Below, in pieces: positions 1-64,000 of a stretch of 64,000 nt of DNA. The translations under genes were made by a program, and so were the position numbers. Numbering within the stretch: the stretch's first letter is position 1; every line of letters starts with the position of its first letter. The stretch lies in assembly GCA_002215645.1 (NCBI GenBank), contig NGFI01000004.1, forward strand, positions 1 to 64,000. Direction: 5' to 3'. The stretch is from Gemmatimonadetes bacterium 2013_60CM_65_52 (GTDB lineage Bacteria; Gemmatimonadota; Gemmatimonadetes; Gemmatimonadales; Gemmatimonadaceae). Under the pieces are notes generated by a model. It was not told where the DNA came from and did not search any database. It worked only from the letters and a program-made list of their open reading frames with translations.

Positions 1-492
1 GACGACGAGGGGCACTTCGGACTCGCGGCTCACGACTATTCACATGCGACCGCGCCGAACCGGCGATATGCGGACCTCGTCACCCAGCGGCTGGTGAAGG
101 CCGTACTCGACCATACGGCGGCGCCGTACTCCGATGAGGAGCTTGCCACGATCGCGGCGCATTGCACCGAGCGTGAAAACGCGGCCAACCGTGTGGAGCG
201 ACGCACGCGCAAGAGCGCGGCAGCCCTTCTGCTCGCTCCCCGCATCGGAAGCGTCTTCGACGCCATCGTCACCGGCGTCAACGCCAGCGGTACCTTCGTG
301 CGTTTGTTATCGCCCCCCGCGGAAGGCCGGGTAGTCCGCGGGCAGGCTGGAATGGACGTGGGCGAGCGCGTTCGCGTGCAGCTGCTCTCCACCGACGCGG
401 CTCGGGGGTATATCGATTTTGAGGGGGTGTCGCAAGCGAATTCCGGCGGACCTTACCCGGCGCACCCCGCCCGTGATAGGATGAATGGTTGA
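1..492 (+). CDS. RNase R/RNase II-family exoribonuclease, C-terminal part (5' end outside window)
   Basis: An open frame runs into the window from the left edge and ends in TGA at 490-492, leaving about 163 visible residues. The first 35 residues contain HDYSHATAPNRRYADLVTQR, which matches the end of the RNB catalytic domain, where the conserved Arg and Tyr contact the RNA end. After a helical linker, a segment around residues 85-135 (VFDAIVTGVNASGTFVRL) looks like the C-terminal S1 RNA-binding domain. The family degrades RNA 3' to 5' in the cytoplasm. The N-terminal cold-shock domains and the catalytic aspartates lie outside the window, so RNase R and RNase II cannot be told apart. The next gene begins 52 nt downstream. 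Confidence 0.85.
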   Translation, partial: DDEGHFGLAAHDYSHATAPNRRYADLVTQRLVKAVLDHTAAPYSDEELATIAAHCTERENAANRVERRTRKSAAALLLAPRIGSVFDAIVTGVNASGTFVRLLSPPAEGRVVRGQAGMDVGERVRVQLLSTDAARGYIDFEGVSQANSGGPYPAHPARDRMNG

Positions 493-544
493 ATCTGAGT
501 CGGAGCGCGCGTCGTAGGGCGCGACACTCCCGGGAGATTGGATC

Positions 545-1207
545 ATGACCACCGCACTATTTCGCCGACTCCTCGTTCCGGCGCTGACTCTGCTCGGCGC
601 GGGCATCGTGCCCCTCGCCGCGCAGGAGGCCCAGCCCAGGCCGGACCCTCGGTACGTCGCCAAGGCACGCGCCGACAGCGCGCGATATCCCTACACCGAA
701 GCCGACGTCCACTTCATGCAGGGGATGATTCACCACCACGCCCAGGCGCTGGTCATGGCCGGCTGGGCATCGTCACACGGGGCCAGTCCGGCGGTTCTCA
801 CCCTCTGCGGGCGCATCATCAATGCGCAGAACGACGAGATCCGCTTCATGCAGATGTGGCTCCGCGACCGGAACCAGGACGTTCCCGCGCCGACGCCTGG
901 CCCGATGAAGATGAAGATGGACGGGATGGAGCATGAGATGCTCATGCCCGGGATGCTGAACGATGACGAAATGAAGGAGCTCGATCGGGCACGCGGCGTC
1001 GACTTCGACGTGAAGTTTCTTCGCGGCATGATCAAGCACCATTCAGGCGCCGTCGACATGGTGAACGAGCTGCTCGGCACCTACGGTGCGGCGCAGGACG
1101 AGATCACCGCCAAGTTGGCGCAGGACATCCAGATCGATCAGACCACGGAGATCACGCGCATGCAGAAGATGCTCGCGGCGTCCCTCGGTCTGACCGGTCC
1201 GGCATGA
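545..1207 (+). CDS. DUF305 family protein, secreted, Met/His-rich
   Basis: This 220-residue protein has an N-terminal signal peptide (Arg pair at 7-8, hydrophobic 9-25, cleavage probably after LAAQ). It holds two DUF305 repeats with the ferritin-like motif: FMQGMIHHHAQAL at 57-69 and FLRGMIKHHSGAV at 158-170. Between them, residues 121-137 form a Met/His-rich patch (MKMKMDGMEHEM) resembling soft-metal ligands such as those for Cu(I). DUF305 proteins are periplasmic and are often found near copper handling genes; the reaction is unknown. A GGGAGA ribosome site lies about 8 nt before the ATG. The LVIVD gene follows after about 50 nt and may share a transcript. Confidence 0.9.
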   Translation: MTTALFRRLLVPALTLLGAGIVPLAAQEAQPRPDPRYVAKARADSARYPYTEADVHFMQGMIHHHAQALVMAGWASSHGASPAVLTLCGRIINAQNDEIRFMQMWLRDRNQDVPAPTPGPMKMKMDGMEHEMLMPGMLNDDEMKELDRARGVDFDVKFLRGMIKHHSGAVDMVNELLGTYGAAQDEITAKLAQDIQIDQTTEITRMQKMLAASLGLTGPA

Positions 1208-1259
1208 CACGGACACAGGACTCGCGCAGAATTCACCCAGATCTCGATAAGGAATGATC

Positions 1260-3263
1260 ATGTTTTCTCCCCAACGCGCTCATACGTCGCGTGGACGCCT
1301 GCAGCGCATTCCGCTGCTCGCCGCTGCCTTCGCTGCTCTTGCGGGCTGTTCCGCCGCCACATCATCGTCCGGCGCCGACGCTGGCGGTGCCGGCTGGATG
1401 GCGTCCGTCCCCGCGCCCAATCCGGATCCGCGCGTCGGCCTCAAGGCCGGCCAGTTCGACGCGCAGGAGGCCGTCTGGAACATGCGCGTCCTCTCACGCA
1501 CGCGCCCGTCGGAGAAGTTCGTCGGCAGCACCATGTCCGACCTCGCCTTCCTGGGCAACTACGCCATTCAGGGCAGCTACAACGGCTACCAGATCTGGGA
1601 CGTCAGTAATCCCACGTCGCCGGTGCTGACGGTGGCCAACTTCTGTCCGGCATCGCAGAGCGATGTCTCCGTCTACCGCAACCTTCTCTTCGTCTCCGCT
1701 GAAGGCAACACGGGCCGCGTGGACTGCGGTGCCCAGGGCGTCAAGGACACCGTCAGCGCGGAGCGCATTCGCGGCATCCGCATCTTCGACATCACCGACA
1801 TCGCACATCCACGCAGCGTCAAGAACGTGCAGACCTGCCGCGGGTCGCACACGCACACGGTCGTCGTCGATCCCAATGACCGTGACAACGTGTACGTGTA
1901 CGTCTCCGGGTCGGCAGGCGTTCGTTCGCCGAGCGAGCTGTCCGGATGCGTTCACAATCCGGACGATCCGAACACGCCGGAATTCCGCATCGAGGTCATC
2001 AAGGTTCCGCTCGCGAATCCCGAGCAGGCCGCGATCGTGAGCTCACCGCGCATCTTCAACGACCTCAAGCGCGTCACGTCGCACGGTGCGTCTCCCGAGG
2101 ATCGTGCGGCAATGGACGCCGCGCGCGCACGGGGTGAGTTCATCGTCAGCATCTTCGGCCAGGATCAGATCCTGCCGGGCCAGATGACACGCGTCATGCT
2201 CGACAGCGTCGTCAAGGCGCGCGGCGGCGCAGGTGCCGCTGCGGCGACAGGAGCCGACAGCGCCGCTCTCCGTGGCGCCCTGCCGGGCATCATCGCGCGA
2301 ATGCTTGGCCAGCGCAATGCTCCGAACGCTGCGCGCCCCGGTGTTACCTCGTGTCACGACATCACGGTGTATCCGGCCATCGGACGCGCCGGCGGCGCCT
2401 GCGAGGGCTACGGTCTGCTTCTCGACATACGCGACGTGGCACATCCCGCCCGGCTCTTCGCCGTCTCCGACACCAACTTCTCGTACTGGCACTCGGCGAC
2501 GTTCAACAACGACGGCACCAAGCTGCTCTTCTCGGATGAATGGGGCGGCGGTGGCGCACCGAAGTGCCGCGCCGGCGATCCCAGGGAGTGGGGCTCGGAC
2601 GCCATCTTCGCGATCGAAGACAACAAGCTGGTGTTCCAGAGCTACTACAAGCTGCCCGCGGTGCAGACGCCGCAGGAGAACTGCGTCGCCCACAATGGCT
2701 CGCTCATTCCGATCCCCGGACGCGACGTGATGGTGCAGGCGTGGTATCAGGGCGGCATCTCGGTATTCGACTGGACCGATGCCAGGCATCCGCGCGAGAT
2801 CGCGTTCTTCGACCGCGGCCCCGTCGACTCCACGCGCATGGCGATGGGCGGCTCCTGGTCCGTGTACTGGTACAACGGCGCCATCGTCAGCTCGGAGATC
2901 GCGCGCGGTCTCGACATCGTGGCCCTCACGCCGAGTCCGTTCCTCTCGCAGAACGAGATCGATGCGGCAAACACGGTCCATCTGGACTACCTCAACACAC
3001 AGGGACAGCCGAAGCTGGTGTGGCCGACCACGTTCGCGCTGGCGCGCGCGTATGTCGATCAGCTCGAGCGGACACGTGGGCTGTCGGCAGATCGCATTGC
3101 CGCGGCACGTCAGGCGCTCAACGGCATGAATGGGACGTCCGGTGCATCGCGCCGCGAGGCACTCACGCAGCTCGCGTCGCGGCTCGATAGCGATGCAAGC
3201 GGCAGTGATGCGGCAAAGATTCGCACGCTTGTGGTCGTCGTGCGCGATCTCGCGTCACACTAG
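1260..3263 (+). CDS. LVIVD-repeat lipoprotein
   Basis: This protein of about 667 residues has a lipoprotein signal (hydrophobic stretch, lipobox LAGC near residue 30). Repeated beta-propeller-like units carry the LVIVD pattern: IWDVSNPTSPV, IFDITDIAHPRS, LLDIRDVAHPAR and VFDWTDARHPRE. The C-terminal ~100 residues are helical and Ala-rich. Two in-frame ATGs are possible, at 1254 and 1260. AAGGA at 1249-1253 is 6 nt from the second and touches the first, so 1260 was chosen. Such proteins are exported and of unknown function; the propeller may be a binding platform. It follows the DUF305 gene closely and ends before a strong terminator. Confidence 0.85.
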   Translation: MFSPQRAHTSRGRLQRIPLLAAAFAALAGCSAATSSSGADAGGAGWMASVPAPNPDPRVGLKAGQFDAQEAVWNMRVLSRTRPSEKFVGSTMSDLAFLGNYAIQGSYNGYQIWDVSNPTSPVLTVANFCPASQSDVSVYRNLLFVSAEGNTGRVDCGAQGVKDTVSAERIRGIRIFDITDIAHPRSVKNVQTCRGSHTHTVVVDPNDRDNVYVYVSGSAGVRSPSELSGCVHNPDDPNTPEFRIEVIKVPLANPEQAAIVSSPRIFNDLKRVTSHGASPEDRAAMDAARARGEFIVSIFGQDQILPGQMTRVMLDSVVKARGGAGAAAATGADSAALRGALPGIIARMLGQRNAPNAARPGVTSCHDITVYPAIGRAGGACEGYGLLLDIRDVAHPARLFAVSDTNFSYWHSATFNNDGTKLLFSDEWGGGGAPKCRAGDPREWGSDAIFAIEDNKLVFQSYYKLPAVQTPQENCVAHNGSLIPIPGRDVMVQAWYQGGISVFDWTDARHPREIAFFDRGPVDSTRMAMGGSWSVYWYNGAIVSSEIARGLDIVALTPSPFLSQNEIDAANTVHLDYLNTQGQPKLVWPTTFALARAYVDQLERTRGLSADRIAAARQALNGMNGTSGASRREALTQLASRLDSDASGSDAAKIRTLVVVVRDLASH

Positions 3264-3280
3264 ATCGGCAGGATGGATGT

Positions 3281-3326
3281 GATAGAGCCGCCGTCTCCGC
3301 ACTGGAGGCGGCGGCTCTGTCGTTTT
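3281..3326 (+). terminator. Rho-independent terminator after the LVIVD gene
   Basis: The segment 3281-3298 can pair with 3304-3321 over 18 positions, with two wobble pairs, leaving a 5-nt loop (GCACT). The stem is followed by GTTTTC. It starts 18 nt after the stop codon of the LVIVD gene and should end the DUF305-LVIVD transcript. Confidence 0.8.
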
Positions 3327-3359
3327 CGAGGTAGGTGGGCCGTCGGCAGACTTCGGTGC

Positions 3360-3466
3360 GCGTCGGGCTGCTCCCCGCGCGACCGCTCGCTCGCGCACTG
3401 CGCTCCGCTCACTTCACTTCGCCGGCCACCCGCTTCGCGGGTACCCGGCCGGCTCAGAGATCGCGC
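3360..3466 (+). repeat. 107-bp inverted repeat, left arm
   Basis: This arm is the reverse complement of 3821-3927 over 107 bases with only two mismatches. It is built from GCGAGCG/CGCTCGC-like words and contains a small perfect hairpin, ACCCGC-TTC-GCGGGT, near 3428-3442, nested in an outer GCCGG/CCGGC pair. It lies in the 291-nt gap between the LVIVD gene and the DUF3303 gene. Apart from the terminator at the start of the gap, nothing else was recognised there. Confidence 0.9.
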
Positions 3467-3554
3467 CTGGGAGCAACCCCACGCGCTGAATCGAGCGTCG
3501 CCGGCAGACACTGGCCGCATAGCTTAGCAGTGACCACGACTCGCGAGACTCATC

Positions 3555-3833
3555 ATGCTCTTCATGATCATCGAGCACTTTCGCAACGATGACCCCAAAT
3601 CGGTCTACGAGCGATTCCGCCAGCGCGGGCGTCTGGCGCCCGAGGGACTGGCGTACATCAACAGTTGGGTCACGCCGGATCTCGCGCGCTGCTTTCAGGT
3701 GATGGAGTGCGATGATCGAGCGCTGCTCGATCAGTGGATGGCGGCGTGGGACGACCTCGTGGACTTCGAGGTGATCCCGGTGATCACCTCCGCCGAGGCG
3801 GGGCGTCAGGCTACTCCTGAGCGCGATCTCTGA
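3555..3833 (+). CDS. DUF3303 family small protein
   Basis: This 92-residue cytoplasmic protein begins MLFMIIEHFRN. It has the features of the DUF3303 family: a short ferredoxin-like alpha/beta domain, a YERFRQRGR helix, GLAYINSWV, and a C-terminal strand ending FEVIPV. The function is unknown. Its length is normal for the family. No clear Shine-Dalgarno site precedes the ATG. The last codons (Arg-Asp-Leu-stop) lie inside the right inverted repeat at 3821-3927, so the repeat supplies the C-terminus. The gene stands alone between two copies of the repeat, which suggests a small cassette or a repeat inserted on both sides. Confidence 0.8.
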   Translation: MLFMIIEHFRNDDPKSVYERFRQRGRLAPEGLAYINSWVTPDLARCFQVMECDDRALLDQWMAAWDDLVDFEVIPVITSAEAGRQATPERDL

Positions 3834-3927
3834 GCCGGCCGGGTACCCGCGAAGCGGGTGGCCGGCGAAGTGAAGCGAGCGGAGCGCAGCGCGCGAGCGA
3901 GCGGTCGCGCGGGGAGCAGCCCGACGC
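3821..3927 (-). repeat. 107-bp inverted repeat, right arm
   Basis: This is the reverse complement of 3360-3466, matching at 105 of 107 positions. It begins 10 nt before the DUF3303 stop codon ends the frame, so the end of the coding sequence and the repeat overlap. The two arms could pair as a long stem around a loop of about 354 nt. Confidence 0.9.
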
Positions 3928-3955
3928 CCAACAGCGAGCGGGAATGTAGTACGAC

Positions 3956-4642
3956 CTACATCCAATAACCCCAGCTATGCGTGGCAACCACATACACCGA
4001 AAGAGCCGCATTCGTCGTAGCATGCGCGATTATCAGATCGCCGAGTGAGCGCGTGCGTCGCATCCACAGGTTGTAGATGATGCCGGTCAGCAGCCCGACC
4101 TCCCAGTACGGCCCGTGCTCGGCTGCGAATAGAAGCGCCGTGGCCCAGAATGCGAACGTTGTGTATTGCCCGAGTGGCACGCTCTCGAACCGGGAACGCT
4201 GGAGCCATCGCGGCAGCCATCCCCTCCAAAATAATTCCTCGATCACGGGCACGATCAGCACCGCTCGCAGCGTCCGCAACATCAGCAGCGGAACCGTGAG
4301 GTCCGTGGGCGCGATTGACGTCTTCAGCCGTCCGGTCACGGCATTCTGGAATAGCGGGCTGGCGCGCCACCCCGGAATCAGGATGTCCGGCGCAATCCAG
4401 AGCGCGCATACACCCAGCCCGACCGCCACGCTGAATACCATCCGCGGCGCTCGAGTCGGCAGAACACGTCGGGAAAACAGGCCGATGGACCCGAGCAGCA
4501 CGAGATCGCGCACGATCTCCTTCGTGGGCTGCGCGAGTGGAATCGCGGAGTCCACGCCGAGCCAAACCATGAACACCGCGAACGGGCCGGTCCAGGCAAG
4601 ACTGCTGCGGAATGGCGAGGACGTGTCGACACTGTCGTTCAT
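3956..4642 (-). CDS. CPBP-family intramembrane protease, PEP-CTERM-associated type
   Basis: This protein of about 228 residues is mostly transmembrane helices. It carries the CPBP (Abi) glutamic protease motifs: EE at 135-136 followed by R140 (VIEELFWRGWLP), a histidine in AAEHGPYW at 176, and a last motif DLIIAHATTN with H207. The WIAPDILIPGW segment near 82-92 resembles the CAAX-protease-related subfamily found in PEP-CTERM/exosortase genomes (TIGR03008). A PEP-CTERM protein is encoded at 12.4 kb, but no exosortase lies in this window. A longer start at 4705 is possible; 4642 was preferred because the upstream stretch is polar and lacks a ribosome site. It is convergent with the DUF3303 gene. 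Confidence 0.8.
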   Translation of the reverse strand: MNDSVDTSSPFRSSLAWTGPFAVFMVWLGVDSAIPLAQPTKEIVRDLVLLGSIGLFSRRVLPTRAPRMVFSVAVGLGVCALWIAPDILIPGWRASPLFQNAVTGRLKTSIAPTDLTVPLLMLRTLRAVLIVPVIEELFWRGWLPRWLQRSRFESVPLGQYTTFAFWATALLFAAEHGPYWEVGLLTGIIYNLWMRRTRSLGDLIIAHATTNAALSVYVVATHSWGYWM

Positions 4643-4752
4643 GACCGAGCAAACCTGCGCCGTAACGCACCTCTTGCCAACCCGCCCGCCAGGGCCGAAC
4701 GTCACGGTTCAGGCCGATCAGGACGACACCCGACCCCACCCGGAGTGACTTC

Positions 4753-5283
4753 ATGACCACGTTACGCGCCCTCCCTATTGCAGCCATGTTGGTCGCCACG
4801 ATGAGCTGCTCCGTTGCCGATTCCCTCGGCACCACGCCTGCCCTCACCATGGCGCGACAGCTCGAAGGCACATGGCAGACAGCGGTTCCGGTCACATTCT
4901 ACTATCAGACCAACTTCTGTACCGGCAAGAGAGAAACCGTCGCGCAGTCGAAGTGGAACGTCACGTGGACGCTCACTGCCGTATCGGGCTTCGAGAACGT
5001 GCTCGACGTCGAGATGCGCTTCACTCGCGCGAGCTCCACGCCAGTCGCGAGCAGCTGCGGGAACGGAGGCAATGGGTGGGTTCCATTGGTGTCGCCGACG
5101 TTCTTTCGGGCCACCGTCAGCAGCTCCGCGTTCACCGCATCCGATTCACGGAGCGGCATCAATGTGCCGGGCAGCTATACAACGGATCTGATGTCGGTCA
5201 CGTGGAACCACTGGGAATGTCTCATCTACTGCAGTGGCGAGTTCACGAATGCGAGTGAGCTCAAGCTCGTTCGCCAGCGCTGA
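4753..5283 (+). CDS. Hypothetical lipoprotein
   Basis: This is a 176-residue protein with a lipoprotein signal (hydrophobic core, lipobox ATMSC at about residues 15-19). The mature part is rich in beta-strand and Ser/Thr and contains about six cysteines, possibly disulfide-bonded after export. No family was recognised. A GGAG site lies about 8 nt before the ATG. It is divergent from the CPBP protease and ends 8 nt before the DUF885 gene, so those two may be co-transcribed. Confidence 0.75.
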   Translation: MTTLRALPIAAMLVATMSCSVADSLGTTPALTMARQLEGTWQTAVPVTFYYQTNFCTGKRETVAQSKWNVTWTLTAVSGFENVLDVEMRFTRASSTPVASSCGNGGNGWVPLVSPTFFRATVSSSAFTASDSRSGINVPGSYTTDLMSVTWNHWECLIYCSGEFTNASELKLVRQR

Positions 5284-5291
5284 CCCTTTCA

Positions 5292-7220
<1,929 letters not shown>

Positions 7221-7259
7221 CCGTCTCTTTGCGACTGCTGTCCTACCGTCCCAGTGTGG

Positions 7260-8870
7260 TCATATCGGCGTCCTCCACCTTGCCCCATCGAGCGAGATCA
7301 ACCGATCCGCTTCCGCCGGCCCCCATGACCCTGCCGGATACGTCGGCATCGGATTCGCCGGGTGAGACTCCCAGTGCAGGAGCAGCGGGTCGATGATCTT
7401 CCACGCCGCCTCCACTTCGTCGCTTCGCGTGAACAACGTCATCTCGCCGATCATCACGTCCAGCAGCAGCGTCTCGTAGGCGGGAGCCGTCGTCTCACCG
7501 AACGCTTCCGTGTACGAGAAGTCCATGTCCACCGGCGCCACCTCGAGCTCCTGCGTCAAGGCTACGGCGGCGCCGGGCACCTTGACCTGGAAGTTCAGCG
7601 AGATGCCTTCGTTCGGCTGCACGCGCAGCACGAGCACGTTCGGCTGTAGCTCCCCCTGGCCATTGCCGCCGAACATGAGGTGCGGCGGCGCCTGGAACGT
7701 CACCGCGATCTCCGAGTAGCGCTTCGCCATGCGTTTCCCGCTGCGGAGCAGAAACGGCACGCCGCGCCAGCGCCAGTTGTCGATGTGGAAGCGCACTGCC
7801 GCGTACGTGGGCGTTTGCGAATTGCGGGCGACGTCGGGCTCATCGCGATAACCGGCCACGAGATTCCCGCCCGCCACGCCGGCCGTATACTGCGCCCGCA
7901 CGGCGCTCGAGGGAATCGATTCCGGCGTCAGCCAGCGCACGGACTTCAGCACCTTCACCTTCTCGTCGCGCACGGCGTCCGCCGTCATGCCCGGCGGCGG
8001 CTCCATGGCCGTGAGCGCCAGGAGCTGGAGGAGATGGTTCTGGAACATGTCGCGCACGACGCCGGCCTCCTCGTAATACTTGCCGCGCGCCTCGACACCC
8101 ACCGCCTCCGCCGCGGTGATCTGCACGTGCGAGATCCATTGCCGGTTCCACAGCGGCTCCCAGATGGAGTTCGCGAAGCGGAACACCAGCACGTTCTGTA
8201 CGGTTTCCTTTCCGAGGAAGTGGTCGATGCGATAGACCTGATGCTCCGCGAACAGCGAGAGCACGAGCGCATTGAGCTGGCATGCCGTTTCCAGACTGTG
8301 CCCGAACGGCTTCTCCACCACGATGCGCGCCCAGGGACGCGCGGCCGGATCATCGCGGCGCGGCACGAGGCCGCTCGACGCAAGATGACGCACGATCGTC
8401 TGAAACACACTCGGCGGCACCGCGAGATAGAAGAATCGGTTCCGATCCTCCGGCGCTCTGTCCTTCTCGATCAGATTGAGCTTCTGCTCGATGCCTTGAT
8501 ACGCAGCCTCTTCGCTCGCGTCGCCGCCGCAGTAGTAGATCTGCTGCGCAAGCTTCTTCCACACCTCGTCGTCGAAATGGCGCACCTCGTCGGATTCCTG
8601 AAGCGCGGCGCGCATCTTCTCGCGAAACGAGTCGTCCGTGTCGCCGGGCTCTCGCCCAATGCCGATGACGGCGAATTCCGGCGCGAGCAGATGTTCCGCG
8701 GCAAGCTGATACAGCGCGGGAAACAGCTTACGCTTCGTGAGGTCGCCCATCGCGCCGAAGATCACCATCGTGCATGGATCCGCACGATCCACGTGCGCAC
8801 CGAGAGCGCCGAACTGACTCGTCGGCCTTGGCGCCCGCTTTGCCACGGCGCCCGCGACGCTCGTGCTCAC
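7260..8870 (-). CDS. zwf: Glucose-6-phosphate 1-dehydrogenase
   Basis: This 536-residue protein shows the NADP-binding motif GAMGDLTKRK at 39-48 and the substrate/catalytic motif RIDHFLGKE beginning at residue 214, with His217. The length is normal, with about 30 extra N-terminal residues. It catalyses glucose 6-phosphate to 6-phosphogluconolactone with NADP reduction in the cytoplasm. The start is GTG at 8870 and overlaps the gnd stop codon (GTGA), implying translational coupling. A gene for 6-phosphogluconolactonase is not seen here. It is the last gene of a four-gene minus-strand cluster. Confidence 0.96.
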   Translation of the reverse strand: MSTSVAGAVAKRAPRPTSQFGALGAHVDRADPCTMVIFGAMGDLTKRKLFPALYQLAAEHLLAPEFAVIGIGREPGDTDDSFREKMRAALQESDEVRHFDDEVWKKLAQQIYYCGGDASEEAAYQGIEQKLNLIEKDRAPEDRNRFFYLAVPPSVFQTIVRHLASSGLVPRRDDPAARPWARIVVEKPFGHSLETACQLNALVLSLFAEHQVYRIDHFLGKETVQNVLVFRFANSIWEPLWNRQWISHVQITAAEAVGVEARGKYYEEAGVVRDMFQNHLLQLLALTAMEPPPGMTADAVRDEKVKVLKSVRWLTPESIPSSAVRAQYTAGVAGGNLVAGYRDEPDVARNSQTPTYAAVRFHIDNWRWRGVPFLLRSGKRMAKRYSEIAVTFQAPPHLMFGGNGQGELQPNVLVLRVQPNEGISLNFQVKVPGAAVALTQELEVAPVDMDFSYTEAFGETTAPAYETLLLDVMIGEMTLFTRSDEVEAAWKIIDPLLLHWESHPANPMPTYPAGSWGPAEADRLISLDGARWRTPI

Positions 8871-9769
8871 GAGCCTTTCACGGCGTGGCCGCCGAACTCA
8901 TTGCGCAGCGCGGCGAGCACCTTGGCGCCAAACGAGTCCTCCTGTCGCGATCGCAGGCGCGCGAGCAGCGACAGCGTGATCGTTGGCGCAGGGACGTCGA
9001 GGTCGATCGCCTCCTGCACCGTCCACCGTCCTTCACCCGAATCGGAGACGTAGCCCTTGAGCTTCGAGAGGCGCGGGTCCTTCTGGAATGCGTTGACAGC
9101 CAGCTCGTTCAACCACGAACGCACGACGCTGCCGTGCTGCCACAGCTCGGCGATTGCCGCGAGGTCGAGGTTCGGATAGCGCTTGGACGACGCAAGGATC
9201 TCGTAGCCCTCGCCATAGCCCTGCATCAATGCGTACTCGATCCCGTTGTGCACCATCTTGACGTAGTGCCCCGCTCCGGACGGGCCCACGTACGCGTATC
9301 CACCTTCCTGTGCGAGAGAACGGAAGATCGGCTCGCAGCGCCGCACCGCATTCTCCTCGCCGCCCACCATGAGGCAGTACCCGTTCTCGAGCCCCCACAC
9401 GCCGCCGCTGGTGCCGCAGTCGATGAGCGCGAGCCCCCGCTGTGCGAGGTGCTCTCCGCGTGCGGCCGTCTCCTTGAAGTTGGAGTTGCCTCCGTCGATG
9501 ATGACGTCGCCCGGCGACATCGCGCCCGCCAGCGCCTCGATGGTCTCATCTGTGGGCGCCCCGGCCGGCACCATGATCCACACCACGCGCGGCGCGGACA
9601 GCTGGCGCACCACGTCGGCGAGGTCCTTTGCCGCCGCCGCTCCAACGGCCTCGTATCGACCCACCGTCGCCGGATCGCGATCATACACGACGACCGCGTG
9701 TCCATCGCGTAGCAGCCGCTCGGACATGTTGCCGCCCATCCTGCCCAGGCCAATCATTGCGAGCTGCAT
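8867..9769 (-). CDS. gnd: 6-phosphogluconate dehydrogenase (decarboxylating), short form
   Basis: This 300-residue protein has the N-terminal dinucleotide motif GLGRMGGN at 7-14, then IIDGGNSNFKET, CGTSGGVWGLENG, and HYVKMVHNGIEY with the catalytic Lys and His-Asn. It belongs to the short GntZ/YqeC-like form (about 300 residues) rather than the 470-residue form; that group often prefers NAD, which remains to be tested. It oxidises 6-phosphogluconate to ribulose 5-phosphate. It overlaps zwf by 4 nt and follows the cyclase-family gene by 34 nt. Confidence 0.95.
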   Translation of the reverse strand: MQLAMIGLGRMGGNMSERLLRDGHAVVVYDRDPATVGRYEAVGAAAAKDLADVVRQLSAPRVVWIMVPAGAPTDETIEALAGAMSPGDVIIDGGNSNFKETAARGEHLAQRGLALIDCGTSGGVWGLENGYCLMVGGEENAVRRCEPIFRSLAQEGGYAYVGPSGAGHYVKMVHNGIEYALMQGYGEGYEILASSKRYPNLDLAAIAELWQHGSVVRSWLNELAVNAFQKDPRLSKLKGYVSDSGEGRWTVQEAIDLDVPAPTITLSLLARLRSRQEDSFGAKVLAALRNEFGGHAVKGS

Positions 9770-9803
9770 GTGAGCTTTTCGTTGACTGTTCGTTGTAATG
9801 CCG

Positions 9804-10442
9804 TCAGCCGATCAAGACGGCGCGCGCCGGTGCTCCGTCGAGTCCCACCAGCTTCAGGGGCAGACAGTAGAGCACGTAGTCGCCCGGCGGGACTTCGCTG
9901 AGCAACAATCCTTCCACGATCACCACCCCGCTGCCCAGAAGCGTCCGATGCGTTCGGTGATGCCCCGAGTGGAATTGCTCCACGGACAGATAGTCCACAC
10001 CCACGAGCCGCACGCCGAGTGACACGAGGTACGCCGCACCTTCCGGCGCCACGAACGTGTAATCGGGATGAAACTCGGAAGAGCCGCTCGCGAGCCACGC
10101 GGAGTTTCTCGTCCGGAGCAGCACACGTGAAACCCCGGCGAGCCGGTGCGGGCGGAGCTCCGCCTCACCGATGCTCGTCACGGAATCGTCGAACGCAACC
10201 ACGCGCGCCGGACCGATCAGCACATCGAGGGGCAGGGCGTCCGCGCCCGCGCCGTCGTCGAAGAAGTGCTTTGGTGCGTCCACATGCGTCCCGGTGTGCG
10301 ACCCGAAATCCACACGCGAGACGTTGGCGCCCGCGCCCGCCGAGATCGCTTGCTGCGCCTCAATCGAAATGACCGGATTGCCCGGATAGACGACGCCTCC
10401 GGCGCGCAACGGCACCGAGACGTCATACACGCGCTGTGTCAC
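9804..10442 (-). CDS. Cyclase-family (kynurenine formamidase-like) metal hydrolase
   Basis: This 212-residue protein carries the cyclase/KynB motif HTGTHVDAPKHF at residues 49-60, where the two His and the Asp bind metal. It also has GVDYLSVEQF and a C-terminal GDYVLYCLPLKL strand. KynB-type enzymes hydrolyse N-formylkynurenine, but the family also includes other amidohydrolases and no tryptophan-degradation genes are near. The start is GTG at 10442: an AGGTGG site precedes it, and it overlaps the acyl-CoA dehydrogenase stop codon as GTGA. The same frame stays open further upstream, but there it is only antisense-like sequence inside the dehydrogenase gene. Confidence 0.88.
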   Translation of the reverse strand: MTQRVYDVSVPLRAGGVVYPGNPVISIEAQQAISAGAGANVSRVDFGSHTGTHVDAPKHFFDDGAGADALPLDVLIGPARVVAFDDSVTSIGEAELRPHRLAGVSRVLLRTRNSAWLASGSSEFHPDYTFVAPEGAAYLVSLGVRLVGVDYLSVEQFHSGHHRTHRTLLGSGVVIVEGLLLSEVPPGDYVLYCLPLKLVGLDGAPARAVLIG

Positions 10443-12226
10443 TTGCCACCTCTCACCACTGCGTCCTCTTCCTCTGGGAGAATGGCGTTGGGCACGCCAA
10501 GCCCGCCGGCTTCGCGAACTCCGCGTGCGACGACACGCCGCCCTTCGTCCTCCGCCGACAGGAGCGCGCCGCGGCTCGCACGAAAGCGACGTCCGGACTC
10601 GACCACGAACAGATCGCAGAGCGCCAGCTCGTGCGCGCACTCCGCCTCGCCACGCTCTTCGAGAAACTGCTGCGTGCGCGCCAGCACGCATGCCGTTGCA
10701 AACATCTCGATGGCCATGTCGCACAGGCGCTCGAGCTCCTGCTGCCGGTTGATGATCTCCTTGCGATAATGCCGCGCGAGCCGCTCCGCATTCTCCTTCA
10801 ACTCGGCCACATGCTTCTCGAAATGCTTGCCGTGACTCTGGAGCCGCGCGTGGAGGTCCACGTCCAGCGTCGGCGTCGCCCCGAAGCGCGTAGCGATTCT
10901 CGAAGCGGCGTACTCCGAGATCAACCCCAGATTGCGCAGCGGACGCTTGAGGGCGACACCAAGCTCCTTGAGCTCCGCACCCGGCCCCTCCAGGCCATTC
11001 AAGGAGATGAAGAGTCGCAGAATCTCGTTGGTCCCTTCGAAGATCCGATTGATGCGCGCGTCACGGAGCAGCCGCTCGTACGGATACGGCTTCACATAGC
11101 CGCGTCCTCCCGCGATCTGCACCATCTCGTCCGCGGCGCGCCACAGCATCTCGCTCGCGAACACCTTGCAGCACGCCGCCTCGAGCGCGTACTCGCCATC
11201 CGGCGCTCCCGCCAGGCGCGTCAGCTCGCCCAGCATTGCGTCGGCCGCGTAGACGTCACACGCCGTACGCGCGAGCTTGCGCTGCGTGATCTCGAAGTCC
11301 GCGATCGGCTTGCCGAACTGCACGCGCCGTTCGGCAAATTGCACCATCTCCGCGAGCAGCACTCGCGTACCGGCGGTGCATCCCGCGGCCAGCGTAAGGC
11401 GACCGCCGTTCAGCACACGCACGGCGACGTCGAAGCCTTTGCCCACTTCGCCCAGCACGTGATCCGCGGGCACCCGCAGGTCGTCATAGTGCAGCTCCGC
11501 TTGCGTCGAGCCTCTGATGCCGAGCTTTCGCACGGTGCCCGCGACATGAAATCCGGGCATGTCCGGCCGGATGATGAACGCTGTCGGGCGCTGCGCAGTC
11601 TTTCCCGCGCGCTCCACCGTCGTCTGCGCGAACGTCGCGATCACACCAGCGCGGTGCGCATTGCCGATCCAGTGCTTGCGGCCGTTCAAGGTCCAGGTTC
11701 CGTCCGTCTCATGAGCGGCCCGCGTTACGACATGCTGCGCGTCCGATCCGGTCTCCGGCTCGGTCAGCGCATACGCTGCCAGCGTCTCGCCCCGCGCCAA
11801 CATGGGGAGGTAGCGCGCCTTCTGTTCGTCGCTGCCGAAGAGCACGATGGCTTTGGACCCCAGTCCGCAGTGCACTCCGATGAGAACGCCAATGGACGCA
11901 TCGACGCTCGAGATTGCACCGAACACGTGCGCATACGCCGCCGGTGAGAGTGCGAGGCCGCCGTATTCGCGCGGGATGGTGAGGCCGAGGAACCCCGAGT
12001 CCCCGAGGGCGCGAATGACCTCGTCGGGAATCATCTCCTCTTCATCGAACTTGGCGGAATCGATCAGCCCGGCGCGCATGCGGTCGATGTCTGCCAGGAG
12101 GCGACGGACGGTGCGGGCTTCATCCGGGTCCCGCTCGCTCAGCGGCGCCGGAAACGGAAACAACAGCTCCTCGTGAATCGCCCCGGCGAACATGCCCCGC
12201 ACGAAGGACGTCCTGTCATCACTCAT
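10439..12226 (-). CDS. Acyl-CoA dehydrogenase (FadE-like, long form)
   Basis: This 595-residue flavoenzyme has the acyl-CoA dehydrogenase N-terminal helical domain, the FAD-binding middle domain (YALTEPETGSDAQ, NGRKHWIGNA) and the C-terminal domain (QIAGGRGYVKPYPYERLLRDARINRIFEGTNEI split over two motifs). An additional helical C-terminal extension of about 180 residues is present, as in long FadE-type enzymes of about 595 residues. It catalyses alpha-beta dehydrogenation of acyl-CoA with electrons passing to ETF. It is the first gene of the cluster leading to the cyclase, gnd and zwf, and is divergent from the PEP-CTERM gene. Confidence 0.93.
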   Translation of the reverse strand: MSDDRTSFVRGMFAGAIHEELLFPFPAPLSERDPDEARTVRRLLADIDRMRAGLIDSAKFDEEEMIPDEVIRALGDSGFLGLTIPREYGGLALSPAAYAHVFGAISSVDASIGVLIGVHCGLGSKAIVLFGSDEQKARYLPMLARGETLAAYALTEPETGSDAQHVVTRAAHETDGTWTLNGRKHWIGNAHRAGVIATFAQTTVERAGKTAQRPTAFIIRPDMPGFHVAGTVRKLGIRGSTQAELHYDDLRVPADHVLGEVGKGFDVAVRVLNGGRLTLAAGCTAGTRVLLAEMVQFAERRVQFGKPIADFEITQRKLARTACDVYAADAMLGELTRLAGAPDGEYALEAACCKVFASEMLWRAADEMVQIAGGRGYVKPYPYERLLRDARINRIFEGTNEILRLFISLNGLEGPGAELKELGVALKRPLRNLGLISEYAASRIATRFGATPTLDVDLHARLQSHGKHFEKHVAELKENAERLARHYRKEIINRQQELERLCDMAIEMFATACVLARTQQFLEERGEAECAHELALCDLFVVESGRRFRASRGALLSAEDEGRRVVARGVREAGGLGVPNAILPEEEDAVVRGGK

Positions 12227-12363
12227 CCGGCGAAGCTTAGGGAGGCGGGATGGGCCGCACCAGCGCGGTCCGCGGACGTAATCATTAGTTTACAATGGCG
12301 AAGTTCGGCGGTTTGCTTACCATAGGGGGCAGGTAGTCGATGGTCCTCGACGGCAGGTACCCG

Positions 12364-13092
12364 ATGCGCGCGTCCCCCACGGCGGCTCTGATAGCCGCCT
12401 TGTTTGTCGTCCCCTTCCAAGGTGCAGGCGCGCAGACGCACGCGTACCAGCTTTTTGGGACGTACGCGGACCAGTACGGCGGGCCGAGCCTGGTGCCGCA
12501 CGGCGGCACTCTCACCTCCACCGGTTACGCGTTCGGGCCGAATCAGGCCCTCACGCTCTCCAACGTCTTCACGCCGAGCATGAGCTATACGCTCGTGCTC
12601 CACTCGAGCTTTGTGGACGTGAATGGATGGCGGAAGATGGTCGACTTTGCGAATCTCCAGTCGGACATGGGGTTCTACAATTACTTCGGCTCGTCCACGC
12701 TGTATTTCAGCAATGTGTACGGGCTGAACTCGTACCAGCCGAACGTGCTGGCGACCACGGTGATGACCCGGGACGTTACGACGGACATCGTGACCTGGTA
12801 CGTGGACGGCGTGAAGCAGTTCCAGTACACCGACGGCGCCAAGTACAGCGAGTTCACGGGACCGAACGGCGTCGCCACGTTCTTCGAGGACGACGTGGTC
12901 GTGCCCGGCGATCAGAGCGAAGCCGGCGCCGGCCTGGTGGACTACATCGGCACCTACGACCGGGTGCTCACCGACGCCGAGGTGGCGAACATCGTGGTGC
13001 CGTCACCGGAGCCAGGTTCACTGGCGCTCGCGGTCACCGGCCTGATCGGCATCGCGCTGATCGTCCGGCGAAAGTCGCTCCGCCGCCGCTAG
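12364..13092 (+). CDS. PEP-CTERM protein with LamG-like domain
   Basis: This protein of about 242 residues has an N-terminal signal peptide (MRASPTAALIAALF... ending AGAQ), a central concanavalin/LamG-like beta-sandwich, and a textbook PEP-CTERM tail: SPEPGSLALAV, a hydrophobic helix, then RRKSLRRR. Such tails are recognised by exosortase, which cleaves and anchors the protein at the surface or in exopolysaccharide. Two starts are possible, 12340 and 12364, each preceded by GCAGGTA at nearly the same spacing; 12364 gives the better signal peptide. No exosortase gene is in the window. A related CAAX-type protease is at 3956-4642. Confidence 0.85.
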   Translation: MRASPTAALIAALFVVPFQGAGAQTHAYQLFGTYADQYGGPSLVPHGGTLTSTGYAFGPNQALTLSNVFTPSMSYTLVLHSSFVDVNGWRKMVDFANLQSDMGFYNYFGSSTLYFSNVYGLNSYQPNVLATTVMTRDVTTDIVTWYVDGVKQFQYTDGAKYSEFTGPNGVATFFEDDVVVPGDQSEAGAGLVDYIGTYDRVLTDAEVANIVVPSPEPGSLALAVTGLIGIALIVRRKSLRRR

Positions 13093-13100
13093 ATTCCGGC

Positions 13101-13922
13101 ATGCACATCGTTGTCACCCGCGCCGCGCTCACCGCGGCGCTTTGCGGCGTGCTGGCAGCCTGCCATCACGCGTCCTCCACTCCGCCGGCGCCGCGGCCCT
13201 CGTCGCCACCGGTGGCCGCCGCCCCGACATACGCCTCCGGCACCGACGTCATCGCGGCGATGCACGACCGCTACGCCGGGAAGTGGTACTCCACCATCAC
13301 GTTCACGCAGAAGACGTCGCGCCTCACGGCGGGCGACAAGTGGAACGTGCAGACGTGGTACGAGGCCGCGCACGTGCCCGGCCGTCTCCGCATCGACTTC
13401 GATCCGATCGGCGCGGGCAACGGCGTGATCTACGCGCACGACAGCGTGTTCACCGTGTCCGGAGGCCGCGCGCTCCCCGGTCAACCGAGCATCAATCCAC
13501 TCCTGCTGCTCGGCTTCGACGTCTACGGGCAGCCGCCGGCGCGCACGAACGCCCTCCTGCGGCAGGAAGGGTTCGACCTCGAGCGCATCCACAGGGCCAC
13601 GTTCGAGAATCGTCCGATGCTGGTGGTGGGCGCGCTCGCTGGCGATTCGCGCCGGAAGCAGTTCTGGATCGACGCGGAGCATCTCTACTTCGTCCGCCTC
13701 ATCGAGGCACAGCCCCGCGATACCAGCCGGCTCCAGGACATCCGCTTCGCGCGCTACGTCCGGGATGGAACGGCGTGGGTTGCGCCGCGCGTCGAGATCT
13801 GGACCGACGGCAAGCTGGTGTTCCACGAAGACTACGAGGGCATCCGAACGAATGTGCCGCTCGATGAGGCGATATTCGATCCGATGAAATGGAAGACAGC
13901 AAGACACTGGATCGCCCCCTGA
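13101..13922 (+). CDS. Lipoprotein, outer-membrane lipoprotein-sorting-like
   Basis: This 273-residue lipoprotein has lipobox LAAC at about 18-21 and a Pro-rich linker at 26-42. The mature part has strands such as KWYSTITFTQK and PGRLRIDFDP and the segment RKQFWIDAEHLYFVRLIE, which recalls LolA/LolB-fold outer-membrane lipoprotein-sorting proteins. The match is by pattern only. It starts 8 nt after the PEP-CTERM gene and is probably in the same transcript. The repeat-rich gap 13923-14150 follows. Confidence 0.75.
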   Translation: MHIVVTRAALTAALCGVLAACHHASSTPPAPRPSSPPVAAAPTYASGTDVIAAMHDRYAGKWYSTITFTQKTSRLTAGDKWNVQTWYEAAHVPGRLRIDFDPIGAGNGVIYAHDSVFTVSGGRALPGQPSINPLLLLGFDVYGQPPARTNALLRQEGFDLERIHRATFENRPMLVVGALAGDSRRKQFWIDAEHLYFVRLIEAQPRDTSRLQDIRFARYVRDGTAWVAPRVEIWTDGKLVFHEDYEGIRTNVPLDEAIFDPMKWKTARHWIAP

Positions 13923-13930
13923 CGCAACCG

Positions 13931-14132
13931 CAGTACCCGGAGGGAACGACACAACGGCAGTACCCGGAGGGAACCACAGTACCCGGTATCCGGCATCCGG
14001 TACGAACGCGTATGCAGTAAGGCGATTTTCGTCGGGCGTTACTGGACTTCTCCGTAAACCGCCGTTTCGCTGGGTTGCTACCGGATACGCTGTTTTACCG
14101 AGTGCAGGATACCGGGTACTGGCCTTCACTAC
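13931..14132 (+). repeat. Repeat cluster with dispersed 54-bp element (copy A)
   Basis: The gap holds two near-identical direct copies of CAGTACCCGGAGGGAAC (from 13931 and 13955). A 14-bp perfect inverted repeat follows, AGTACCCGGTATCC at 13978-13991 against GGATACCGGGTACT at 14107-14120. The dispersed element itself is at 14079-14132; it matches the minus-strand copy at 42794-42847 at 48 of 54 positions and resembles 26750-26803. No gene is seen in this stretch. Confidence 0.8.
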
Positions 14133-14150
14133 TGCTTGACGCGGGCAAGA

Positions 14151-14175
14151 ATATAGTTGATTTTATCAACTATAT
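14151..14175 (+). promoter_or_regulatory. MarR-type operator touching the start codon
   Basis: ATATAGTTGAT, three T, then ATCAACTATAT: a perfect 11-bp-arm palindrome. Its last two bases are the first two of the ATG at 14174. TAGTTGAT/ATCAACTA is a typical MarR-family site. A possible -35 TTGACG lies at 14136-14141, which would place the -10 inside the palindrome and transcription near the ATG. Autoregulation by the downstream MarR-GNAT protein is the natural reading. Confidence 0.8.
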
Positions 14176-15121
14176 GCCGGCCCCTTCGATAGCCAGCCGC
14201 CGCATCAATGGCGTCCGCCGCTTCAACCGCTTCTACACCCGCATCATCGGCGCGCTTGACGAGGGGCACCTCGCTACCGACTACGCCCTGGCCGAGGTCC
14301 GCCTGCTGTTCGAGATAGCACACCGTCCCGCGCCCACCGCCACCGAGCTCGTGAATGACCTCGGCCTCGACGCAGGCTACGTCAGCCGCCTGATTCGCGG
14401 CATGACCCGGCGCCGCCTCGTCCGGCGTCGCCCATCGAAGTCGGACGGCCGGCAATCCTACCTCGAGCTCACACCCACCGGCCAGCGAGCCGTGGCCGAC
14501 CTGGAGGCGCGCGCCAGCGCCGACGTCGCGCGATTGCTCGCGCCGCTCGACCACAAGAGCCAACAGTCGCTCGTGGACGCGATGGAACGCATTCAGTCGC
14601 TGCTCTCCCCCGCAGCGCCGACTGAATCTGCCGCACCGTACCTGCTGCGCACGCACCAACCCGGCGACATGGGATGGGTGGTCCAGGTGCATGGAGCGCT
14701 CTACTGGCGCGAGTACGGCTGGGACGAACGATTCGAGGCGCTCGTCGCACGCATCGTCGCCGATTTCATCGAACAGCTCGAGCCGCGCCGCGAGCGATGC
14801 TGGATCGCCGAGCGCGACGGTGCCAACGTGGGCTCGGTATTCGTCGTGAGACATCGCGAGCGCGAAGGTGTCGCAAAGCTCCGGCTCCTCCTCGTCGATC
14901 CGAACGCACGCGGGCTCGGCATCGGGCGCCGGCTCGTGGACGAGTGCATTCGCTTCGCGCGCGCCGCGGGGTACCACACGCTGACGCTCTGGACGAACGA
15001 CGTGCTCGTGGCCGCGCGAAAGATCTATCAGGCCGCGGGATTCTCACTCGTCGGTGAGGAGCCGCACACGAGTTTCGGACACGATCTGGTGTCCCAGACG
15101 TGGGAGCTGCCGCTCAGGTAG
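14174..15121 (+). CDS. MarR-type regulator fused to GNAT N-acetyltransferase
   Basis: This 315-residue protein has a winged-helix MarR domain at about 1-150 (recognition segment [15 protein letters not shown], wing [15 protein letters not shown]). A GNAT domain spans about 160-315, with the acetyl-CoA loop [16 protein letters not shown] and a C-terminal [12 protein letters not shown] segment. This bifunctional architecture is known in many bacteria, where the acetyl acceptor is often unknown. The ATG at 14174 was chosen over an in-frame upstream start because the operator palindrome sits immediately before it; the upstream 33 codons would cross the repeat. The 3' end overlaps the convergent DUF255 gene by 8 nt. 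Confidence 0.9.
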
Positions 15122-17162
15122 CCGTGGCTACGCGCGCCGCACGCTGAAGCTGGTCGCGCAGCTCCACGACGTCGCTCGTCGGACGGTCGCACGCCGACGC
15201 GCGGCACACGAAGGCGGTCGGCACGGCCGAACCACGACCTGCGAGAAGCGGGATGTCGTCGTGCGCCTCCCCACCGGCAAGGATGAGTGACGGCACGTAC
15301 GTCTCGCCCACCGCGCGCGTCAATTCGCCGGTCCGTGTATCGGCTGCACTGCCAATGATGGCAACCTCGATCGCGCCACGAATGGAAAGGTCCGCCGCGC
15401 CGAGCGCGTGGCCGAATGCCGTGGGATGCTGCGCCATCGGCTCGGCGAGCGACTCGAGCACGTGCGACGCGCGCTCCGTGTACGTCGTGTCGCCGAACAC
15501 GTCGCCGAGCACCAGCAACAGTTCCACGGCCAACGACGTTCCGCTCGGCGTCGCGTTGTCGGAGACGTCGCGCGGACGTGCCACGAGCCGCTCCGCATCG
15601 TGCGCCGTGTCGAAGAAAGCGCGGGCGTCATCGTCCCAGAACTGCGCCAGCACTGTGTCGGCCAGCGCGCGCGCCTGATCGAGCCAGCGCCGCTCGAGCG
15701 TGAGCGCGTGCAGCGACAGGAGGCCGAGCGCAACGGCCGCGTGATCCTCGAGAAAGCCGGGAATCTTCGCGACACCGTTCTTGTACGAGCGGAACACGCG
15801 TCCGTCGCGCATGAGCTCGCGCAGCAGGAACTCACCGTTGCGCATGGCCAGGGCGCGCAGACCGTCGTCGTCGAACGCGCGAGCGGCCTCGGCGACCGCG
15901 CGCAACATCAGACCATTCCACGCGGCGAGTGACTTGTCGTCGAGTGCCGGACGTATGCGCCGTTCGCGCACATCGGCGAGCAGCCGCACGCCGCGCTCCA
16001 CCGCGGTGCGTAGCTCGGGCAGTGTGACGTGATGTGCCGCAGCCACCGCCTCCGGATCGTGCGGCACGAACAGGATGTTGCGTCCCTCGAAGTTTCCTTC
16101 CGGCGTCACGCCCCAATACGCCCGGAGGAGCGCCGCATCGGCGCCAAGGAGGCGGTCGAGCTCCGCGGCGTCCCAGGTGTAATAGCGTCCCTCGTGTCCT
16201 TCACTGTCCGCGTCGAGCGACGAATAGAATCCGCCCTCGGGCGACGTCATCTCCCGCGACACCCAGCCGAGCGTCTCCTCCGACAGGCGGCGAAACTCGG
16301 CGTCGCCCGTCGCTTGCCACAGGTGGACGCCAAGTCGCACGAGGAGCGCGTTGTCGTACAGCATCTTCTCGAAGTGCGGCACCAGCCAATACGCGTCCAC
16401 GCTGTATCGCGCGAAACCGCCACCGACCTGATCGTAGATGCCGCCGCGCGCCATCCGCCGGAACGTGTGCGTCACCATCGCGAGCGCGTCCTCGTCGCCG
16501 GTACGGGCCCACTCGCGGAGCAGAAAGTCCAGCGTCATGGTCGGTGGAAACTTCGGCGCGCCCCCGAAACCGCCAAAGCGGCGCTCGTATTGCACACGCA
16601 GCGTGGCGGTCGCGCGCGTGAACAGCTCCTCGTGCAGCCGTCCGGTCGCGCGCGCACGCTCACCGCTTGCGGCGTACAGCTCGCGCATCTGCTCCGCCGT
16701 GCGCGACACGCTGTCCTTCCGGTTCTTCCACGCGTCGGCGATGCCGAGCAGCACGCGGCGAAACGAAGGCATGCCGTGCCGGTCCTCCGGCGGATAGTAC
16801 GTCCCGGCGAAAAACGGTTCGCCCGCGGGCGTGAGAAAAACGGTCATCGGCCAGCCGCCCTGTCCGGTCATTGCCTGCGTGGCCTGCATGTAGATGGAGT
16901 CGAGATCCGGACGCTCTTCGCGATCCACCTTGATGCACACGAAGTGCTCGTTCATGAGCGCGGCCGTGGCCTCGTCCTCGAACGACTCACGCTCCATCAC
17001 ATGGCACCAGTGACACGCGGCGTATCCGATGCTCAGCAGCACGGGCACGTTGCGATCGCGCGCCTTCCGCAGCGCCTCGTCGCTCCAGGGGTGCCACTCC
17101 ACCGGATTGTGCGCGTGCTGGAGGAGATACGGACTGTTCTCACCGATGAGATGATTCGGCAT
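15114..17162 (-). CDS. DUF255 thioredoxin-domain protein (YyaL/SPATA20 family)
   Basis: This 682-residue protein starts with the family hallmark [21 protein letters not shown] thioredoxin-like domain follows, with the active-site pair CHWC (C50, C53) and [10 protein letters not shown], and then a long alpha/alpha-barrel resembling N-acylglucosamine epimerases or glycosidases. The length is normal. The enzymatic role is not known. It is cytoplasmic (no signal peptide), convergent with the MarR-GNAT gene, and 38 nt from the divergent PHP gene, so the two promoters must overlap. Confidence 0.93.
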
Positions 17163-17200
17163 GCGTTGATGATATGTGACGGCCGCGAGACTGTCAGAGC

Positions 17201-18571
17201 ATGGACGGCTCGGCTATCTTCGTCGCGACCTCCTCCATGCCGCCTCTGTCGCGCGACGACCCTCCCATTCAATCACCTGTTCGGCGCACGCTGATCCAGC
17301 GCGCCGGCGCGTGGCCCATCGGGCTTCTCACCGTCGCGGGGATCGTACTCGGCTCGGCGCTGTCTCCCTTGCTGCCGATCAGGGACGCCGCAACGTTCGA
17401 GCCCGTGCAGGAGGTCGTGCTCCGGCGGCCGATCGGATACGTGGTGCTCGCACCCGTCTCCGACGTGCTCGATACGCTCACCCTCCTGAGCGCGCGACAA
17501 CACATCGCGCTGCTCGCGACGATTCTCGTCGCCTACGTCGCGTGGTGGGTGCTGCTCGGTCGGCGCTCGCTGCGCGCAATTCCTCCACGGCGCCGAGTGC
17601 TGCGTGAGGTCGCGCGCATCGGCGTGGGGCTCGTGTTGCTGGTCGCGATCTACCTCGCGGGCATCCTGATGCCTCGTCCCATGGCGGCGCTCGAGGCGGC
17701 GACCGAGCTGATCGTCGTGGACTTCCACACCCATACGAAATACTCGCACGACGGGCGGCCCGACTGGACACCGGAAGACGTCCGCACGTGGCATCGCAAT
17801 GCGGGGTTCGACGTCGCCTACATCTCCGACCACCGGACCTTCGAGGGCGCGCGCGACGCATGGGCGAATAATCCGGAGCTCGCCTCGCAGCGCACCGTTC
17901 TGATTCCCGCGATCGAAGTGTCCTGGCGCGGGGAGCATGTGAATGTCCTCGACGTGGATCGCCGATATCGCGGGTTGCTCACGCCGACCCTTCGCGACAT
18001 CGACGAGAGCGCGCTGCGACTCGCCAGCTTGCTCCCCGGCAACGAGCCCGTGCTGGTCGAGACGTTGCCGGGTCAGATCGACCGGGCGCCTTCGGCGTCC
18101 GGTTCGGGCACGTCGGGCATTCGCGCCATCGAAGTCATCGATGGCGCACCGCAGGGCCTTGGGCAGGGGCGTCGAGAGCGACGTGCCATCGTGCATCTCG
18201 CCGACAGTGCGAACCTCGCACTGGTTGCCGGCAGCAACCACCATGGCTGGGGTCATGCGTCTGCCGGGTGGACGCTCATGTTCATTCCGGGGTGGCGGGC
18301 CGCCTCGCCCGGCGAGCTCTCCGCTGAAATCTCCAAGGCCATACGCATGGCAGGACGGAAGTCCACTCGTGTGGCGGAGCGCTATGTGGCCAACACGGAG
18401 AGCGCGCGGTTGCTGCCGTTCACGGTGCCAGCCGTGGCCTGGGGGATGTTTCGCACGATGTCGGGCGACGAGCGAGTGGTCTGGATCGTCTGGCTCGTGG
18501 CGCTGTACGCGATCTCCCGCATTCGCGGGGCGCGACGACGGGCGCGTGAACCGAGACCAGCGAGCATATGA
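17201..18571 (+). CDS. Membrane-anchored PHP-domain phosphoesterase-like protein
   Basis: This 456-residue protein has three predicted transmembrane segments in the first 165 residues. A PHP domain begins at [12 protein letters not shown] (H176, H178) and continues with DVAYISDH and [12 protein letters not shown], both metal-binding strands of the superfamily. A further helix near 410-440 may be membrane-associated. PHP domains hydrolyse phosphate esters; the substrate is not evident. It is coupled to the next gene by an ATGA overlap at 18568, pointing to a shared role in cell-envelope lipids or glycans, which is inference only. An alternative ATG lies at 17237. Confidence 0.82.
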
Positions 18572-20106
18572 CCGAGCGCGCCCACCAGCCTGCCGCGAAC
18601 GATGACGCCGACGAATGGCGCGAGGCACTGCTCATCACTCTCGCGGGCACGCTCGTCCGGCTGTTCTTCGGCATGTTGCTTTCACCGTTCCCGGATGAGA
18701 CGTACTACTGGGACTGGTCGCGGCACCTCGCGTTCGGCTACTACGATCATCCGCCAGTCATTGCATGGCTCATCGCCGCGGGGAACTGGTTGGCGGGTCT
18801 GTTCGGCGCAAATGCGTCTCCGCTTGCCATCAGGCTCTTTCCCGTCATTGCCGGCGGGGTTGCGAGCTATTTTGCCTCGCTGGTCGCATACCGGTTGGGC
18901 GGCGGCGGAGCGGCGAGACGGACCGCGGTGTTGATCGCCGTGATGCCGATTGCCGCGTCCGGGCTGGTGCTCGCCACCCCCGACGCGCCGCTTCTCGCCG
19001 CGAGCGCGGCCACGCTGTACTGCGTCGTCCGCGCGTTGGAGTCGCAGCCGGGCTCCATGAGCTCACTCCGTTGGTGGAGCCTCGGCGGGCTGTGTCTCGG
19101 CGTCGCCTTCGCGTCAAAGTACACGAGCATCCTGCTTCCGATCACCGTGCTCATCGCGATGGCGGCGCGTCCGTCGCTGCGCGAGCGTTTCAAGGAGCCG
19201 GGTCCGTGGGTTGCATGCGCTGTCGCGACGCTGGTATTCCTCCCCGTGCTTCAGTGGAACGCCGCACACGATTGGGCGTCGTTCCGATTCCAGCTCGGGC
19301 ATGGCCTGGGCCCGCCGTCCGGATCGGTGGTCAAGCGCGAGCTCGATCTCGTCGGCGGCCAGCTCCTGCTCGTGTCGCCCATCCTCTTCGTCATGGCGGC
19401 GTGGGCGGTGTGGCGCGCGCTGCGCCGTCCGCAGCGCGACGTGCATTTCGTGCTCGCCGCGGTCGCCGTTGGCAGTTGGGCATTCTTCGTCTTCAGCGCG
19501 ACGCGGCGCTCGGTGGAGGCGAACTGGCCCGCGCCCTCGTACCTGCCGGCGCTGGTGCTGCTGGCGCTCGCCGTCCCGCGCCACAATCAGTGGCTTCGCC
19601 GTGGCATGGGCGTGGCGGGGCTCATCACGTGCCTCATCTACGTGAACGCACTGGTGACGATCATTCCGATTCCGGCGCGCCGCGACCCCGTAGCGCGCGC
19701 GGCCGGCTGGTTGAACATGGCGAATCGCGTGCAGGATTCGCGCGACGCACTGGGTCAGGGCGGGGGTGAGACTTACGTCGGCGGCGACCGGTATCAGGAC
19801 GTCAGCGAGTTGGCGTATCAGCTCTCGGATCGCCCGCAGACTTACTGCACCTGCCTCTCGGGGCGGCACAATCAGTACGAGCTGTGGCCTGGTTTTCAGA
19901 CAGTCGCGAAGATCGGCGACAACCTCGTTCTGGCCGTGGACGACACCGCAATGAGCGCGGAATCGCCGAAGAAGCTTGGCCCGTACTTCTCCGAGGTCCT
20001 CGCGGCCGGCCTCGCGCCACTCACGCGTGGCCGCGATACGATCAGCGTGCGTCGCGTCTGGCGCCTGATGGGCTATCGGGGCGGCTGGCCTACCCGCACG
20101 CCCTGA
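18568..20106 (+). CDS. Glycosyltransferase family 39 (ArnT/PMT-like) membrane protein
   Basis: This 512-residue integral membrane protein has about 10-12 hydrophobic segments. The first periplasmic loop carries the acidic motif PDETYYWDWSRHLAFGYYDHPP, characteristic of GT39/PMT_2 enzymes that use polyprenyl-phosphate sugars. A soluble C-terminal part (from about 385) contains several Cys and Tyr. Donor and acceptor are unknown. Its start codon overlaps the stop codon of the PHP gene (ATGA), suggesting one operon. Confidence 0.9.
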   Translation: MTERAHQPAANDDADEWREALLITLAGTLVRLFFGMLLSPFPDETYYWDWSRHLAFGYYDHPPVIAWLIAAGNWLAGLFGANASPLAIRLFPVIAGGVASYFASLVAYRLGGGGAARRTAVLIAVMPIAASGLVLATPDAPLLAASAATLYCVVRALESQPGSMSSLRWWSLGGLCLGVAFASKYTSILLPITVLIAMAARPSLRERFKEPGPWVACAVATLVFLPVLQWNAAHDWASFRFQLGHGLGPPSGSVVKRELDLVGGQLLLVSPILFVMAAWAVWRALRRPQRDVHFVLAAVAVGSWAFFVFSATRRSVEANWPAPSYLPALVLLALAVPRHNQWLRRGMGVAGLITCLIYVNALVTIIPIPARRDPVARAAGWLNMANRVQDSRDALGQGGGETYVGGDRYQDVSELAYQLSDRPQTYCTCLSGRHNQYELWPGFQTVAKIGDNLVLAVDDTAMSAESPKKLGPYFSEVLAAGLAPLTRGRDTISVRRVWRLMGYRGGWPTRTP

Positions 20107-20119
20107 CGCGAACCTTCGA

Positions 20120-20638
20120 CTACTCGACGCCCGGCCGTTCCTCGCGGCGATCATCGAACGCCGAGCGGACCGTGCCAAGCAGTGCGATGAGCGTCTGTTT
20201 CTCCGCGTCGTCCAGCGTGGACATCGCTCTTTCGGTGGCAGCCTGCACCGGAGCATCGAGCGCCGCGAGCACCCGCAGGCCCGCGGGCGTGATGTGGCAG
20301 ACCACTTGCCGGCGGTCGGGCGTCGTGCGTCCGCGCGCCACGAATCCGGATGCCTCCAGCTTGTCGAGCAGCCGCGTGATTCCGGCGGACTCCTCGATCA
20401 TCCGGTCGCGAATGGCGAGCGTGGGCAGGCCGGAACTCTCGGCACCGCGAAGAATGCGGAGCACGTTGAACTGCTGATTGGTGACGCCGCTCCGCTCCAC
20501 GATTTGCGCGATGTGCCGCTGCACAACGGCTGCTGTGCGGAGTATGCTCACGAGAGCATCATTTGCCGACTGTTTGCCTGGCGCGATGGACATGCTGGAT
20601 GAACGACTCGCAGTCCTGCTTGATGATTCACCGATCAT
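20120..20638 (-). CDS. MarR family transcriptional regulator
   Basis: This 172-residue winged-helix protein contains QHIAQIVERSGVTNQQFNVL, LPTLAIRDRMIEESAGITRLLDKLE (recognition helix, given here in part) and the wing GRTTPDRRQVVCHITPAG. It is a normal MarR length. An internal ATG at 20593 would give a 157-residue form without the Ser/Arg-rich start. It is convergent with the GT39 gene and divergent from the M20 peptidase gene, the plausible target together with its own promoter. Confidence 0.9.
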   Translation of the reverse strand: MIGESSSRTASRSSSMSIAPGKQSANDALVSILRTAAVVQRHIAQIVERSGVTNQQFNVLRILRGAESSGLPTLAIRDRMIEESAGITRLLDKLEASGFVARGRTTPDRRQVVCHITPAGLRVLAALDAPVQAATERAMSTLDDAEKQTLIALLGTVRSAFDDRREERPGVE

Positions 20639-20649
20639 TTGTTCAACAA
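20639..20649 (+). promoter_or_regulatory. Candidate MarR operator
   Basis: TTGTTCAACAA is an 11-bp near-perfect palindrome directly beside the MarR start codon (20636-20638). Its TTGTT/AACAA half sites are common in MarR operators. The position suits autorepression. It is short, so chance is possible. Confidence 0.4.
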
Positions 20650-20760
20650 TGGCGGATAACTTTCCTGATGGGGAGGCGTGCGCGAAATCTCATCGTCACG
20701 TCACCGCCCCAAACCGTCACATTGCCGCCTCAGGCAGCATCCCGTACCAAGAGACCGCTC

Positions 20761-22143
20761 ATGACATCAGTTCCTAGCGACCTCGACGACTATCTCGCCG
20801 CACACGACGAGCGCATCTGCCGGGAGCTGTTCGATTTCCTGCGCATTCCCAGCGTGAGCGCCCGATCCGAGCACGACGCGGACACGGCGCGTGCGGCGTC
20901 CTGGGTCGCGCAGTCCCTGAAGGATGCGGGGCTCGCTGCGACCATTCACGCGACGCCCGGTCATCCCGTGGTCGTCGGCGAATGGAGAGGCGCCAAGGGA
21001 GCGCCGACGGTGCTCGTTTACGGGCATTACGACGTCCAGCCCGCGGAGCCACTGGAACTCTGGACGACGCCTGCGTTCGAGCCGACCATCCGCGACGGGC
21101 GCGTTTACGCGCGGGGCGCCGTGGACGACAAAGGACAGCTCTTTCTGCACGTGAAGGCGCTCGAGGCGCACCTCAAGACGCGCGGTAAACTGCCGGTGAA
21201 CGTGATCGTACTGGCCGAGGGAGAGGAGGAAGTCGGGTCGGCAAATCTGGAAGCGTTCGTCGAGATGCATGCGAACGAGCTGGCGTGCGACGGCGTCGTG
21301 ATCTCGGATTCGTCGATGTTTGCACCGGGCTTGCCCAGCGTGCTGTCGTCGCTGCGTGGGTTGGCATACTTCCAGATCGACGTCGCAGGACCGGCGCAAG
21401 ACCTCCACTCGGGAAGCTACGGCGGCGCGGTCGTGAACCCCGCGATGGCACTCGCGCGGATGCTCGCGACGCTCCACGACGACCACGGGCACATCGCCAT
21501 TCCCGGGTTCTATGATGCAGCGCGGGAGTGGCCGGCCCACGTGCTGGAACAGATGAAGGGGCTGCCGTTCGACGAGGAGCAGTTCCGTCAAGAGACCGGC
21601 GCCCCCGCGCTCGGCGGTGAAGACGGTTACAGCGTCCTCGAGCGGCTGTGGACGCGTCCCACGTGCGAGGTGAACGGGCTGTTGAGCGGCTACACCGGCG
21701 AGGGAGCAAAAACGGTGCTGCCATCGAAGGCGATGGCCAAGGTGAGCTGCCGGCTGGTGCCCGATCAGACTCCGGAGGCAATCGAGCGCCTGATGGATGC
21801 GCACCTCCAACGTGTGGCGCCTGGCGGCGTATCCGTGAAGGTGATGCATCTGCACGGAGGACGCCCTTGGCGCGCGGATCTCGGCGGGCCGTTGTTCGAC
21901 GCGGCCCGGCGCGCGCTCTCCGCGGCGTTCGGCCGCGATCCGGTGATCACGGGGGAGGGCGGATCGATTCCGGTGGTCGGTGACTTCGAGCGGATTCTCC
22001 AGGCGCCGGTTCTTCTAGTAGGTTTCGGGCTCCCCGGCGAGAGTGCTCATGCGCCGGACGAATGGCTGAGCATGGACAACTTCACGAAAGGCATGCGCGC
22101 CATCGCGACGCTCTGGGACGAGCTGTCGGCGGCGTCGTCCTGA
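20761..22143 (+). CDS. M20-family metallopeptidase (dipeptidase)
   Basis: This 460-residue protein has the di-zinc M20 motifs: VYGHYDVQP (H89, D91), RGAVDDKGQ (D122/D123), AEGEEEVGS (catalytic Glu at 155-157), and ESAHAPDEW near the C-terminus. The insertion with SGSYGGAVVNP and the length fit the carnosinase/CNDP-like dipeptidase subgroup rather than DapE. It acts on dipeptides in the cytoplasm. The ATG at 20761 was chosen: the family fold begins just after it, and upstream codons look non-coding. Confidence 0.92.
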   Translation: MTSVPSDLDDYLAAHDERICRELFDFLRIPSVSARSEHDADTARAASWVAQSLKDAGLAATIHATPGHPVVVGEWRGAKGAPTVLVYGHYDVQPAEPLELWTTPAFEPTIRDGRVYARGAVDDKGQLFLHVKALEAHLKTRGKLPVNVIVLAEGEEEVGSANLEAFVEMHANELACDGVVISDSSMFAPGLPSVLSSLRGLAYFQIDVAGPAQDLHSGSYGGAVVNPAMALARMLATLHDDHGHIAIPGFYDAAREWPAHVLEQMKGLPFDEEQFRQETGAPALGGEDGYSVLERLWTRPTCEVNGLLSGYTGEGAKTVLPSKAMAKVSCRLVPDQTPEAIERLMDAHLQRVAPGGVSVKVMHLHGGRPWRADLGGPLFDAARRALSAAFGRDPVITGEGGSIPVVGDFERILQAPVLLVGFGLPGESAHAPDEWLSMDNFTKGMRAIATLWDELSAASS

Positions 22144-22201
22144 CCGCCGCGGCCCTGACCGGACGCGGCGACGGAACAGCCACCATTTACAGAGGACCTC
22201 G

Positions 22202-23149
22202 ATGGCCAAGTTGAATTCAACCGAATGGATCTGGCGCGACGGAGAGTTCATCCGTTGGCAGGACGCGACAGTCCACGTGCTCTCGCATTCGATGCAGTTC
22301 GGCTCCTCGGCGTTCGAGGGGATCCGCTGCTACAGCACGCCGCGCGGGCCGGCGATCTTCCGTCTCGAGGATCACCTCCAGCGGCTCCTGAACTCGTGCC
22401 GCATGTATCGCATGGAAATGCGGTATACGGTGGACGAGCTGGTTGCGGCGAACTGCGAGCTGGTCGAGCGCAACGGAATGGATGCCTGCTATCTCCGGCC
22501 CATGGTGATTCGCGGCTATGGCGCGGCGGGCATGGTGCCGTTCGACAGCCCGGTGGAGGTCTACCTCCCGTGCTGGCCGTGGGGCGCGTATCTCGGCGAC
22601 CATGCCATGGAGAACGGCGCTGATACGTGCGTGTCGAGCTGGCATCGCATGGCGCCGAACACGACACCCTCCATGGCCAAGATCGCTGGCAACTACCTCG
22701 GCGGTCAGCTCATCAAGATGGAGGCGCTCGCGAACGGATTTGACGAGGCCATCGCGCTTGGCCCCGACGGCATGATCAGCGAGGGCTCCGGGCAGAACGT
22801 GTTCATCGTGCATCGTGGCACGGTGTACACGACGCCGCTCAACGGCACGCTGCTGCCGGGCATCACGCGGGACAGCATCCTGACGCTCGCACGCGACGCC
22901 GGGCTCGAAGTGAAGGAAATGCCCCTCCAGCGCGACTTCCTGTACGCCGCGGACGAGGTGTTCCTCACCGGAACGGCGTCGGAGGTGACGCCGGTCCGCA
23001 GCGTGGACAAGCTCACGATCGGTGCCGGCCGCATGGGTGAAGTCACGAGGATGTTGCAGCGGACATTCCTCGACGTGGCGCACGGCCGCGCCGATGACAA
23101 GTACCACTGGCTCTGTCACGTGCGCGCCGAGCGCGCGGTCGCAACGTGA
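22202..23149 (+). CDS. ilvE: Branched-chain-amino-acid aminotransferase (copy 1)
   Basis: This 315-residue fold-type IV PLP enzyme has FGSSAFEGIRCYSTPRGPA, SMAKIAGNYL with the PLP lysine K160, and ISEGSGQNVFIV. The N-terminal YxxGxFxGxR-like motif is the FEGIRCY segment. It interconverts Leu/Ile/Val with their keto acids, with 2-oxoglutarate as partner. An AGAGGA site is 5-6 nt from the ATG. It stands alone, 58 nt after the M20 peptidase. A second paralogue at 62188-63171 sits beside ilvC, so this copy may serve catabolism or another amino acid. Confidence 0.92.
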   Translation: MAKLNSTEWIWRDGEFIRWQDATVHVLSHSMQFGSSAFEGIRCYSTPRGPAIFRLEDHLQRLLNSCRMYRMEMRYTVDELVAANCELVERNGMDACYLRPMVIRGYGAAGMVPFDSPVEVYLPCWPWGAYLGDHAMENGADTCVSSWHRMAPNTTPSMAKIAGNYLGGQLIKMEALANGFDEAIALGPDGMISEGSGQNVFIVHRGTVYTTPLNGTLLPGITRDSILTLARDAGLEVKEMPLQRDFLYAADEVFLTGTASEVTPVRSVDKLTIGAGRMGEVTRMLQRTFLDVAHGRADDKYHWLCHVRAERAVAT

Positions 23150-23215
23150 CGCCGACGCCCTCGGTGATGTGCAATGCTTCGTCAAATGGAAGCTGGGGCT
23201 CAGTCCGCAATGCCC

Positions 23216-23244
23216 TTGTCTGCCAGTGCCGACGCCCTTAGACT
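23216..23244 (+). promoter_or_regulatory. Sigma-70-like promoter of the cysteine operon leader
   Basis: TTGTCT at 23216-23221 and TAGACT at 23239-23244 are separated by exactly 17 nt. Transcription would begin near 23251, about 32 nt before the leader-peptide ATG. Confidence 0.6.
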
Positions 23245-23282
23245 GGGCTACGAACCTTTTGTCGCTCTCTGGATTCGTTCTC

Positions 23283-23402
23283 ATGCTCTCTCGCGCTGCC
23301 AACGGCTCGACCATGCTCCGCAATTGCGCGCACCAGTACTGTGCGTGCGCCTGCGCATGTATGTGTGCCTGCATGCAGGTGAGTCGAGGGCGGCCGGTAT
23401 GA
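23283..23402 (+). CDS. Cysteine-rich leader peptide of the cysteine operon
   Basis: This is a 39-residue frame, or 29 residues if the inner ATG at 23313 is used. Residues 15-30 read CAHQYCACACACMCAC, holding all seven Cys codons (TGC/TGT at 23325-23372), and the stop is TGA at 23400-23402. It is too short and too biased to be a folded protein. It lies between a promoter and a rho-independent terminator ahead of OsmC, sulfite reductase and cysteine synthase genes. That is the expected arrangement for a leader that senses charged tRNA-Cys. Poly-Cys leader peptides upstream of sulfur genes are known in mycobacteria; their use here is inferred. No strong Shine-Dalgarno site was found. Confidence 0.75.
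   Translation: MLSRAANGSTMLRNCAHQYCACACACMCACMQVSRGRPV
23390..23397 (+). promoter_or_regulatory. Candidate antiterminator segment
   Basis: GCGGCCGG here is the exact complement of CCGGCCGC at 23448-23455, which is the ascending arm of the terminator. It lies over the last codons of the leader peptide: a ribosome at the stop codon would cover it, whereas one stalled at the Cys codons (last at 23370) would leave it free. Confidence 0.6.
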
Positions 23403-23448
23403 GACAGCGACACTGATTCGCATCTCGCAACCACAAGGGAATCGATCC

Positions 23449-23479
23449 CGGCCGCTCTCACCGAGCGGCCGTTTTTTTT
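23449..23479 (+). terminator. Attenuator terminator of the cysteine operon
   Basis: CGGCCGCTC pairs perfectly with GAGCGGCCG over 9 bp around a TCACC loop and is followed directly by eight T. It lies 29 nt before the OsmC start codon, inside the transcript, so it must be read through for the operon to be expressed. Confidence 0.92.
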
Positions 23480-23507
23480 GTCCACAGATCGCCATACAGG
23501 AGAAGTC

Positions 23508-24026
23508 ATGAGCGTCACCGTGGGCGGCGAGGAAACCGCCGGCACATCATCGAGCCATGCGACCACCCAGACCATGGTTCGTGCGACCTGGCGCGGAGGC
23601 CGAAAGTTCGAGGTGGGCGGATCGAGCGGGGCGACGATCGTGATCGATGGCGATCGCGTCGCCGGCACCGGCCCGGTGGACACGCTCCTCGGCGCCTTGG
23701 CCGCATGCGCTGGCCCCGAGATCATCGACTATCTCGCGAAGCGGCGGACACCGGTGGCGAGCCTCGACATCGTGATCGACGCCGAACGCCGGGGGAGTGC
23801 TCCGCGGCGCGTGCTCGGCGCGCGGCTCGAGATCCGCATGGAAGGGACGGGCATCGACCCTGCGCACGCCACGCGCGCAATCGATCTCGCCTTTCGAAAG
23901 TATTGCTCGGTGTCGGCGTCGCTGGCGCCGGACATCCTCATCGACACGCAGCTCGTACTGAACGGGGAGTCGCACGAGGCATATCGCGTGGATACCCATT
24001 CCGAGGTCGGGAACGACAATGACTGA
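23508..24026 (+). CDS. OsmC family protein
   Basis: This 172-residue protein has the OsmC fold pattern and two conserved cysteines: C67 in LAACAGPEI and C133 in KYCSVSASL. In OsmC/Ohr enzymes this pair reduces organic hydroperoxides through a thiol. An AGGAGAAG site sits 5 nt before the ATG. It is the first structural gene after the cysteine attenuator and overlaps the sulfite reductase start by 8 nt. A role linked to sulfur metabolism, for instance handling thiol or persulfide intermediates, is suggested by context only. Confidence 0.88.
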   Translation: MSVTVGGEETAGTSSSHATTQTMVRATWRGGRKFEVGGSSGATIVIDGDRVAGTGPVDTLLGALAACAGPEIIDYLAKRRTPVASLDIVIDAERRGSAPRRVLGARLEIRMEGTGIDPAHATRAIDLAFRKYCSVSASLAPDILIDTQLVLNGESHEAYRVDTHSEVGNDND

Positions 24027-25680
24027 CGCGACAGCACCAAAGGAAACCGCCGCGCAACGCGTCGAGCGAATCAAGCGTGAAAAGGCGCCGTGGTCCATCA
24101 TGGATGACATCCGGCGCTATGCGAAGGACGGGTTTGCCGCGATTCCTGCCGACGATCTCGCCGTACGCTTTCGCGCGTGGGGTCTTTACACACAGGGCGA
24201 CGGCGGTGGAACGCGCGGCGAAGAGATGCCGTTCTTCATGATGCGGGTACGTACACCCAACGGCGTGCTCACGTCGAAGATGGTACGCACGATCGCCGAT
24301 CTGTCCGACCGCTACGCCCGAAGCAGCATCGACATCACCAATCGGCAGAATTTTCAGCTGCACTGGCTCCGCATCGAGGACGTGCCGGCGGTGTGGGATG
24401 CGCTCGAGACGGTTGGGTGGGGGAGCCAGGGCTCGTGCGGCGACAACACACGCACGGTCACCGGTTGTCCCGTTGCGGGCGTGGCGCACGAGGAGCTGAT
24501 CGACGCCTCTCCCATCGCGCTCCAGGTGGATCGCTTTCTCAACGGCAATCCCGACTACGCCAACCTGCCGCGCAAGTTCAAGATCACCATTACCGGATGC
24601 GCACATTGGTGCACCTATCCGGAGATCAACGACATCGGCGTCACCGCCGTGCGGCGGAGTGATGGCGTCGTCGGCTTTCACGCACGGGTCGGAGGAGGCC
24701 TTTCGACGCGGCCACACCTGGCGCTGTTGCTGCCAGCCTTCATCCATCCGCATCAAGTGCCGGACGTCGTGAACGCCATCGCCGGGATCTTCCGCGATTC
24801 CGACGAGCTTCGCCTGAACCGCACGAAAGCGCGCATGAAGTTTCTGTTTCTGAATCACGGCTGGACCACCGAAGCGTTCCTGCAAGAGGTGGAGCGACGC
24901 ATTGGCTACACGCTCGACGACGCCGCGGAGGAGAATCCGCCGGAGGGCCAATATCGCGACCACATCGGCGTGCATCCGCAGCGTCAGGAAGGGCTCAGTT
25001 ACGTCGGATTCTCCGTGCCCTCCGGCCGGATCACTCCGGAGCAACTGCGCCGGATTTCCGCCATCGCTGAGGAATTCGGAGACGGTACGCTTCGTCTGTC
25101 GGCAACGCAGAACATTCTCGTGCTCAATGTTCCGAACTCGGACGTCGATACGCTGATCAAGGCCGCAAGCGACGCGGGTGTCTGGTTCGGTGCGTCGCCA
25201 TTTCAGCGCGGCACCGTGTCGTGCACGGGCCGAGAATACTGCAAGCTGGCCATCACCGAAACGAAGGTCTTCAGCATCCGGCTGGCGCAGGAGCTCGAGG
25301 ATCGGTTGCCCGGATTCACGCAGTCCATCAAGCTGCACGTCACCGGATGCCCCAACGCGTGTGGTCAACATTCGATCGCCGACATCGGCCTTCAGGGCGT
25401 GATGATCAACGTCGGCGGCACGCAGGTGGAGGGCTTCGACTTCTTCGTTGGCGGCGGTCTCGGCGAGCGGAGCAGCATCGCTCATCGCGTGGGATTCCGG
25501 GCGCCGGCGGATGACGTCCCCGACGCGCTCGAGCAGTTGCTGCGCGAGTTCTCTTCCGGCGCCGAACGCGACGAAACGTTCCGCACGTGGACGACCCGTG
25601 TGGGAGACGCCGCCGTTCGTTCCGTCCTTGCCGGTTCCGTGGCGACGTCCGGCGCACAGCCGTCTCCCAGCGTCGAATGA
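24019..25680 (+). CDS. Ferredoxin-type sulfite/nitrite reductase
   Basis: This 553-residue siroheme protein has two tandem half-repeats. The 4Fe-4S/siroheme ligands are C402 and C408 (SCTGREYC) and C444 and C448 (TGCPNACGQH), fitting C-x5-C...C-x3-C. Earlier degenerate counterparts include TGCAHWC. It carries out the six-electron reduction of sulfite to sulfide, or nitrite to ammonia. Its position between OsmC and cysteine synthase, behind a Cys-sensing leader, argues for sulfite reductase in assimilation. It overlaps both neighbours (8 nt and ATGA). Confidence 0.93.
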   Translation: MTDATAPKETAAQRVERIKREKAPWSIMDDIRRYAKDGFAAIPADDLAVRFRAWGLYTQGDGGGTRGEEMPFFMMRVRTPNGVLTSKMVRTIADLSDRYARSSIDITNRQNFQLHWLRIEDVPAVWDALETVGWGSQGSCGDNTRTVTGCPVAGVAHEELIDASPIALQVDRFLNGNPDYANLPRKFKITITGCAHWCTYPEINDIGVTAVRRSDGVVGFHARVGGGLSTRPHLALLLPAFIHPHQVPDVVNAIAGIFRDSDELRLNRTKARMKFLFLNHGWTTEAFLQEVERRIGYTLDDAAEENPPEGQYRDHIGVHPQRQEGLSYVGFSVPSGRITPEQLRRISAIAEEFGDGTLRLSATQNILVLNVPNSDVDTLIKAASDAGVWFGASPFQRGTVSCTGREYCKLAITETKVFSIRLAQELEDRLPGFTQSIKLHVTGCPNACGQHSIADIGLQGVMINVGGTQVEGFDFFVGGGLGERSSIAHRVGFRAPADDVPDALEQLLREFSSGAERDETFRTWTTRVGDAAVRSVLAGSVATSGAQPSPSVE

Positions 25681-26654
25681 GCGCGCGCACAGAAGCCGGT
25701 GCTGACCGGAGCGTCCACCGACCCGATGGGATCGTGGCGCACGTCGGCCACTCGCCGATGGTCCGGCTCTATCAGGTCGTCGAGCCGGGAATGGCGGAAG
25801 TGTGGGTCAAGCTGGAGGGGATGAACCCCGGCGGATCGATCAAGGATCGCACGGCGCTGGGCATGGTCCTGGACGCCGAGCAACGTGGATTGCTGCAACC
25901 CGGTGGCGTGATCGTGGAGCCGACCTCGGGCAACACGGGCATCGGGCTCGCGCAGATCGCGTCCGCTCGCGGATATCGATTGATTCTGTGTCTCCCTTCG
26001 TCCATGAGCGAGGAGCGCAAGCGCACGCTCGTGGCGTACGGTGCGGAGCTCGTGCTCACGGATCCCGAGCGGCGCATGTTGGCGGCCATCGAGGAAGCCG
26101 AGAAGATCCGTGACGCCATCGGCGCGTGGATGCCGAATCAATTCAGCAATCCCGCCAACGTGCGTGTTCACTACGAGACGACCGGTCCCGAATTGTGGGA
26201 TCAGATGGATCAGCGCATCGATGCGTTCGTCTACGGCTCAGGCACAGGCGGTACGATCAGCGGCGTCGGGCGCTACCTGAAGGAGAGAAATCCCCGCGTG
26301 CTCGTGGTGGCTGTGGAGCCCGCGCGCTCGCCGGTATTGTCCGGTGGCGAGCGCGGGCAGCATCAGTTTCAGGGCATGGGGCCCGGCTTCGTCCCGGACA
26401 ACTTCGATCGCACGGTGGTCGATCGAATCGTGCGCGCGTGGGAGGAGGACGCATTTCCGCTCGCGCGCCAGCTCGCCCGCGACGAGGGACTCTTCGTCGG
26501 CATGTCGAGCGGCGCGATCGTGTGGGCGGCGTTGGAGGTCGCACGAGAGCTGGGGCCGGATGCGCGAGTTGCGTGCATCTCTCCAGATTCCGGAACACGA
26601 TATCTATCGACAGCACTCTTTTCGTCGCCAACGGATCAGACATCGCCACTCTGA
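25677..26654 (+). CDS. cysK: Cysteine synthase (O-acetylserine sulfhydrylase)
   Basis: This 325-residue PLP enzyme of fold type II has the PLP lysine K56 in NPGGSIKDRTA, the phosphate-like loop SGNTG at 85-89, GSGTGGTISG for the cofactor phosphate, and SPDSGTRYLST at the C-terminus. It joins sulfide to O-acetylserine. The start codon at 25677 overlaps the sulfite reductase stop as ATGA, so sulfide production and use are translationally coupled. CysM or a cystathionine beta-synthase-like role cannot be excluded, but the operon favours CysK. Confidence 0.94.
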   Translation: MSARTEAGADRSVHRPDGIVAHVGHSPMVRLYQVVEPGMAEVWVKLEGMNPGGSIKDRTALGMVLDAEQRGLLQPGGVIVEPTSGNTGIGLAQIASARGYRLILCLPSSMSEERKRTLVAYGAELVLTDPERRMLAAIEEAEKIRDAIGAWMPNQFSNPANVRVHYETTGPELWDQMDQRIDAFVYGSGTGGTISGVGRYLKERNPRVLVVAVEPARSPVLSGGERGQHQFQGMGPGFVPDNFDRTVVDRIVRAWEEDAFPLARQLARDEGLFVGMSSGAIVWAALEVARELGPDARVACISPDSGTRYLSTALFSSPTDQTSPL

Positions 26655-26749
26655 GACTCTCTGCCGCCGATGCTCATGCGGCGATGGGACGTCGGACGCG
26701 GAAATCGGCTTTCGGAAATCCGACTCTGACTCCGAAACGTCGCTTCCCG

Positions 26750-26803
26750 TGCCGGATACGTCGGTTTACCGAGTGCCGGATACAGAGTACTGGTCTTCCT
26801 ACT
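26750..26803 (+). repeat. Dispersed 54-bp element (copy B)
   Basis: This matches the copy at 42794-42847 (reverse strand) at 42 of the first 48 positions and shares the core TTTACCGAGTGC with copy A at 14079-14132. It sits in the 231-nt gap between cysK and sdhC, where no gene is seen. Confidence 0.75.
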
Positions 26804-26885
26804 GATCTCAGGCAGTATCACCTCTTACCCCCCATTTGTGCCGTCCGTACTTTAGCGCGTCCCGTCCACTGGAGATGCGCGCCCG

Positions 26886-27677
26886 ATGGCCCAGGATGTC
26901 GTACAACTCACCCGTCGCGGCTTCGGCGAGACCACACGCCGCGACGCCTGGTGGGTGCCGCAAGTCGGCGCATTCGTGGTGCTCAGCTCGTTTCTCGCGT
27001 ACGCCACGTGGGCTGCGTTTCAGAACGCGCACTACGAGTACGAGCAATACCTATCGCCCTTCTATTCGCCGCTGCTCGTTGGCGACTCGCCCCACGCGTG
27101 GTTCAGGCAGGCGCCGTGGTTCATTCCGGCCATCTCACCCGCGCTGCTCATCCTGCCTTTTCCGGCAGGGTTTCGCTTCACCTGCTACTACTATCGCGGC
27201 ACTTACTACAAGGCGTTCTGGGCCGACCCACCCGGCTGCGCCGTCGGCGAACCGCGCACGACCTATCTCGGCGAGCGGTGGTTTCCGCTCGTGCTTCAGA
27301 ACGTGCATCGCTATTTCCTCTACGTCGCGCTGCTGTTTCTGATCATCCTCGGCCTCGATGCGTACCGCGGCTACTGGTTCACCGATGCCGGCGGCGCAAA
27401 GCATTTCGGCATCGGCATCGGATCGCTCGTCCTCACGTTGAACGTCGTCCTGCTGAGCGGCTACACGCTCGGCTGCCACTCACTGCGCCATCTCGCGGGT
27501 GGATATCTCGACCGGCTTTCCGGGCGGCCCGTGCGCCGCACCGCATACGAGTGCGTGAGCTGCCTCAATCGCGGCCACATGAACTGGGCGTGGGCAAGCC
27601 TGTTCTGGGTGGCATTTACCGACATCTACGTGCGCCTGTGCTCGATGGGTATCTGGCACGACTGGCGGATTCTCTGA
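26886..27677 (+). CDS. sdhC: Succinate dehydrogenase membrane anchor, mycobacterial Sdh1-like
   Basis: This 263-residue protein has five hydrophobic helices. The segment CYYYRGTYYKAFWADPPGC (C100-C118), the NVHRYF motif at 139-144, and GCHSLRHLAGG (C197, H198, H202) resemble the membrane subunit of the mycobacterial Sdh1 enzyme, which carries a membrane-embedded Rieske-type FeS cluster instead of the usual heme. It anchors SdhAB and passes electrons to quinone. It lies 16 nt upstream of sdhA. A GGAG site is about 10 nt from the ATG. Confidence 0.85.
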   Translation: MAQDVVQLTRRGFGETTRRDAWWVPQVGAFVVLSSFLAYATWAAFQNAHYEYEQYLSPFYSPLLVGDSPHAWFRQAPWFIPAISPALLILPFPAGFRFTCYYYRGTYYKAFWADPPGCAVGEPRTTYLGERWFPLVLQNVHRYFLYVALLFLIILGLDAYRGYWFTDAGGAKHFGIGIGSLVLTLNVVLLSGYTLGCHSLRHLAGGYLDRLSGRPVRRTAYECVSCLNRGHMNWAWASLFWVAFTDIYVRLCSMGIWHDWRIL

Positions 27678-27693
27678 GCGGAGCGCGGGCATC

Positions 27694-29511
27694 ATGACGG
27701 AGTATCAGACGATCGACCACGATGTGCTCGTCATCGGCGCGGGCGGCGCGGGGCTGCGCGCGGCCATCGAGGCGGCGAAGGACGGCACGCGAGTGGGCGT
27801 GGTCTGCAAGTCTCTGCTCGGCAAGGCACACACAGTCATGGCCGAGGGTGGCATGGCGGCGGCGTTGGCGAACGTGGACGACCGCGATACGTGGCGCGTC
27901 CACTTCGCGGATACCATGCGCGGTGGCCAATACCTGAACAACTGGCGCATGGCCGAACTGCACGCCAGGGAGGCGCCGGCGCGCGTGCGCGAGCTCGAGG
28001 CGTGGGGCGCGCTCTTCGATCGCACGGCGGACGGCCGCATTCTCCAGCGCAATTTCGGCGGCCATCGCTATCCTCGGCTCGCGCACGTCGGCGACCGCAC
28101 GGGCCTCGAGATGATTCGCACGCTCCAGGATCACGGAATCCATCAGGGGCTCGACGTCCACATGGAGTGCACGGTGGTGTCGCTGCTCAAGGACGGCGAC
28201 CGCATTGCCGGCGCGCTCGCGTACGACAGGGAGCGCGGTCGGTTCCGTGTGTTTCGCGCGAAGGCCGTCATCATTGCCACCGGCGGCGTGGGGCGCGCCT
28301 ACGGCATCACGAGCAACAGTTGGGAATACACGGGCGACGGACAGGCACTGGCCTACCTCGCGGGTGCGGCGCTCACCGACATGGAGTTCGTGCAGTTCCA
28401 TCCTACCGGCATGATCTGGCCACCGAGCGTGCGAGGCATTCTGGTGACGGAGGGTGTACGAGGTGAGGGAGGCGTGCTCCGCAACGGCGCCGGCAAGCGC
28501 TTCATGTTCGAGAACATTCCGGAGAACTACCGCTCGCAGACGGCCGACAACGAAGAAGAGGGATGGCGCTACACGCAGGGTGACAAGGACGCGCGCCGTC
28601 CTCCCGAGCTGCTCACGCGCGACCACGTCGCGCGCATGATCGTGCGCGAGGTCAAGGAAGGCCGCGGATCGCCGCATGGCGGCGTGTACCTCGACATCTC
28701 GTGGATCAAGGAGAAGCTTCCCAACGCGGCGGAGCACATCCGGAAGAAACTGCCGAGCATGTATCACCAGTTCATGCAGCTTGCGGGCATCGACATCACG
28801 AAGGAGGCGATGGAGATCGGCCCGACGACGCATTACATCATGGGCGGAATCCGTGTTGACGCCGATTCGCAGATGTCCACGGTGCCCGGACTCTTCGCGT
28901 GCGGCGAGTGCGCGGCGGGACTGCATGGCGCGAACCGGCTCGGCGGCAACTCGCTGTCGGATCTGCTGGTGTTCGGCCAGCGCGCCGGGCAGTTCGCGGC
29001 GGAATTCGCCCGCGCCAACACGGCGCCATCGGTGGATCAGGGAGTGATCGAGCAGGAGACGCGGACGGCGCTCGAGCCGTTCTCGCGCGGCTCCACGGCA
29101 GAGGGCGCGTATCAGGTGCAGGAGGCTCTGCAATCGACGATGCAAAATCTCGTCGGAATCGTCCGTGTCGAATCCGAGATGGAGCGTGCTCTCATGGAGC
29201 TCGAGTCGCTCCGGCAGCGGGCGCAACGCGTGGGCGTTCCCGGCAACCGGGAATACAATCCTGGGTGGCACACGGCGCTCGATCTCCGCCATCTGCTCGT
29301 CGTATCGGAGGCGATCGCCAGGAGCGCGCTGGCGCGAAAAGAAAGCCGCGGGGGACACTTTCGTGATGATTATCCCGACAAGGATCCCGCGTTCGGTACG
29401 TTCAACCACATCGTCACGCGAGGCCGCGGCGACGACATGCAGCTCACGCGACAGCCGATTCCACCCATGCCGGACGAGTTGGCCGCGATCATCACCGAGA
29501 TGCAATCATGA
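27694..29511 (+). CDS. sdhA: Succinate dehydrogenase/fumarate reductase flavoprotein
   Basis: This 605-residue protein has the FAD-binding GAGGAGLRAAIEA near the N-terminus. It also has KAHTVMAEGGMAAAL (a His for covalent FAD lies in this region), EFVQFHPTG, VRGEGGVLRN and HGANRLGGNSLSDLLVFG, followed by the helical C-terminal domain. It oxidises succinate to fumarate in the citric acid cycle. It overlaps sdhB by ATGA at 29508. Confidence 0.96.
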   Translation: MTEYQTIDHDVLVIGAGGAGLRAAIEAAKDGTRVGVVCKSLLGKAHTVMAEGGMAAALANVDDRDTWRVHFADTMRGGQYLNNWRMAELHAREAPARVRELEAWGALFDRTADGRILQRNFGGHRYPRLAHVGDRTGLEMIRTLQDHGIHQGLDVHMECTVVSLLKDGDRIAGALAYDRERGRFRVFRAKAVIIATGGVGRAYGITSNSWEYTGDGQALAYLAGAALTDMEFVQFHPTGMIWPPSVRGILVTEGVRGEGGVLRNGAGKRFMFENIPENYRSQTADNEEEGWRYTQGDKDARRPPELLTRDHVARMIVREVKEGRGSPHGGVYLDISWIKEKLPNAAEHIRKKLPSMYHQFMQLAGIDITKEAMEIGPTTHYIMGGIRVDADSQMSTVPGLFACGECAAGLHGANRLGGNSLSDLLVFGQRAGQFAAEFARANTAPSVDQGVIEQETRTALEPFSRGSTAEGAYQVQEALQSTMQNLVGIVRVESEMERALMELESLRQRAQRVGVPGNREYNPGWHTALDLRHLLVVSEAIARSALARKESRGGHFRDDYPDKDPAFGTFNHIVTRGRGDDMQLTRQPIPPMPDELAAIITEMQS

Positions 29512-30347
29512 CGGGGCATTCGAAGGATGCATCCACGCAGGCGGTCGATGCCTACACGGCGGCGCAGGCCGCGCAGGATGCGGCGGTGGGTCACCGGACG
29601 CGCAGCTTCCGGTTGTGGCGCGGTGCGGACGGCAGCGGCTCGCTGCACGACTACGTCACCGAGACGAATGAAGGCATGGTCGTTCTCGACGCCGTGCATC
29701 AGATCCAGGCGGAGCAGGCAAACGATCTCGCGGTGCGCTGGAATTGCAAGGCGGGCAAGTGCGGCTCGTGCTCTGCAGAGATCAATGGGCAGCCCAAGCT
29801 CATGTGCATGACTCGCCTGGACGAGCTGCCGGACGACGAGCCCGTGACGGTGGAACCCATGCGTGCGTTTCCGCACGTGCGCGATCTCGTGACGGACGTC
29901 TCCTGGAATTACCGCGTGAAGCCGAAGATTCAGCGCTTCACGCCGCGGCCTCCGGATGCGCCCGACGGGACATGGCGAATCGACCAGCGCGACGTGGATC
30001 GCGTGCAGGAGTTTCGGAAGTGCATCGAGTGCTTCCTGTGCCAGGACGTCTGTCACGTGCTGCGCGACCATCACAAGCACGACGAGTTCATCGGGCCGCG
30101 TTACCTCGTCTACGCCGCCGCGCTGGAGATGCATCCGCTGGATGTGGCCGATCGCGTGACGCCGCTCAAGGAAGAGTTCGGGATCGGCTATTGCAACATC
30201 ACCAAGTGCTGCACCAAGGTCTGTCCGGAGCACATCACCATCACGGACAACGCGATCATTCCGCTCAAGGAGCGGGTGGTGGATCGGCACTTCGATCCGC
30301 TTCAGGCGTTGGTGCGGCTCGTACGGGGTCCGCAGAAGTCGCCATAG
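29508..30347 (+). CDS. sdhB: Succinate dehydrogenase/fumarate reductase iron-sulfur protein
   Basis: This 279-residue protein has an N-terminal [2Fe-2S] ferredoxin fold with CKAGKCGSCSAEING. Its C-terminal helical domain has CIECFLCQDVCHVLR and CNITKCCTKVCPEHI, the ligands for the 4Fe-4S and 3Fe-4S clusters. A 35-residue Ala/Gln-rich N-terminal stretch precedes the fold. It is the electron relay between SdhA and the membrane anchor. The sdhC-sdhA-sdhB order matches mycobacterial-type operons. Confidence 0.96.
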   Translation: MTGHSKDASTQAVDAYTAAQAAQDAAVGHRTRSFRLWRGADGSGSLHDYVTETNEGMVVLDAVHQIQAEQANDLAVRWNCKAGKCGSCSAEINGQPKLMCMTRLDELPDDEPVTVEPMRAFPHVRDLVTDVSWNYRVKPKIQRFTPRPPDAPDGTWRIDQRDVDRVQEFRKCIECFLCQDVCHVLRDHHKHDEFIGPRYLVYAAALEMHPLDVADRVTPLKEEFGIGYCNITKCCTKVCPEHITITDNAIIPLKERVVDRHFDPLQALVRLVRGPQKSP

Positions 30348-30357
30348 GAACCAGATC

Positions 30358-30867
30358 ATGCAGAAGACGACCGAGCTGAAGGCGATCTCGCGCGAGGCCA
30401 TTCCACGGGCGCTTCAGAAAGCGGAGCGGTACCGGCTCTTGAACCAGTCGTGGGCGACGGAGAGCATCTGCCAGGACGTCCTCGAGGCCGATCCGTCGCA
30501 TCAGCAAGCGCTCGTCATGCTGCTGCTGTCGCTCACGGATCAATTTGGCAGCGAGCCGCGCGAGCTCGCGCGCCGTGCGCGCGCGGTCCTGGCCCGGCTC
30601 GCCGACCCGTATCAGCGGCACTATTACGATGGCATCATCAGCGAGCGGCTTGGCCACGCGCAGCTCGCGCAGGGTGCGATGCATGCGGAAGCGATGGCGG
30701 AAGAGTCGCTCCGTGCCGCGATGCGGTCCTTCGAGCAGGCGGAAGCGCTGCGACAGCCGGGAAACGACGACGCGATTTTACGGTGGAATACATGCGTGCG
30801 CACGCTCGAGGGGCTTCGTGTCCACGAAGAGTCGGGAGAGCCGCACGAGCCGCAGTTCGGCGAGTAG
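30358..30867 (+). CDS. TPR-like helical protein of unknown function
   Basis: This 169-residue, mostly helical cytoplasmic protein (ALQKAERYRLLNQSWATES, ALVMLLLSLTD) resembles tetratricopeptide repeats. No family was recognised. It begins 10 nt after sdhB, so it is probably in the sdh transcript. A role in enzyme assembly is conceivable but not shown. Confidence 0.75.
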   Translation: MQKTTELKAISREAIPRALQKAERYRLLNQSWATESICQDVLEADPSHQQALVMLLLSLTDQFGSEPRELARRARAVLARLADPYQRHYYDGIISERLGHAQLAQGAMHAEAMAEESLRAAMRSFEQAEALRQPGNDDAILRWNTCVRTLEGLRVHEESGEPHEPQFGE

Positions 30868-30898
30868 ACGCGACACATCATTCACTCGGGGTATTCAC

Positions 30899-31393
30899 AT
30901 GCCCGCCGCCCGGACGACATCGGTCGAGGAGTATCTCCGCGGATTGCCCGCGGAACGGAGCGCGACCATTCGCGCCGTGCGTGACGTGGTGCTTCGCAAC
31001 CTCCCGCGCGGCTACGTCGAGGGAATGGAATACGGCATGATCTACTATCACGTGCCGCTCAGCCGGTATCCGGAGACATACAACGGACACCCGCTGTGTT
31101 ACGCCGGACTCGCCGCGCAGAAGAATTACTGCTCGCTCTATCTCATGGGCGTTTACGGCAACGCGACGACCGCCAAGGCGTTCCGTGAGGGTTTCGCACG
31201 CGAGGGAAAGAAGCTCGACATGGGCAAGTCGTGCGTGCGCTTCAAGACCGTCGATGATCTTCCGCTGACGGTCGTCGGTCAGGCCATTGCCGCCGTGCCC
31301 GTGGACGCATACATCGCGCTCTACGAGAAGTCGCGTCTCAAGACCAAGGCGGGACAGCGAAAGGCGGCAAAGAAGTCCACACGCCGCAAGTGA
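30899..31393 (+). CDS. DUF1801 (YdhG-like) protein
   Basis: This 164-residue protein begins with TTSVEEYLRGLPAERSATI and has EGMEYGMIYYHVP, the conserved DUF1801 core, followed by KKLDMGKSCVRFKTVDDLP. It ends in a Lys/Arg-rich tail. The family has no established function. The start codon at 30899 fits the family N-terminus. The stop codon overlaps the GTG of the next gene. Confidence 0.85.
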   Translation: MPAARTTSVEEYLRGLPAERSATIRAVRDVVLRNLPRGYVEGMEYGMIYYHVPLSRYPETYNGHPLCYAGLAAQKNYCSLYLMGVYGNATTAKAFREGFAREGKKLDMGKSCVRFKTVDDLPLTVVGQAIAAVPVDAYIALYEKSRLKTKAGQRKAAKKSTRRK

Positions 31394-33228
31394 TCGTGCG
31401 CCGGCGTATCGTTGCGCGGATGGCACTGTTGGCGTGCGTCGCCGCGGGATGTACCCGTGAAACCACGCCACCGCGCGACTCGGCTGCCGCAGCGACAGCA
31501 GGTGTTGCCGGAACGAGCATCGCTTCGCCACATGCGGGGCCCGCAGGCGAATGGCAGATGCCCGCCGGCGACTACTCGGCTTCGCGCTACAGCGCTCTCG
31601 ATCAGATCACACCCTCCAACGCGAAGAACCTGCACGCCGCGTGGACCTTCTCCACCGGCGTTCTCCGCGGGCACGAGGGGCAACCGCTGGTGATTGACAA
31701 CACGATGTACGTCGTGACGCCGTATCCGAACGTGGCATACGCGCTCGATCTCAAGACCGAGGGCCAGCCGCTCCGATGGAAGGTGCGGCCCGAGAACGCA
31801 CAGGCCGCGGTCGGCACCGCCTGCTGCGACGTCGTGAATCGCGGTGCGGCGTATGCCGATGGCAGAATCTTCTACAACCTGCTCGACGGACACACCATTG
31901 CCGTCGACGGCGTCACGGGGAAAGTCCTCTGGCGCACGACCATGGGCAATCTCGGCAAGGGCGAGACGATGACCATGGCGCCGCTCGTGGTGAAGGGAAA
32001 GGTGATCGTCGGCTCGAGCGGCGGAGAGATGGGTGTGCGCGGGTGGATTGCCGCGCTCGATGCGGCAACGGGCAAACAGCTCTGGCGTTCATACAACGTC
32101 GGCCCGGATGCGGACGTCAAGGCGGGCGCGCGCTTTCACCCGTTCTACGGCGGCAGAGACGCGAGCCGCAATCAGGGTGCGTCGACTTGGCCGGGCACCA
32201 CCTACATGCAGGGCGGCGGCACCGTATGGGGATGGCTCACGTATGATCCGGAGCTGAACCTCGTCTACCACGGCACGTCCAACCCCGGCCCGTGGAATGG
32301 CAAGCAGCGCCCCGGAGACAACAAGTGGAGCGCGTCGATCATCGCCCGTGACGCGGACACCGGCGAGATGATCTGGGCGTATCAGCCCACACCACACGAC
32401 GTGTGGGACTATGACGCCGTCAACGAGAACATCCTGGTGGACCTCCCCATCGGCGGGCGCACGCGCAAGGCGCTCGTGCACTTCGATCGCAATGGGTTCG
32501 CCTATACGATGGACCGCGCGACGGGCGAGGTGATTCTCGCGAAGCCCTTCGTCCCCATGAATTGGAGCACGGGCGTCGATCTGCATACGGGACGTCCGCA
32601 GCTCAACCCCGAGAAGACACCGTTCCTTGGAAAAAAGGTGTCGTTCATCTGCCCGAGCCTCGAGGGAGGAAAGAATCAGCAGCCCGCCGCATTTTCGCCC
32701 GCGACGGGCCTGTTCTACGTTCCGACGAACAACCTCTGCATGGACTTCGAGGCGCGAGAGGTCTCGTATATCCCCGGCACACCGTACATCGGCGCCAACG
32801 CACCCGAGGTGGGTGGGCCCGGCGGATATCGCGGCGAGTTCATCGCGTGGGACGCGACGGTAGGACGAAAGGTGTGGGGGATCAAGGAGCCCTACCCGGT
32901 GTGGGGAGGCGCGCTCGCAACGAAGGGCAACGTGGTCTTCTACGGCACACTCGACGGCTGGTTCAAGGTCGTGGATGCGCGGAGCGGCGCGCTCTTGTGG
33001 AAGTTCAAGGTGGGCTCGGGCGTGGTGGGCAATCCAGTCACATATATCGGTCCCGATGGAAAGCAGTACGTGGCCATCTACGCTGGAATCGGCGGCGACA
33101 TGGGCTTGCTCATCGCCGGCGACGTCGCCGCCAACCTGCCGTACGACGTGCGGGAGCGCGGCACGACGCTTCCCGATCTTTCACGCTGGACCTCGTGGGG
33201 CGGAATGCTGTTCGTGTTCTCGCTGTAG
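31390..33228 (+). CDS. PQQ-dependent alcohol dehydrogenase, lanthanide-type motif
   Basis: This 612-residue quinoprotein has an exported N-terminus: Arg-rich start, hydrophobic stretch, lipobox-like VAAGC at about 17-21. It has an eight-bladed PQQ propeller with adjacent cysteines in GTACCDVV, the ring disulfide of quinoprotein alcohol dehydrogenases. The catalytic region is WDYDAVNE, with D340 and D342. The second Asp is the extra ligand seen in lanthanide-dependent XoxF/ExaF enzymes; calcium MxaF types have Ala. It oxidises a primary alcohol in the periplasm; the substrate is not determined. The GTG start overlaps the DUF1801 stop. The cytochrome c that follows is the likely electron acceptor. 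Confidence 0.9.
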   Translation: MIVRRRIVARMALLACVAAGCTRETTPPRDSAAAATAGVAGTSIASPHAGPAGEWQMPAGDYSASRYSALDQITPSNAKNLHAAWTFSTGVLRGHEGQPLVIDNTMYVVTPYPNVAYALDLKTEGQPLRWKVRPENAQAAVGTACCDVVNRGAAYADGRIFYNLLDGHTIAVDGVTGKVLWRTTMGNLGKGETMTMAPLVVKGKVIVGSSGGEMGVRGWIAALDAATGKQLWRSYNVGPDADVKAGARFHPFYGGRDASRNQGASTWPGTTYMQGGGTVWGWLTYDPELNLVYHGTSNPGPWNGKQRPGDNKWSASIIARDADTGEMIWAYQPTPHDVWDYDAVNENILVDLPIGGRTRKALVHFDRNGFAYTMDRATGEVILAKPFVPMNWSTGVDLHTGRPQLNPEKTPFLGKKVSFICPSLEGGKNQQPAAFSPATGLFYVPTNNLCMDFEAREVSYIPGTPYIGANAPEVGGPGGYRGEFIAWDATVGRKVWGIKEPYPVWGGALATKGNVVFYGTLDGWFKVVDARSGALLWKFKVGSGVVGNPVTYIGPDGKQYVAIYAGIGGDMGLLIAGDVAANLPYDVRERGTTLPDLSRWTSWGGMLFVFSL

Positions 33229-33233
33229 AGAGA

Positions 33234-33761
33234 ATGAGGCGTCTCATGCGTATGTCATTGGTCGTCTGCGCCCTTCTGTTCGGCACGGTGGTCGAAGGCT
33301 GCGCGAGTGACTCGCGTGCCGAGTCGGCGAAGCAGCGGCCGGCACAATCCGCGCAGGACCTCGCGGGGCGCTTCGTCTCGCACGCCGAGCACATTCAGCC
33401 CGGCGGCGTCGCGCCATTTCGCGGGTTACAGCTCGTCAATCCGCACGACGGCGACGCGAAGGCACTCGCCACGGGCGCGAAGCTGTTCGTCGCCTACAAT
33501 TGCGTGGACTGTCACGGTGCCGACGGCAGTGGAGCGATGGGCCCAAGCTTGGCGGATGGGCGCTGGCACTTCGGTGGTACCGCGGCGGAAGTCTTCGAGT
33601 CCATCTATCAGGGACGCCCGGAGGGCATGCCCGCCTGGGGGTCGCTCATCTCCGATGATCAGATCTGGATGCTGGTCTCGTACGTCCGCTCGCTCGAAGC
33701 AGGGAAGGACGTGACCTCGGAGAATTTCGGCGGCAAGACGGTGGAGCGCTCGGGCCACTGA
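33234..33761 (+). CDS. Lipid-anchored class I cytochrome c
   Basis: This 175-residue protein has a signal ending in the lipobox-like VVEGC near residue 23, then a class I c-type domain with heme site CVDCH and the distal Met in EGMPAWG. It begins 5 nt after the PQQ dehydrogenase and very likely accepts its electrons. Three ATGs (33234, 33246, 33252) are in frame; the first was kept. It is convergent with tamB. Confidence 0.9.
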   Translation: MRRLMRMSLVVCALLFGTVVEGCASDSRAESAKQRPAQSAQDLAGRFVSHAEHIQPGGVAPFRGLQLVNPHDGDAKALATGAKLFVAYNCVDCHGADGSGAMGPSLADGRWHFGGTAAEVFESIYQGRPEGMPAWGSLISDDQIWMLVSYVRSLEAGKDVTSENFGGKTVERSGH

Positions 33762-33769
33762 TCACGCGC

Positions 33770-36700
33770 TCAGAACCGCCACTCCCTGATGATGAACGCG
33801 CCGAGCTGCGCGCTCGATCGGTAGGTCTGGCCAACGAGCGTCGGTGGATCGAGCAGATAGCGCGGGCTCAACGACACCTCGAAGCGGTAGCCCTTCGACG
33901 TCCGCTGCGTGAACGAGGCGCCGAGAATGGTGCACGAGCTGTTCTGCGAGCGTCCGCTGCCGCACGCAAAGATGCCGGGCGTCGTCACGATGCTCACGAA
34001 GGTGGACGGATTGACGTAGCGTCCCGCCTCGATCTCGGTGCCCTTGAGGAACTGATTGAATCCTCCCTGGCTCTGCGACACGGGGATGTCGCCGGGCGTG
34101 ATGTTGAAGACGTCCACGCCGAGCGATCTCGCGGCACTGCCCTTGATCTCGTCGAGCGATACGCCGAGTGCCACGCCGGCCAGACGTGAGCCGGCTACGC
34201 TGAGGAGATTGCCCTGCTGGCCGCCCAACGACGTCTGGTTGAACTGCAAGAGCGTCGCCGAGCTCTCGCCGAAGGCGAGATAGCTCAACAGATCGCTCTG
34301 TGAGAGCGCCGGCTGTGCGTCGCTCTCGAGCGAGATCCGTGGCGTCTCGACCGTGCCTCCGATGATCACGCGAATGTTCGTCACCCCCTGCGGCTGCTTC
34401 ACCTGATATTCGGCGGTGATCTGCAGCGTGGGATTGAGATCCGGTGTGCCGATGAACAGGGCCGTTCCCCGCTTGATCTGAAAGCGCTTGCTGAGGAACG
34501 TGTATTCACCGCGGTCCGTGTCCAACGCGCCGGTCAGCGTCAGTGCATCACCGAGCGCGTGCACCTGCATCGGGCCGTCGGTGAAGATCTCCACGTTGGC
34601 GTCGCGCGAGCGCACCCACGTGTCGTGCTGCACGATCAGGTCGACGTCGACCCGAAGATTCTTGAACAGGCGCGACTCGGCCGGAAAGAGCTCGCGCTGC
34701 ACGGTCACCGATGTGTCCACCACGCTGAAGAGCGAGGGATCGCCCGCACCGATGATCTTCTTGCCTCGCGAATCCGGTATGTAGAGAACGCCGTGCACCA
34801 CGGTCAGTTGTCCGCTCGCATACGGGCTGCCGAATGCACCCGTGAGCCGGAGGTTCGCCGTCGCGTGGACCTCGCCCATGTCGTTGTTGATCAACTGTGC
34901 ATCGACCGCGTTGAGCGACAGGTCGAACGCCGGCTCGCGCCAGTTTCCGACCGCGACGACGCCGGCCAGCCGCACCGGTCCATTGGCGACACCAGCGATG
35001 GAATCCACGAACACCGTGTCTCGAAGCATGCGCACGGAGCCATTCACATGCTGCATGAAGGTCCCGGTGGACGTGAGCCGGAACTGGATGTCGCTGAGCG
35101 CGACGTTTCCGGCCAGTGTCGGTCGTTTCAGCGAACCGGCCGCTGTCACCGTGCCCCGTGCCGTGCCGGCAACGTCCGTTACGAGCGACGTGAACTGCGG
35201 AATGAGCGATAGTGGCAGGCTGTCCGAACCGAACGTCGCGTGAATCGGCAGGTCGAGCAGTCGCGATCCGGTCACACCCGAGAGTCTGAGATCGATGGGT
35301 ATCGTGCCGTTCACGCTCGCGACGAGCTTGCCCGTGGAGTCCGCGGCGCGGGCATCGGTCGTGAGCTCACGGTTGGCGTAGCGGAACGTGCCGTGAAGCT
35401 CCGGCACCGGCGTCGCGTTGTACGTGCCATGCGCGAAATCGAGCGCGCCGGTGACGCGCGGATCCTCCGCCGTCCCCGTCACGTGCGCGTTGAGATCGAG
35501 CCGCCCGGTCACCGGCAGATCGCTCTGCAACAGCTCGGCGACATTCTCCACGGCGAAATCCGTGACATCGAGGTCGAAGTTCGCCACACCCTTCGTAGGC
35601 AGAAGACCGTTCGCGTAGATGCGGCGATTCGGCCCGTTTCGCAGCTCGAAGTTGACGACCTCGATACCCTGCGTGCCCCAGTGGACCACCGACGGATGCG
35701 TCGAGCGCCAGGCCGTGGTGTCGAAGCGCAGCGTGACGTCGGCGAGACGCAGATCGCTGCGCGCCTTGTCGAGCGTGAAATCACCGTCCAGGGAATACGA
35801 GCGCAGACCGCCCTGGCGAACGCGAAGTGCGACGCTCCCGCTGGGAGCGAGATAGTGGACGGTCCCCGTGAGGCTGTCGAAGGCGAACCCGAACGCGCTC
35901 ACCGTGTCCGCGTTCACCGTCGTTTCGAGCGCCGATGATTTCGTGCGCGCATCGGTCCACGCGTACGTTGCCGAGAGATGCCGCGCCGCGTTGCCACGCA
36001 CGATCAAACCCTTTGCGGTCGCCGTGCCGCGCAGCGAGAACTGGTCGATCGAGCCCGTGATCGTGCCACTGGCACGCACCGCACCGCCGAGCAAGTTCCT
36101 TGGTATCGCTTGGGGCGTGTCCGCGGGCACGCGCAGCGTCACCGGCGGCGCATTCGCGACCGCGCGCTTCACCTCCGTCTCCTGCGCCACGCGCGCCGAG
36201 TCGGCACGCGCCTTCAGCAGTGCCTCGAATGCAGCGCGTGGGCGTGGCATGAAGGGCGTGGTATCCGCCGGATTGCCGCCTGGAATGAACCGCGCGATGG
36301 TCGCGAGCGAATCGACGGCGACTGAATACGTGAGCGTTCCGGCGTGCTTCGCATCCATGCCGATCTGTCCCGAGACGTCGATGGTGTCCGCCCGGGCTGC
36401 CACCACGCGCGCACGCTGAATCGTGGCCAAGCCTCGCCCGATCTGCGCTCGCAGCGATACCGAATCCACTCCGATCGTGTCCATGGACGACGCGCCGAGC
36501 TCTAGTGCGACGTCTGCAAACATCGTTGCGGGCTTGAATCCGCGTCCCCGTGCTCGCCCACTTCCCGACAGCGACGTCACGGGACCGCCCACGAGCACTC
36601 GGCTCATGTTCAGCGCCGTCGCGTCGGCAACGACGTCGTACCCCAGCTCCTTCGAAAGAAAATCGACGGTACCGCGAATGGCGATCTGCCCGCCGCCCTG

Positions 36701-38380
36701 AACGCTCGCGCGAGTATCCACGCGCAAGGCATCGATGGGGCCGTGCGCGTGGATCGGACCAGTCGCATAACCCTTGAGCGGAAGTGAGGGAGCGAACTTC
36801 GTCAACTCGGCTAGGGCGACAGGACGTGCGTCGACGTCGAGATCGAGCGTCTGACGGCCAACCGTGTGCGCCGACGCGGTGCCGACCGCATGTGACACGT
36901 TCTTGCCGTCCTGATGCACGATGTCGACGCTGGTGAAACGAAGCTGAGAATCGCCAGATCCGTTCAACGTCGCCACGCCGGTGAGCGTTCCGCCAACCGG
37001 CAACGTGGGAAAGATCAGTTTCACGAGATCGATCTGCAGTGGCTCCACGCGAACGTGTAGATCGCTCGCGCTCACCACAACCTTTGGCCCCTGCTGCACG
37101 AAGCCTGCGACGCCGGATGCAAATATCCGGCTGCGGCCGCGGTTGTACGCGTCGAACGTGACGTCCGACGAGCCGAGGCGAAGCCGCTTGAAGGTGCCCG
37201 CGAACTGCGCGCGCCCTGCGAGGACTCCCTGTCGTGGAACCTTGAATCCGGGCGAGAGCTCCTCGAGCAGACGCGTCGTGACGCCCGTGAAGTGCACGTT
37301 CGCATCGTGAAAGAACACGGTATCGGCAATCGTGACGCCGACGTCGCCGAGTACGTGAGCGGTGCCGGTGACGACGTTCGCTCGACGGATGACGTAGTCC
37401 TGCGTCGCGCCCTTCCACGTCTGCACGAGGAGGAACGTGCCGCCCCCACTGTCCGGAAGGTGCGGATACAGCCACTTGAAATCGTGGAACGTCGCTGGAT
37501 TCGCGTTCAGCGCGAGCTTCATGTCGCCGTTGTTGAGGTTGTACACGCCGTCGCCCGACAGCGCGCTGTGCGGGAGGCGCGCGGCCGCTCCCTTCCACCA
37601 GAGCGAGTCGTCGTTGAAGTCGAAGTTGCCCGTCAACCCAATCACATGCGCCGCGGGCGGCCTGAAGGGAAACGCATCGGTAGCGAGCGCGGAGACTTGA
37701 AGAAAGCGATTCGGATACACCGGATCGGCCCAGCGAATGAACGGCAACGTCGCGCTCAGTCGCTCCACGGTGACCACCTTCTGAAATCCTCCAGGGACGC
37801 GCGTTACATAGAGGCGAGAACCCGCACTGAGGACGTCGGCAATGATGCTGTCGCGCGCGCGCGCGGTAACGCCGGTCCGCGGTGACCACGGCGATCGAAC
37901 GGTGACGCTCCCGTTCATCACCCGCACATTGGTGAGCCGGACCCAGTCGCCCCAACCGCGCGAGGTGTCGCCCGGAGCCTTCTTCGGCGGCACGGGCCAG
38001 AGAATGCGATAGTTCCACTCGCCGCCGGGAAGGCGCGCCGCCACGAGATCGGGGTGGTACAGCACGACGTCGCTGAAGTCGAGCCGCTGCGAGAAGAAGC
38101 TCCGGATGACATAGCGGCCCGAGATGGAATCCGCCGTGAGAAAGGGATGGCCGGCGCTGTCGGTGATCGACACGCGCACGAGCGTCCCGCCGCTGAGCAG
38201 ATTGCCGTGGATCTCCGCCACGCGCACGACGCCGTGTGTCTGCCCTTGAAGGATGCTCACGAGATACCCGAGCGAGCGCCGCCGTCCCACACTCGTGTTC
38301 GTGAGCGTCCAGACGACCACGATTCCCAGGATCGCCACAACGCCCAGGACGACGAGCAGGCGGAGCAGGCGACGGATCAT
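33770..38380 (-). CDS. tamB: TamB-like translocation/assembly protein (AsmA-like)
   Basis: This very large protein (about 1536 residues) has one N-terminal membrane anchor (MIRRLLRLLVVLGVVAI) followed by long beta-helical repeats. The C-terminal DUF490 domain carries ADY-like strands, GKKIIGAGDPSLFS and a last strand ending FIIREWRF. TamB bridges the two membranes and moves lipids or outer-membrane proteins. The start is ATG at 38380, sharing one base with the stop of the Omp85 gene (TGATG). The frame continues upstream, but only as shadow of that gene. Confidence 0.9.
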   Translation of the reverse strand: MIRRLLRLLVVLGVVAILGIVVVWTLTNTSVGRRRSLGYLVSILQGQTHGVVRVAEIHGNLLSGGTLVRVSITDSAGHPFLTADSISGRYVIRSFFSQRLDFSDVVLYHPDLVAARLPGGEWNYRILWPVPPKKAPGDTSRGWGDWVRLTNVRVMNGSVTVRSPWSPRTGVTARARDSIIADVLSAGSRLYVTRVPGGFQKVVTVERLSATLPFIRWADPVYPNRFLQVSALATDAFPFRPPAAHVIGLTGNFDFNDDSLWWKGAAARLPHSALSGDGVYNLNNGDMKLALNANPATFHDFKWLYPHLPDSGGGTFLLVQTWKGATQDYVIRRANVVTGTAHVLGDVGVTIADTVFFHDANVHFTGVTTRLLEELSPGFKVPRQGVLAGRAQFAGTFKRLRLGSSDVTFDAYNRGRSRIFASGVAGFVQQGPKVVVSASDLHVRVEPLQIDLVKLIFPTLPVGGTLTGVATLNGSGDSQLRFTSVDIVHQDGKNVSHAVGTASAHTVGRQTLDLDVDARPVALAELTKFAPSLPLKGYATGPIHAHGPIDALRVDTRASVQGGGQIAIRGTVDFLSKELGYDVVADATALNMSRVLVGGPVTSLSGSGRARGRGFKPATMFADVALELGASSMDTIGVDSVSLRAQIGRGLATIQRARVVAARADTIDVSGQIGMDAKHAGTLTYSVAVDSLATIARFIPGGNPADTTPFMPRPRAAFEALLKARADSARVAQETEVKRAVANAPPVTLRVPADTPQAIPRNLLGGAVRASGTITGSIDQFSLRGTATAKGLIVRGNAARHLSATYAWTDARTKSSALETTVNADTVSAFGFAFDSLTGTVHYLAPSGSVALRVRQGGLRSYSLDGDFTLDKARSDLRLADVTLRFDTTAWRSTHPSVVHWGTQGIEVVNFELRNGPNRRIYANGLLPTKGVANFDLDVTDFAVENVAELLQSDLPVTGRLDLNAHVTGTAEDPRVTGALDFAHGTYNATPVPELHGTFRYANRELTTDARAADSTGKLVASVNGTIPIDLRLSGVTGSRLLDLPIHATFGSDSLPLSLIPQFTSLVTDVAGTARGTVTAAGSLKRPTLAGNVALSDIQFRLTSTGTFMQHVNGSVRMLRDTVFVDSIAGVANGPVRLAGVVAVGNWREPAFDLSLNAVDAQLINNDMGEVHATANLRLTGAFGSPYASGQLTVVHGVLYIPDSRGKKIIGAGDPSLFSVVDTSVTVQRELFPAESRLFKNLRVDVDLIVQHDTWVRSRDANVEIFTDGPMQVHALGDALTLTGALDTDRGEYTFLSKRFQIKRGTALFIGTPDLNPTLQITAEYQVKQPQGVTNIRVIIGGTVETPRISLESDAQPALSQSDLLSYLAFGESSATLLQFNQTSLGGQQGNLLSVAGSRLAGVALGVSLDEIKGSAARSLGVDVFNITPGDIPVSQSQGGFNQFLKGTEIEAGRYVNPSTFVSIVTTPGIFACGSGRSQNSSCTILGASFTQRTSKGYRFEVSLSPRYLLDPPTLVGQTYRSSAQLGAFIIREWRF

Positions 38381-40686
38381 CAGTACGCCTGCCCGATCGA
38401 CAGATGCAGCGTGAACCGGTTGAGGATGCCGCCGACTCCTCCCCCGCTGCCCATCGGGGAGAATCGCTTGGGAATGTCGAGCGGGACCAGCTCGCGCTTC
38501 CCGTTGCGAATGATCTCCGTGACGACGGCAAGGCTTTGCGCGCGCGATGGATTGAAGCCAAGGTCGACACGGATTGGCCCGACCGACGAGTAGTACCGGA
38601 ATCCGAAGCCCGGCGTGATTGCCCACGTGCCGCGCACCAGATTCGCGAGCGTCTGTACTCCGCCGAGTGGGTCGAGTGCGCGCTCACCGACCGCGGCGCC
38701 GTCCAGAAACACGGCGCCGCCGATATTGTCGAGAATTGGCAACGGGAAGCGATATTCGATGCTTCCCTCCAGCAGCGACGTTCCGCCGAGCGGCCGCGGA
38801 GTGAACTTGTCATCGCCCACCGGTGCGCCGGAGGAATCGGTGATGAAGTTGGGATCGCAGAACCGGATGGCGGCCGTGTTGACGTCGCAGGGCTCGCCGG
38901 TGGCCGTGCGCGAATGGGCGAGATAGATCCGCGGCAGCGTGAGGATGCGTGGCCCGAGTTGGTTCTCACCATATCCGCGCACCGACTGCGAGCCGCCCGC
39001 GTAGAACCGCTTGCGCGGGTGGAGTACCGGCTCGCCCTGTGTCGTGCCGCCGCCGGCGAGCGCGCGAACGAAACCGGTCCGGAGATGCATGGCGAGCACC
39101 GCTTTGCGCTGGCCAAGGCGCGAGTACAACGTGCCCTCCGCATAGGCGCGGTTATATCGGTAATCCGACACCGTGAACGAGGACGCATGCTCCAGCTCGG
39201 CGCGCGCAGTGTATCCACGCGTCGGCGACAACGGCTGATCGGAGCGATCCACCTGAGCCTGCGCCACGAGCGGCGACAGACGCTGATGCGACCGCAAAGC
39301 GCCGATGGTCGTCGTGTCGCACACGCCGAAGTTGACACAGAAATACGGTCCACCCGCTTCGACCCGTGTCACCTCGAAGCGATACGAGAGGCTCGCCGGC
39401 GCGCGTATGCCCAGCGTGCGCGTGTACGTGAGATTTCCGCCGTACGTGCGGTCGATGACCACGGAAGGCAGTGCGTGCCGCTGCGCAAAGGCGCCGATGG
39501 CGAGCGCGTTGCGCGGACGCTGGAGCCATGCGGGCTGCCGCAGCTCGACGCTCGCCTGCCACGTGGGCTGGAGGAACGCTCCGGCGTCTCCCGTGACGGT
39601 CGTATCGGCATCCACGCGATGAAAGAGGCCCCGTCCGTTGAACCCTTGTGCGCCGAGATTGCTCACGCCAAGGGAGAAGTCGAGCCGGCGCGCGCCGCCG
39701 AAGAGGTTGTAGTGCGAGTAGCTCGTGGCCGTCTGCATGAAGTCCACGGTGTTGAAGCCCACGCTGACCTTCGCCTCGTGCAGGGCCGCCTCGCGCAGCA
39801 CCACGCTCACCGTCTTCACGCTGTCGAAGGTCGGCGGCACCTCGAGCACCGCGAGCTTGAACAGGTTCGACTCGTAGAGGTTCCGCTGGCTCTCGAGCAT
39901 CGCGCTCCGGCGGAAGAGATCCCCGGGGCGGAAGCTGAGCGAGTTCATCACCGTGCGCGGCGCGATCTGATCCGCGCCGTGGATCACGATCTCGCCCACC
40001 GTCGTGACATGATTCGGAACGACATGCAGCCGCACGCGAGCCGTGTGCGCGATGGGATCAACCGCGGTGGACGTATCGATCAGCGCATCCGCGTACCCGA
40101 GGTCCCACAGGGCGTTCTGAAACTGGATGCGGGTGGAATCCAGCTCGAACAGATCGAGCGGCCGTCCACTCTCGACGAGCGTCAGCTGTTTGGCCTTCTT
40201 CGCGGAGATGAGCAACGAGTCGTAGGCGACGGCGACATCCGTGACCATCGTGGGCTGCCCTTCGCGGATGTCGAAGCGGACCACGACCTGTCCATCGCTG
40301 ATCCGCGTGACCGTCGTGTCCACCTGCGCCTCACGAAAGCCCTCGCGGTAGTAGAACACGCGAATGCGCAGGACGTCGCGCTTGAGCTCCTGCCGATTCA
40401 GGTAGTGCCGCTCCTCGAACCCGCGATAGCGCGTGAACCGGCAGAAGGGGACGAGGATGATCGAGCGGCAGCGCGTGGACTCGGTGTAGATGCTCGCCTG
40501 CAGCTCCCGGACGTCGATGGCATCGCTCACGCCGGCGAACTGCACGTCCCGCACTTCCGGCGCGGGCGCGACGTCGTGGAGGGGAAGCTGGGCGCGAGAG
40601 ACGGGCGGCGCAGCAAGGGCGCTCACCACCAGGGCGAGCGCCCATCGCCCTGTTCGGCGAAAACGAGGCATGGCGAGCCCAGTCAT
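38380..40686 (-). CDS. Omp85/BamA-family outer membrane protein (TamA-like)
   Basis: This 768-residue protein has a signal peptide (hydrophobic 14-30, then SRAQ), POTRA-type domains at about 40-330 and a C-terminal 16-strand barrel. The conserved lid-loop motif appears as YAGGSQSVRGYGENQLGP. The final residue is Tyr after a strand, slightly different from the usual terminal Phe. It inserts or exports outer-membrane proteins. Translational coupling to tamB argues for the TamA role rather than BamA. A second ATG at 40671 is possible. No clear ribosome site is seen. Confidence 0.9.
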   Translation of the reverse strand: MTGLAMPRFRRTGRWALALVVSALAAPPVSRAQLPLHDVAPAPEVRDVQFAGVSDAIDVRELQASIYTESTRCRSIILVPFCRFTRYRGFEERHYLNRQELKRDVLRIRVFYYREGFREAQVDTTVTRISDGQVVVRFDIREGQPTMVTDVAVAYDSLLISAKKAKQLTLVESGRPLDLFELDSTRIQFQNALWDLGYADALIDTSTAVDPIAHTARVRLHVVPNHVTTVGEIVIHGADQIAPRTVMNSLSFRPGDLFRRSAMLESQRNLYESNLFKLAVLEVPPTFDSVKTVSVVLREAALHEAKVSVGFNTVDFMQTATSYSHYNLFGGARRLDFSLGVSNLGAQGFNGRGLFHRVDADTTVTGDAGAFLQPTWQASVELRQPAWLQRPRNALAIGAFAQRHALPSVVIDRTYGGNLTYTRTLGIRAPASLSYRFEVTRVEAGGPYFCVNFGVCDTTTIGALRSHQRLSPLVAQAQVDRSDQPLSPTRGYTARAELEHASSFTVSDYRYNRAYAEGTLYSRLGQRKAVLAMHLRTGFVRALAGGGTTQGEPVLHPRKRFYAGGSQSVRGYGENQLGPRILTLPRIYLAHSRTATGEPCDVNTAAIRFCDPNFITDSSGAPVGDDKFTPRPLGGTSLLEGSIEYRFPLPILDNIGGAVFLDGAAVGERALDPLGGVQTLANLVRGTWAITPGFGFRYYSSVGPIRVDLGFNPSRAQSLAVVTEIIRNGKRELVPLDIPKRFSPMGSGGGVGGILNRFTLHLSIGQAY

Positions 40687-40714
40687 AGCAAGGAGAACGC
40701 CAGCGGATACGACA

Positions 40715-40793
40715 GTAGGTCGGTAGGACGGTAGGGCGGTAGGTCAGCAAACGCCGTTGCCGATCTACCCACCTACCCACCTACCGTCCTACA
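40715..40793 (+). repeat. Inverted arrays of an 8-nt GTAGGNNG unit at the rho stop codon
   Basis: Four tandem 8-nt units (GTAGGTCG, GTAGGACG, GTAGGGCG, GTAGGTCA) cover 40715-40746. Four more in the opposite orientation cover about 40762-40793 and run into the rho stop codon at 40789-40791. The arrays can pair, for example GTAGGACGGTAGG with CCTACCGTCCTAC. The hairpin lies in the 102-nt gap between rho and the Omp85 gene and may act as terminator or processing site. Confidence 0.8.
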
Positions 40794-42348
40794 GTCCTGA
40801 CAGCAGCGTATCGTTGTTCGGCGTATTGGCGATGCGCTTGATGAGCCACTCCATGCCCGCCTGCGGCGGCATCTGACCGAGCCCGCGCCGCAGGGTGTAC
40901 ACGTGCTCGAGCTGGTCGGGGCGGAAGAGCTTCTCCTCGCGCCGGGTGCCGCTCGTCGCAATGTCGATCGCCGGATAGATGCGCTTCTCGGCGAGCGAGC
41001 GATCCAGCTTGATCTCGCAATTGCCGGTGCCCTTGAACTCCTCGAAGATCACGTCGTCCATGCGGGAGCCGGTCTCCACCAGCGCCGTGGCGATGATCGT
41101 CAGCGAGCCGCCGCCCGAGCTTGGCGCGACCGACCGCGCGGAGCCGAAGAACGCCTTCGGCTTGGCCATGGCCGTGGCGTCGAGGCCGCCCGACATTGTC
41201 CGCCCCGTGCCACGCTCCGCCGTGTTGTGCGCCCGTGCCATTCTCGTGAGAGAATCGAGCACGATGACCACGTCCTTGCCCAGCTCCACGAGTCGGCGCG
41301 AGCGCTCCAGCACCATCTCGGTGACTTCGACATGCCGCTGCGCGGGCTGATCGAAGCTCGATGCGATGACTTCTCCCACGCCCCACGAGATGGCTTCGCT
41401 CACCTCTTCCGGACGCTCGTCCACCAGGAGTATCAGCAGACTCGCCTCGGTATGATTCAGCGCGATGCCTTCGGTGATCGCGTGCAGCAGCGTGGTCTTG
41501 CCCGCTCGCGCCGGCGCCACGATGAGTGCGCGCTGTCCGTACCCGATTGGTGCGATGAGATCGATGGCGCGCCGGATGAGCTCAGCGCCGGCCTTGGCCG
41601 GACGCCCCGTCTCCAGATGCAGCTTCCGCTCTGGATAGGTGGCGATCAGTGTGTTGAACTCGGGGCGTCGCGATGCGCTGGCGGGATCCTGCCCATTGAT
41701 CGCGAGCACGTCGATGAGCGCGGTGCGGCCCCGTGGATCCCGTCCGGTGGTGCCCTGAACTTCATCACTCTTCCTGAGCCCGAACTGGCGAACGAGATGC
41801 GGTGGCACGTAGGCATCGCCATTGTCGGCGAGATAGCTGGCCTGGGCCCGCCGCACGAATCCGCCGTCTCGTGCCGGATCGAACCATCCCGTGGTCTCTC
41901 CGGTCGGCACCAGCGCGACGGGGGCCGGTGGCGGTCCTCCCTGCGGCCGTTCGGTCGCTTGTCCCGGATCGCGGCGCCCTCGGCCACGATTGCGGCGTCC
42001 TCGTCGGCCGTTCTGGTGCGGAAACCGGTGCCCTCCCCCATAACCGCCGTCTCGTCCCGACTCCTGCGGTGACGTGGGCGAGTTGCCCTGCACGACGGCG
42101 TCAGTGGTGCCTCCGGCTGCCTCGCCGGCGTCTCCCGATCCGCCGCCTTCAGTGCCCGGCGGACCTTCGGTGTCGCGCGGGGGACGCTCCAGCGGAGCCT
42201 CCGTTGCCGTCACCGGCTCGACGGAGTCTCCAGTCCCCTCGCCGGATGCATTGCGATAGGGATTGTCCTCTCCGCCATTCTCGTCCGCGGGACGTTGATA
42301 CGGTTTGCTTCCGCGGCCACGACGTGGTGGGCGCCGACGTTCATTCAT
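40789..42348 (-). CDS. rho: Transcription termination factor Rho with disordered N-terminal extension
   Basis: This protein of about 519 residues has the Rho RNA-binding domain (from about residue 145: GWFDPARDGGFVRRA, YVPPHLVRQFGLRKSDEV) and ATPase domain. Walker A is APARAGKTT with K284, and Walker B is VVIVLDSLTRMARAHN. The C-terminus has FEEFKGTGNCEIKLDRS and the LLSGL end. The first ~140 residues are Gly/Arg/Pro-rich (RRGRRNRGRGRRD). No Rho N-terminal helix bundle is recognisable. An ATG at 42414 would add 22 residues; 42348 was preferred. Rho terminates transcription genome-wide. Confidence 0.95.
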   Translation of the reverse strand: MNERRRPPRRGRGSKPYQRPADENGGEDNPYRNASGEGTGDSVEPVTATEAPLERPPRDTEGPPGTEGGGSGDAGEAAGGTTDAVVQGNSPTSPQESGRDGGYGGGHRFPHQNGRRGRRNRGRGRRDPGQATERPQGGPPPAPVALVPTGETTGWFDPARDGGFVRRAQASYLADNGDAYVPPHLVRQFGLRKSDEVQGTTGRDPRGRTALIDVLAINGQDPASASRRPEFNTLIATYPERKLHLETGRPAKAGAELIRRAIDLIAPIGYGQRALIVAPARAGKTTLLHAITEGIALNHTEASLLILLVDERPEEVSEAISWGVGEVIASSFDQPAQRHVEVTEMVLERSRRLVELGKDVVIVLDSLTRMARAHNTAERGTGRTMSGGLDATAMAKPKAFFGSARSVAPSSGGGSLTIIATALVETGSRMDDVIFEEFKGTGNCEIKLDRSLAEKRIYPAIDIATSGTRREEKLFRPDQLEHVYTLRRGLGQMPPQAGMEWLIKRIANTPNNDTLLSGL

Positions 42349-42895
42349 GCAGCGTGTATTCCGAATGGGTGAATTGCTCGTGGTGGCGCACGGGGCGCCC
42401 ACGTCCTGCTCCAACGTTGGTTACGGTCGCTTCATCGCTGACCTGCATGTCACTGCGGGGGCCGCACGGCCACGGGCCATGCGGAACGCGAGCTGTGACG
42501 GTTCGTGCGACGCGATCGGTGCTTTGCTTCGTACGTCCGTCGGGCGCGGAACTCACACGCGGGGTCGGACGCTGGTCCTGCTGTGGCGCGGCGCTTCGAC
42601 GTGCTGGTGCGACCGCTCGCTGGCGGAGCACTGGGATTGCCGCGGAACAATCTCGACTGGTCGGACGCGAAACGCGATCGGACCGCCGGACGCATCGAGT
42701 ATCGCTACGGCGACCGATTCGCGCAACCCACCCCGGCGTGAGCGAACATCATGCCGGAGCCGCCCAACCCTGCTGGAACGGCCTCAGGAGAGCGGTAGTC
42801 AAGACCAGTACCCGGTACCCAGCACTCGGTAAAACGACGTATCCGGTACTTGATCTCCGGAGAGTCTCGAAGTGGTGACATCTGATCCGACCAGC
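42349..42895. other. Non-coding stretch upstream of rho
   Basis: These 547 nt lie between the start of rho and the end of the histidine-phosphotransfer-like gene. No convincing gene was found: open frames on both strands lack ribosome sites and family resemblance. It holds dispersed element copy C. Part may be a long rho leader, as rho is often autoregulated, but no structure could be assigned. Confidence 0.5.
42794..42847 (-). repeat. Dispersed 54-bp element (copy C)
   Basis: On the minus strand it reads TACCGGATACGTCG, then TTTTACCGAGTGC and GGGTACCGGGTACTGG. It matches copy A (14079-14132) at 48 of 54 positions and copy B (26750-26803) at 42 of the first 48. Confidence 0.85.
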
Positions 42896-43345
42896 CTACC
42901 CGATTACGGTTCCATCTCCCGCGAGCAGCCTCGACAGCGTCACCAGCCGCCGCGTCAACTCTAGGATGCGATCCACCGCGGCACGCGGCTCCTCTGCCAG
43001 CGGCTCGAACCCCAACAACTGCGCCTCGGCCAGAAGCGCCGTGAGTGGGTTGTTGAACGCGTGCTGAAGGTTGCGGGCGCTCGCGCCATACGCGTACTGA
43101 CGACGCACGCGCTGCAGCTCGCGCGCGGCGGCATCTCCTGCGGCCACCGGCATGGGCAGGGACGGCTCGTACCCCGTCTTCGAGGCGCGCTCGGCCTCGA
43201 GGGCCAGGACGATCTGCTCGGCGTTGCCGTCCGGGATGAGGCGCGCGATGAGATCACGGGCGATCGCGTGCTCGGTCGCAGGTGCCGAGGTGAGATCACC
43301 TGCATGCGACACGACGTCACTGTTCGCCGAATAACTTTCGAGCAT
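42896..43345 (-). CDS. Stand-alone histidine-kinase dimerisation-like protein without ATPase domain
   Basis: This 149-residue protein has an H-box-like segment LQHAFNNPLTALLAEAQLL at about 93-111, with candidate phospho-acceptor H95, and then a second helix LELTRRLVTLSRLL. That is the two-helix HisKA dimerisation unit of sensor kinases, but no HATPase domain follows and none is nearby. The first 80 residues are helical and unknown. It may act as a phosphotransfer protein like Spo0B or ChpT, which is inference. The start ATG at 43345 overlaps the ATG of the divergent next gene; GGGAG lies 8 nt upstream on this strand. Confidence 0.7.
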   Translation of the reverse strand: MLESYSANSDVVSHAGDLTSAPATEHAIARDLIARLIPDGNAEQIVLALEAERASKTGYEPSLPMPVAAGDAAARELQRVRRQYAYGASARNLQHAFNNPLTALLAEAQLLGFEPLAEEPRAAVDRILELTRRLVTLSRLLAGDGTVIG

Positions 43346-43934
43346 GCCCCTTTCTCCCGATCTGGGTGCCGAACTCGCCGATGCTGTCCAAGAGTATCGG
43401 CACACCGGCGACATTGCCGCACTGTTCGAGCGCGTGAAGAATCTTTCCGCCGCCGCGGATCCGGATGCGCTCGTTGCTGCCTCCGCCGCATACCGCGATT
43501 ACCCGGAAGTCGTCATTCCCGTGTACGAGTGTGTCGTGGCGGCACGGCCACAGGACGCTCAAGCAATCGTGGTACTCGCAAACGCTTATTGGCTCACTGG
43601 CCGTGGCTCGGAGGTGGTTGGAGGGCTCGCCGTGCGGGCCATCGCCGCCGACGCGAATAATCGCGGGGCGTGGCATCTGTGGGCCCTGAGTGAGTCCGAC
43701 CCGCGAGAGCGGGTAGCGCGGTGGCAGCGGGTGGCGGCCCAGTTTCCCGCCGATCAGCTCGCGCGCGCGGCGCTCGCGGACAACGCGACGAGCCTTGCCG
43801 GCGCCGAGCACGACCCGCTGGCGCTCGACCTGGCGGTTCGGACCTATGAGCAGCTCTGGGCCGAAGCGAGTCGCGACGAGGAGCGAAAGGCCCTCGAGGA
43901 GACCATCACGAAGCTGAAAGGCTGGACGCTCTGA
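43344..43934 (+). CDS. Helical-repeat (TPR-like) protein
   Basis: This 196-residue cytoplasmic protein has paired helices (ADAVQEYRHTGDIAALFERV, QAIVVLANAYWLTG) that resemble TPR units. No known family was recognised. Its ATG (43344-43346) and the ATG of the minus-strand neighbour (43345-43343) lie in the same CATG. No ribosome site precedes it, and an AATAAC-like -10 near 43330 suggests a leaderless mRNA. It is convergent with the REC-only gene. Confidence 0.72.
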   Translation: MPLSPDLGAELADAVQEYRHTGDIAALFERVKNLSAAADPDALVAASAAYRDYPEVVIPVYECVVAARPQDAQAIVVLANAYWLTGRGSEVVGGLAVRAIAADANNRGAWHLWALSESDPRERVARWQRVAAQFPADQLARAALADNATSLAGAEHDPLALDLAVRTYEQLWAEASRDEERKALEETITKLKGWTL

Positions 43935-43973
43935 GGCGGGAGACATCCACCGCGACCTCGAACGAGCGAGTCG

Positions 43974-44369
43974 TTACGCGCTCTGGCCGTGGGCGCGCTT
44001 GGGCGCGATGTCAGCGACGGCACCGATGAGTTCCCGGAGCTCGAACGGCTTCCGGATGTAAGGGCACTTGCACGAGAGGATGAGGCGGTGCGCACGCTCG
44101 CTGATGTCGCCGGACATGAACAGCGTCCGCCGGCGCAGGTGCGGGTGACTCGCGGCCGCCAGCTCGAACACCACGTCGCCCCGCGTGTCGGGGATCCGCA
44201 GGTCGATGAGCATGACGTCCACATACTCCGTGCGCAGTAGGGAGAGCGCGGCGTCGCCCGACTGTGCCGACAGCACGTCGTACCCCGCGCGGCTGAGCGC
44301 GATCGTGAGCGCGCGACAGATCGCGGGTTCGTCATCGACGACAAGTATGCGAATGCGATGCGACTCCAT
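43974..44369 (-). CDS. Single-domain response regulator (REC only)
   Basis: This 131-residue receiver domain has acidic pocket D12/D13 (VVDDEP), phospho-acceptor D56 (VMLIDLRIPD), the switch Ser in FMSGD at about 86 and the conserved Lys in YIRKPF at about 107. There is no output domain. GAGG lies 5 nt before the ATG at 44369. An earlier ATG at 44435 overlaps the stop of the AraC gene (ATGA) and would add 22 residues. It is probably co-transcribed with that regulator. Confidence 0.9.
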   Translation of the reverse strand: MESHRIRILVVDDEPAICRALTIALSRAGYDVLSAQSGDAALSLLRTEYVDVMLIDLRIPDTRGDVVFELAAASHPHLRRRTLFMSGDISERAHRLILSCKCPYIRKPFELRELIGAVADIAPKRAHGQSA

Positions 44370-44431
44370 CCATCCTCGGTACGTTCTCGTTCCATCGATC
44401 CGGTGGGCTCCGTCCGGCTGCGGACGTCGTC

Positions 44432-45232
44432 TCATACCGGCTCGGGCACTTCTTCCTCACTTTCTGCCTGCCGCAGGTGGTCCGCAAGGAGTCGGACGAA
44501 CAGCTCGGGTGGAACGTCGCGCCGGATGTCCTTCGGCACGCGGCCCGTCCACTCGTACAACAGGTGGCTCAGCGTATCGGGGCTGGAATAGCCGAGCTTG
44601 ACCGTGATCTCCTTCAACCTGCTTCCCGGCTCCCGCAACAGCGTGTAGGCCCGCAGCAGCCGCGCACACACGATGAGATGTCGCGGTTGCAAACCCACCG
44701 GCATGGTATGCCGATAGAGCGTGCGGGGCGCCATCCCCGCCAGCCGCGCCAGCTCCTGACTGTTTTTCACCCGCGCCGGGGAGCGAAAGAGGTGCTCGAC
44801 GGCCCGGGTCACTACGATCGGCAGGCGGCGAAGTGTCGCTGCCAACTCCTGCAACATCAACTCGGCCATCGGATGCGCCGGAACGCGCTCGATGAGGTCG
44901 AGAAACCGCTTCGGCTCGTCATCGAACCGATTGAGGACTACGTGCTGCACTCCGAGTCTGGCGAGCCGTATGGTGACGCGCACCGCGGAGGGAGCGAGCG
45001 TCGTGTAGACCACCACCGGCAGGGTAGGACGCTGCGCAATGAGCTCCTCGATCGAGTCCGTCATGTGTCCTTCGCGCTGGGCGGGGTCGATCACAAGCAG
45101 ATCGAAGACGTGTGCGCGGAGGAGCCCGTGGAGCTCTGAGACATCTGTCGCCGCCTCAAGCGAGTGTGCGTCGCCCAGGACGTGACGGAGATGCGTGAGA
45201 AGATTATCTGGCAGAAGAGCTACGACGTGCAC
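44432..45232 (-). CDS. AraC-type regulator with receiver-like N-terminal domain
   Basis: This 266-residue protein has an N-terminal half patterned like a receiver domain (MHVVALLPDN, DLLVIDPAQ with D49, LPVVVYTTL). It lacks the paired acidic residues and the conserved Lys, so it is probably a pseudo-receiver. The C-terminal ~100 residues are an AraC helix-turn-helix domain: ELARLAGMAPRTLYRH, then EITVKLGYSSPDTLSHLLYEWTG. The start is GTG. It is upstream of the REC-only gene and divergent from the small lipoprotein. Confidence 0.85.
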   Translation of the reverse strand: MHVVALLPDNLLTHLRHVLGDAHSLEAATDVSELHGLLRAHVFDLLVIDPAQREGHMTDSIEELIAQRPTLPVVVYTTLAPSAVRVTIRLARLGVQHVVLNRFDDEPKRFLDLIERVPAHPMAELMLQELAATLRRLPIVVTRAVEHLFRSPARVKNSQELARLAGMAPRTLYRHTMPVGLQPRHLIVCARLLRAYTLLREPGSRLKEITVKLGYSSPDTLSHLLYEWTGRVPKDIRRDVPPELFVRLLADHLRQAESEEEVPEPV

Positions 45233-45365
45233 TTCGAGTCGCGACAGAGGATTGGCGCAAAATCCGGGATTTTTGTCACAAAACTCCGGTTTACGCCACG
45301 CGCCACGACCCTAGCCTACGGACGTGGTTTCCCTCCAACGCTACATCCCACCAACGGAGCCGTCC

Positions 45366-45497
45366 ATGTCCCGCCGTACGATCGCCTTTGTTGTTGTCGC
45401 TCTTGCCTCCCTGGTTGTCTCTGCTTGTGGCTCGTCGCCGACGGCGCCGAGAAACGAATGCCCCATCGTGACGGTCGGCGGAAGCGGTTTCTGCTAA
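45366..45497 (+). CDS. 43-residue lipoprotein with three cysteines
   Basis: This tiny frame encodes MSRRTIAFVVVALASLVVSAC (given here to the lipobox, 21 residues in two parts: MSRRTIAFVV and VALASLVVSAC). The mature part of 23 residues begins at that Cys and has two more Cys near its end (NECPIV, GGSGFC). The signal is textbook type II. GGAG lies 7 nt before the ATG. It lies alone between the AraC regulator and a TPR protein. A 7-bp stem (GCCGGCG/CGCCGGC) follows the stop without a T-run. The function is unknown. Confidence 0.6.
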   Translation: MSRRTIAFVVVALASLVVSACGSSPTAPRNECPIVTVGGSGFC

Positions 45498-45523
45498 ATC
45501 GCCGGCGCCTGCCGCCGGCCGCC

Positions 45524-46747
45524 CTAGGTTACTGCCGATAGGATCCGCATTTCGCGCAGATCCTGGATGATTGATTTGAGGTCGCGGGGGATGTCGAATG
45601 CCGCGGGCTCCTGCCACACCCGCCGTCCTGCCGTTTCGTTGGCCGCCAATGCTTCCTCGGCGGCGAAGACGAGATGGTTGAATGCGTGGCGGGTGGCGGA
45701 AGCATGGGCGCGTCCCAGCCAGTCGCGCGCTTGGTCGCCACGTCCGAACACCTGGTAGGCGCGCCCCGCGTGCAGCTCGAACTGCGTCTGCAGCAGAGGC
45801 GGCAGCGCCGCCGCCGCCAACTGCTGGCGATAGCGCTCGAACTGGAGCTCCATGCCATCCTCGGCTGAGAGCTCCATCAAGTTGATGGACGCCGCCCAAC
45901 GTTGGTACTGCTCGCGCGCGGTAGCGGCAAGAATCAGGAATGCGTCGCGCGCCGCCGATTTCACGCCAAGCATGTAGAACGATCCGGCAAGGTCGTTCAG
46001 AATACGATCCCGCTCTCTGTCGCTCACGCTGTCGCGCATCGCGTCATATGCGAAGCGCACCGCGGCGTCATACTGGCCGCGCATGTGCGCGATGTGCGCA
46101 CGGTCCTGTGTCGCCCGCGAACGGACTTCGTTGAGGCCGTACTCCGACGCGCGCGCGGCCGTCTCGTCGAGGATCGCGTCGGCCTTCGGCAAGTTGCCGC
46201 GCGTCATGATGATCTTCGCTTCGCCGATCCGTGCGCGGAGCGTACCGATCATGTCGCCATATCGATGTGCGAGCTGTCCGGCCGTCGTGAAGATATCGGC
46301 CGCTTCAGCGAAGTCGCCGAGCTCACGCAGGCAGTGGCCCCGGCGCAACAGCGCATTCACGACCAACTCATGCTCTTCCACCGGATCCTCGTGCGCGATG
46401 ATCGTGTCGTACACGTCGGCCGCCAGGGCAAACTTACCGTCGAGGTCGAGCAACTGCGCATAGGCCATCAGTCGCGGGGCCACGAGGTGAAGGTCGCCCG
46501 TGCGCGCGGAGCAAAGCGCGTCGAGCGCGCTCGTGAGAATGGCGCGCGCAGGAAGTCCCTCGGGCATCTCGTCGATGGCCGAAATCACGGACCGCACCCC
46601 CCATCCGTCGGCCGCCACGACAGCCGGACCTTCTTCCACCCACGCGTCGACGAGGCGCAGCAACACCAACCCAGCGCTTACCGCGCGCCAGTTGCCATCG
46701 TTGTCGTCCAGCAACGCGAGCTCGTCGAAGAACGGTAGGTGCCGCAT
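45524..46747 (-). CDS. TPR-like repeat protein
   Basis: This protein of about 407 residues is almost wholly helical, with repeated units such as ALLRRGHCLRELGDFAEAADI and AHIAHMRGQYDAAVRFAYDAM (each a TPR-type pair, quoted in part). No catalytic motif is seen. The ATG at 46747 has AGGA just upstream; a GTG at 46834 would add 29 residues. It belongs to a local set of helical-repeat proteins with similar Ala-rich composition, together with the large ATPase/TPR protein at 53.4 kb. Confidence 0.8.
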   Translation of the reverse strand: MRHLPFFDELALLDDNDGNWRAVSAGLVLLRLVDAWVEEGPAVVAADGWGVRSVISAIDEMPEGLPARAILTSALDALCSARTGDLHLVAPRLMAYAQLLDLDGKFALAADVYDTIIAHEDPVEEHELVVNALLRRGHCLRELGDFAEAADIFTTAGQLAHRYGDMIGTLRARIGEAKIIMTRGNLPKADAILDETAARASEYGLNEVRSRATQDRAHIAHMRGQYDAAVRFAYDAMRDSVSDRERDRILNDLAGSFYMLGVKSAARDAFLILAATAREQYQRWAASINLMELSAEDGMELQFERYRQQLAAAALPPLLQTQFELHAGRAYQVFGRGDQARDWLGRAHASATRHAFNHLVFAAEEALAANETAGRRVWQEPAAFDIPRDLKSIIQDLREMRILSAVT

Positions 46748-46941
46748 CGGTCCTGAAGAGTCGAACGCCAATGTCTTCTCCCCCACGTCGGAGTAGGTGC
46801 TTCTTGCTAAGAACAGAGCTTCGGCCACCTGCACGTTTACATCAATAGGGTTTTTCTGACTGAAATACCCTCGCTTTCTGCCGTTATCAACATCTTGTGA
46901 TCGGCAGCACTAAAGATCCATGCCGAACCGTCCCTAACGGT

Positions 46942-46975
46942 TATGTCACTTTACGAAATATGTCACTTTACGAAT
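46942..46975 (+). repeat. 17-nt tandem duplication at a gene end
   Basis: TATGTCACTTTACGAA is present twice with a 17-nt period. The inner copy includes the stop codon and last codons of the deacetylase gene; the outer copy lies just downstream of it. Confidence 0.85.
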
Positions 46976-47856
46976 CGCGCGTTGCTGCTCGCCAATGTTT
47001 GCAACTGCTTCGCGATGTCGTCTCCAATCGCCTGAATGCGGGGAATGCTCTTTGAGTCGAACTGCGGATCGTAGGGACTGCGCGACGCTCCCCCGGCCAC
47101 CTCCAGCACCGCGTCGAAACGATATGCATGTGTCTGCTTCGTTTTGGGATCCGTCCAAGCCCCGTCCCATGCGAGCGACCGGTGCTTCGGCCACAGTCCA
47201 TACGGCAACGCGATCGTGCGGATCTTGTAGCCCGGCGCGGCCGAGTCGATTCCCATGGCATTGCGCGCGATCTGCTCCTGCACTGCGGCATCAGGATATT
47301 CGTTCAGCTTCATGTGCCACAGCGTGTGGTCGCAGAGCTCGAAGCCCTGATCGGCAAGCCACTTCACCTTGAGAAAGCGCCACTCCTTCTTCTGGCCGTG
47401 AAATTTCGGATTGTCGCCGAAGAAATTGTGGCCCGCCGCGGCGCCGTTCAGCATGCAGAAGACCGCTCGGTTGTTCCACCCGGGATGCGTCTTCGCGAAA
47501 TCGAGCCAGATACCCATGCCGCTCGTGGGATCGATCTCGAGCTTTCCGTTGCGCTCCACGTAGCGGAACTGCGAGTCCGACGCGTCGTCGAACACGAACA
47601 CCACGGGCGACATGCCGGCGGGCACGTCACGAAAATCCTTGTCCAGCATCTGAGCAATCGTGATCGGACGGTAGCCGAGACGGTACGCCGTCTCGAGATC
47701 GGCGCGAAAGCTCGCCGCCGTGCGCGTGTACAACTCGTTCTTGTCGCCGCCGATGACGTGATACTCGAGAACGGGAATGCGGCCGAGATGATTCGGGGTG
47801 ACCGGTGCGGATGCCCCAAGGAGGCACCAGCTCAGAAGCAGCAGACGTCGATCCAT
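46963..47856 (-). CDS. Polysaccharide deacetylase-family protein
   Basis: This protein of about 297 residues has a signal peptide (MDRRLLLLSWCLLGASA). NodB-like segments include PVLEYHVIGG, SPVVFVFDDASDSQF, FELCDHTLWHMKLNE and RTIALPYGLWP. The metal-binding HxxxH appears as HTLWH. The catalytic-base region reads FVFDDAS, in place of the usual TFDD. It probably removes acetyl groups from an envelope polysaccharide. The ATG at 47856 has AAGG 6 nt upstream; the open frame continuing further upstream is not coding. It is divergent from the penicillin-binding protein. Confidence 0.85.
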   Translation of the reverse strand: MDRRLLLLSWCLLGASAPVTPNHLGRIPVLEYHVIGGDKNELYTRTAASFRADLETAYRLGYRPITIAQMLDKDFRDVPAGMSPVVFVFDDASDSQFRYVERNGKLEIDPTSGMGIWLDFAKTHPGWNNRAVFCMLNGAAAGHNFFGDNPKFHGQKKEWRFLKVKWLADQGFELCDHTLWHMKLNEYPDAAVQEQIARNAMGIDSAAPGYKIRTIALPYGLWPKHRSLAWDGAWTDPKTKQTHAYRFDAVLEVAGGASRSPYDPQFDSKSIPRIQAIGDDIAKQLQTLASSNARFVK

Positions 47857-48017
47857 TTCCGACCTTTGGGGTGACAAGAGGTGAGGGACCGCCCACACGA
47901 ACGCCGGGTACCGGGAGATGATGCGCGGCGTCTGGCCCGGGGCGTGATGGCTATCGCGGCCGGAAACCTGCTTCCGCACTCGCCGTACCAATAACTGTAG
48001 CCCCTCCACCGTCGGCC

Positions 48018-50198
48018 ATGGCGCTTCATCCCAGCTTCCAGGCACGTCTCGATACACTGCGCGAGCGGCTTCGTCCCTCGGACGAGCCCGCTCGGCACTG
48101 GATGCGCCGCCGATGGAGGTCTTTGAGCGCCCTCGGCGCGGCCTGTGTCCTCCTCCTGGCATTCGACGCATGGCTAGGAACGTGTGGCTTCGAGGGATGT
48201 CCCACGCGGAGCGGCATTCGTGCGTTCCGGCCCGGCGAGGGCGGCCGCATCGTTGATCGTGGCGACCGGTTCCTCGGCCGCATCGCGCTGGTGCGCCGCG
48301 TGAACGTTCCGCTCGACGCCATTCCGCTTCACGTGCGGCAGGCGTTTCTCGCCACGGAGGACCGGCGGTTCTATCAGCACAATGGCCTCGACTGGCGAGG
48401 GCTCATGCGTGCCGCGTTGAGCAATCTCCGTCACGGCGGCGTGCGCGAGGGCTTCAGCACGATCACGATGCAGGTGGCGCGCAACTCGTTTCTCGTCAAC
48501 AAACGCTACGGGCGAACGATGCGCCGCAAGCTCATCGAGCTGCGCCTCACGCGCCTGATGGAGCGCGAGCTCACCAAGGATCAGATCCTCGAGCTCTACC
48601 TCAATCTCATCTATCTCGGCAACGGCATGAACGGCGTGGAAGCCGCGAGCCGCGACCTGTTCGGCAAGAGCGTGGGCCAGTTGTCCGTGGGCGAGGCCGC
48701 GATGCTCGCCGCGTTGCCGAAGGCGCCGAGTGCGTACACGCCACGCGACCACTACGATCGCGCGCTGCGCAGACGCAATCTCGTGCTCGCCCTGATGGTG
48801 AAGGCCGGCTATCTCTCCAATCAGGATGCGACGCAAGCGGCCGAGTCTCCGCTGCGGATCGCCGAGGAGGAGTGGCGGCCGGATACGAAGAACGAGCCAC
48901 TTGCTCTCGACGCAGTACGCGCGCTGATCGATTCGATCAGACCGGACGCTTTGAAAGAGGGCGACGTGACCGTCTACACGACGCTCGACGCCACGGCGCA
49001 GCGCGCGGCGGATCGCGCCGTGCTGCGGCAGGCGGCCGCGGTGACGCGCGAGACACAGTACGCCGGCTACCATGTGAGCGAGCCCGCGCAGGGCGCTCTG
49101 GTCGCACTCGATCCGCGCACCGGCGACATTCGCGCGCTGGTAGGTGGAAGGCGCAGCAAGGCAGGGTTCAACCGCGCGCTCAAGGCAAGACGCCAACCCG
49201 GATCGGCGTTCAAGCCCTTCGTGTATGCGGCGGCAATGCGTGCGGGCATGACACCGGCGACGATGGTGGACGATGAGCCGGTGGAGGTGGCGCAGGGCCG
49301 CAACGTGTGGCGTCCCTCGAACTACGATGACAACTATCTCGGCACTATCACGCTGAGCAAAGCGCTTGCGGTGTCGTCCAATGCGGCGGCCGTTCGCGTG
49401 AGTCAGACCGTCGGCATTCCCAACGTGGCACTCGCCGCGCGGCGTAACGGCATCTCGAGTCCACTGACACAGTATCCTGCGATGGCGCTGGGCGCCGTGG
49501 ACGTGACGCCACTCGAGCTGGTCGCGGCATACGCACCGTTCGCCAATGGCGGCCTGCGCGTACATCCTCGACTGGTTCGGCGCATCGAAGCGGCCGACGG
49601 CACCGTGCTGTGGAGCAGCGAGGTAACGCCGCCGGACACCGTCATGGATCCGCGCGACGCGTTTCAGGTGACATCCATGCTGCGGGGCGTGGTCGACGAG
49701 GGGACGGGGCGCACGATTCGCGACATGGGTGTGCGCGGCGCCGTGGCCGGCAAGACGGGCACCACCAACAACGCGGACGACGTCTGGTTCATCGGCTACA
49801 CGCCGACGCTGCTTGCCGGCGTGTGGTTCGGATACGACACGCCGCGTCCCATCGCGCCGCACGCGACGGGCGGACATCTCGCCGCGCCGGCCTGGGCCGA
49901 CTTCTACATGAACGGCTGGCGGGAGCCGGCCACCATGACCGCGAACGGCTGGGAGGCGCCGCCCGGCATGGTGATGCGCGTCATCGATCCGTTGACCGGC
50001 ATGCTGGCGGGAGAGTTCTGCCCGGAGCGCAAACGCGAGTGGTTCAAGCCGGGCACGGAGCCGACGGAAGTCTGCAACGTGCACACCGCGCCCGAAGAGC
50101 CGATCTTCGACATGCCGCAGGGCATTCGCGTCCCCGATCCGATCAAGCGCGGCGCGCAGGGGATCGGCGGTATCCTGCGGCGGATCTTCCGCTTCTAG
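48018..50198 (+). CDS. Class A penicillin-binding protein (transglycosylase/transpeptidase)
   Basis: This 726-residue protein has one N-terminal membrane helix (about 34-52). The GT51 transglycosylase domain has TEDRRFYQHNGLDWRG (catalytic Glu near 113) and EGFSTITMQVARN. The transpeptidase domain has S396-x-x-K (GSAFKPF), SSN (SSNAAAVR) and K579-T-G. It polymerises and cross-links peptidoglycan in the periplasm. The length is near PBP1a/1b. Its stop overlaps the convergent DUF1501 stop by 4 nt. Confidence 0.95.
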   Translation: MALHPSFQARLDTLRERLRPSDEPARHWMRRRWRSLSALGAACVLLLAFDAWLGTCGFEGCPTRSGIRAFRPGEGGRIVDRGDRFLGRIALVRRVNVPLDAIPLHVRQAFLATEDRRFYQHNGLDWRGLMRAALSNLRHGGVREGFSTITMQVARNSFLVNKRYGRTMRRKLIELRLTRLMERELTKDQILELYLNLIYLGNGMNGVEAASRDLFGKSVGQLSVGEAAMLAALPKAPSAYTPRDHYDRALRRRNLVLALMVKAGYLSNQDATQAAESPLRIAEEEWRPDTKNEPLALDAVRALIDSIRPDALKEGDVTVYTTLDATAQRAADRAVLRQAAAVTRETQYAGYHVSEPAQGALVALDPRTGDIRALVGGRRSKAGFNRALKARRQPGSAFKPFVYAAAMRAGMTPATMVDDEPVEVAQGRNVWRPSNYDDNYLGTITLSKALAVSSNAAAVRVSQTVGIPNVALAARRNGISSPLTQYPAMALGAVDVTPLELVAAYAPFANGGLRVHPRLVRRIEAADGTVLWSSEVTPPDTVMDPRDAFQVTSMLRGVVDEGTGRTIRDMGVRGAVAGKTGTTNNADDVWFIGYTPTLLAGVWFGYDTPRPIAPHATGGHLAAPAWADFYMNGWREPATMTANGWEAPPGMVMRVIDPLTGMLAGEFCPERKREWFKPGTEPTEVCNVHTAPEEPIFDMPQGIRVPDPIKRGAQGIGGILRRIFRF

Positions 50199-51481
50199 AG
50201 GATTCCCAGCCAGCCGGTCTTGTTGCGGTCGAATCCCGGGAAGATCACGTCGAGCCGCGCGGCACCGAGATGCTTTGCCGCGACCTCGGCGAATACTGAA
50301 CGGAAATCCGTCGTGAGCGCGAGGTCGCGACCTTCGTAAAGCAGCTCCGGCTCGAGGCCAGGCCACTTGCCGTGCACCTTGCCGCCCTTCACGTCGCCAC
50401 CGATGACGAACAGCGCGCTCGCGTGCCCGTGGTCGGTGCCGCCATTTCCGTTCTGGCGCACCGTTCGCCCAAACTCCGACATCGTCATGATGGTGACGTC
50501 GGACATACGATCGCCGAGATCCGCCACGAGCGCCGCAATTGACTTTGCGAAGTCGTCCAGGCGTTGCGCGAGTTGCCCGACCGACGCGCCCTGATTGACG
50601 TGCGTGTCCCAGCCGCCGACGTCGGCAAAGGCGACCTCGAGGCCGACGTCCGCCTTGATCAGTTGGGCGATCTGCTTGAGCCGCAGGCCAAACTGCGAGC
50701 TCGGATATGACGCGTCGTTCTGTGGCAAATATTTCTGCGGATTCGCGGCCTTGAGGATCTTCACGGCCTCGAACATCTCGCCGCCGGCAGCATGCACGAC
50801 GTCAGTCGAGCCTGTGCGATACAGTGCCTCGAGCCGGTCGGCCGCGGGGCCGGACGTGCGCACTGTGAATTCGTCGAGCGAGTTCATGGCGATCGTGGCC
50901 GCCGGGCCCTCGAGCATCCGCGGCGTCTGCTGCGTCATCGCGACCGCGCGAAACGGCGACGTCGTTTCGGAGTGGACGCAACCCGCTTCGCACGTGCCCT
51001 TTACGGCGAGATAGCGATTGAGCCAGCCGTCGCGTGTTCCCTTGTTGTCCGGCGTGCCCGTCTCCATGTAGTCCTGCGCGTCGAAGTGCGATCTCGTCGC
51101 GCTCGGGCTCCCGACGGCGTGCACCGGAGCCAGGATGCCCTGATCCCAGAGGGGCTTGAGCGGAGAGAGCGCCGGATGCAATCCGAAGAAGCCGTCGAGG
51201 TCGATCGCGCCGGCGGCGCCGGATGCGAGACCGGGCCGGGGAATCGCAATGTTCGGCCGCAGGCGATAGTAGGCCGCCTCGGCGTGTGGAACGACGACGT
51301 TCAGCGCATCCGCGGCGCCACGCTGAAAGAGACAGATCAGCGTCTTGCCACGTGCTGCGCCGTTTGCCGCCGTGCCCTTGAGCAGGTCGGCGCCGAATGC
51401 CGTGCGGCGAAGAAAGCTCGGGCTCAGCCCCATGGTCACGAGGGCGAGCGCACCCGACTTCATGAAAACGCGACGATCCAT
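50195..51481 (-). CDS. DUF1501 family protein, Tat-exported
   Basis: This 428-residue protein begins MDRRVFMKSGALALV, a twin-arginine signal. The body has the DUF1501 sulfatase/phosphatase-like fold, with LICLFQRGAADALNVVVPH, VGGWDTHVNQG and MSEFGRTVRQNGNGGTDHGHA. GAGGGAG is 4 nt before the ATG. Its partner DUF1800 gene lies 34 nt upstream; such pairs are common in planctomycetes, proteobacteria and Gemmatimonadota. The function of the pair is not known. Confidence 0.93.
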   Translation of the reverse strand: MDRRVFMKSGALALVTMGLSPSFLRRTAFGADLLKGTAANGAARGKTLICLFQRGAADALNVVVPHAEAAYYRLRPNIAIPRPGLASGAAGAIDLDGFFGLHPALSPLKPLWDQGILAPVHAVGSPSATRSHFDAQDYMETGTPDNKGTRDGWLNRYLAVKGTCEAGCVHSETTSPFRAVAMTQQTPRMLEGPAATIAMNSLDEFTVRTSGPAADRLEALYRTGSTDVVHAAGGEMFEAVKILKAANPQKYLPQNDASYPSSQFGLRLKQIAQLIKADVGLEVAFADVGGWDTHVNQGASVGQLAQRLDDFAKSIAALVADLGDRMSDVTIMTMSEFGRTVRQNGNGGTDHGHASALFVIGGDVKGGKVHGKWPGLEPELLYEGRDLALTTDFRSVFAEVAAKHLGAARLDVIFPGFDRNKTGWLGIL

Positions 51482-51515
51482 GACTCCCTCACATGCTGTG
51501 AGCTGACGCTCTGAT

Positions 51516-53234
51516 TCAACGGCGCTGGAATTCCGGTGCGCCAAGTGCGAGTCCGACGATCTGGGACAAACCTTCGAGCTGCGCGGGGCGCGCGGCCTGC
51601 TTCGCGAGGGGATTCTCGCCCTGCATGAGGATCTCCCTCGTGTCGGGCGACGACTGGCCGCCGAAGAAGGCGAGCACCACACCGTCCACCTGCTGTTCGC
51701 GCGCTGCGTTCTTGAGCCGGTCCCAATCGCTCCACTGTGTGATCGATGCCCCGGGCATCCGCCCCGACGCCAATCCGAGGCCAAAGTTGATGCGGTTGAG
51801 AATGGCGCCGCTGTTCATCCATTCGGCTCCGGTCTCCGGCCAACCGTTCGGCGCCTGATGGCCGAACACCGGCTCGCCAAGAAATGCAACAGACTGCACC
51901 GACCGCAGGCTGGTGTCCGCCTGCGCACCGACGGCACGCAGAGCGGACGCCACCAGCTCGAACGGACTCTTGACTTTCGACCGATACGCCGTGCGGCTGA
52001 AGAACTCGGGGCTCGTCACGATGGTGCGCACGACTTCGCGAATGTCGCCGCCGGTTCGGCGGAACGTGTCCGCCGCCCGTTCCACGAGGGCGGCGGGCGG
52101 ATCGTCGCTCACGAAGCGAATGGCAAGTTTCCGCGCGATGAAGTGCGCGGTGTGCGGATCGTGCGCGACGATGTCGAGCACGTCCTCGCCGTCCTCCGAT
52201 CCGCGTCCCGCCGCTAGCACGTGGCCCAGCACGACCTTCTGTCCGGCGTCGTGGATCTCTGGACGGAAGATGAACTGCGCGCCCGTGCGAGGGTTCATGG
52301 TCCAGCCCGTGAGCGCGCGCGCCACTTCGATCACATCAGTCTGGGTATAGCCGCCATCGACGCCGAGCGTGTGCAGCTCGAGCAGTTCGCGGGCGTAATT
52401 CTCGTTGAGGCCGCGGCGAGCCTGTTGCTGCGGCGGCCGGCCAAGCGGACGGGGAGGCGCCGCACCGGGTCTGCCCTGCTGAAATGACGCAAGCGTTGGA
52501 TGCATGGAGTCAGCCGCGCTCTGCCACTGGTCGAGATAGAACAGCATCGCGGGACTCTTTGCCACGGCGCCGAGCAGGTCGCGAAACTTTCCGAGCGCGA
52601 GCGGGCGGATGACGTCCCGGTCATACGTCGGGATGAAGACCCTGACGAGACCCTTCCCCGCGAACACCGTAAAGTGATTCTCCCAGAAGTCGGTCATGAC
52701 CTCCTGGAGCTGGCGGTCGCTCACGACGGCGCGTGCGAGCTTCGAGGACTGCACGTCGCCGAGGATGCGCTGGTTCCGGCGGAGCTGGTCGCGCAGCTCC
52801 GGGTTTGCTTTCAGGACCACCGCGCGAAGGTCGCGTCGCGAGCTGGTATCGCCTGTCAGTGCCGCCATGCGCTGCTGCTCGCGCACGGCGCGCTGTCCGT
52901 CCTCATACATGGTGAGGTAGGTGTTCAGCGGCTTGTCGAGCAGCTCGTACGACGCGACGACGCGATCGGCGGTCGTGTCCTCGATGCGGTCCGGTGCGAG
53001 CTGGAGCGCGATCCAGCGATCCACGCCCATCTCGCGCACGCGTGCGACGTCGCCGGGCCGCGGTCCGAAACCGAGGCGGTTCAGCACCTGTTGTACCTGC
53101 TGATCCGCCGTCTGCTCGCGCGGCTCCGTGGGAGGCACGATGATGAGTGGGGTCCCGCCTTGCTGCATGCTGCCGGAGCAGGAAGTCAGCAGGACACCAG
53201 AGACCAACAGAACGTGAAAATGTGCTCGAATCAT
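51516..53234 (-). CDS. DUF1800 family lipoprotein
   Basis: This 572-residue protein has lipobox LTSC at about 16-19. The DUF1800 body includes LNRLGFGPRPGDVARV, MTDFWENHFTV, NENYARELLELHTLGVDGG and NGWPETGAEWMNSG. A Pro/Gln-rich insertion lies near 285-300. It is normally found with DUF1501, as here, and the proteins are probably exported together. No reaction is established. Confidence 0.93.
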   Translation of the reverse strand: MIRAHFHVLLVSGVLLTSCSGSMQQGGTPLIIVPPTEPREQTADQQVQQVLNRLGFGPRPGDVARVREMGVDRWIALQLAPDRIEDTTADRVVASYELLDKPLNTYLTMYEDGQRAVREQQRMAALTGDTSSRRDLRAVVLKANPELRDQLRRNQRILGDVQSSKLARAVVSDRQLQEVMTDFWENHFTVFAGKGLVRVFIPTYDRDVIRPLALGKFRDLLGAVAKSPAMLFYLDQWQSAADSMHPTLASFQQGRPGAAPPRPLGRPPQQQARRGLNENYARELLELHTLGVDGGYTQTDVIEVARALTGWTMNPRTGAQFIFRPEIHDAGQKVVLGHVLAAGRGSEDGEDVLDIVAHDPHTAHFIARKLAIRFVSDDPPAALVERAADTFRRTGGDIREVVRTIVTSPEFFSRTAYRSKVKSPFELVASALRAVGAQADTSLRSVQSVAFLGEPVFGHQAPNGWPETGAEWMNSGAILNRINFGLGLASGRMPGASITQWSDWDRLKNAAREQQVDGVVLAFFGGQSSPDTREILMQGENPLAKQAARPAQLEGLSQIVGLALGAPEFQRR

Positions 53235-53416
53235 GGGATGCGTGTCCGATCAGGCCTACAGGGAAGACGACGCGTGGGCGGGTTGGTTAAGTCCTGCCAC
53301 TGCGAGGTCCGTCACGGAGCGCCTTGCGTAGAGTGTGCGTGGCGACCTAGGGTACGTGGCACCGTCGCCGCGCAGGCCTTCCCACGCACTGGCGGCAAAG
53401 GTCCCCGGAGCCCGTC

Positions 53417-56400
53417 TTGATCAGCCCGCTCACCTCGGCAGACGATTTCGCACGGCAGCTCTCGCCCGAGGAGCTGGCGGCGCAGGCGGATTCGCTCGCC
53501 GCGCGGAACCGTGTCGTCATCTGTTCCGCGCAAGTGGACGGTCTTGAGCGCGCCCGAGCGGAGCTGGGTGACGTCCGCGCTTCGGCGCTGCTGCGAGAGG
53601 TCACGCTGCTGGTGCGCCGCATTCTGCGGGGCACCGACGCCGTTACACTGCTCGATGACGAGCTCGTTCTGCTGCTCGATCAGACCGCGCCTTCCGCCGA
53701 GACGGTGGCTGAGCGCCTGCTGTCGGCGGTGCGCGGGCATCTCTTCACGTCCGCCGGTGTCGATCAGACGCGCCGTCTCACGCTCACCATCGGCGTGGCG
53801 ACGGCGCCCGAGCATGGCACCTCGTATCAGGTTCTCATCCTCGCGGCGCGCCAGGCGCGCAGTGTCGCGGGGGCGGACAGTTGTGCACGTGCCTTCGCAG
53901 CGAACGGCCGTTCGCTCGCCGTATTTCGATTTGTCGGGCGCAGCGAGCCACTTTCACTCCTCAGCGACGAGCTGGAACACACGGTGCGCGGCGCGGGACG
54001 TGTGGTTGCCGTCGTGGGGGAGCGTGGCGTTGGCAAGAGCGCGCTGCTCCGCATGCTCATCCCCGAGGTGCGGCTGCGTGGCGGCTCGCTGGTCGTGGCC
54101 GCGAGCCGCGAACCGATGTTCGTCTCGCCATACGCGGTGTGGAGTGAGGTGCTTCGAGGCGTTCGTCGCCTGCCGGTCAAGAGCACCCGCCTGTGGCGCG
54201 AGCTGCACGCGCTGGACCCTACCCTGGAGCGTGCGGGCGATGGCGGTGTAAGCGGCGGCAGCAAGACGCATTTGCTGGAAGAGCTCGCAGACTTTCTTCG
54301 GCTCGCGGCGCAGCAACGGCCGCTGGTGCTGGTGCTCGAGAATCTCCAATGGGCGGACGCCGCCTCCTGGGACGCGCTCGAGTATCTGATCGCGCAGATG
54401 GAGAGCGAGCGAATTCTCTTCGCCGTCACACTCCAGACGGGCGGTGAGGACGACGCGCAGGAGCGATGGGAGCGCATGGCGGTGCGATCCCGCTCGGAGA
54501 TCCGGCTTACGCATCTCACGCGCGACGACGTCAAGCGCTGGCTCGAGGTCGCGCTACACGTGGCAGAAGTCGGACGCGACCTGCTGGCGTTCGTTTACCG
54601 GCACACCGAGGGCAATCCGCTCGCGCTGACGCACCTGGTGCACGACCTGGAAGAGAGCGGGCATCTCGTGTACGACGACGGTGCGTGGCAATCGAGTCCG
54701 GTGAGGGAGTTGCCGGTTCCGGTGAGCCTCGATGACCTGTTGGCGCGGCGGATCGCGCGGCTGCCGCCCGCGTCGCGTCTGATGCTCGAGGCCGCGGCCC
54801 TCCTCGTGCGCGAAGCGGAAGAGGCGCTGCTTCTGGACGTGAGCGGCGTCGGCGCCATCGAGGCGCGAGCGGCGCTCGACCTCCTTCTGGAGCGCGGCAT
54901 GCTGATTCCCACGTACGACCGCGGCCGCGCGGCGTTTGCCATTTCGCATGACGAGCTGGCGCGGATTGCCCGCGCGCGGATTGCGGTGCCACAACGTGCG
55001 GATCTGCACGGACGCCTCGCGCGCGCTCTCTCGGCCGGAGACCGCAGATCGTCCGCGGAGATCGCGGGACACTACGAGCGGGCCGGACGGCGGAACGAGG
55101 CGTATCGGCACGCGCTGCGCGCCTCGGAGCATGCGCTTGCGGTCTATGAGACGGTCGCCGCGGCGGAGCTTCTCGCCGCAGCGGAACGGAACGCGCCGAG
55201 CGACGACGCGCTTGCGGACGTGCGGGTGCGGATGGCGGCGCTTGCGGAGGCCGCCGGCCAGTACGAACAGGTCGAGTCGCTCTGCGAGCAGGTGCTGAGC
55301 TGGTACGAAGCGCAGCACGACTCCGTGCAGGTGCTTCGCCTTCAGCGGATGCGCGTGCGGGTTCGCATGCAGCGCGGAGAGCCGGCGCGGGACACGCTCG
55401 CGGCGCTGCTCCAGCTCGAGACCCAGGCGCGTGAGGTGCAGGCGGACGCGGAGCGCGCGGCCATTCTGCTTCAGATCTCTCACGTCCACTGGCGGCTCGG
55501 CGATTTGCGCGCGGCCCAGCGCGTTGCGGCGGAGTGCGTGGAGATCGCGCAGCGCGGCACGGACCTGCTGCTGATCGCGGACTCCAGCAATCGGCTTGCG
55601 GTGACGATCCAGCTCGAAAACGCGCATCGCGCGCGGGAGTTGTTCGACGTCTCGCTCGAGATAGCCACGAGTGCCGCCGACGCCGTCCGCCGCGTTCGTG
55701 CGCTGAACAACATTGGCGTGCTCGAGCTGATCTCGAACAATTGGGACGAGGCGAAGAAGATGCTCACCCTCGCGGCCGAGCAGGCGCGAACCGCGCGCCT
55801 GCTGGAGTGGTGGGGCCGCGCCGAATTGAACCTCGGCGTCCTCGCGGGCCGCATGGGGGACACGGAGGGATCCGCCCGAGCGCTGTCGGAGGCATTGCGG
55901 CTCACGTCCATGGTGCAGAACAGCGAGGAGCAGCTTTACGCGACGTACAACATGGCGCACCTCGAGCGTGAGCGCCTTCGCTTCAAGGAGGCGGCCGACA
56001 CCTACGAGCTCGTAACGGACCTGGCCGAGCGGATCGGGCAGGTGGAGGTGCAGGCCGGTGCGTTGGCTGGCCTTGGGCTGTGCCGCTTCCTTATGGGTGA
56101 CATCGCCGGGGCGCGTGAGCCCGCGGCGCGGGCCGCACCGATGATGGAACGCCTGCTGGAGTGGTTTCAGGGCCGGGAGCTGGTGGAGGCGCTCAACATT
56201 CACCTGCTTCTGACCGACAATAGGATCAGGGAAGCTGCCGAGCTGTTTTCGCGGGCACTGACGGCGGCCGGGCCGAGCGATGTGTATGGAGGCGCTTGGT
56301 TGACCGCCGAATTCGGGGCGGCCTTTCGGAGCGAGCTGCCGGGGGAGATCGAAGCGGCGGTTCAGGAGTATGCGCGGCGGCCTGAGGTCCTTGGCAATTC

Positions 56401-56443
56401 GCGCATGCGGGAACGGCTGGATGTATTGAAAGTTGACAGTTGA
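53417..56443 (+). CDS. Degenerate GGDEF / AAA ATPase / TPR signalling protein
   Basis: This 1008-residue cytoplasmic protein has a GGDEF-like fold at about 30-160 whose signature loop reads LLDDEL in place of GGDEF, so it is probably inactive; the family motif GVATAPEHGTSYQ is retained. A STAND-like ATPase follows, with Walker A GERGVGKSALL (K207) and Walker B LVLVLENLQWAD (about 302-313). From about 560 to the end it is helical repeats of TPR type. No DNA-binding domain is visible. The start is TTG at 53417, supported by GGAG 7 nt upstream. The ligand and partner are unknown. Confidence 0.85.
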   Translation: MISPLTSADDFARQLSPEELAAQADSLAARNRVVICSAQVDGLERARAELGDVRASALLREVTLLVRRILRGTDAVTLLDDELVLLLDQTAPSAETVAERLLSAVRGHLFTSAGVDQTRRLTLTIGVATAPEHGTSYQVLILAARQARSVAGADSCARAFAANGRSLAVFRFVGRSEPLSLLSDELEHTVRGAGRVVAVVGERGVGKSALLRMLIPEVRLRGGSLVVAASREPMFVSPYAVWSEVLRGVRRLPVKSTRLWRELHALDPTLERAGDGGVSGGSKTHLLEELADFLRLAAQQRPLVLVLENLQWADAASWDALEYLIAQMESERILFAVTLQTGGEDDAQERWERMAVRSRSEIRLTHLTRDDVKRWLEVALHVAEVGRDLLAFVYRHTEGNPLALTHLVHDLEESGHLVYDDGAWQSSPVRELPVPVSLDDLLARRIARLPPASRLMLEAAALLVREAEEALLLDVSGVGAIEARAALDLLLERGMLIPTYDRGRAAFAISHDELARIARARIAVPQRADLHGRLARALSAGDRRSSAEIAGHYERAGRRNEAYRHALRASEHALAVYETVAAAELLAAAERNAPSDDALADVRVRMAALAEAAGQYEQVESLCEQVLSWYEAQHDSVQVLRLQRMRVRVRMQRGEPARDTLAALLQLETQAREVQADAERAAILLQISHVHWRLGDLRAAQRVAAECVEIAQRGTDLLLIADSSNRLAVTIQLENAHRARELFDVSLEIATSAADAVRRVRALNNIGVLELISNNWDEAKKMLTLAAEQARTARLLEWWGRAELNLGVLAGRMGDTEGSARALSEALRLTSMVQNSEEQLYATYNMAHLERERLRFKEAADTYELVTDLAERIGQVEVQAGALAGLGLCRFLMGDIAGAREPAARAAPMMERLLEWFQGRELVEALNIHLLLTDNRIREAAELFSRALTAAGPSDVYGGAWLTAEFGAAFRSELPGEIEAAVQEYARRPEVLGNSRMRERLDVLKVDS

Positions 56444-56501
56444 GGAGCTATTGACCCAACTGGCGGAAGATCCTAGTCTCTCCGTAGCGATTTGCGGGGT
56501 G

Positions 56502-56517
56502 CGTGACATCCGTCACG
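56502..56517 (+). promoter_or_regulatory. Perfect inverted repeat, possible operator
   Basis: CGTGAC-ATCC-GTCACG lies in the 177-nt gap between the ATPase/TPR gene and the lipoprotein gene. The GTGAC half site occurs once more nearby. There is no direct link to a regulator. Confidence 0.3.
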
Positions 56518-56620
56518 GCAATGTCGTCTCTATTGTGGCATTCATGGCCGTGACACATCTGGACACGATCGCTCTCCGATGCCGGAGTGCGCCGTATCGC
56601 GGCATCTGAGTTTGGGGCAC

Positions 56621-57319
56621 ATGCGTCGTACAAATTGGAAAACCGTGAGCACGCTGGTCACGATGGTGGTGATCGCGGGCTGTCAGGATCACTCTGCGAC
56701 TGCGCCTGTCGGGGCGACGACCGGGCCTGTATCGGTGCTCATGGCACCGGAGGGGCGGCCGCAGTTGGACCGCGGCAACAACGCCGCTGGCAGCAACAGC
56801 GACAACACGACAGTCGATTTCGTCGTTCCGCCCTCGGGCGGCACGTTCCTCGTCGGTAACCACGCCGTCGTATTTCCGGCAAACTCCATTTGCAACCCCG
56901 AGAGCAGCAGCTACGGGGTGGGCACGTGGGACGATTCGTGCGAGCCGGCGAAAGGCGCCGTGAAGATTCACGCGGTCGTCCGTGCCGCGACGTCCGGAAC
57001 ATGGGTAGATTTCAGCCCCTCGCTGCGCTTTGTCCCGTCGTCGAATCCGCGGCAGTGGGTGTGGTTGTACATGTACAACCCCGCGGTGGTCGACGCATCG
57101 GATCTGTCGTCGTTCACCATCAAGTATTCCAGGGCCATCGGCGATCCGGGTGTGGATGAATCGGCGGCCGATGCCTCGCTGCGCACGTACGTGGACCCGA
57201 GCAGTGCGATGACGATGCGTCGCATCAAGCACTTCAGCGGCTATACCAGCTCGGGCCGCGCGTGCGATGCGGCTGTCGAGCCGGATTGCTATCCATCCGA
57301 TGTGGTGATCGCGCCCTGA
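56621..57319 (+). CDS. Hypothetical lipoprotein
   Basis: This 232-residue protein has a type II signal (MRRTNWKTVSTLVTMVVIAGC). The mature part is beta-rich, with a central domain SGGTFLVGNHAVVFPANSIC and conserved-looking aromatic strands (RQWVWLYMYNPAVV), plus five further Cys. No family was recognised. The ATG at 56621 has GGGG just upstream and gives the signal peptide; an upstream in-frame ATG would bury it. A strong terminator follows. Confidence 0.78.
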   Translation: MRRTNWKTVSTLVTMVVIAGCQDHSATAPVGATTGPVSVLMAPEGRPQLDRGNNAAGSNSDNTTVDFVVPPSGGTFLVGNHAVVFPANSICNPESSSYGVGTWDDSCEPAKGAVKIHAVVRAATSGTWVDFSPSLRFVPSSNPRQWVWLYMYNPAVVDASDLSSFTIKYSRAIGDPGVDESAADASLRTYVDPSSAMTMRRIKHFSGYTSSGRACDAAVEPDCYPSDVVIAP

Positions 57320-57342
57320 TCGAGTCAGGCTCAATTTGTCGC

Positions 57343-57371
57343 AACGCGCCCGCCATCCGGCGGGCGCGTTT
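57343..57371 (+). terminator. Rho-independent terminator after the lipoprotein gene
   Basis: AACGCGCCCGCC pairs perfectly with GGCGGGCGCGTT over 12 bp around ATCC and is followed by a short T-run. It insulates the leucine leader promoter that follows. Confidence 0.8.
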
Positions 57372-57402
57372 GCATTTCAGGCGCTGGTGGCGCGGGTAGC
57401 AC

Positions 57403-57431
57403 TTGACGACCGCCGCGCGGGCGCCAATACT
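57403..57431 (+). promoter_or_regulatory. Promoter of the leucine leader
   Basis: TTGACG at 57403-57408, a 17-nt spacer, then AATACT at 57426-57431. Transcription would start about 7 nt later, at the ATG of the leader peptide (57438), so the message may be leaderless. Confidence 0.65.
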
Positions 57432-57437
57432 CATGTC

Positions 57438-57530
57438 ATGCATCGCACTGCGGTCCTCCTCCTTACCAGCGCCCTCGGCCAACTCATTATTGGTCGCGGG
57501 CTCTCGTGCCTGGGAGGATCTACCGAGTAA
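57438..57530 (+). CDS. Leu/Ile-rich leader peptide of the leucine operon
   Basis: This is a 30-residue peptide beginning MHRTAVLLLTSALGQLIIGR. It has seven Leu, two Ile and one Val, including LLL at residues 7-9 and LII at 16-18, and stops at TAA 57528-57530. It lies just after a promoter and 17 nt before a strong terminator that precedes leuAC, the arrangement of leu/ilv attenuators in other bacteria. No ribosome site is needed if the message starts at the ATG. Confidence 0.75.
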   Translation: MHRTAVLLLTSALGQLIIGRGLSCLGGSTE

Positions 57531-57547
57531 CGCGATGCTCTGTCGCG

Positions 57548-57590
57548 AACGGCCCCTCCCGCGTGATCGTGGGAGGGGCCGTTTTCTTTT
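57548..57590 (+). terminator. Attenuator terminator of the leucine operon
   Basis: AACGGCCCCTCCC pairs perfectly with GGGAGGGGCCGTT over 13 bp, extended by up to three inner pairs, and is followed by GTTTTCTTTT-like T-rich sequence. Candidate competing segments in the leader are GGGAGG at 57512-57517 (with CCTCCC 57555-57560) and CGCGGG at 57495-57500 (with CCCGCG 57558-57563). Confidence 0.9.
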
Positions 57591-57675
57591 GCGCACCTCA
57601 TCGACACGCCGGCGAGACCCTCGCAGCAGGCTCGCGCAGCTCGGGAGTCCCTCACTCCTTCACGCTGGCGTATTC

Positions 57676-57822
57676 ATGAGCGCAATTCCGCCCGAATTCC
57701 CATCCTTCTCTCGACCTTCCAGCCAGCAGCCGCAACCGGCTGGCTGGTCTCCGGTGCAGTCGACGGACACGCCCGTGCCGGAACAGCATCCGGCAAGTGC
57801 GCAGGCCGACGGTGAGCCGTGA
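57676..57822 (+). CDS. Small Pro/Gln-rich protein, coupled to leuAC
   Basis: This 48-residue frame ([20 protein letters not shown]...) is rich in Pro, Ser and Gln and probably disordered. Its TGA overlaps the GTG of leuAC (GTGA), which suggests coupling, but the ATG has no convincing ribosome site and no family was recognised. It could be a real small protein or a translated spacer. Confidence 0.4.
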
Positions 57823-60446
57823 GCCCATCGACGGTGGACCGATACGCGCCGCCAATCGTGGAGCACGTGCGGATTTTCGACACGACGCTTCGTGACGGCG
57901 AGCAGTCGCCCGGTTGCACGATGTCGCCAGCCGAGAAGCTGGAGGTTGCGCGCCAGCTCGCGCGGCTCGGCGTAGACGTCATCGAAGCGGGATTCCCTGC
58001 CGCGTCGCCCGGCGATGCCGCTGCCGTGCACGCCATCGCGGAGGCGTTCCGTGATGCATCGAGCCCGGTGATCTGCGGTCTCGCGCGGGCCACCGAGAGC
58101 GACGTGGACGCATGCGTTGCCGCAATCGCGCCGGCGGCTCGACCGCGAGTGCACGTGTTTCTCGCCACGTCCAACATTCATCTCGAGCACAAGCTCCGTT
58201 GCACTCGCGCCGAGCTCACGGCGCGGGCGCGAGATGCCGTGGCGTTGGCGCGTGCGCGCGTGGACGACGTGGAGTTCTCTCCCGAAGACGCCACACGCTC
58301 CGATCCGGAGTTTCTCCTCGATGTTCTGGCGGCGGTGATCGAGGCCGGCGCTACGACGATCAACGTCCCCGATACGGTCGGGTATGCCACTCCGGATGAA
58401 TACGCGGAGTTGATCGAGCGCGTGTGCGCGCTCACGTCGCGCACGCCGGGCGTCGTGGTATCGGCGCACTGTCACGACGACCTTGGGCTCGCCGTCGCCA
58501 ATACGCTGGCCGGCGTGCGAGCGGGTGCGCGTCAGGTCGAATGTACGATCAATGGGATCGGCGAGCGGGCAGGCAACGCCTCGCTCGAGGAAGTCGTCAT
58601 GGCGCTGCATACGCGCGCCGATCGATTCGGCATCGGTACGCGTATCGATACGCGCGAGCTGATGCGTACCTCACGCATGGTCTCCGCCTGCTCGGGTGTA
58701 CATGTCGCGCCGAACAAGGCCATCGTGGGCGCCAATGCATTCGCGCACGAGGCGGGAATTCATCAGGACGGCATGCTGAAGCATTCGTCCACGTATGAGA
58801 TCATGGCGCCGGAAACCGTGGGCGCCGACGGCAGCACGCTCGTGCTCGGGAAACACTCGGGGCGACATGCGCTGCGAGCGCGCCTCGGCGCGATGGGGCA
58901 CGATGTCGACGAGAAGCGTTTTCCTGACATCTTTCTGCGCTTCAAGGATCTCGCCGATCGCAAGAAGACGGTCAGCGATCGCGATCTCACCGCACTGCTC
59001 GAGGGAATGACCTTGCCGCGCACGCTCTTTCAGAAGCTCTGGGACCGACACGTCGTGCGCGCCGAAACGCCGGCGACTCCCGCGGTCCTTTACGTCGATC
59101 TGCACCTTGTGCACGAGGTGACGTCGGCGCAGGCGTTCACCGAACTTCGAGAGCGTGGGTTGAGCGTTCGCGCCCCGCATCGAACCATCGCGACCATGGA
59201 CCACTCCACGCCTACGACGCGTGGCGGATTTGCGGCGCTTCCCATTCGCGACGCGAGCACGGAAGCCCGATTCGCACAGGTGGAGCAACTGTCGCGCAAC
59301 TGCCAGGCGTTCGGCATTCCGCTGCTCGCACTGGGAGACGACCGCCAGGGCATCGTGCACGTGATCGGACCGGAGCTTGGCCTCACACAGCCGGGAATGA
59401 CCGTCGTCTGCGGTGACAGCCACACGAGCACGCATGGGGCATTCGGCGCATTGGCATTCGGCATCGGGACGTCGCAGGTGGCGCACGTGCTCGCGTCGCA
59501 GTGCCTGCTCCAGACGCAGCCGAAGACATTGGAAGTGCGCATCGAGGGGCGGCTTGCCCGCGGCGTCAGCGCTAAGGATGTGATCCTCGCGGTCTGCGCA
59601 CGGTTGGGGGTCGGCGGCGCCACGGGCCACGTCATCGAGTACCGCGGCGACGTCATTCGCGCGCTGTCAATGGAAGAGCGGATGACCGTGTGCAACATGT
59701 CGATCGAGGTGGGCGCTCGCGCCGGAATGATCGCGCCTGACGAGACGACGTTCGCGTACCTCCGCGGGAGACCGCACGCACCACGTGGAGCCACATGGGA
59801 CACCGCGCTTGCAGAGTGGCGTAACCTGGTTACGGACGACGGCGCCCAGTTCGACCGCTCGATTGTCATCGACGGCAACACCATCGTGCCGATGATCACG
59901 TACGGAACGAATCCCGGAATGGGCATGGCGATCACGGACGCCATTCCGGATCCCGATCGTCTGGACGATCGGAGCGAACGTGAGAACGCGCATCGCGCGT
60001 TGCGCTACATGGGGCTGGAGGCGGGCAAGCCGCTCGCCGGCAAGGCGGTGGACGTCGTATTCGTGGGGAGCTGCACGAACTCGCGCATCTCCGATCTGCG
60101 CGATGCGGCGAGCGTGCTGCGGGGGCGTCGCGTCGCCGCCGGCGTGCGCGCACTCGTCGTTCCCGGCTCACAGCAGGTAAAGCGCCAAGCGGAGTCAGAG
60201 GGACTGGACCGAATCTTCATCGACGCGGGCGCCGAGTGGCGCGAGTCGGGCTGCTCGATGTGCATTGCCATGAACGGCGATCAGCTTCGCCCGGGCCAGC
60301 TCGCGGTTTCCACGAGCAACCGCAACTTCGAGGGGCGGCAGGGCAGCGGCGGCCGCACGCTGCTGGCCAGTCCGCTCACGGCCGCGGCGGCCGCGGTCAC
60401 CGGTGTCATCACCGATCCGCGCACGCTGATGGGAGGTGTCGCATGA
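57819..60446 (+). CDS. LeuA-LeuC fusion: 2-isopropylmalate synthase catalytic domain + isopropylmalate isomerase large subunit
   Basis: This single 875-residue frame starts at GTG 57819. Residues 1-396 are the LeuA TIM-barrel and first subdomain: [15 protein letters not shown] at 18-32, metal site H217/H219 in [18 protein letters not shown], and [11 protein letters not shown]. The C-terminal leucine-binding regulatory domain is absent. Residue 397 (ATG at 59007) begins a complete Leu[23 protein letters not shown], and the 4Fe-4S ligands C752, C812 and C815. The two activities bracket two successive steps, condensation and isomerisation (with LeuD). It is coupled to leuD by ATGA. The fusion could channel 2-isopropylmalate. 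Confidence 0.9.
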
Positions 60447-61063
60447 GCGCGGAGATGTGGGCGTTCACGTCATCGTACGTCGTGATGCCTCGCGAGAACG
60501 TGGACACCGATCAGATCATCCCCGCTCGCTTCCTCACGACCACGGATCGCACGGGACTCGGCCCCCATGCGTTTCACGACTGGCGGTATCGCGCCGATGG
60601 CTCCCCGAATCCGGACTTCATATTGAATCAGGACGCGGCGCGCGATGCGCGCGTCCTCGTGGCTGGACACAACTTCGGCTGCGGGTCGTCGCGCGAGCAC
60701 GCCGTGTGGGCGTTGGCGGGTGCCGGCTTTCGCGCCGTGGTGAGCAGCTCATTTGCGGATATCTTTCGCGGCAACGCGCTTGGCAACGGTCTCCTTCCCA
60801 TCGAGGTGAGCCCGGATGTCCTCGAGAGGCTGACCACAGGACAATCAGCCGAGGCACGCGTGATGGTCGATCTGAAAGCAAGCACGCTTACGATGCCCGA
60901 CGGCGGCGCCGTTTCGTTCTCCGTTCCGCCCTTTTCCCGTTACTGTCTCTTGAACGAAACAAACGAAATGACATTCCTGCTCGACGCTCGCGCTGACATC
61001 GACACGTACGAGACGACTCACGCGTCTCACATCGACACGCGTGTGGCGGAGCAGACGGCATGA
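60443..61063 (+). CDS. leuD: 3-isopropylmalate dehydratase small subunit
   Basis: This 206-residue protein has the swivel-domain motifs [30 protein letters not shown] and [15 protein letters not shown]. It completes the isomerase with the LeuC half of the upstream fusion. GGAGG lies 6 nt before the ATG, which overlaps the leuAC stop (ATGA). The gene is cytoplasmic and normal in length. Confidence 0.96.
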
Positions 61064-62178
61064 GTACGTCGACGCGTGCTCCGTATTCGATTGCGCTGCT
61101 TCCCGGCGACGGAATCGGACCGGAGGTCATCGCGCAGGCCCGACGGGTACTCGACGCCATCGCCGATGCGTCGGGTGTCTCGTTCACCTTCAGCGAAGGT
61201 CTCATCGGCGGAGCGGCCATCGATGCCACGGGCAATGCGCTCCCCAGTGAGACGATCGCCATGTGCCGCGGTGCCGACGCCGTCCTCCTTGGCGCCGTAG
61301 GCGGGCCCAAGTGGGACAACCCCTCGGCGCAGGTGCGACCGGAGCAGGGACTCCTTGGGATCCGTCGAGCGCTGGGACTTTACGCGAATCTGCGGCCCGT
61401 GCAGCCGCAGCCAGCGCTGATCGCGTCGTCGCCAATTCGTGCGGAGCGATTGGAGGGAGTCGATCTCCTCGTCGTTCGCGAATTGACGGGTGGCATCTAC
61501 TTCGGTGAGAAATCGCTGGTGCAGGCCGGAAACGGCGAGCGGGCGACGGATCTCTGCGTATACGAAACGGAGGAGATCGAGCGCGTCGTACGCATGGGCG
61601 CCGAGTTGGCGCGTGTGCGGCGTGGACGCCTTACATCGGTGGACAAGGCGAACGTGCTGGAGACGTCCCGCTTGTGGCGGCGGGTCGCCACACGAGTGGT
61701 CGCCGACGAATTTCCCGACGTGCAGCTCGAGCACCTACTCGTCGATGCGTGCGCGATGCATCTGGTGACGCGGCCGTCCCACTTCGACGTGATCGTGACG
61801 GAGAACATGTTCGGCGACATTCTCACGGACGAAGCAGCGGTGCTCGCCGGCTCGATCGGCGTGCTGCCCTCAGCCTCGCTCGGTGCGCCGAGAGCGGGTA
61901 CGCGAATGGGTCTGTATGAGCCGATTCATGGATCCGCTCCGGACATCGCCGGGCGCGGCGTGGCAAATCCAGTAGGTGCCATTCTGAGTACCGCGCTGTT
62001 GCTGCGGTACTCACTCGGTATGGATGCGGGAGCGCGCGCGATCGAGCGCGCCGTGCGTGACGCACTCGACGAAGGTGCCCGCACACCGGATGTCGGCGGG
62101 TCGGCCACGACCGTCGATGTGGCGGAGTCGGTGCTCGGCCGGCTGCAGCTCGCACCGGAGCCGGCGTCGATCGCCTGA
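61060..62178 (+). CDS. leuB: 3-isopropylmalate dehydrogenase
   Basis: This 372-residue beta-decarboxylating dehydrogenase has LLPGDGIGPEV near the start, VGGPKWDN, RELTGGIYFG, the metal-binding region VTENMFGDILTDEA, and EPIHGSAPDIAG. It makes 4-methyl-2-oxopentanoate in the last pathway step before transamination. It overlaps leuD by ATGA. It ends 9 nt before the convergent ilvE stop. Confidence 0.97.
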   Translation: MSTSTRAPYSIALLPGDGIGPEVIAQARRVLDAIADASGVSFTFSEGLIGGAAIDATGNALPSETIAMCRGADAVLLGAVGGPKWDNPSAQVRPEQGLLGIRRALGLYANLRPVQPQPALIASSPIRAERLEGVDLLVVRELTGGIYFGEKSLVQAGNGERATDLCVYETEEIERVVRMGAELARVRRGRLTSVDKANVLETSRLWRRVATRVVADEFPDVQLEHLLVDACAMHLVTRPSHFDVIVTENMFGDILTDEAAVLAGSIGVLPSASLGAPRAGTRMGLYEPIHGSAPDIAGRGVANPVGAILSTALLLRYSLGMDAGARAIERAVRDALDEGARTPDVGGSATTVDVAESVLGRLQLAPEPASIA

Positions 62179-62187
62179 TACCTCCGG

Positions 62188-63171
62188 CTATACGTACGTC
62201 AACCACCCACGGTCGTCCGTTCGCTCACCGCGCACGGTGGCGAAGAACGCGCGCTGCAACGTCGTCGTCATCGGGCCGCGTCGTCCCGAGCCGACCACGA
62301 GGCCATCGACGGCGCGGACCGGCGTCACCTCCGCGGCCGTGCCAGTGAAAAACACCTCGTCGGCCGCATAGAGGGCCTCGCGCGGAATGCGTTCTTCCCG
62401 CGTCGGGATGCCATGGTCGCGCGCCAGAGTGAGCACCGTGTCACGCGTGATGCCGGCCAGGATGGACGACCCACTCGGCGGCGTAAGGAGGACGCCGTCG
62501 CGCACCAGGAAGATGTTCTCTCCCGAACCTTCACTCAGCGTGCCCGAGGTATCCAGCGCAATACCTTCCGCGAAACCGAGACGCTCGGCCTCCATGGCGA
62601 TGAGCTGGCTCGACACGTAATTGCCTCCCGCCTTTGCGCCGGTCGGAATGGTGTTCGGCGCGGGCCGCGTCCACGAGGAGATTCCCACGTCCACGCCGGT
62701 CTCGAGGCTTTCTTCTCCCAGGTAGGCGCCCCAGGGCAGCGCCGCGATCATCATCTCCACAGGGTGGCGCGTCGCGTTGAGCGAGAGGCCGCCCACGCCG
62801 CGCCACGCGAGCGGACGCAGATAGGCATCCGTCAACCTGTTGCTTCGCACCACGTCGCGGCACGCCGCGAGGAGTGCTGCATCGTCGAGCGGAAGCTCCA
62901 TGCGATACAGCCGCGCCGATTCACGCAGACGACGCAGATGCTCGCGCGCGCGGAACAGTGCCGGTCCGCGCGGCGTCTCGTAGCAGCGCATTCCCTCGAA
63001 CACCGACGAGCCATAGTGCAACGCGTGCGTCATCACGTGCACCGTTGCAGACGCCCATGGCACGAGGCGGCCGTTGAACCAGATGCGCTCCGGCAGCGCC
63101 CCCAGGGGAACGTTCGCTGGAGATGTGGTCGTCTCCAGGCGCGCTTCGCTGAGCGTGCTCGCGGCACTCAC
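62188..63171 (-). CDS. ilvE: Branched-chain-amino-acid aminotransferase (copy 2)
   Basis: This 327-residue fold-type IV PLP enzyme has [28 protein letters not shown] with the PLP lysine K180, and [12 protein letters not shown]. The start is GTG at 63171, overlapping the ilvC stop (GTGA); the longer frame upstream is shadow of ilvC. It gives an N-terminal extension of about 22 residues compared with copy 1 at 22202-23149. Its position next to ilvC and facing the leu operon points to biosynthesis of Leu, Ile and Val. Confidence 0.92.
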
Positions 63172-64000
63172 GATGCACCTGCGCCGGCAACTTCCGGCGT
63201 GGCCGATGGGCGCAGTGCCGTGGCGGGTGCCTCGACTGCGTTCTGTCCGGGCAAGACTTCCTTCGCGTCGAGAAACGGCATCATGCGGCGCATCGCACGG
63301 CCCACCGACTCGATCTGGTGCGACGACTCCGCTCGGCGACGTGCGTCGAAGGACTTTCGTCCGGTGCGATTCTCCTCGATCCACCGCCGTGCGAACGAGC
63401 CGTCCTTGACCTCGTCCAGCAGCTTCTGCATCTCGCGCTTCGTCTCCGCGGTCACGATGCGATCGCCGGCGACGTAATCGCCGTACTCCGCCGTGTCCGA
63501 CACGGAGTGCCGCATGTAGTTCAATCCGCCGCGGTACATCAGATCGACGATCAGCTTGAGCTCGTGCAGGCACTCGAAGTACGCGATCTCCGGTTGATAT
63601 CCATTGGCCACGAGCGTCTCGAAGCCGGCCTTCACGAGCGCCGAGGCACCGCCGCAGAGGACCGCCTGCTCGCCAAACAGATCGGTTTCCGTCTCTTCGG
63701 CAAAGGTTGTCTGAAGAACGCCGGCGCGCGTAGAGCCGATTCCTTTTGCGTACGCGAGCGCGTCGCTGAGCGCATGACCGGAGTAGTCATTGTGCACGGC
63801 AACGAGTGCGGGCACACCGGCGCCTTCCGCGAACAGCTCGCGAACGCGGTGACCCGGCGCTTTGGGCGCGACCATGATCACGTCCGTATGCGCGTTCGGT
63901 GTGATCTCGCCGAAGCGGATGTTGAATCCGTGCGCAAAGAGCAGCGTCTTGCCAGGCGTGAGATGCGGTGCGACCGACTCCTCATACACCGCCCGCTGTG
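63168..64000 (-). CDS. ilvC: Ketol-acid reductoisomerase, C-terminal part (5' end outside window)
   Basis: About 277 C-terminal residues are visible. They include [35 protein letters not shown]-like (here [13 protein letters not shown]), [10 protein letters not shown]-like, and the knotted helical domain with [15 protein letters not shown] (metal-binding), [17 protein letters not shown] and SDTAEYGDY. Extra Ala/Thr/Pro residues form a C-terminal tail after about residue 250 of the visible part. It converts acetolactate using NADPH. It is coupled to ilvE by a GTGA overlap. The N-terminal NADPH domain lies beyond the window edge. Confidence 0.95.

Follow-up and report, generated by a model that had tools for sequence, protein, structure and literature searches.

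What occupies the 358-nt gap between a branched-chain aminotransferase-like (ilvE-like) gene and an operon for an OsmC-family protein, a NirA-type reductase and cysteine synthase in a Gemmatimonadota genome? The gap lies in the window, by which we mean the whole 64,000-nt stretch of contig NGFI01000004.1 analyzed here, from the 4.2-Mb, 14-contig assembly of Gemmatimonadetes bacterium 2013_60CM_65_52; the close relatives of this genome are Gemmatimonadota metagenome-assembled genomes (MAGs), many of them soil derived. An earlier note on this DNA had proposed a cysteine leader peptide followed by a classical attenuator. Our analysis leads to the same reading, in that the gap very probably holds a ribosome-mediated transcription attenuator, placed ahead of the OsmC-sulfite reductase (SiR)-cysK operon and responsive to the supply of cysteinyl-tRNA. 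The operon itself is borne out by Pfam and NCBIfam profiles (Table 1). All NCBIfam matches of the reductase fall below their curated cut-offs, and the name sulfite reductase therefore rests on context, namely cysK in the window and a cysH-like gene, read from the sequence, adjoining in loci L005 and L015 (L and G numbers denote loci and genomes).

The individual parts of the proposed element were all found where the earlier note had placed them. The promoter-like site is a weak one, agreeing with the consensus at 8 of 12 positions, and was not reported by a promoter scan; the nearest relative has TTGATT-16-TAGACT at the equivalent position. The 39-codon leader frame carries seven Cys codons, all of which an alternative start at ATG 23313 would retain, and no obvious Shine-Dalgarno sequence lies ahead of the leader ATG in the window. 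Segment 2, in the final leader codons, is the exact complement of the first eight nucleotides of segment 3, which is common to the antiterminator and to a strong 9-bp terminator hairpin with its run of eight T. An Rfam 15 scan of the window gave zero families above the gathering score, the element region showing weak sub-threshold matches only.

Table 1. Features of the window and of other loci (positions refer to the window unless a locus is named)
Feature	Position	Strand	Basis
Branched-chain aminotransferase-like gene (Aminotran_4), upstream neighbor, outside the element	22202..23149	+	Pfam PF01063
Promoter-like site TTGTCT-17-TAGACT (TTGTCT 23216-23221, TAGACT 23239-23244)	23216..23244	+	sequence
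Leader peptide ORF, 39 codons, MLSRAANGSTMLRNCAHQYCACACACMCACMQVSRGRPV, then stop; seven Cys codons	23283..23402	+	sequence; Cys run kept in relatives
Cys-codon cluster (putative control codons), 3 TGT + 4 TGC	23325..23372	+	codons at 23325, 23340, 23346, 23352, 23358, 23364, 23370
Segment 2, GCGGCCGG, predicted antiterminator 5' arm in final leader codons	23390..23397	+	exact complement of 23448-23455
Hairpin between segments 2 and 3, over leader stop codon, GAGA..GCGA/TCGC..TCTC type	23400..23427	+	folds, sequences
Segment 3, CCGGCCGCTC, common to antiterminator and terminator; CCGGCCGC at 23448-23455	23448..23457	+	sequence, duplexes, folds
Intrinsic terminator, 9-bp stem (8 G-C) 23449-23471, 5-nt loop, T8 23472-23479	23449..23479	+	sequence scan, folding
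OsmC-family protein gene	23508..24026	+	Pfam PF02566
NirA-type nitrite/sulfite reductase gene (SiR by context)	24019..25680	+	PF01077/PF03460; NCBIfam all below curated cut-offs
cysK, cysteine synthase A	25677..26654	+	TIGR01139 above cut-off
Candidate Cys attenuator before 3-mercaptopyruvate sulfurtransferase-like gene, then cysK	L104:1406-1594 (G271)
Candidate Cys attenuator before 3-mercaptopyruvate sulfurtransferase-like gene	L106:1345-1595 (G022)
SAM-II aptamers above gathering threshold	L011:1760-1831; L012:6203-6274 (-); L015:7882-7952; L027:7675-7749; L145:4572-4643; L021:16546-16622		RF00521

Predicted folds are consistent with two alternative states. Compared with dinucleotide shuffles, the terminator region has a z score of -3.9 and the antiterminator form one of -2.5, and the cognate duplex of segments 2 and 3 beats all 200 shuffles of the leader tail. 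When a ribosome sits on the Cys codons, the RNA beyond it (from 23383) is predicted to fold into the antiterminator at -36.6 kcal/mol; when it sits at the stop codon, the predicted fold of the remaining RNA (from 23416) is the terminator. Forcing the terminator on the stalled-ribosome RNA gives -33.9 kcal/mol, a gap of only ~3 kcal/mol, and the switch must therefore rest on the order of folding. As long as the second terminator arm (arm 4) has yet to be transcribed, the predicted folds favor the antiterminator even without a ribosome; in the full minimum free energy structure without a ribosome, segment 2 pairs with the upstream leader and the terminator forms.

Under the mechanism we propose, RNA polymerase would start near 23250 and the short leader ORF would be translated at once. 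With charged tRNA-Cys in short supply, the ribosome would wait on the Cys codons and segment 2 would be free to pair with segment 3, so that no terminator would form and OsmC-SiR-cysK would be transcribed. With ample cysteine, the ribosome would reach the stop codon at 23400 and mask segment 2, the terminator and its T8 would form, and transcription would end. Sequence and comparison show the ORF, the terminator, two pairings that exclude each other, their conservation and re-pairing between lineages, and the link to sulfur-assimilation genes; translation of the leader ORF, cysteine-dependent stalling and a response of read-through are what we infer from this arrangement.

Comparison of the regions upstream of OsmC and SiR homologues, the check that the earlier note had suggested, found the Cys codons and the pairing conserved. 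Fourteen of 179 genomes of the window's family carry a SiR gene, and directly upstream of the SiR operon 13 of these 14 have a short Cys-containing frame and then a terminator. Eleven of the 13 leaders have at least five Cys codons, that of G271 has four and that of G409 three; in L019 there are three Cys codons only, spaced apart. Leader sequences of relatives include GRCGSMCRMEACACMCAIAYPDIMRPGQRQRA (L018) and RACACMCPAIIACCCVAKRPYTRRGRERSS (L020), both running to the stop codon, as well as GACACMCPSISICCCLAKRQ (L026), CCHSALCCAPCCCACPNRGGCG (L025), CSECCRECCCSCCGCC (L016) and ECACACECGCEC (L015). Codon differences between relatives in the shared ACACMC stretch fall almost only at third positions, the pattern to be expected if the frame is translated. 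The leader may be followed first by OsmC, cysH, SiR itself or another gene, and hence the element goes with the pathway and not with any single gene. No convincing leader or terminator was found ahead of the SiR operon of G203 (L027). Relatives that had lost the Cys run and kept the terminator would have spoken against the proposed attenuator; the opposite was seen, with Cys run, terminator and complementarity kept while the arms change, and this comparative pattern supports the proposed choice between stalling for Cys-tRNA and termination.

The leader tail is complementary to its own terminator arm across lineages although both sequences change. The arm pairs are GCGGCCGG/CCGGCCGC in most lineages, GGGGCGGG/CCCGCCCC in L025, GGCCAGG/CCTGGCC in L016, TCTCCC/GGGAGA in L168 and TCCCCG/CGGGGA in L178, with CTCTGGC/GCCAGAG or CTGGCG/CGCCAG in Acidobacteriota. 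An antiterminator that shares the terminator 5' arm is re-paired by other sequences in L025, L016, L042, L168 and L178. Because L016, L042 and L025 did not come into register when the antiterminator region was aligned with MAFFT, column-wise pair counts were set aside in favor of duplexes computed locus by locus, shuffles and a swap test. Of 47 loci parsed automatically, 27 had a cognate duplex better than dinucleotide shuffles of the leader tail (p < 0.05), the 20 nonsignificant results being partly due to parsing; combined, the p-values give a Fisher chi2 of 298 with 94 df, which is no true probability since the loci are related. Overall, swapping tails separated cognate from non-cognate pairs only moderately (mean rank, 0.23; random, 0.5), as many loci share arms. 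For unusual arms, the cognate tail ranked 2nd among 46 tails in L016 and L171, 3rd in L042 and L178, 4th in L023 and L168, and 6th in L025, and lower in L151 (8th) and L158 (13th). Segment 2 ends 17 nt ahead of the stop codon in L018 and L021, and masking by a ribosome at the stop codon would therefore be partial there. Small hairpins like that between segments 2 and 3 of the window were seen by eye at the same place in L018, L021, L016 and L042.

The search for SiR also returned Acidobacteriota loci with the same layout but shorter leaders, for example MMSAFYTCCQCCCCCCMCASTGAGRLLT in L032 and VITCCQIKCCSCARKAACCMTLISGQGSFRT in L033, each followed by a stop codon. A class-wide search around L033 (Terriglobia) found SiR in 94 of 299 genomes. 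With a leader defined as at least three Cys in ten codons within 550 nt upstream of SiR, the first 30 loci had one in 26 cases on the sense strand versus none on the other strand, and two of the four misses lie on contigs without upstream sequence. Sixty further loci gave 56 on the sense strand, a few of them in coding sequence or doubtful (L184, L207, L211, L213), versus 6 on the other, for a total of 82 of 90 versus 6 of 90. The distance from segment 2 to the leader stop is near constant in most Terriglobia loci, and many leaders share the conserved ending SGxGxLxT, whose codons spell out segment 2, with TCTGGCG..GGGG pairing to CCC..CGCCAGA. Since Gemmatimonadota and Acidobacteriota have different arms and peptides, the element may have either one common ancestor or two origins. 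A MAG labeled Betaproteobacteria (G465; L048/L148) has a SiR 84% identical to an acidobacterial one and the same leader type; the label is probably a mislabeling or a binning error.

A pattern that describes the arms alone and is blind to cysteine (CGGCCG, gap, CCGGCCGCT, loop, AGCGGCC) was also searched in 394 genomes of the window's class. Seven matches have the attenuator layout (the window, G004, G024, G353, G237, G271 and G022), and a Cys-containing leader frame lies ahead of all seven; the other matches seem to lack a recognizable Cys leader and have the look of coding or repetitive DNA. At L104 and L106 the candidate attenuator precedes a sulfurtransferase-like gene, and judging from this layout a second operon would be under the same kind of control.

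We weighed three other readings of the element. That an ordinary ilvE terminator happens to follow a random Cys-rich frame is the least probable of them. In the six frames of the window there is one further 16-codon stretch with seven Cys, on the other strand, and TGYNNN repeats are common in the window's own genome (G000), where the 24 matches are fewer than those of the reversed control pattern; no other match in G000 has a clear leader-terminator layout that would mark a second poly-Cys leader. Coincidence does not account for recurrence at the same place, on the sense strand, in 13 of 14 family SiR genomes and in most Terriglobia SiR loci. Scarcely more credible is a role for the Cys-rich peptide itself as sensor or product, with the peptide or a metal modulating the terminator. 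So many Cys residues close together might hold a metal or respond to thiol redox, a role already suggested for the Cys-rich upstream ORFs in copper systems, and OsmC belongs to a thiol-peroxidase family, but the downstream genes are cysteine supply genes and the Cys spacing is not conserved (CACACMC, CCC, CCCC, CSECCREC and CMCMC all occur). The peptide reading also sits poorly with codon choice: TGT, the rarer Cys codon, makes up 54 of 103 Cys codons in Gemmatimonadota leaders (54:49) versus 18 of 110 in the SiR genes of the same loci (18:92; Fisher p = 2.5e-8), an enrichment at the codon level, not the peptide level. Under ribosome-mediated attenuation, a slower wobble codon would sharpen the response.

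The remaining alternative, also improbable though less so than the other two, is that a Cys-responsive leader acts on translation, instead of or besides termination, with stalling altering access to the OsmC start site. Mycobacterial poly-Cys leaders were reported, according to the citing article, to be Cys responsive through translational attenuation (Canestrari 2020, as cited in PMC13236596), and a stalled ribosome would change downstream structure here too. However, nearly every lineage has a strong intrinsic terminator and T run after the leader, the 5' arm of this terminator partners the leader tail, and in the window the terminator lies before the OsmC start codon, not over it, all of which favors control of transcription.

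The best-known leader-peptide attenuators are those of Proteobacteria and Actinobacteria. The classical trp, his and leu operon attenuators of Enterobacteria combine control codons with an antiterminator that shares an arm with the terminator. The candidate element has the same features, but its signal would be cysteine and its segment 2 lies inside the last leader codons, so that a ribosome near the stop codon could mask it. A Cys attenuator with an intrinsic terminator, the uORFC-8-2 motif, has been predicted before cysS in Rhodobacterales (PMC8632094). It likewise has a short ORF with Cys codons and an intrinsic terminator, with ribosome-mediated attenuation inferred from comparison; it differs in having two tandem Cys codons before the cysteinyl-tRNA synthetase gene of Alphaproteobacteria, whereas the window has seven before OsmC-SiR-cysK, and the Gemmatimonadota and Acidobacteriota loci described here usually have 3 to 10 ahead of operons with SiR, cysH or a sulfurtransferase gene. 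Poly-Cys leaders were predicted in 2005 for cys operons of Mycobacterium and Propionibacterium acnes and for cbs of Bifidobacterium longum; no conserved terminator was found for these actinobacterial leaders, and Rho was suggested (PMC1262725). Like the present loci, they have a short ORF with consecutive or clustered Cys codons ahead of genes for sulfur assimilation; the present loci differ in their strong, conserved intrinsic terminator and predicted antiterminator, and the reported mycobacterial control is translational. Attenuators predicted in Acidobacteria in 2010 were mostly without assigned function (PMC2965389).

The earlier note had suggested that such a leader might be new for this kind of organism. 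In the open-licence literature we found nothing closer for Gemmatimonadota or Acidobacteriota, whether on a Cys attenuator or on a link to SAM-II, and to that extent the suggestion stands; it does not extend to the mechanism, as a Cys attenuator with a terminator (PMC8632094) and actinobacterial poly-Cys leaders (PMC1262725) were already known. Sequence comparison supports the element well as a member of an already known mechanistic kind, new to these organisms as far as that literature goes. As a form of cysteine control it reaches far beyond one genome and seems to be widespread, if so far overlooked. Two abundant soil phyla thereby gain a specific, testable candidate cysteine sensor, with SiR, cysH, cysK and sulfurtransferase genes as its putative regulon.

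Some leaders stand behind a second predicted sensor. In L011, L012 and L015 the Cys leader is immediately preceded by a SAM-II aptamer (RF00521) that scores above the Rfam threshold, and in L016 by one that scores below it (30.5 bits versus 36); in L015 a separate terminator stands between the two, and the Rfam scan found no SAM-II in the window's element. Such tandem loci, those of G004, G007 and G024 among them, would be two-input gates, natural constructs that put a predicted SAM riboswitch and a predicted Cys-tRNA attenuator in series. We lean slightly toward a broader view in which Cys-codon attenuation is the general control of sulfate assimilation in Gemmatimonadota and Acidobacteriota, is stacked directly behind SAM-II in some members of the window's family, where transcription of the operon would require both SAM and cysteinyl-tRNA to be low, and has sister attenuators for sulfurtransferase and probably methionine genes. 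SAM-II, described as alpha-proteobacterial, is found in Gemmatimonadota, where several aptamers adjoin sulfur-assimilation genes. In G203 (L027:7570-8010), the SAM-II aptamer is retained and all that is left of the Cys leader is a handful of scattered Cys codons, with no clear terminator after them, possibly through loss of one of two sensors.

A search for poly-Met repeats gave many matches that look like simple or coding repeats and two loci of interest. At L146:5679-5820 (+; G022:C26, ~309680), a Met-rich leader frame, MRTIMSMTMRMMRMMRMTMRMTMRMTMRMTTASLSRESHGGRRMRG and a stop codon, precedes a hairpin that resembles a terminator and ends in T8; genes similar to metX and to cystathionine gamma-synthase lie downstream, and a SAM-II aptamer (5573-5648) and a terminator lie in front. 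This is probably a methionine attenuator in tandem with a SAM riboswitch, as far as the layout tells. On the minus strand of L241 (G007:C317, ~7056), from the window's genus, a SAM-II-like box and a terminator are followed by a Met-rich frame, MRMPIGMRMCIGRPEGCRPGMALRPGCEERR and a stop codon, and then by GCGGCCGG and a CCGGCCGCTC..GAGGCGGCCG-T7 terminator, all read by eye; this seems to be another candidate Met attenuator, whose arms are those of the Cys attenuator.
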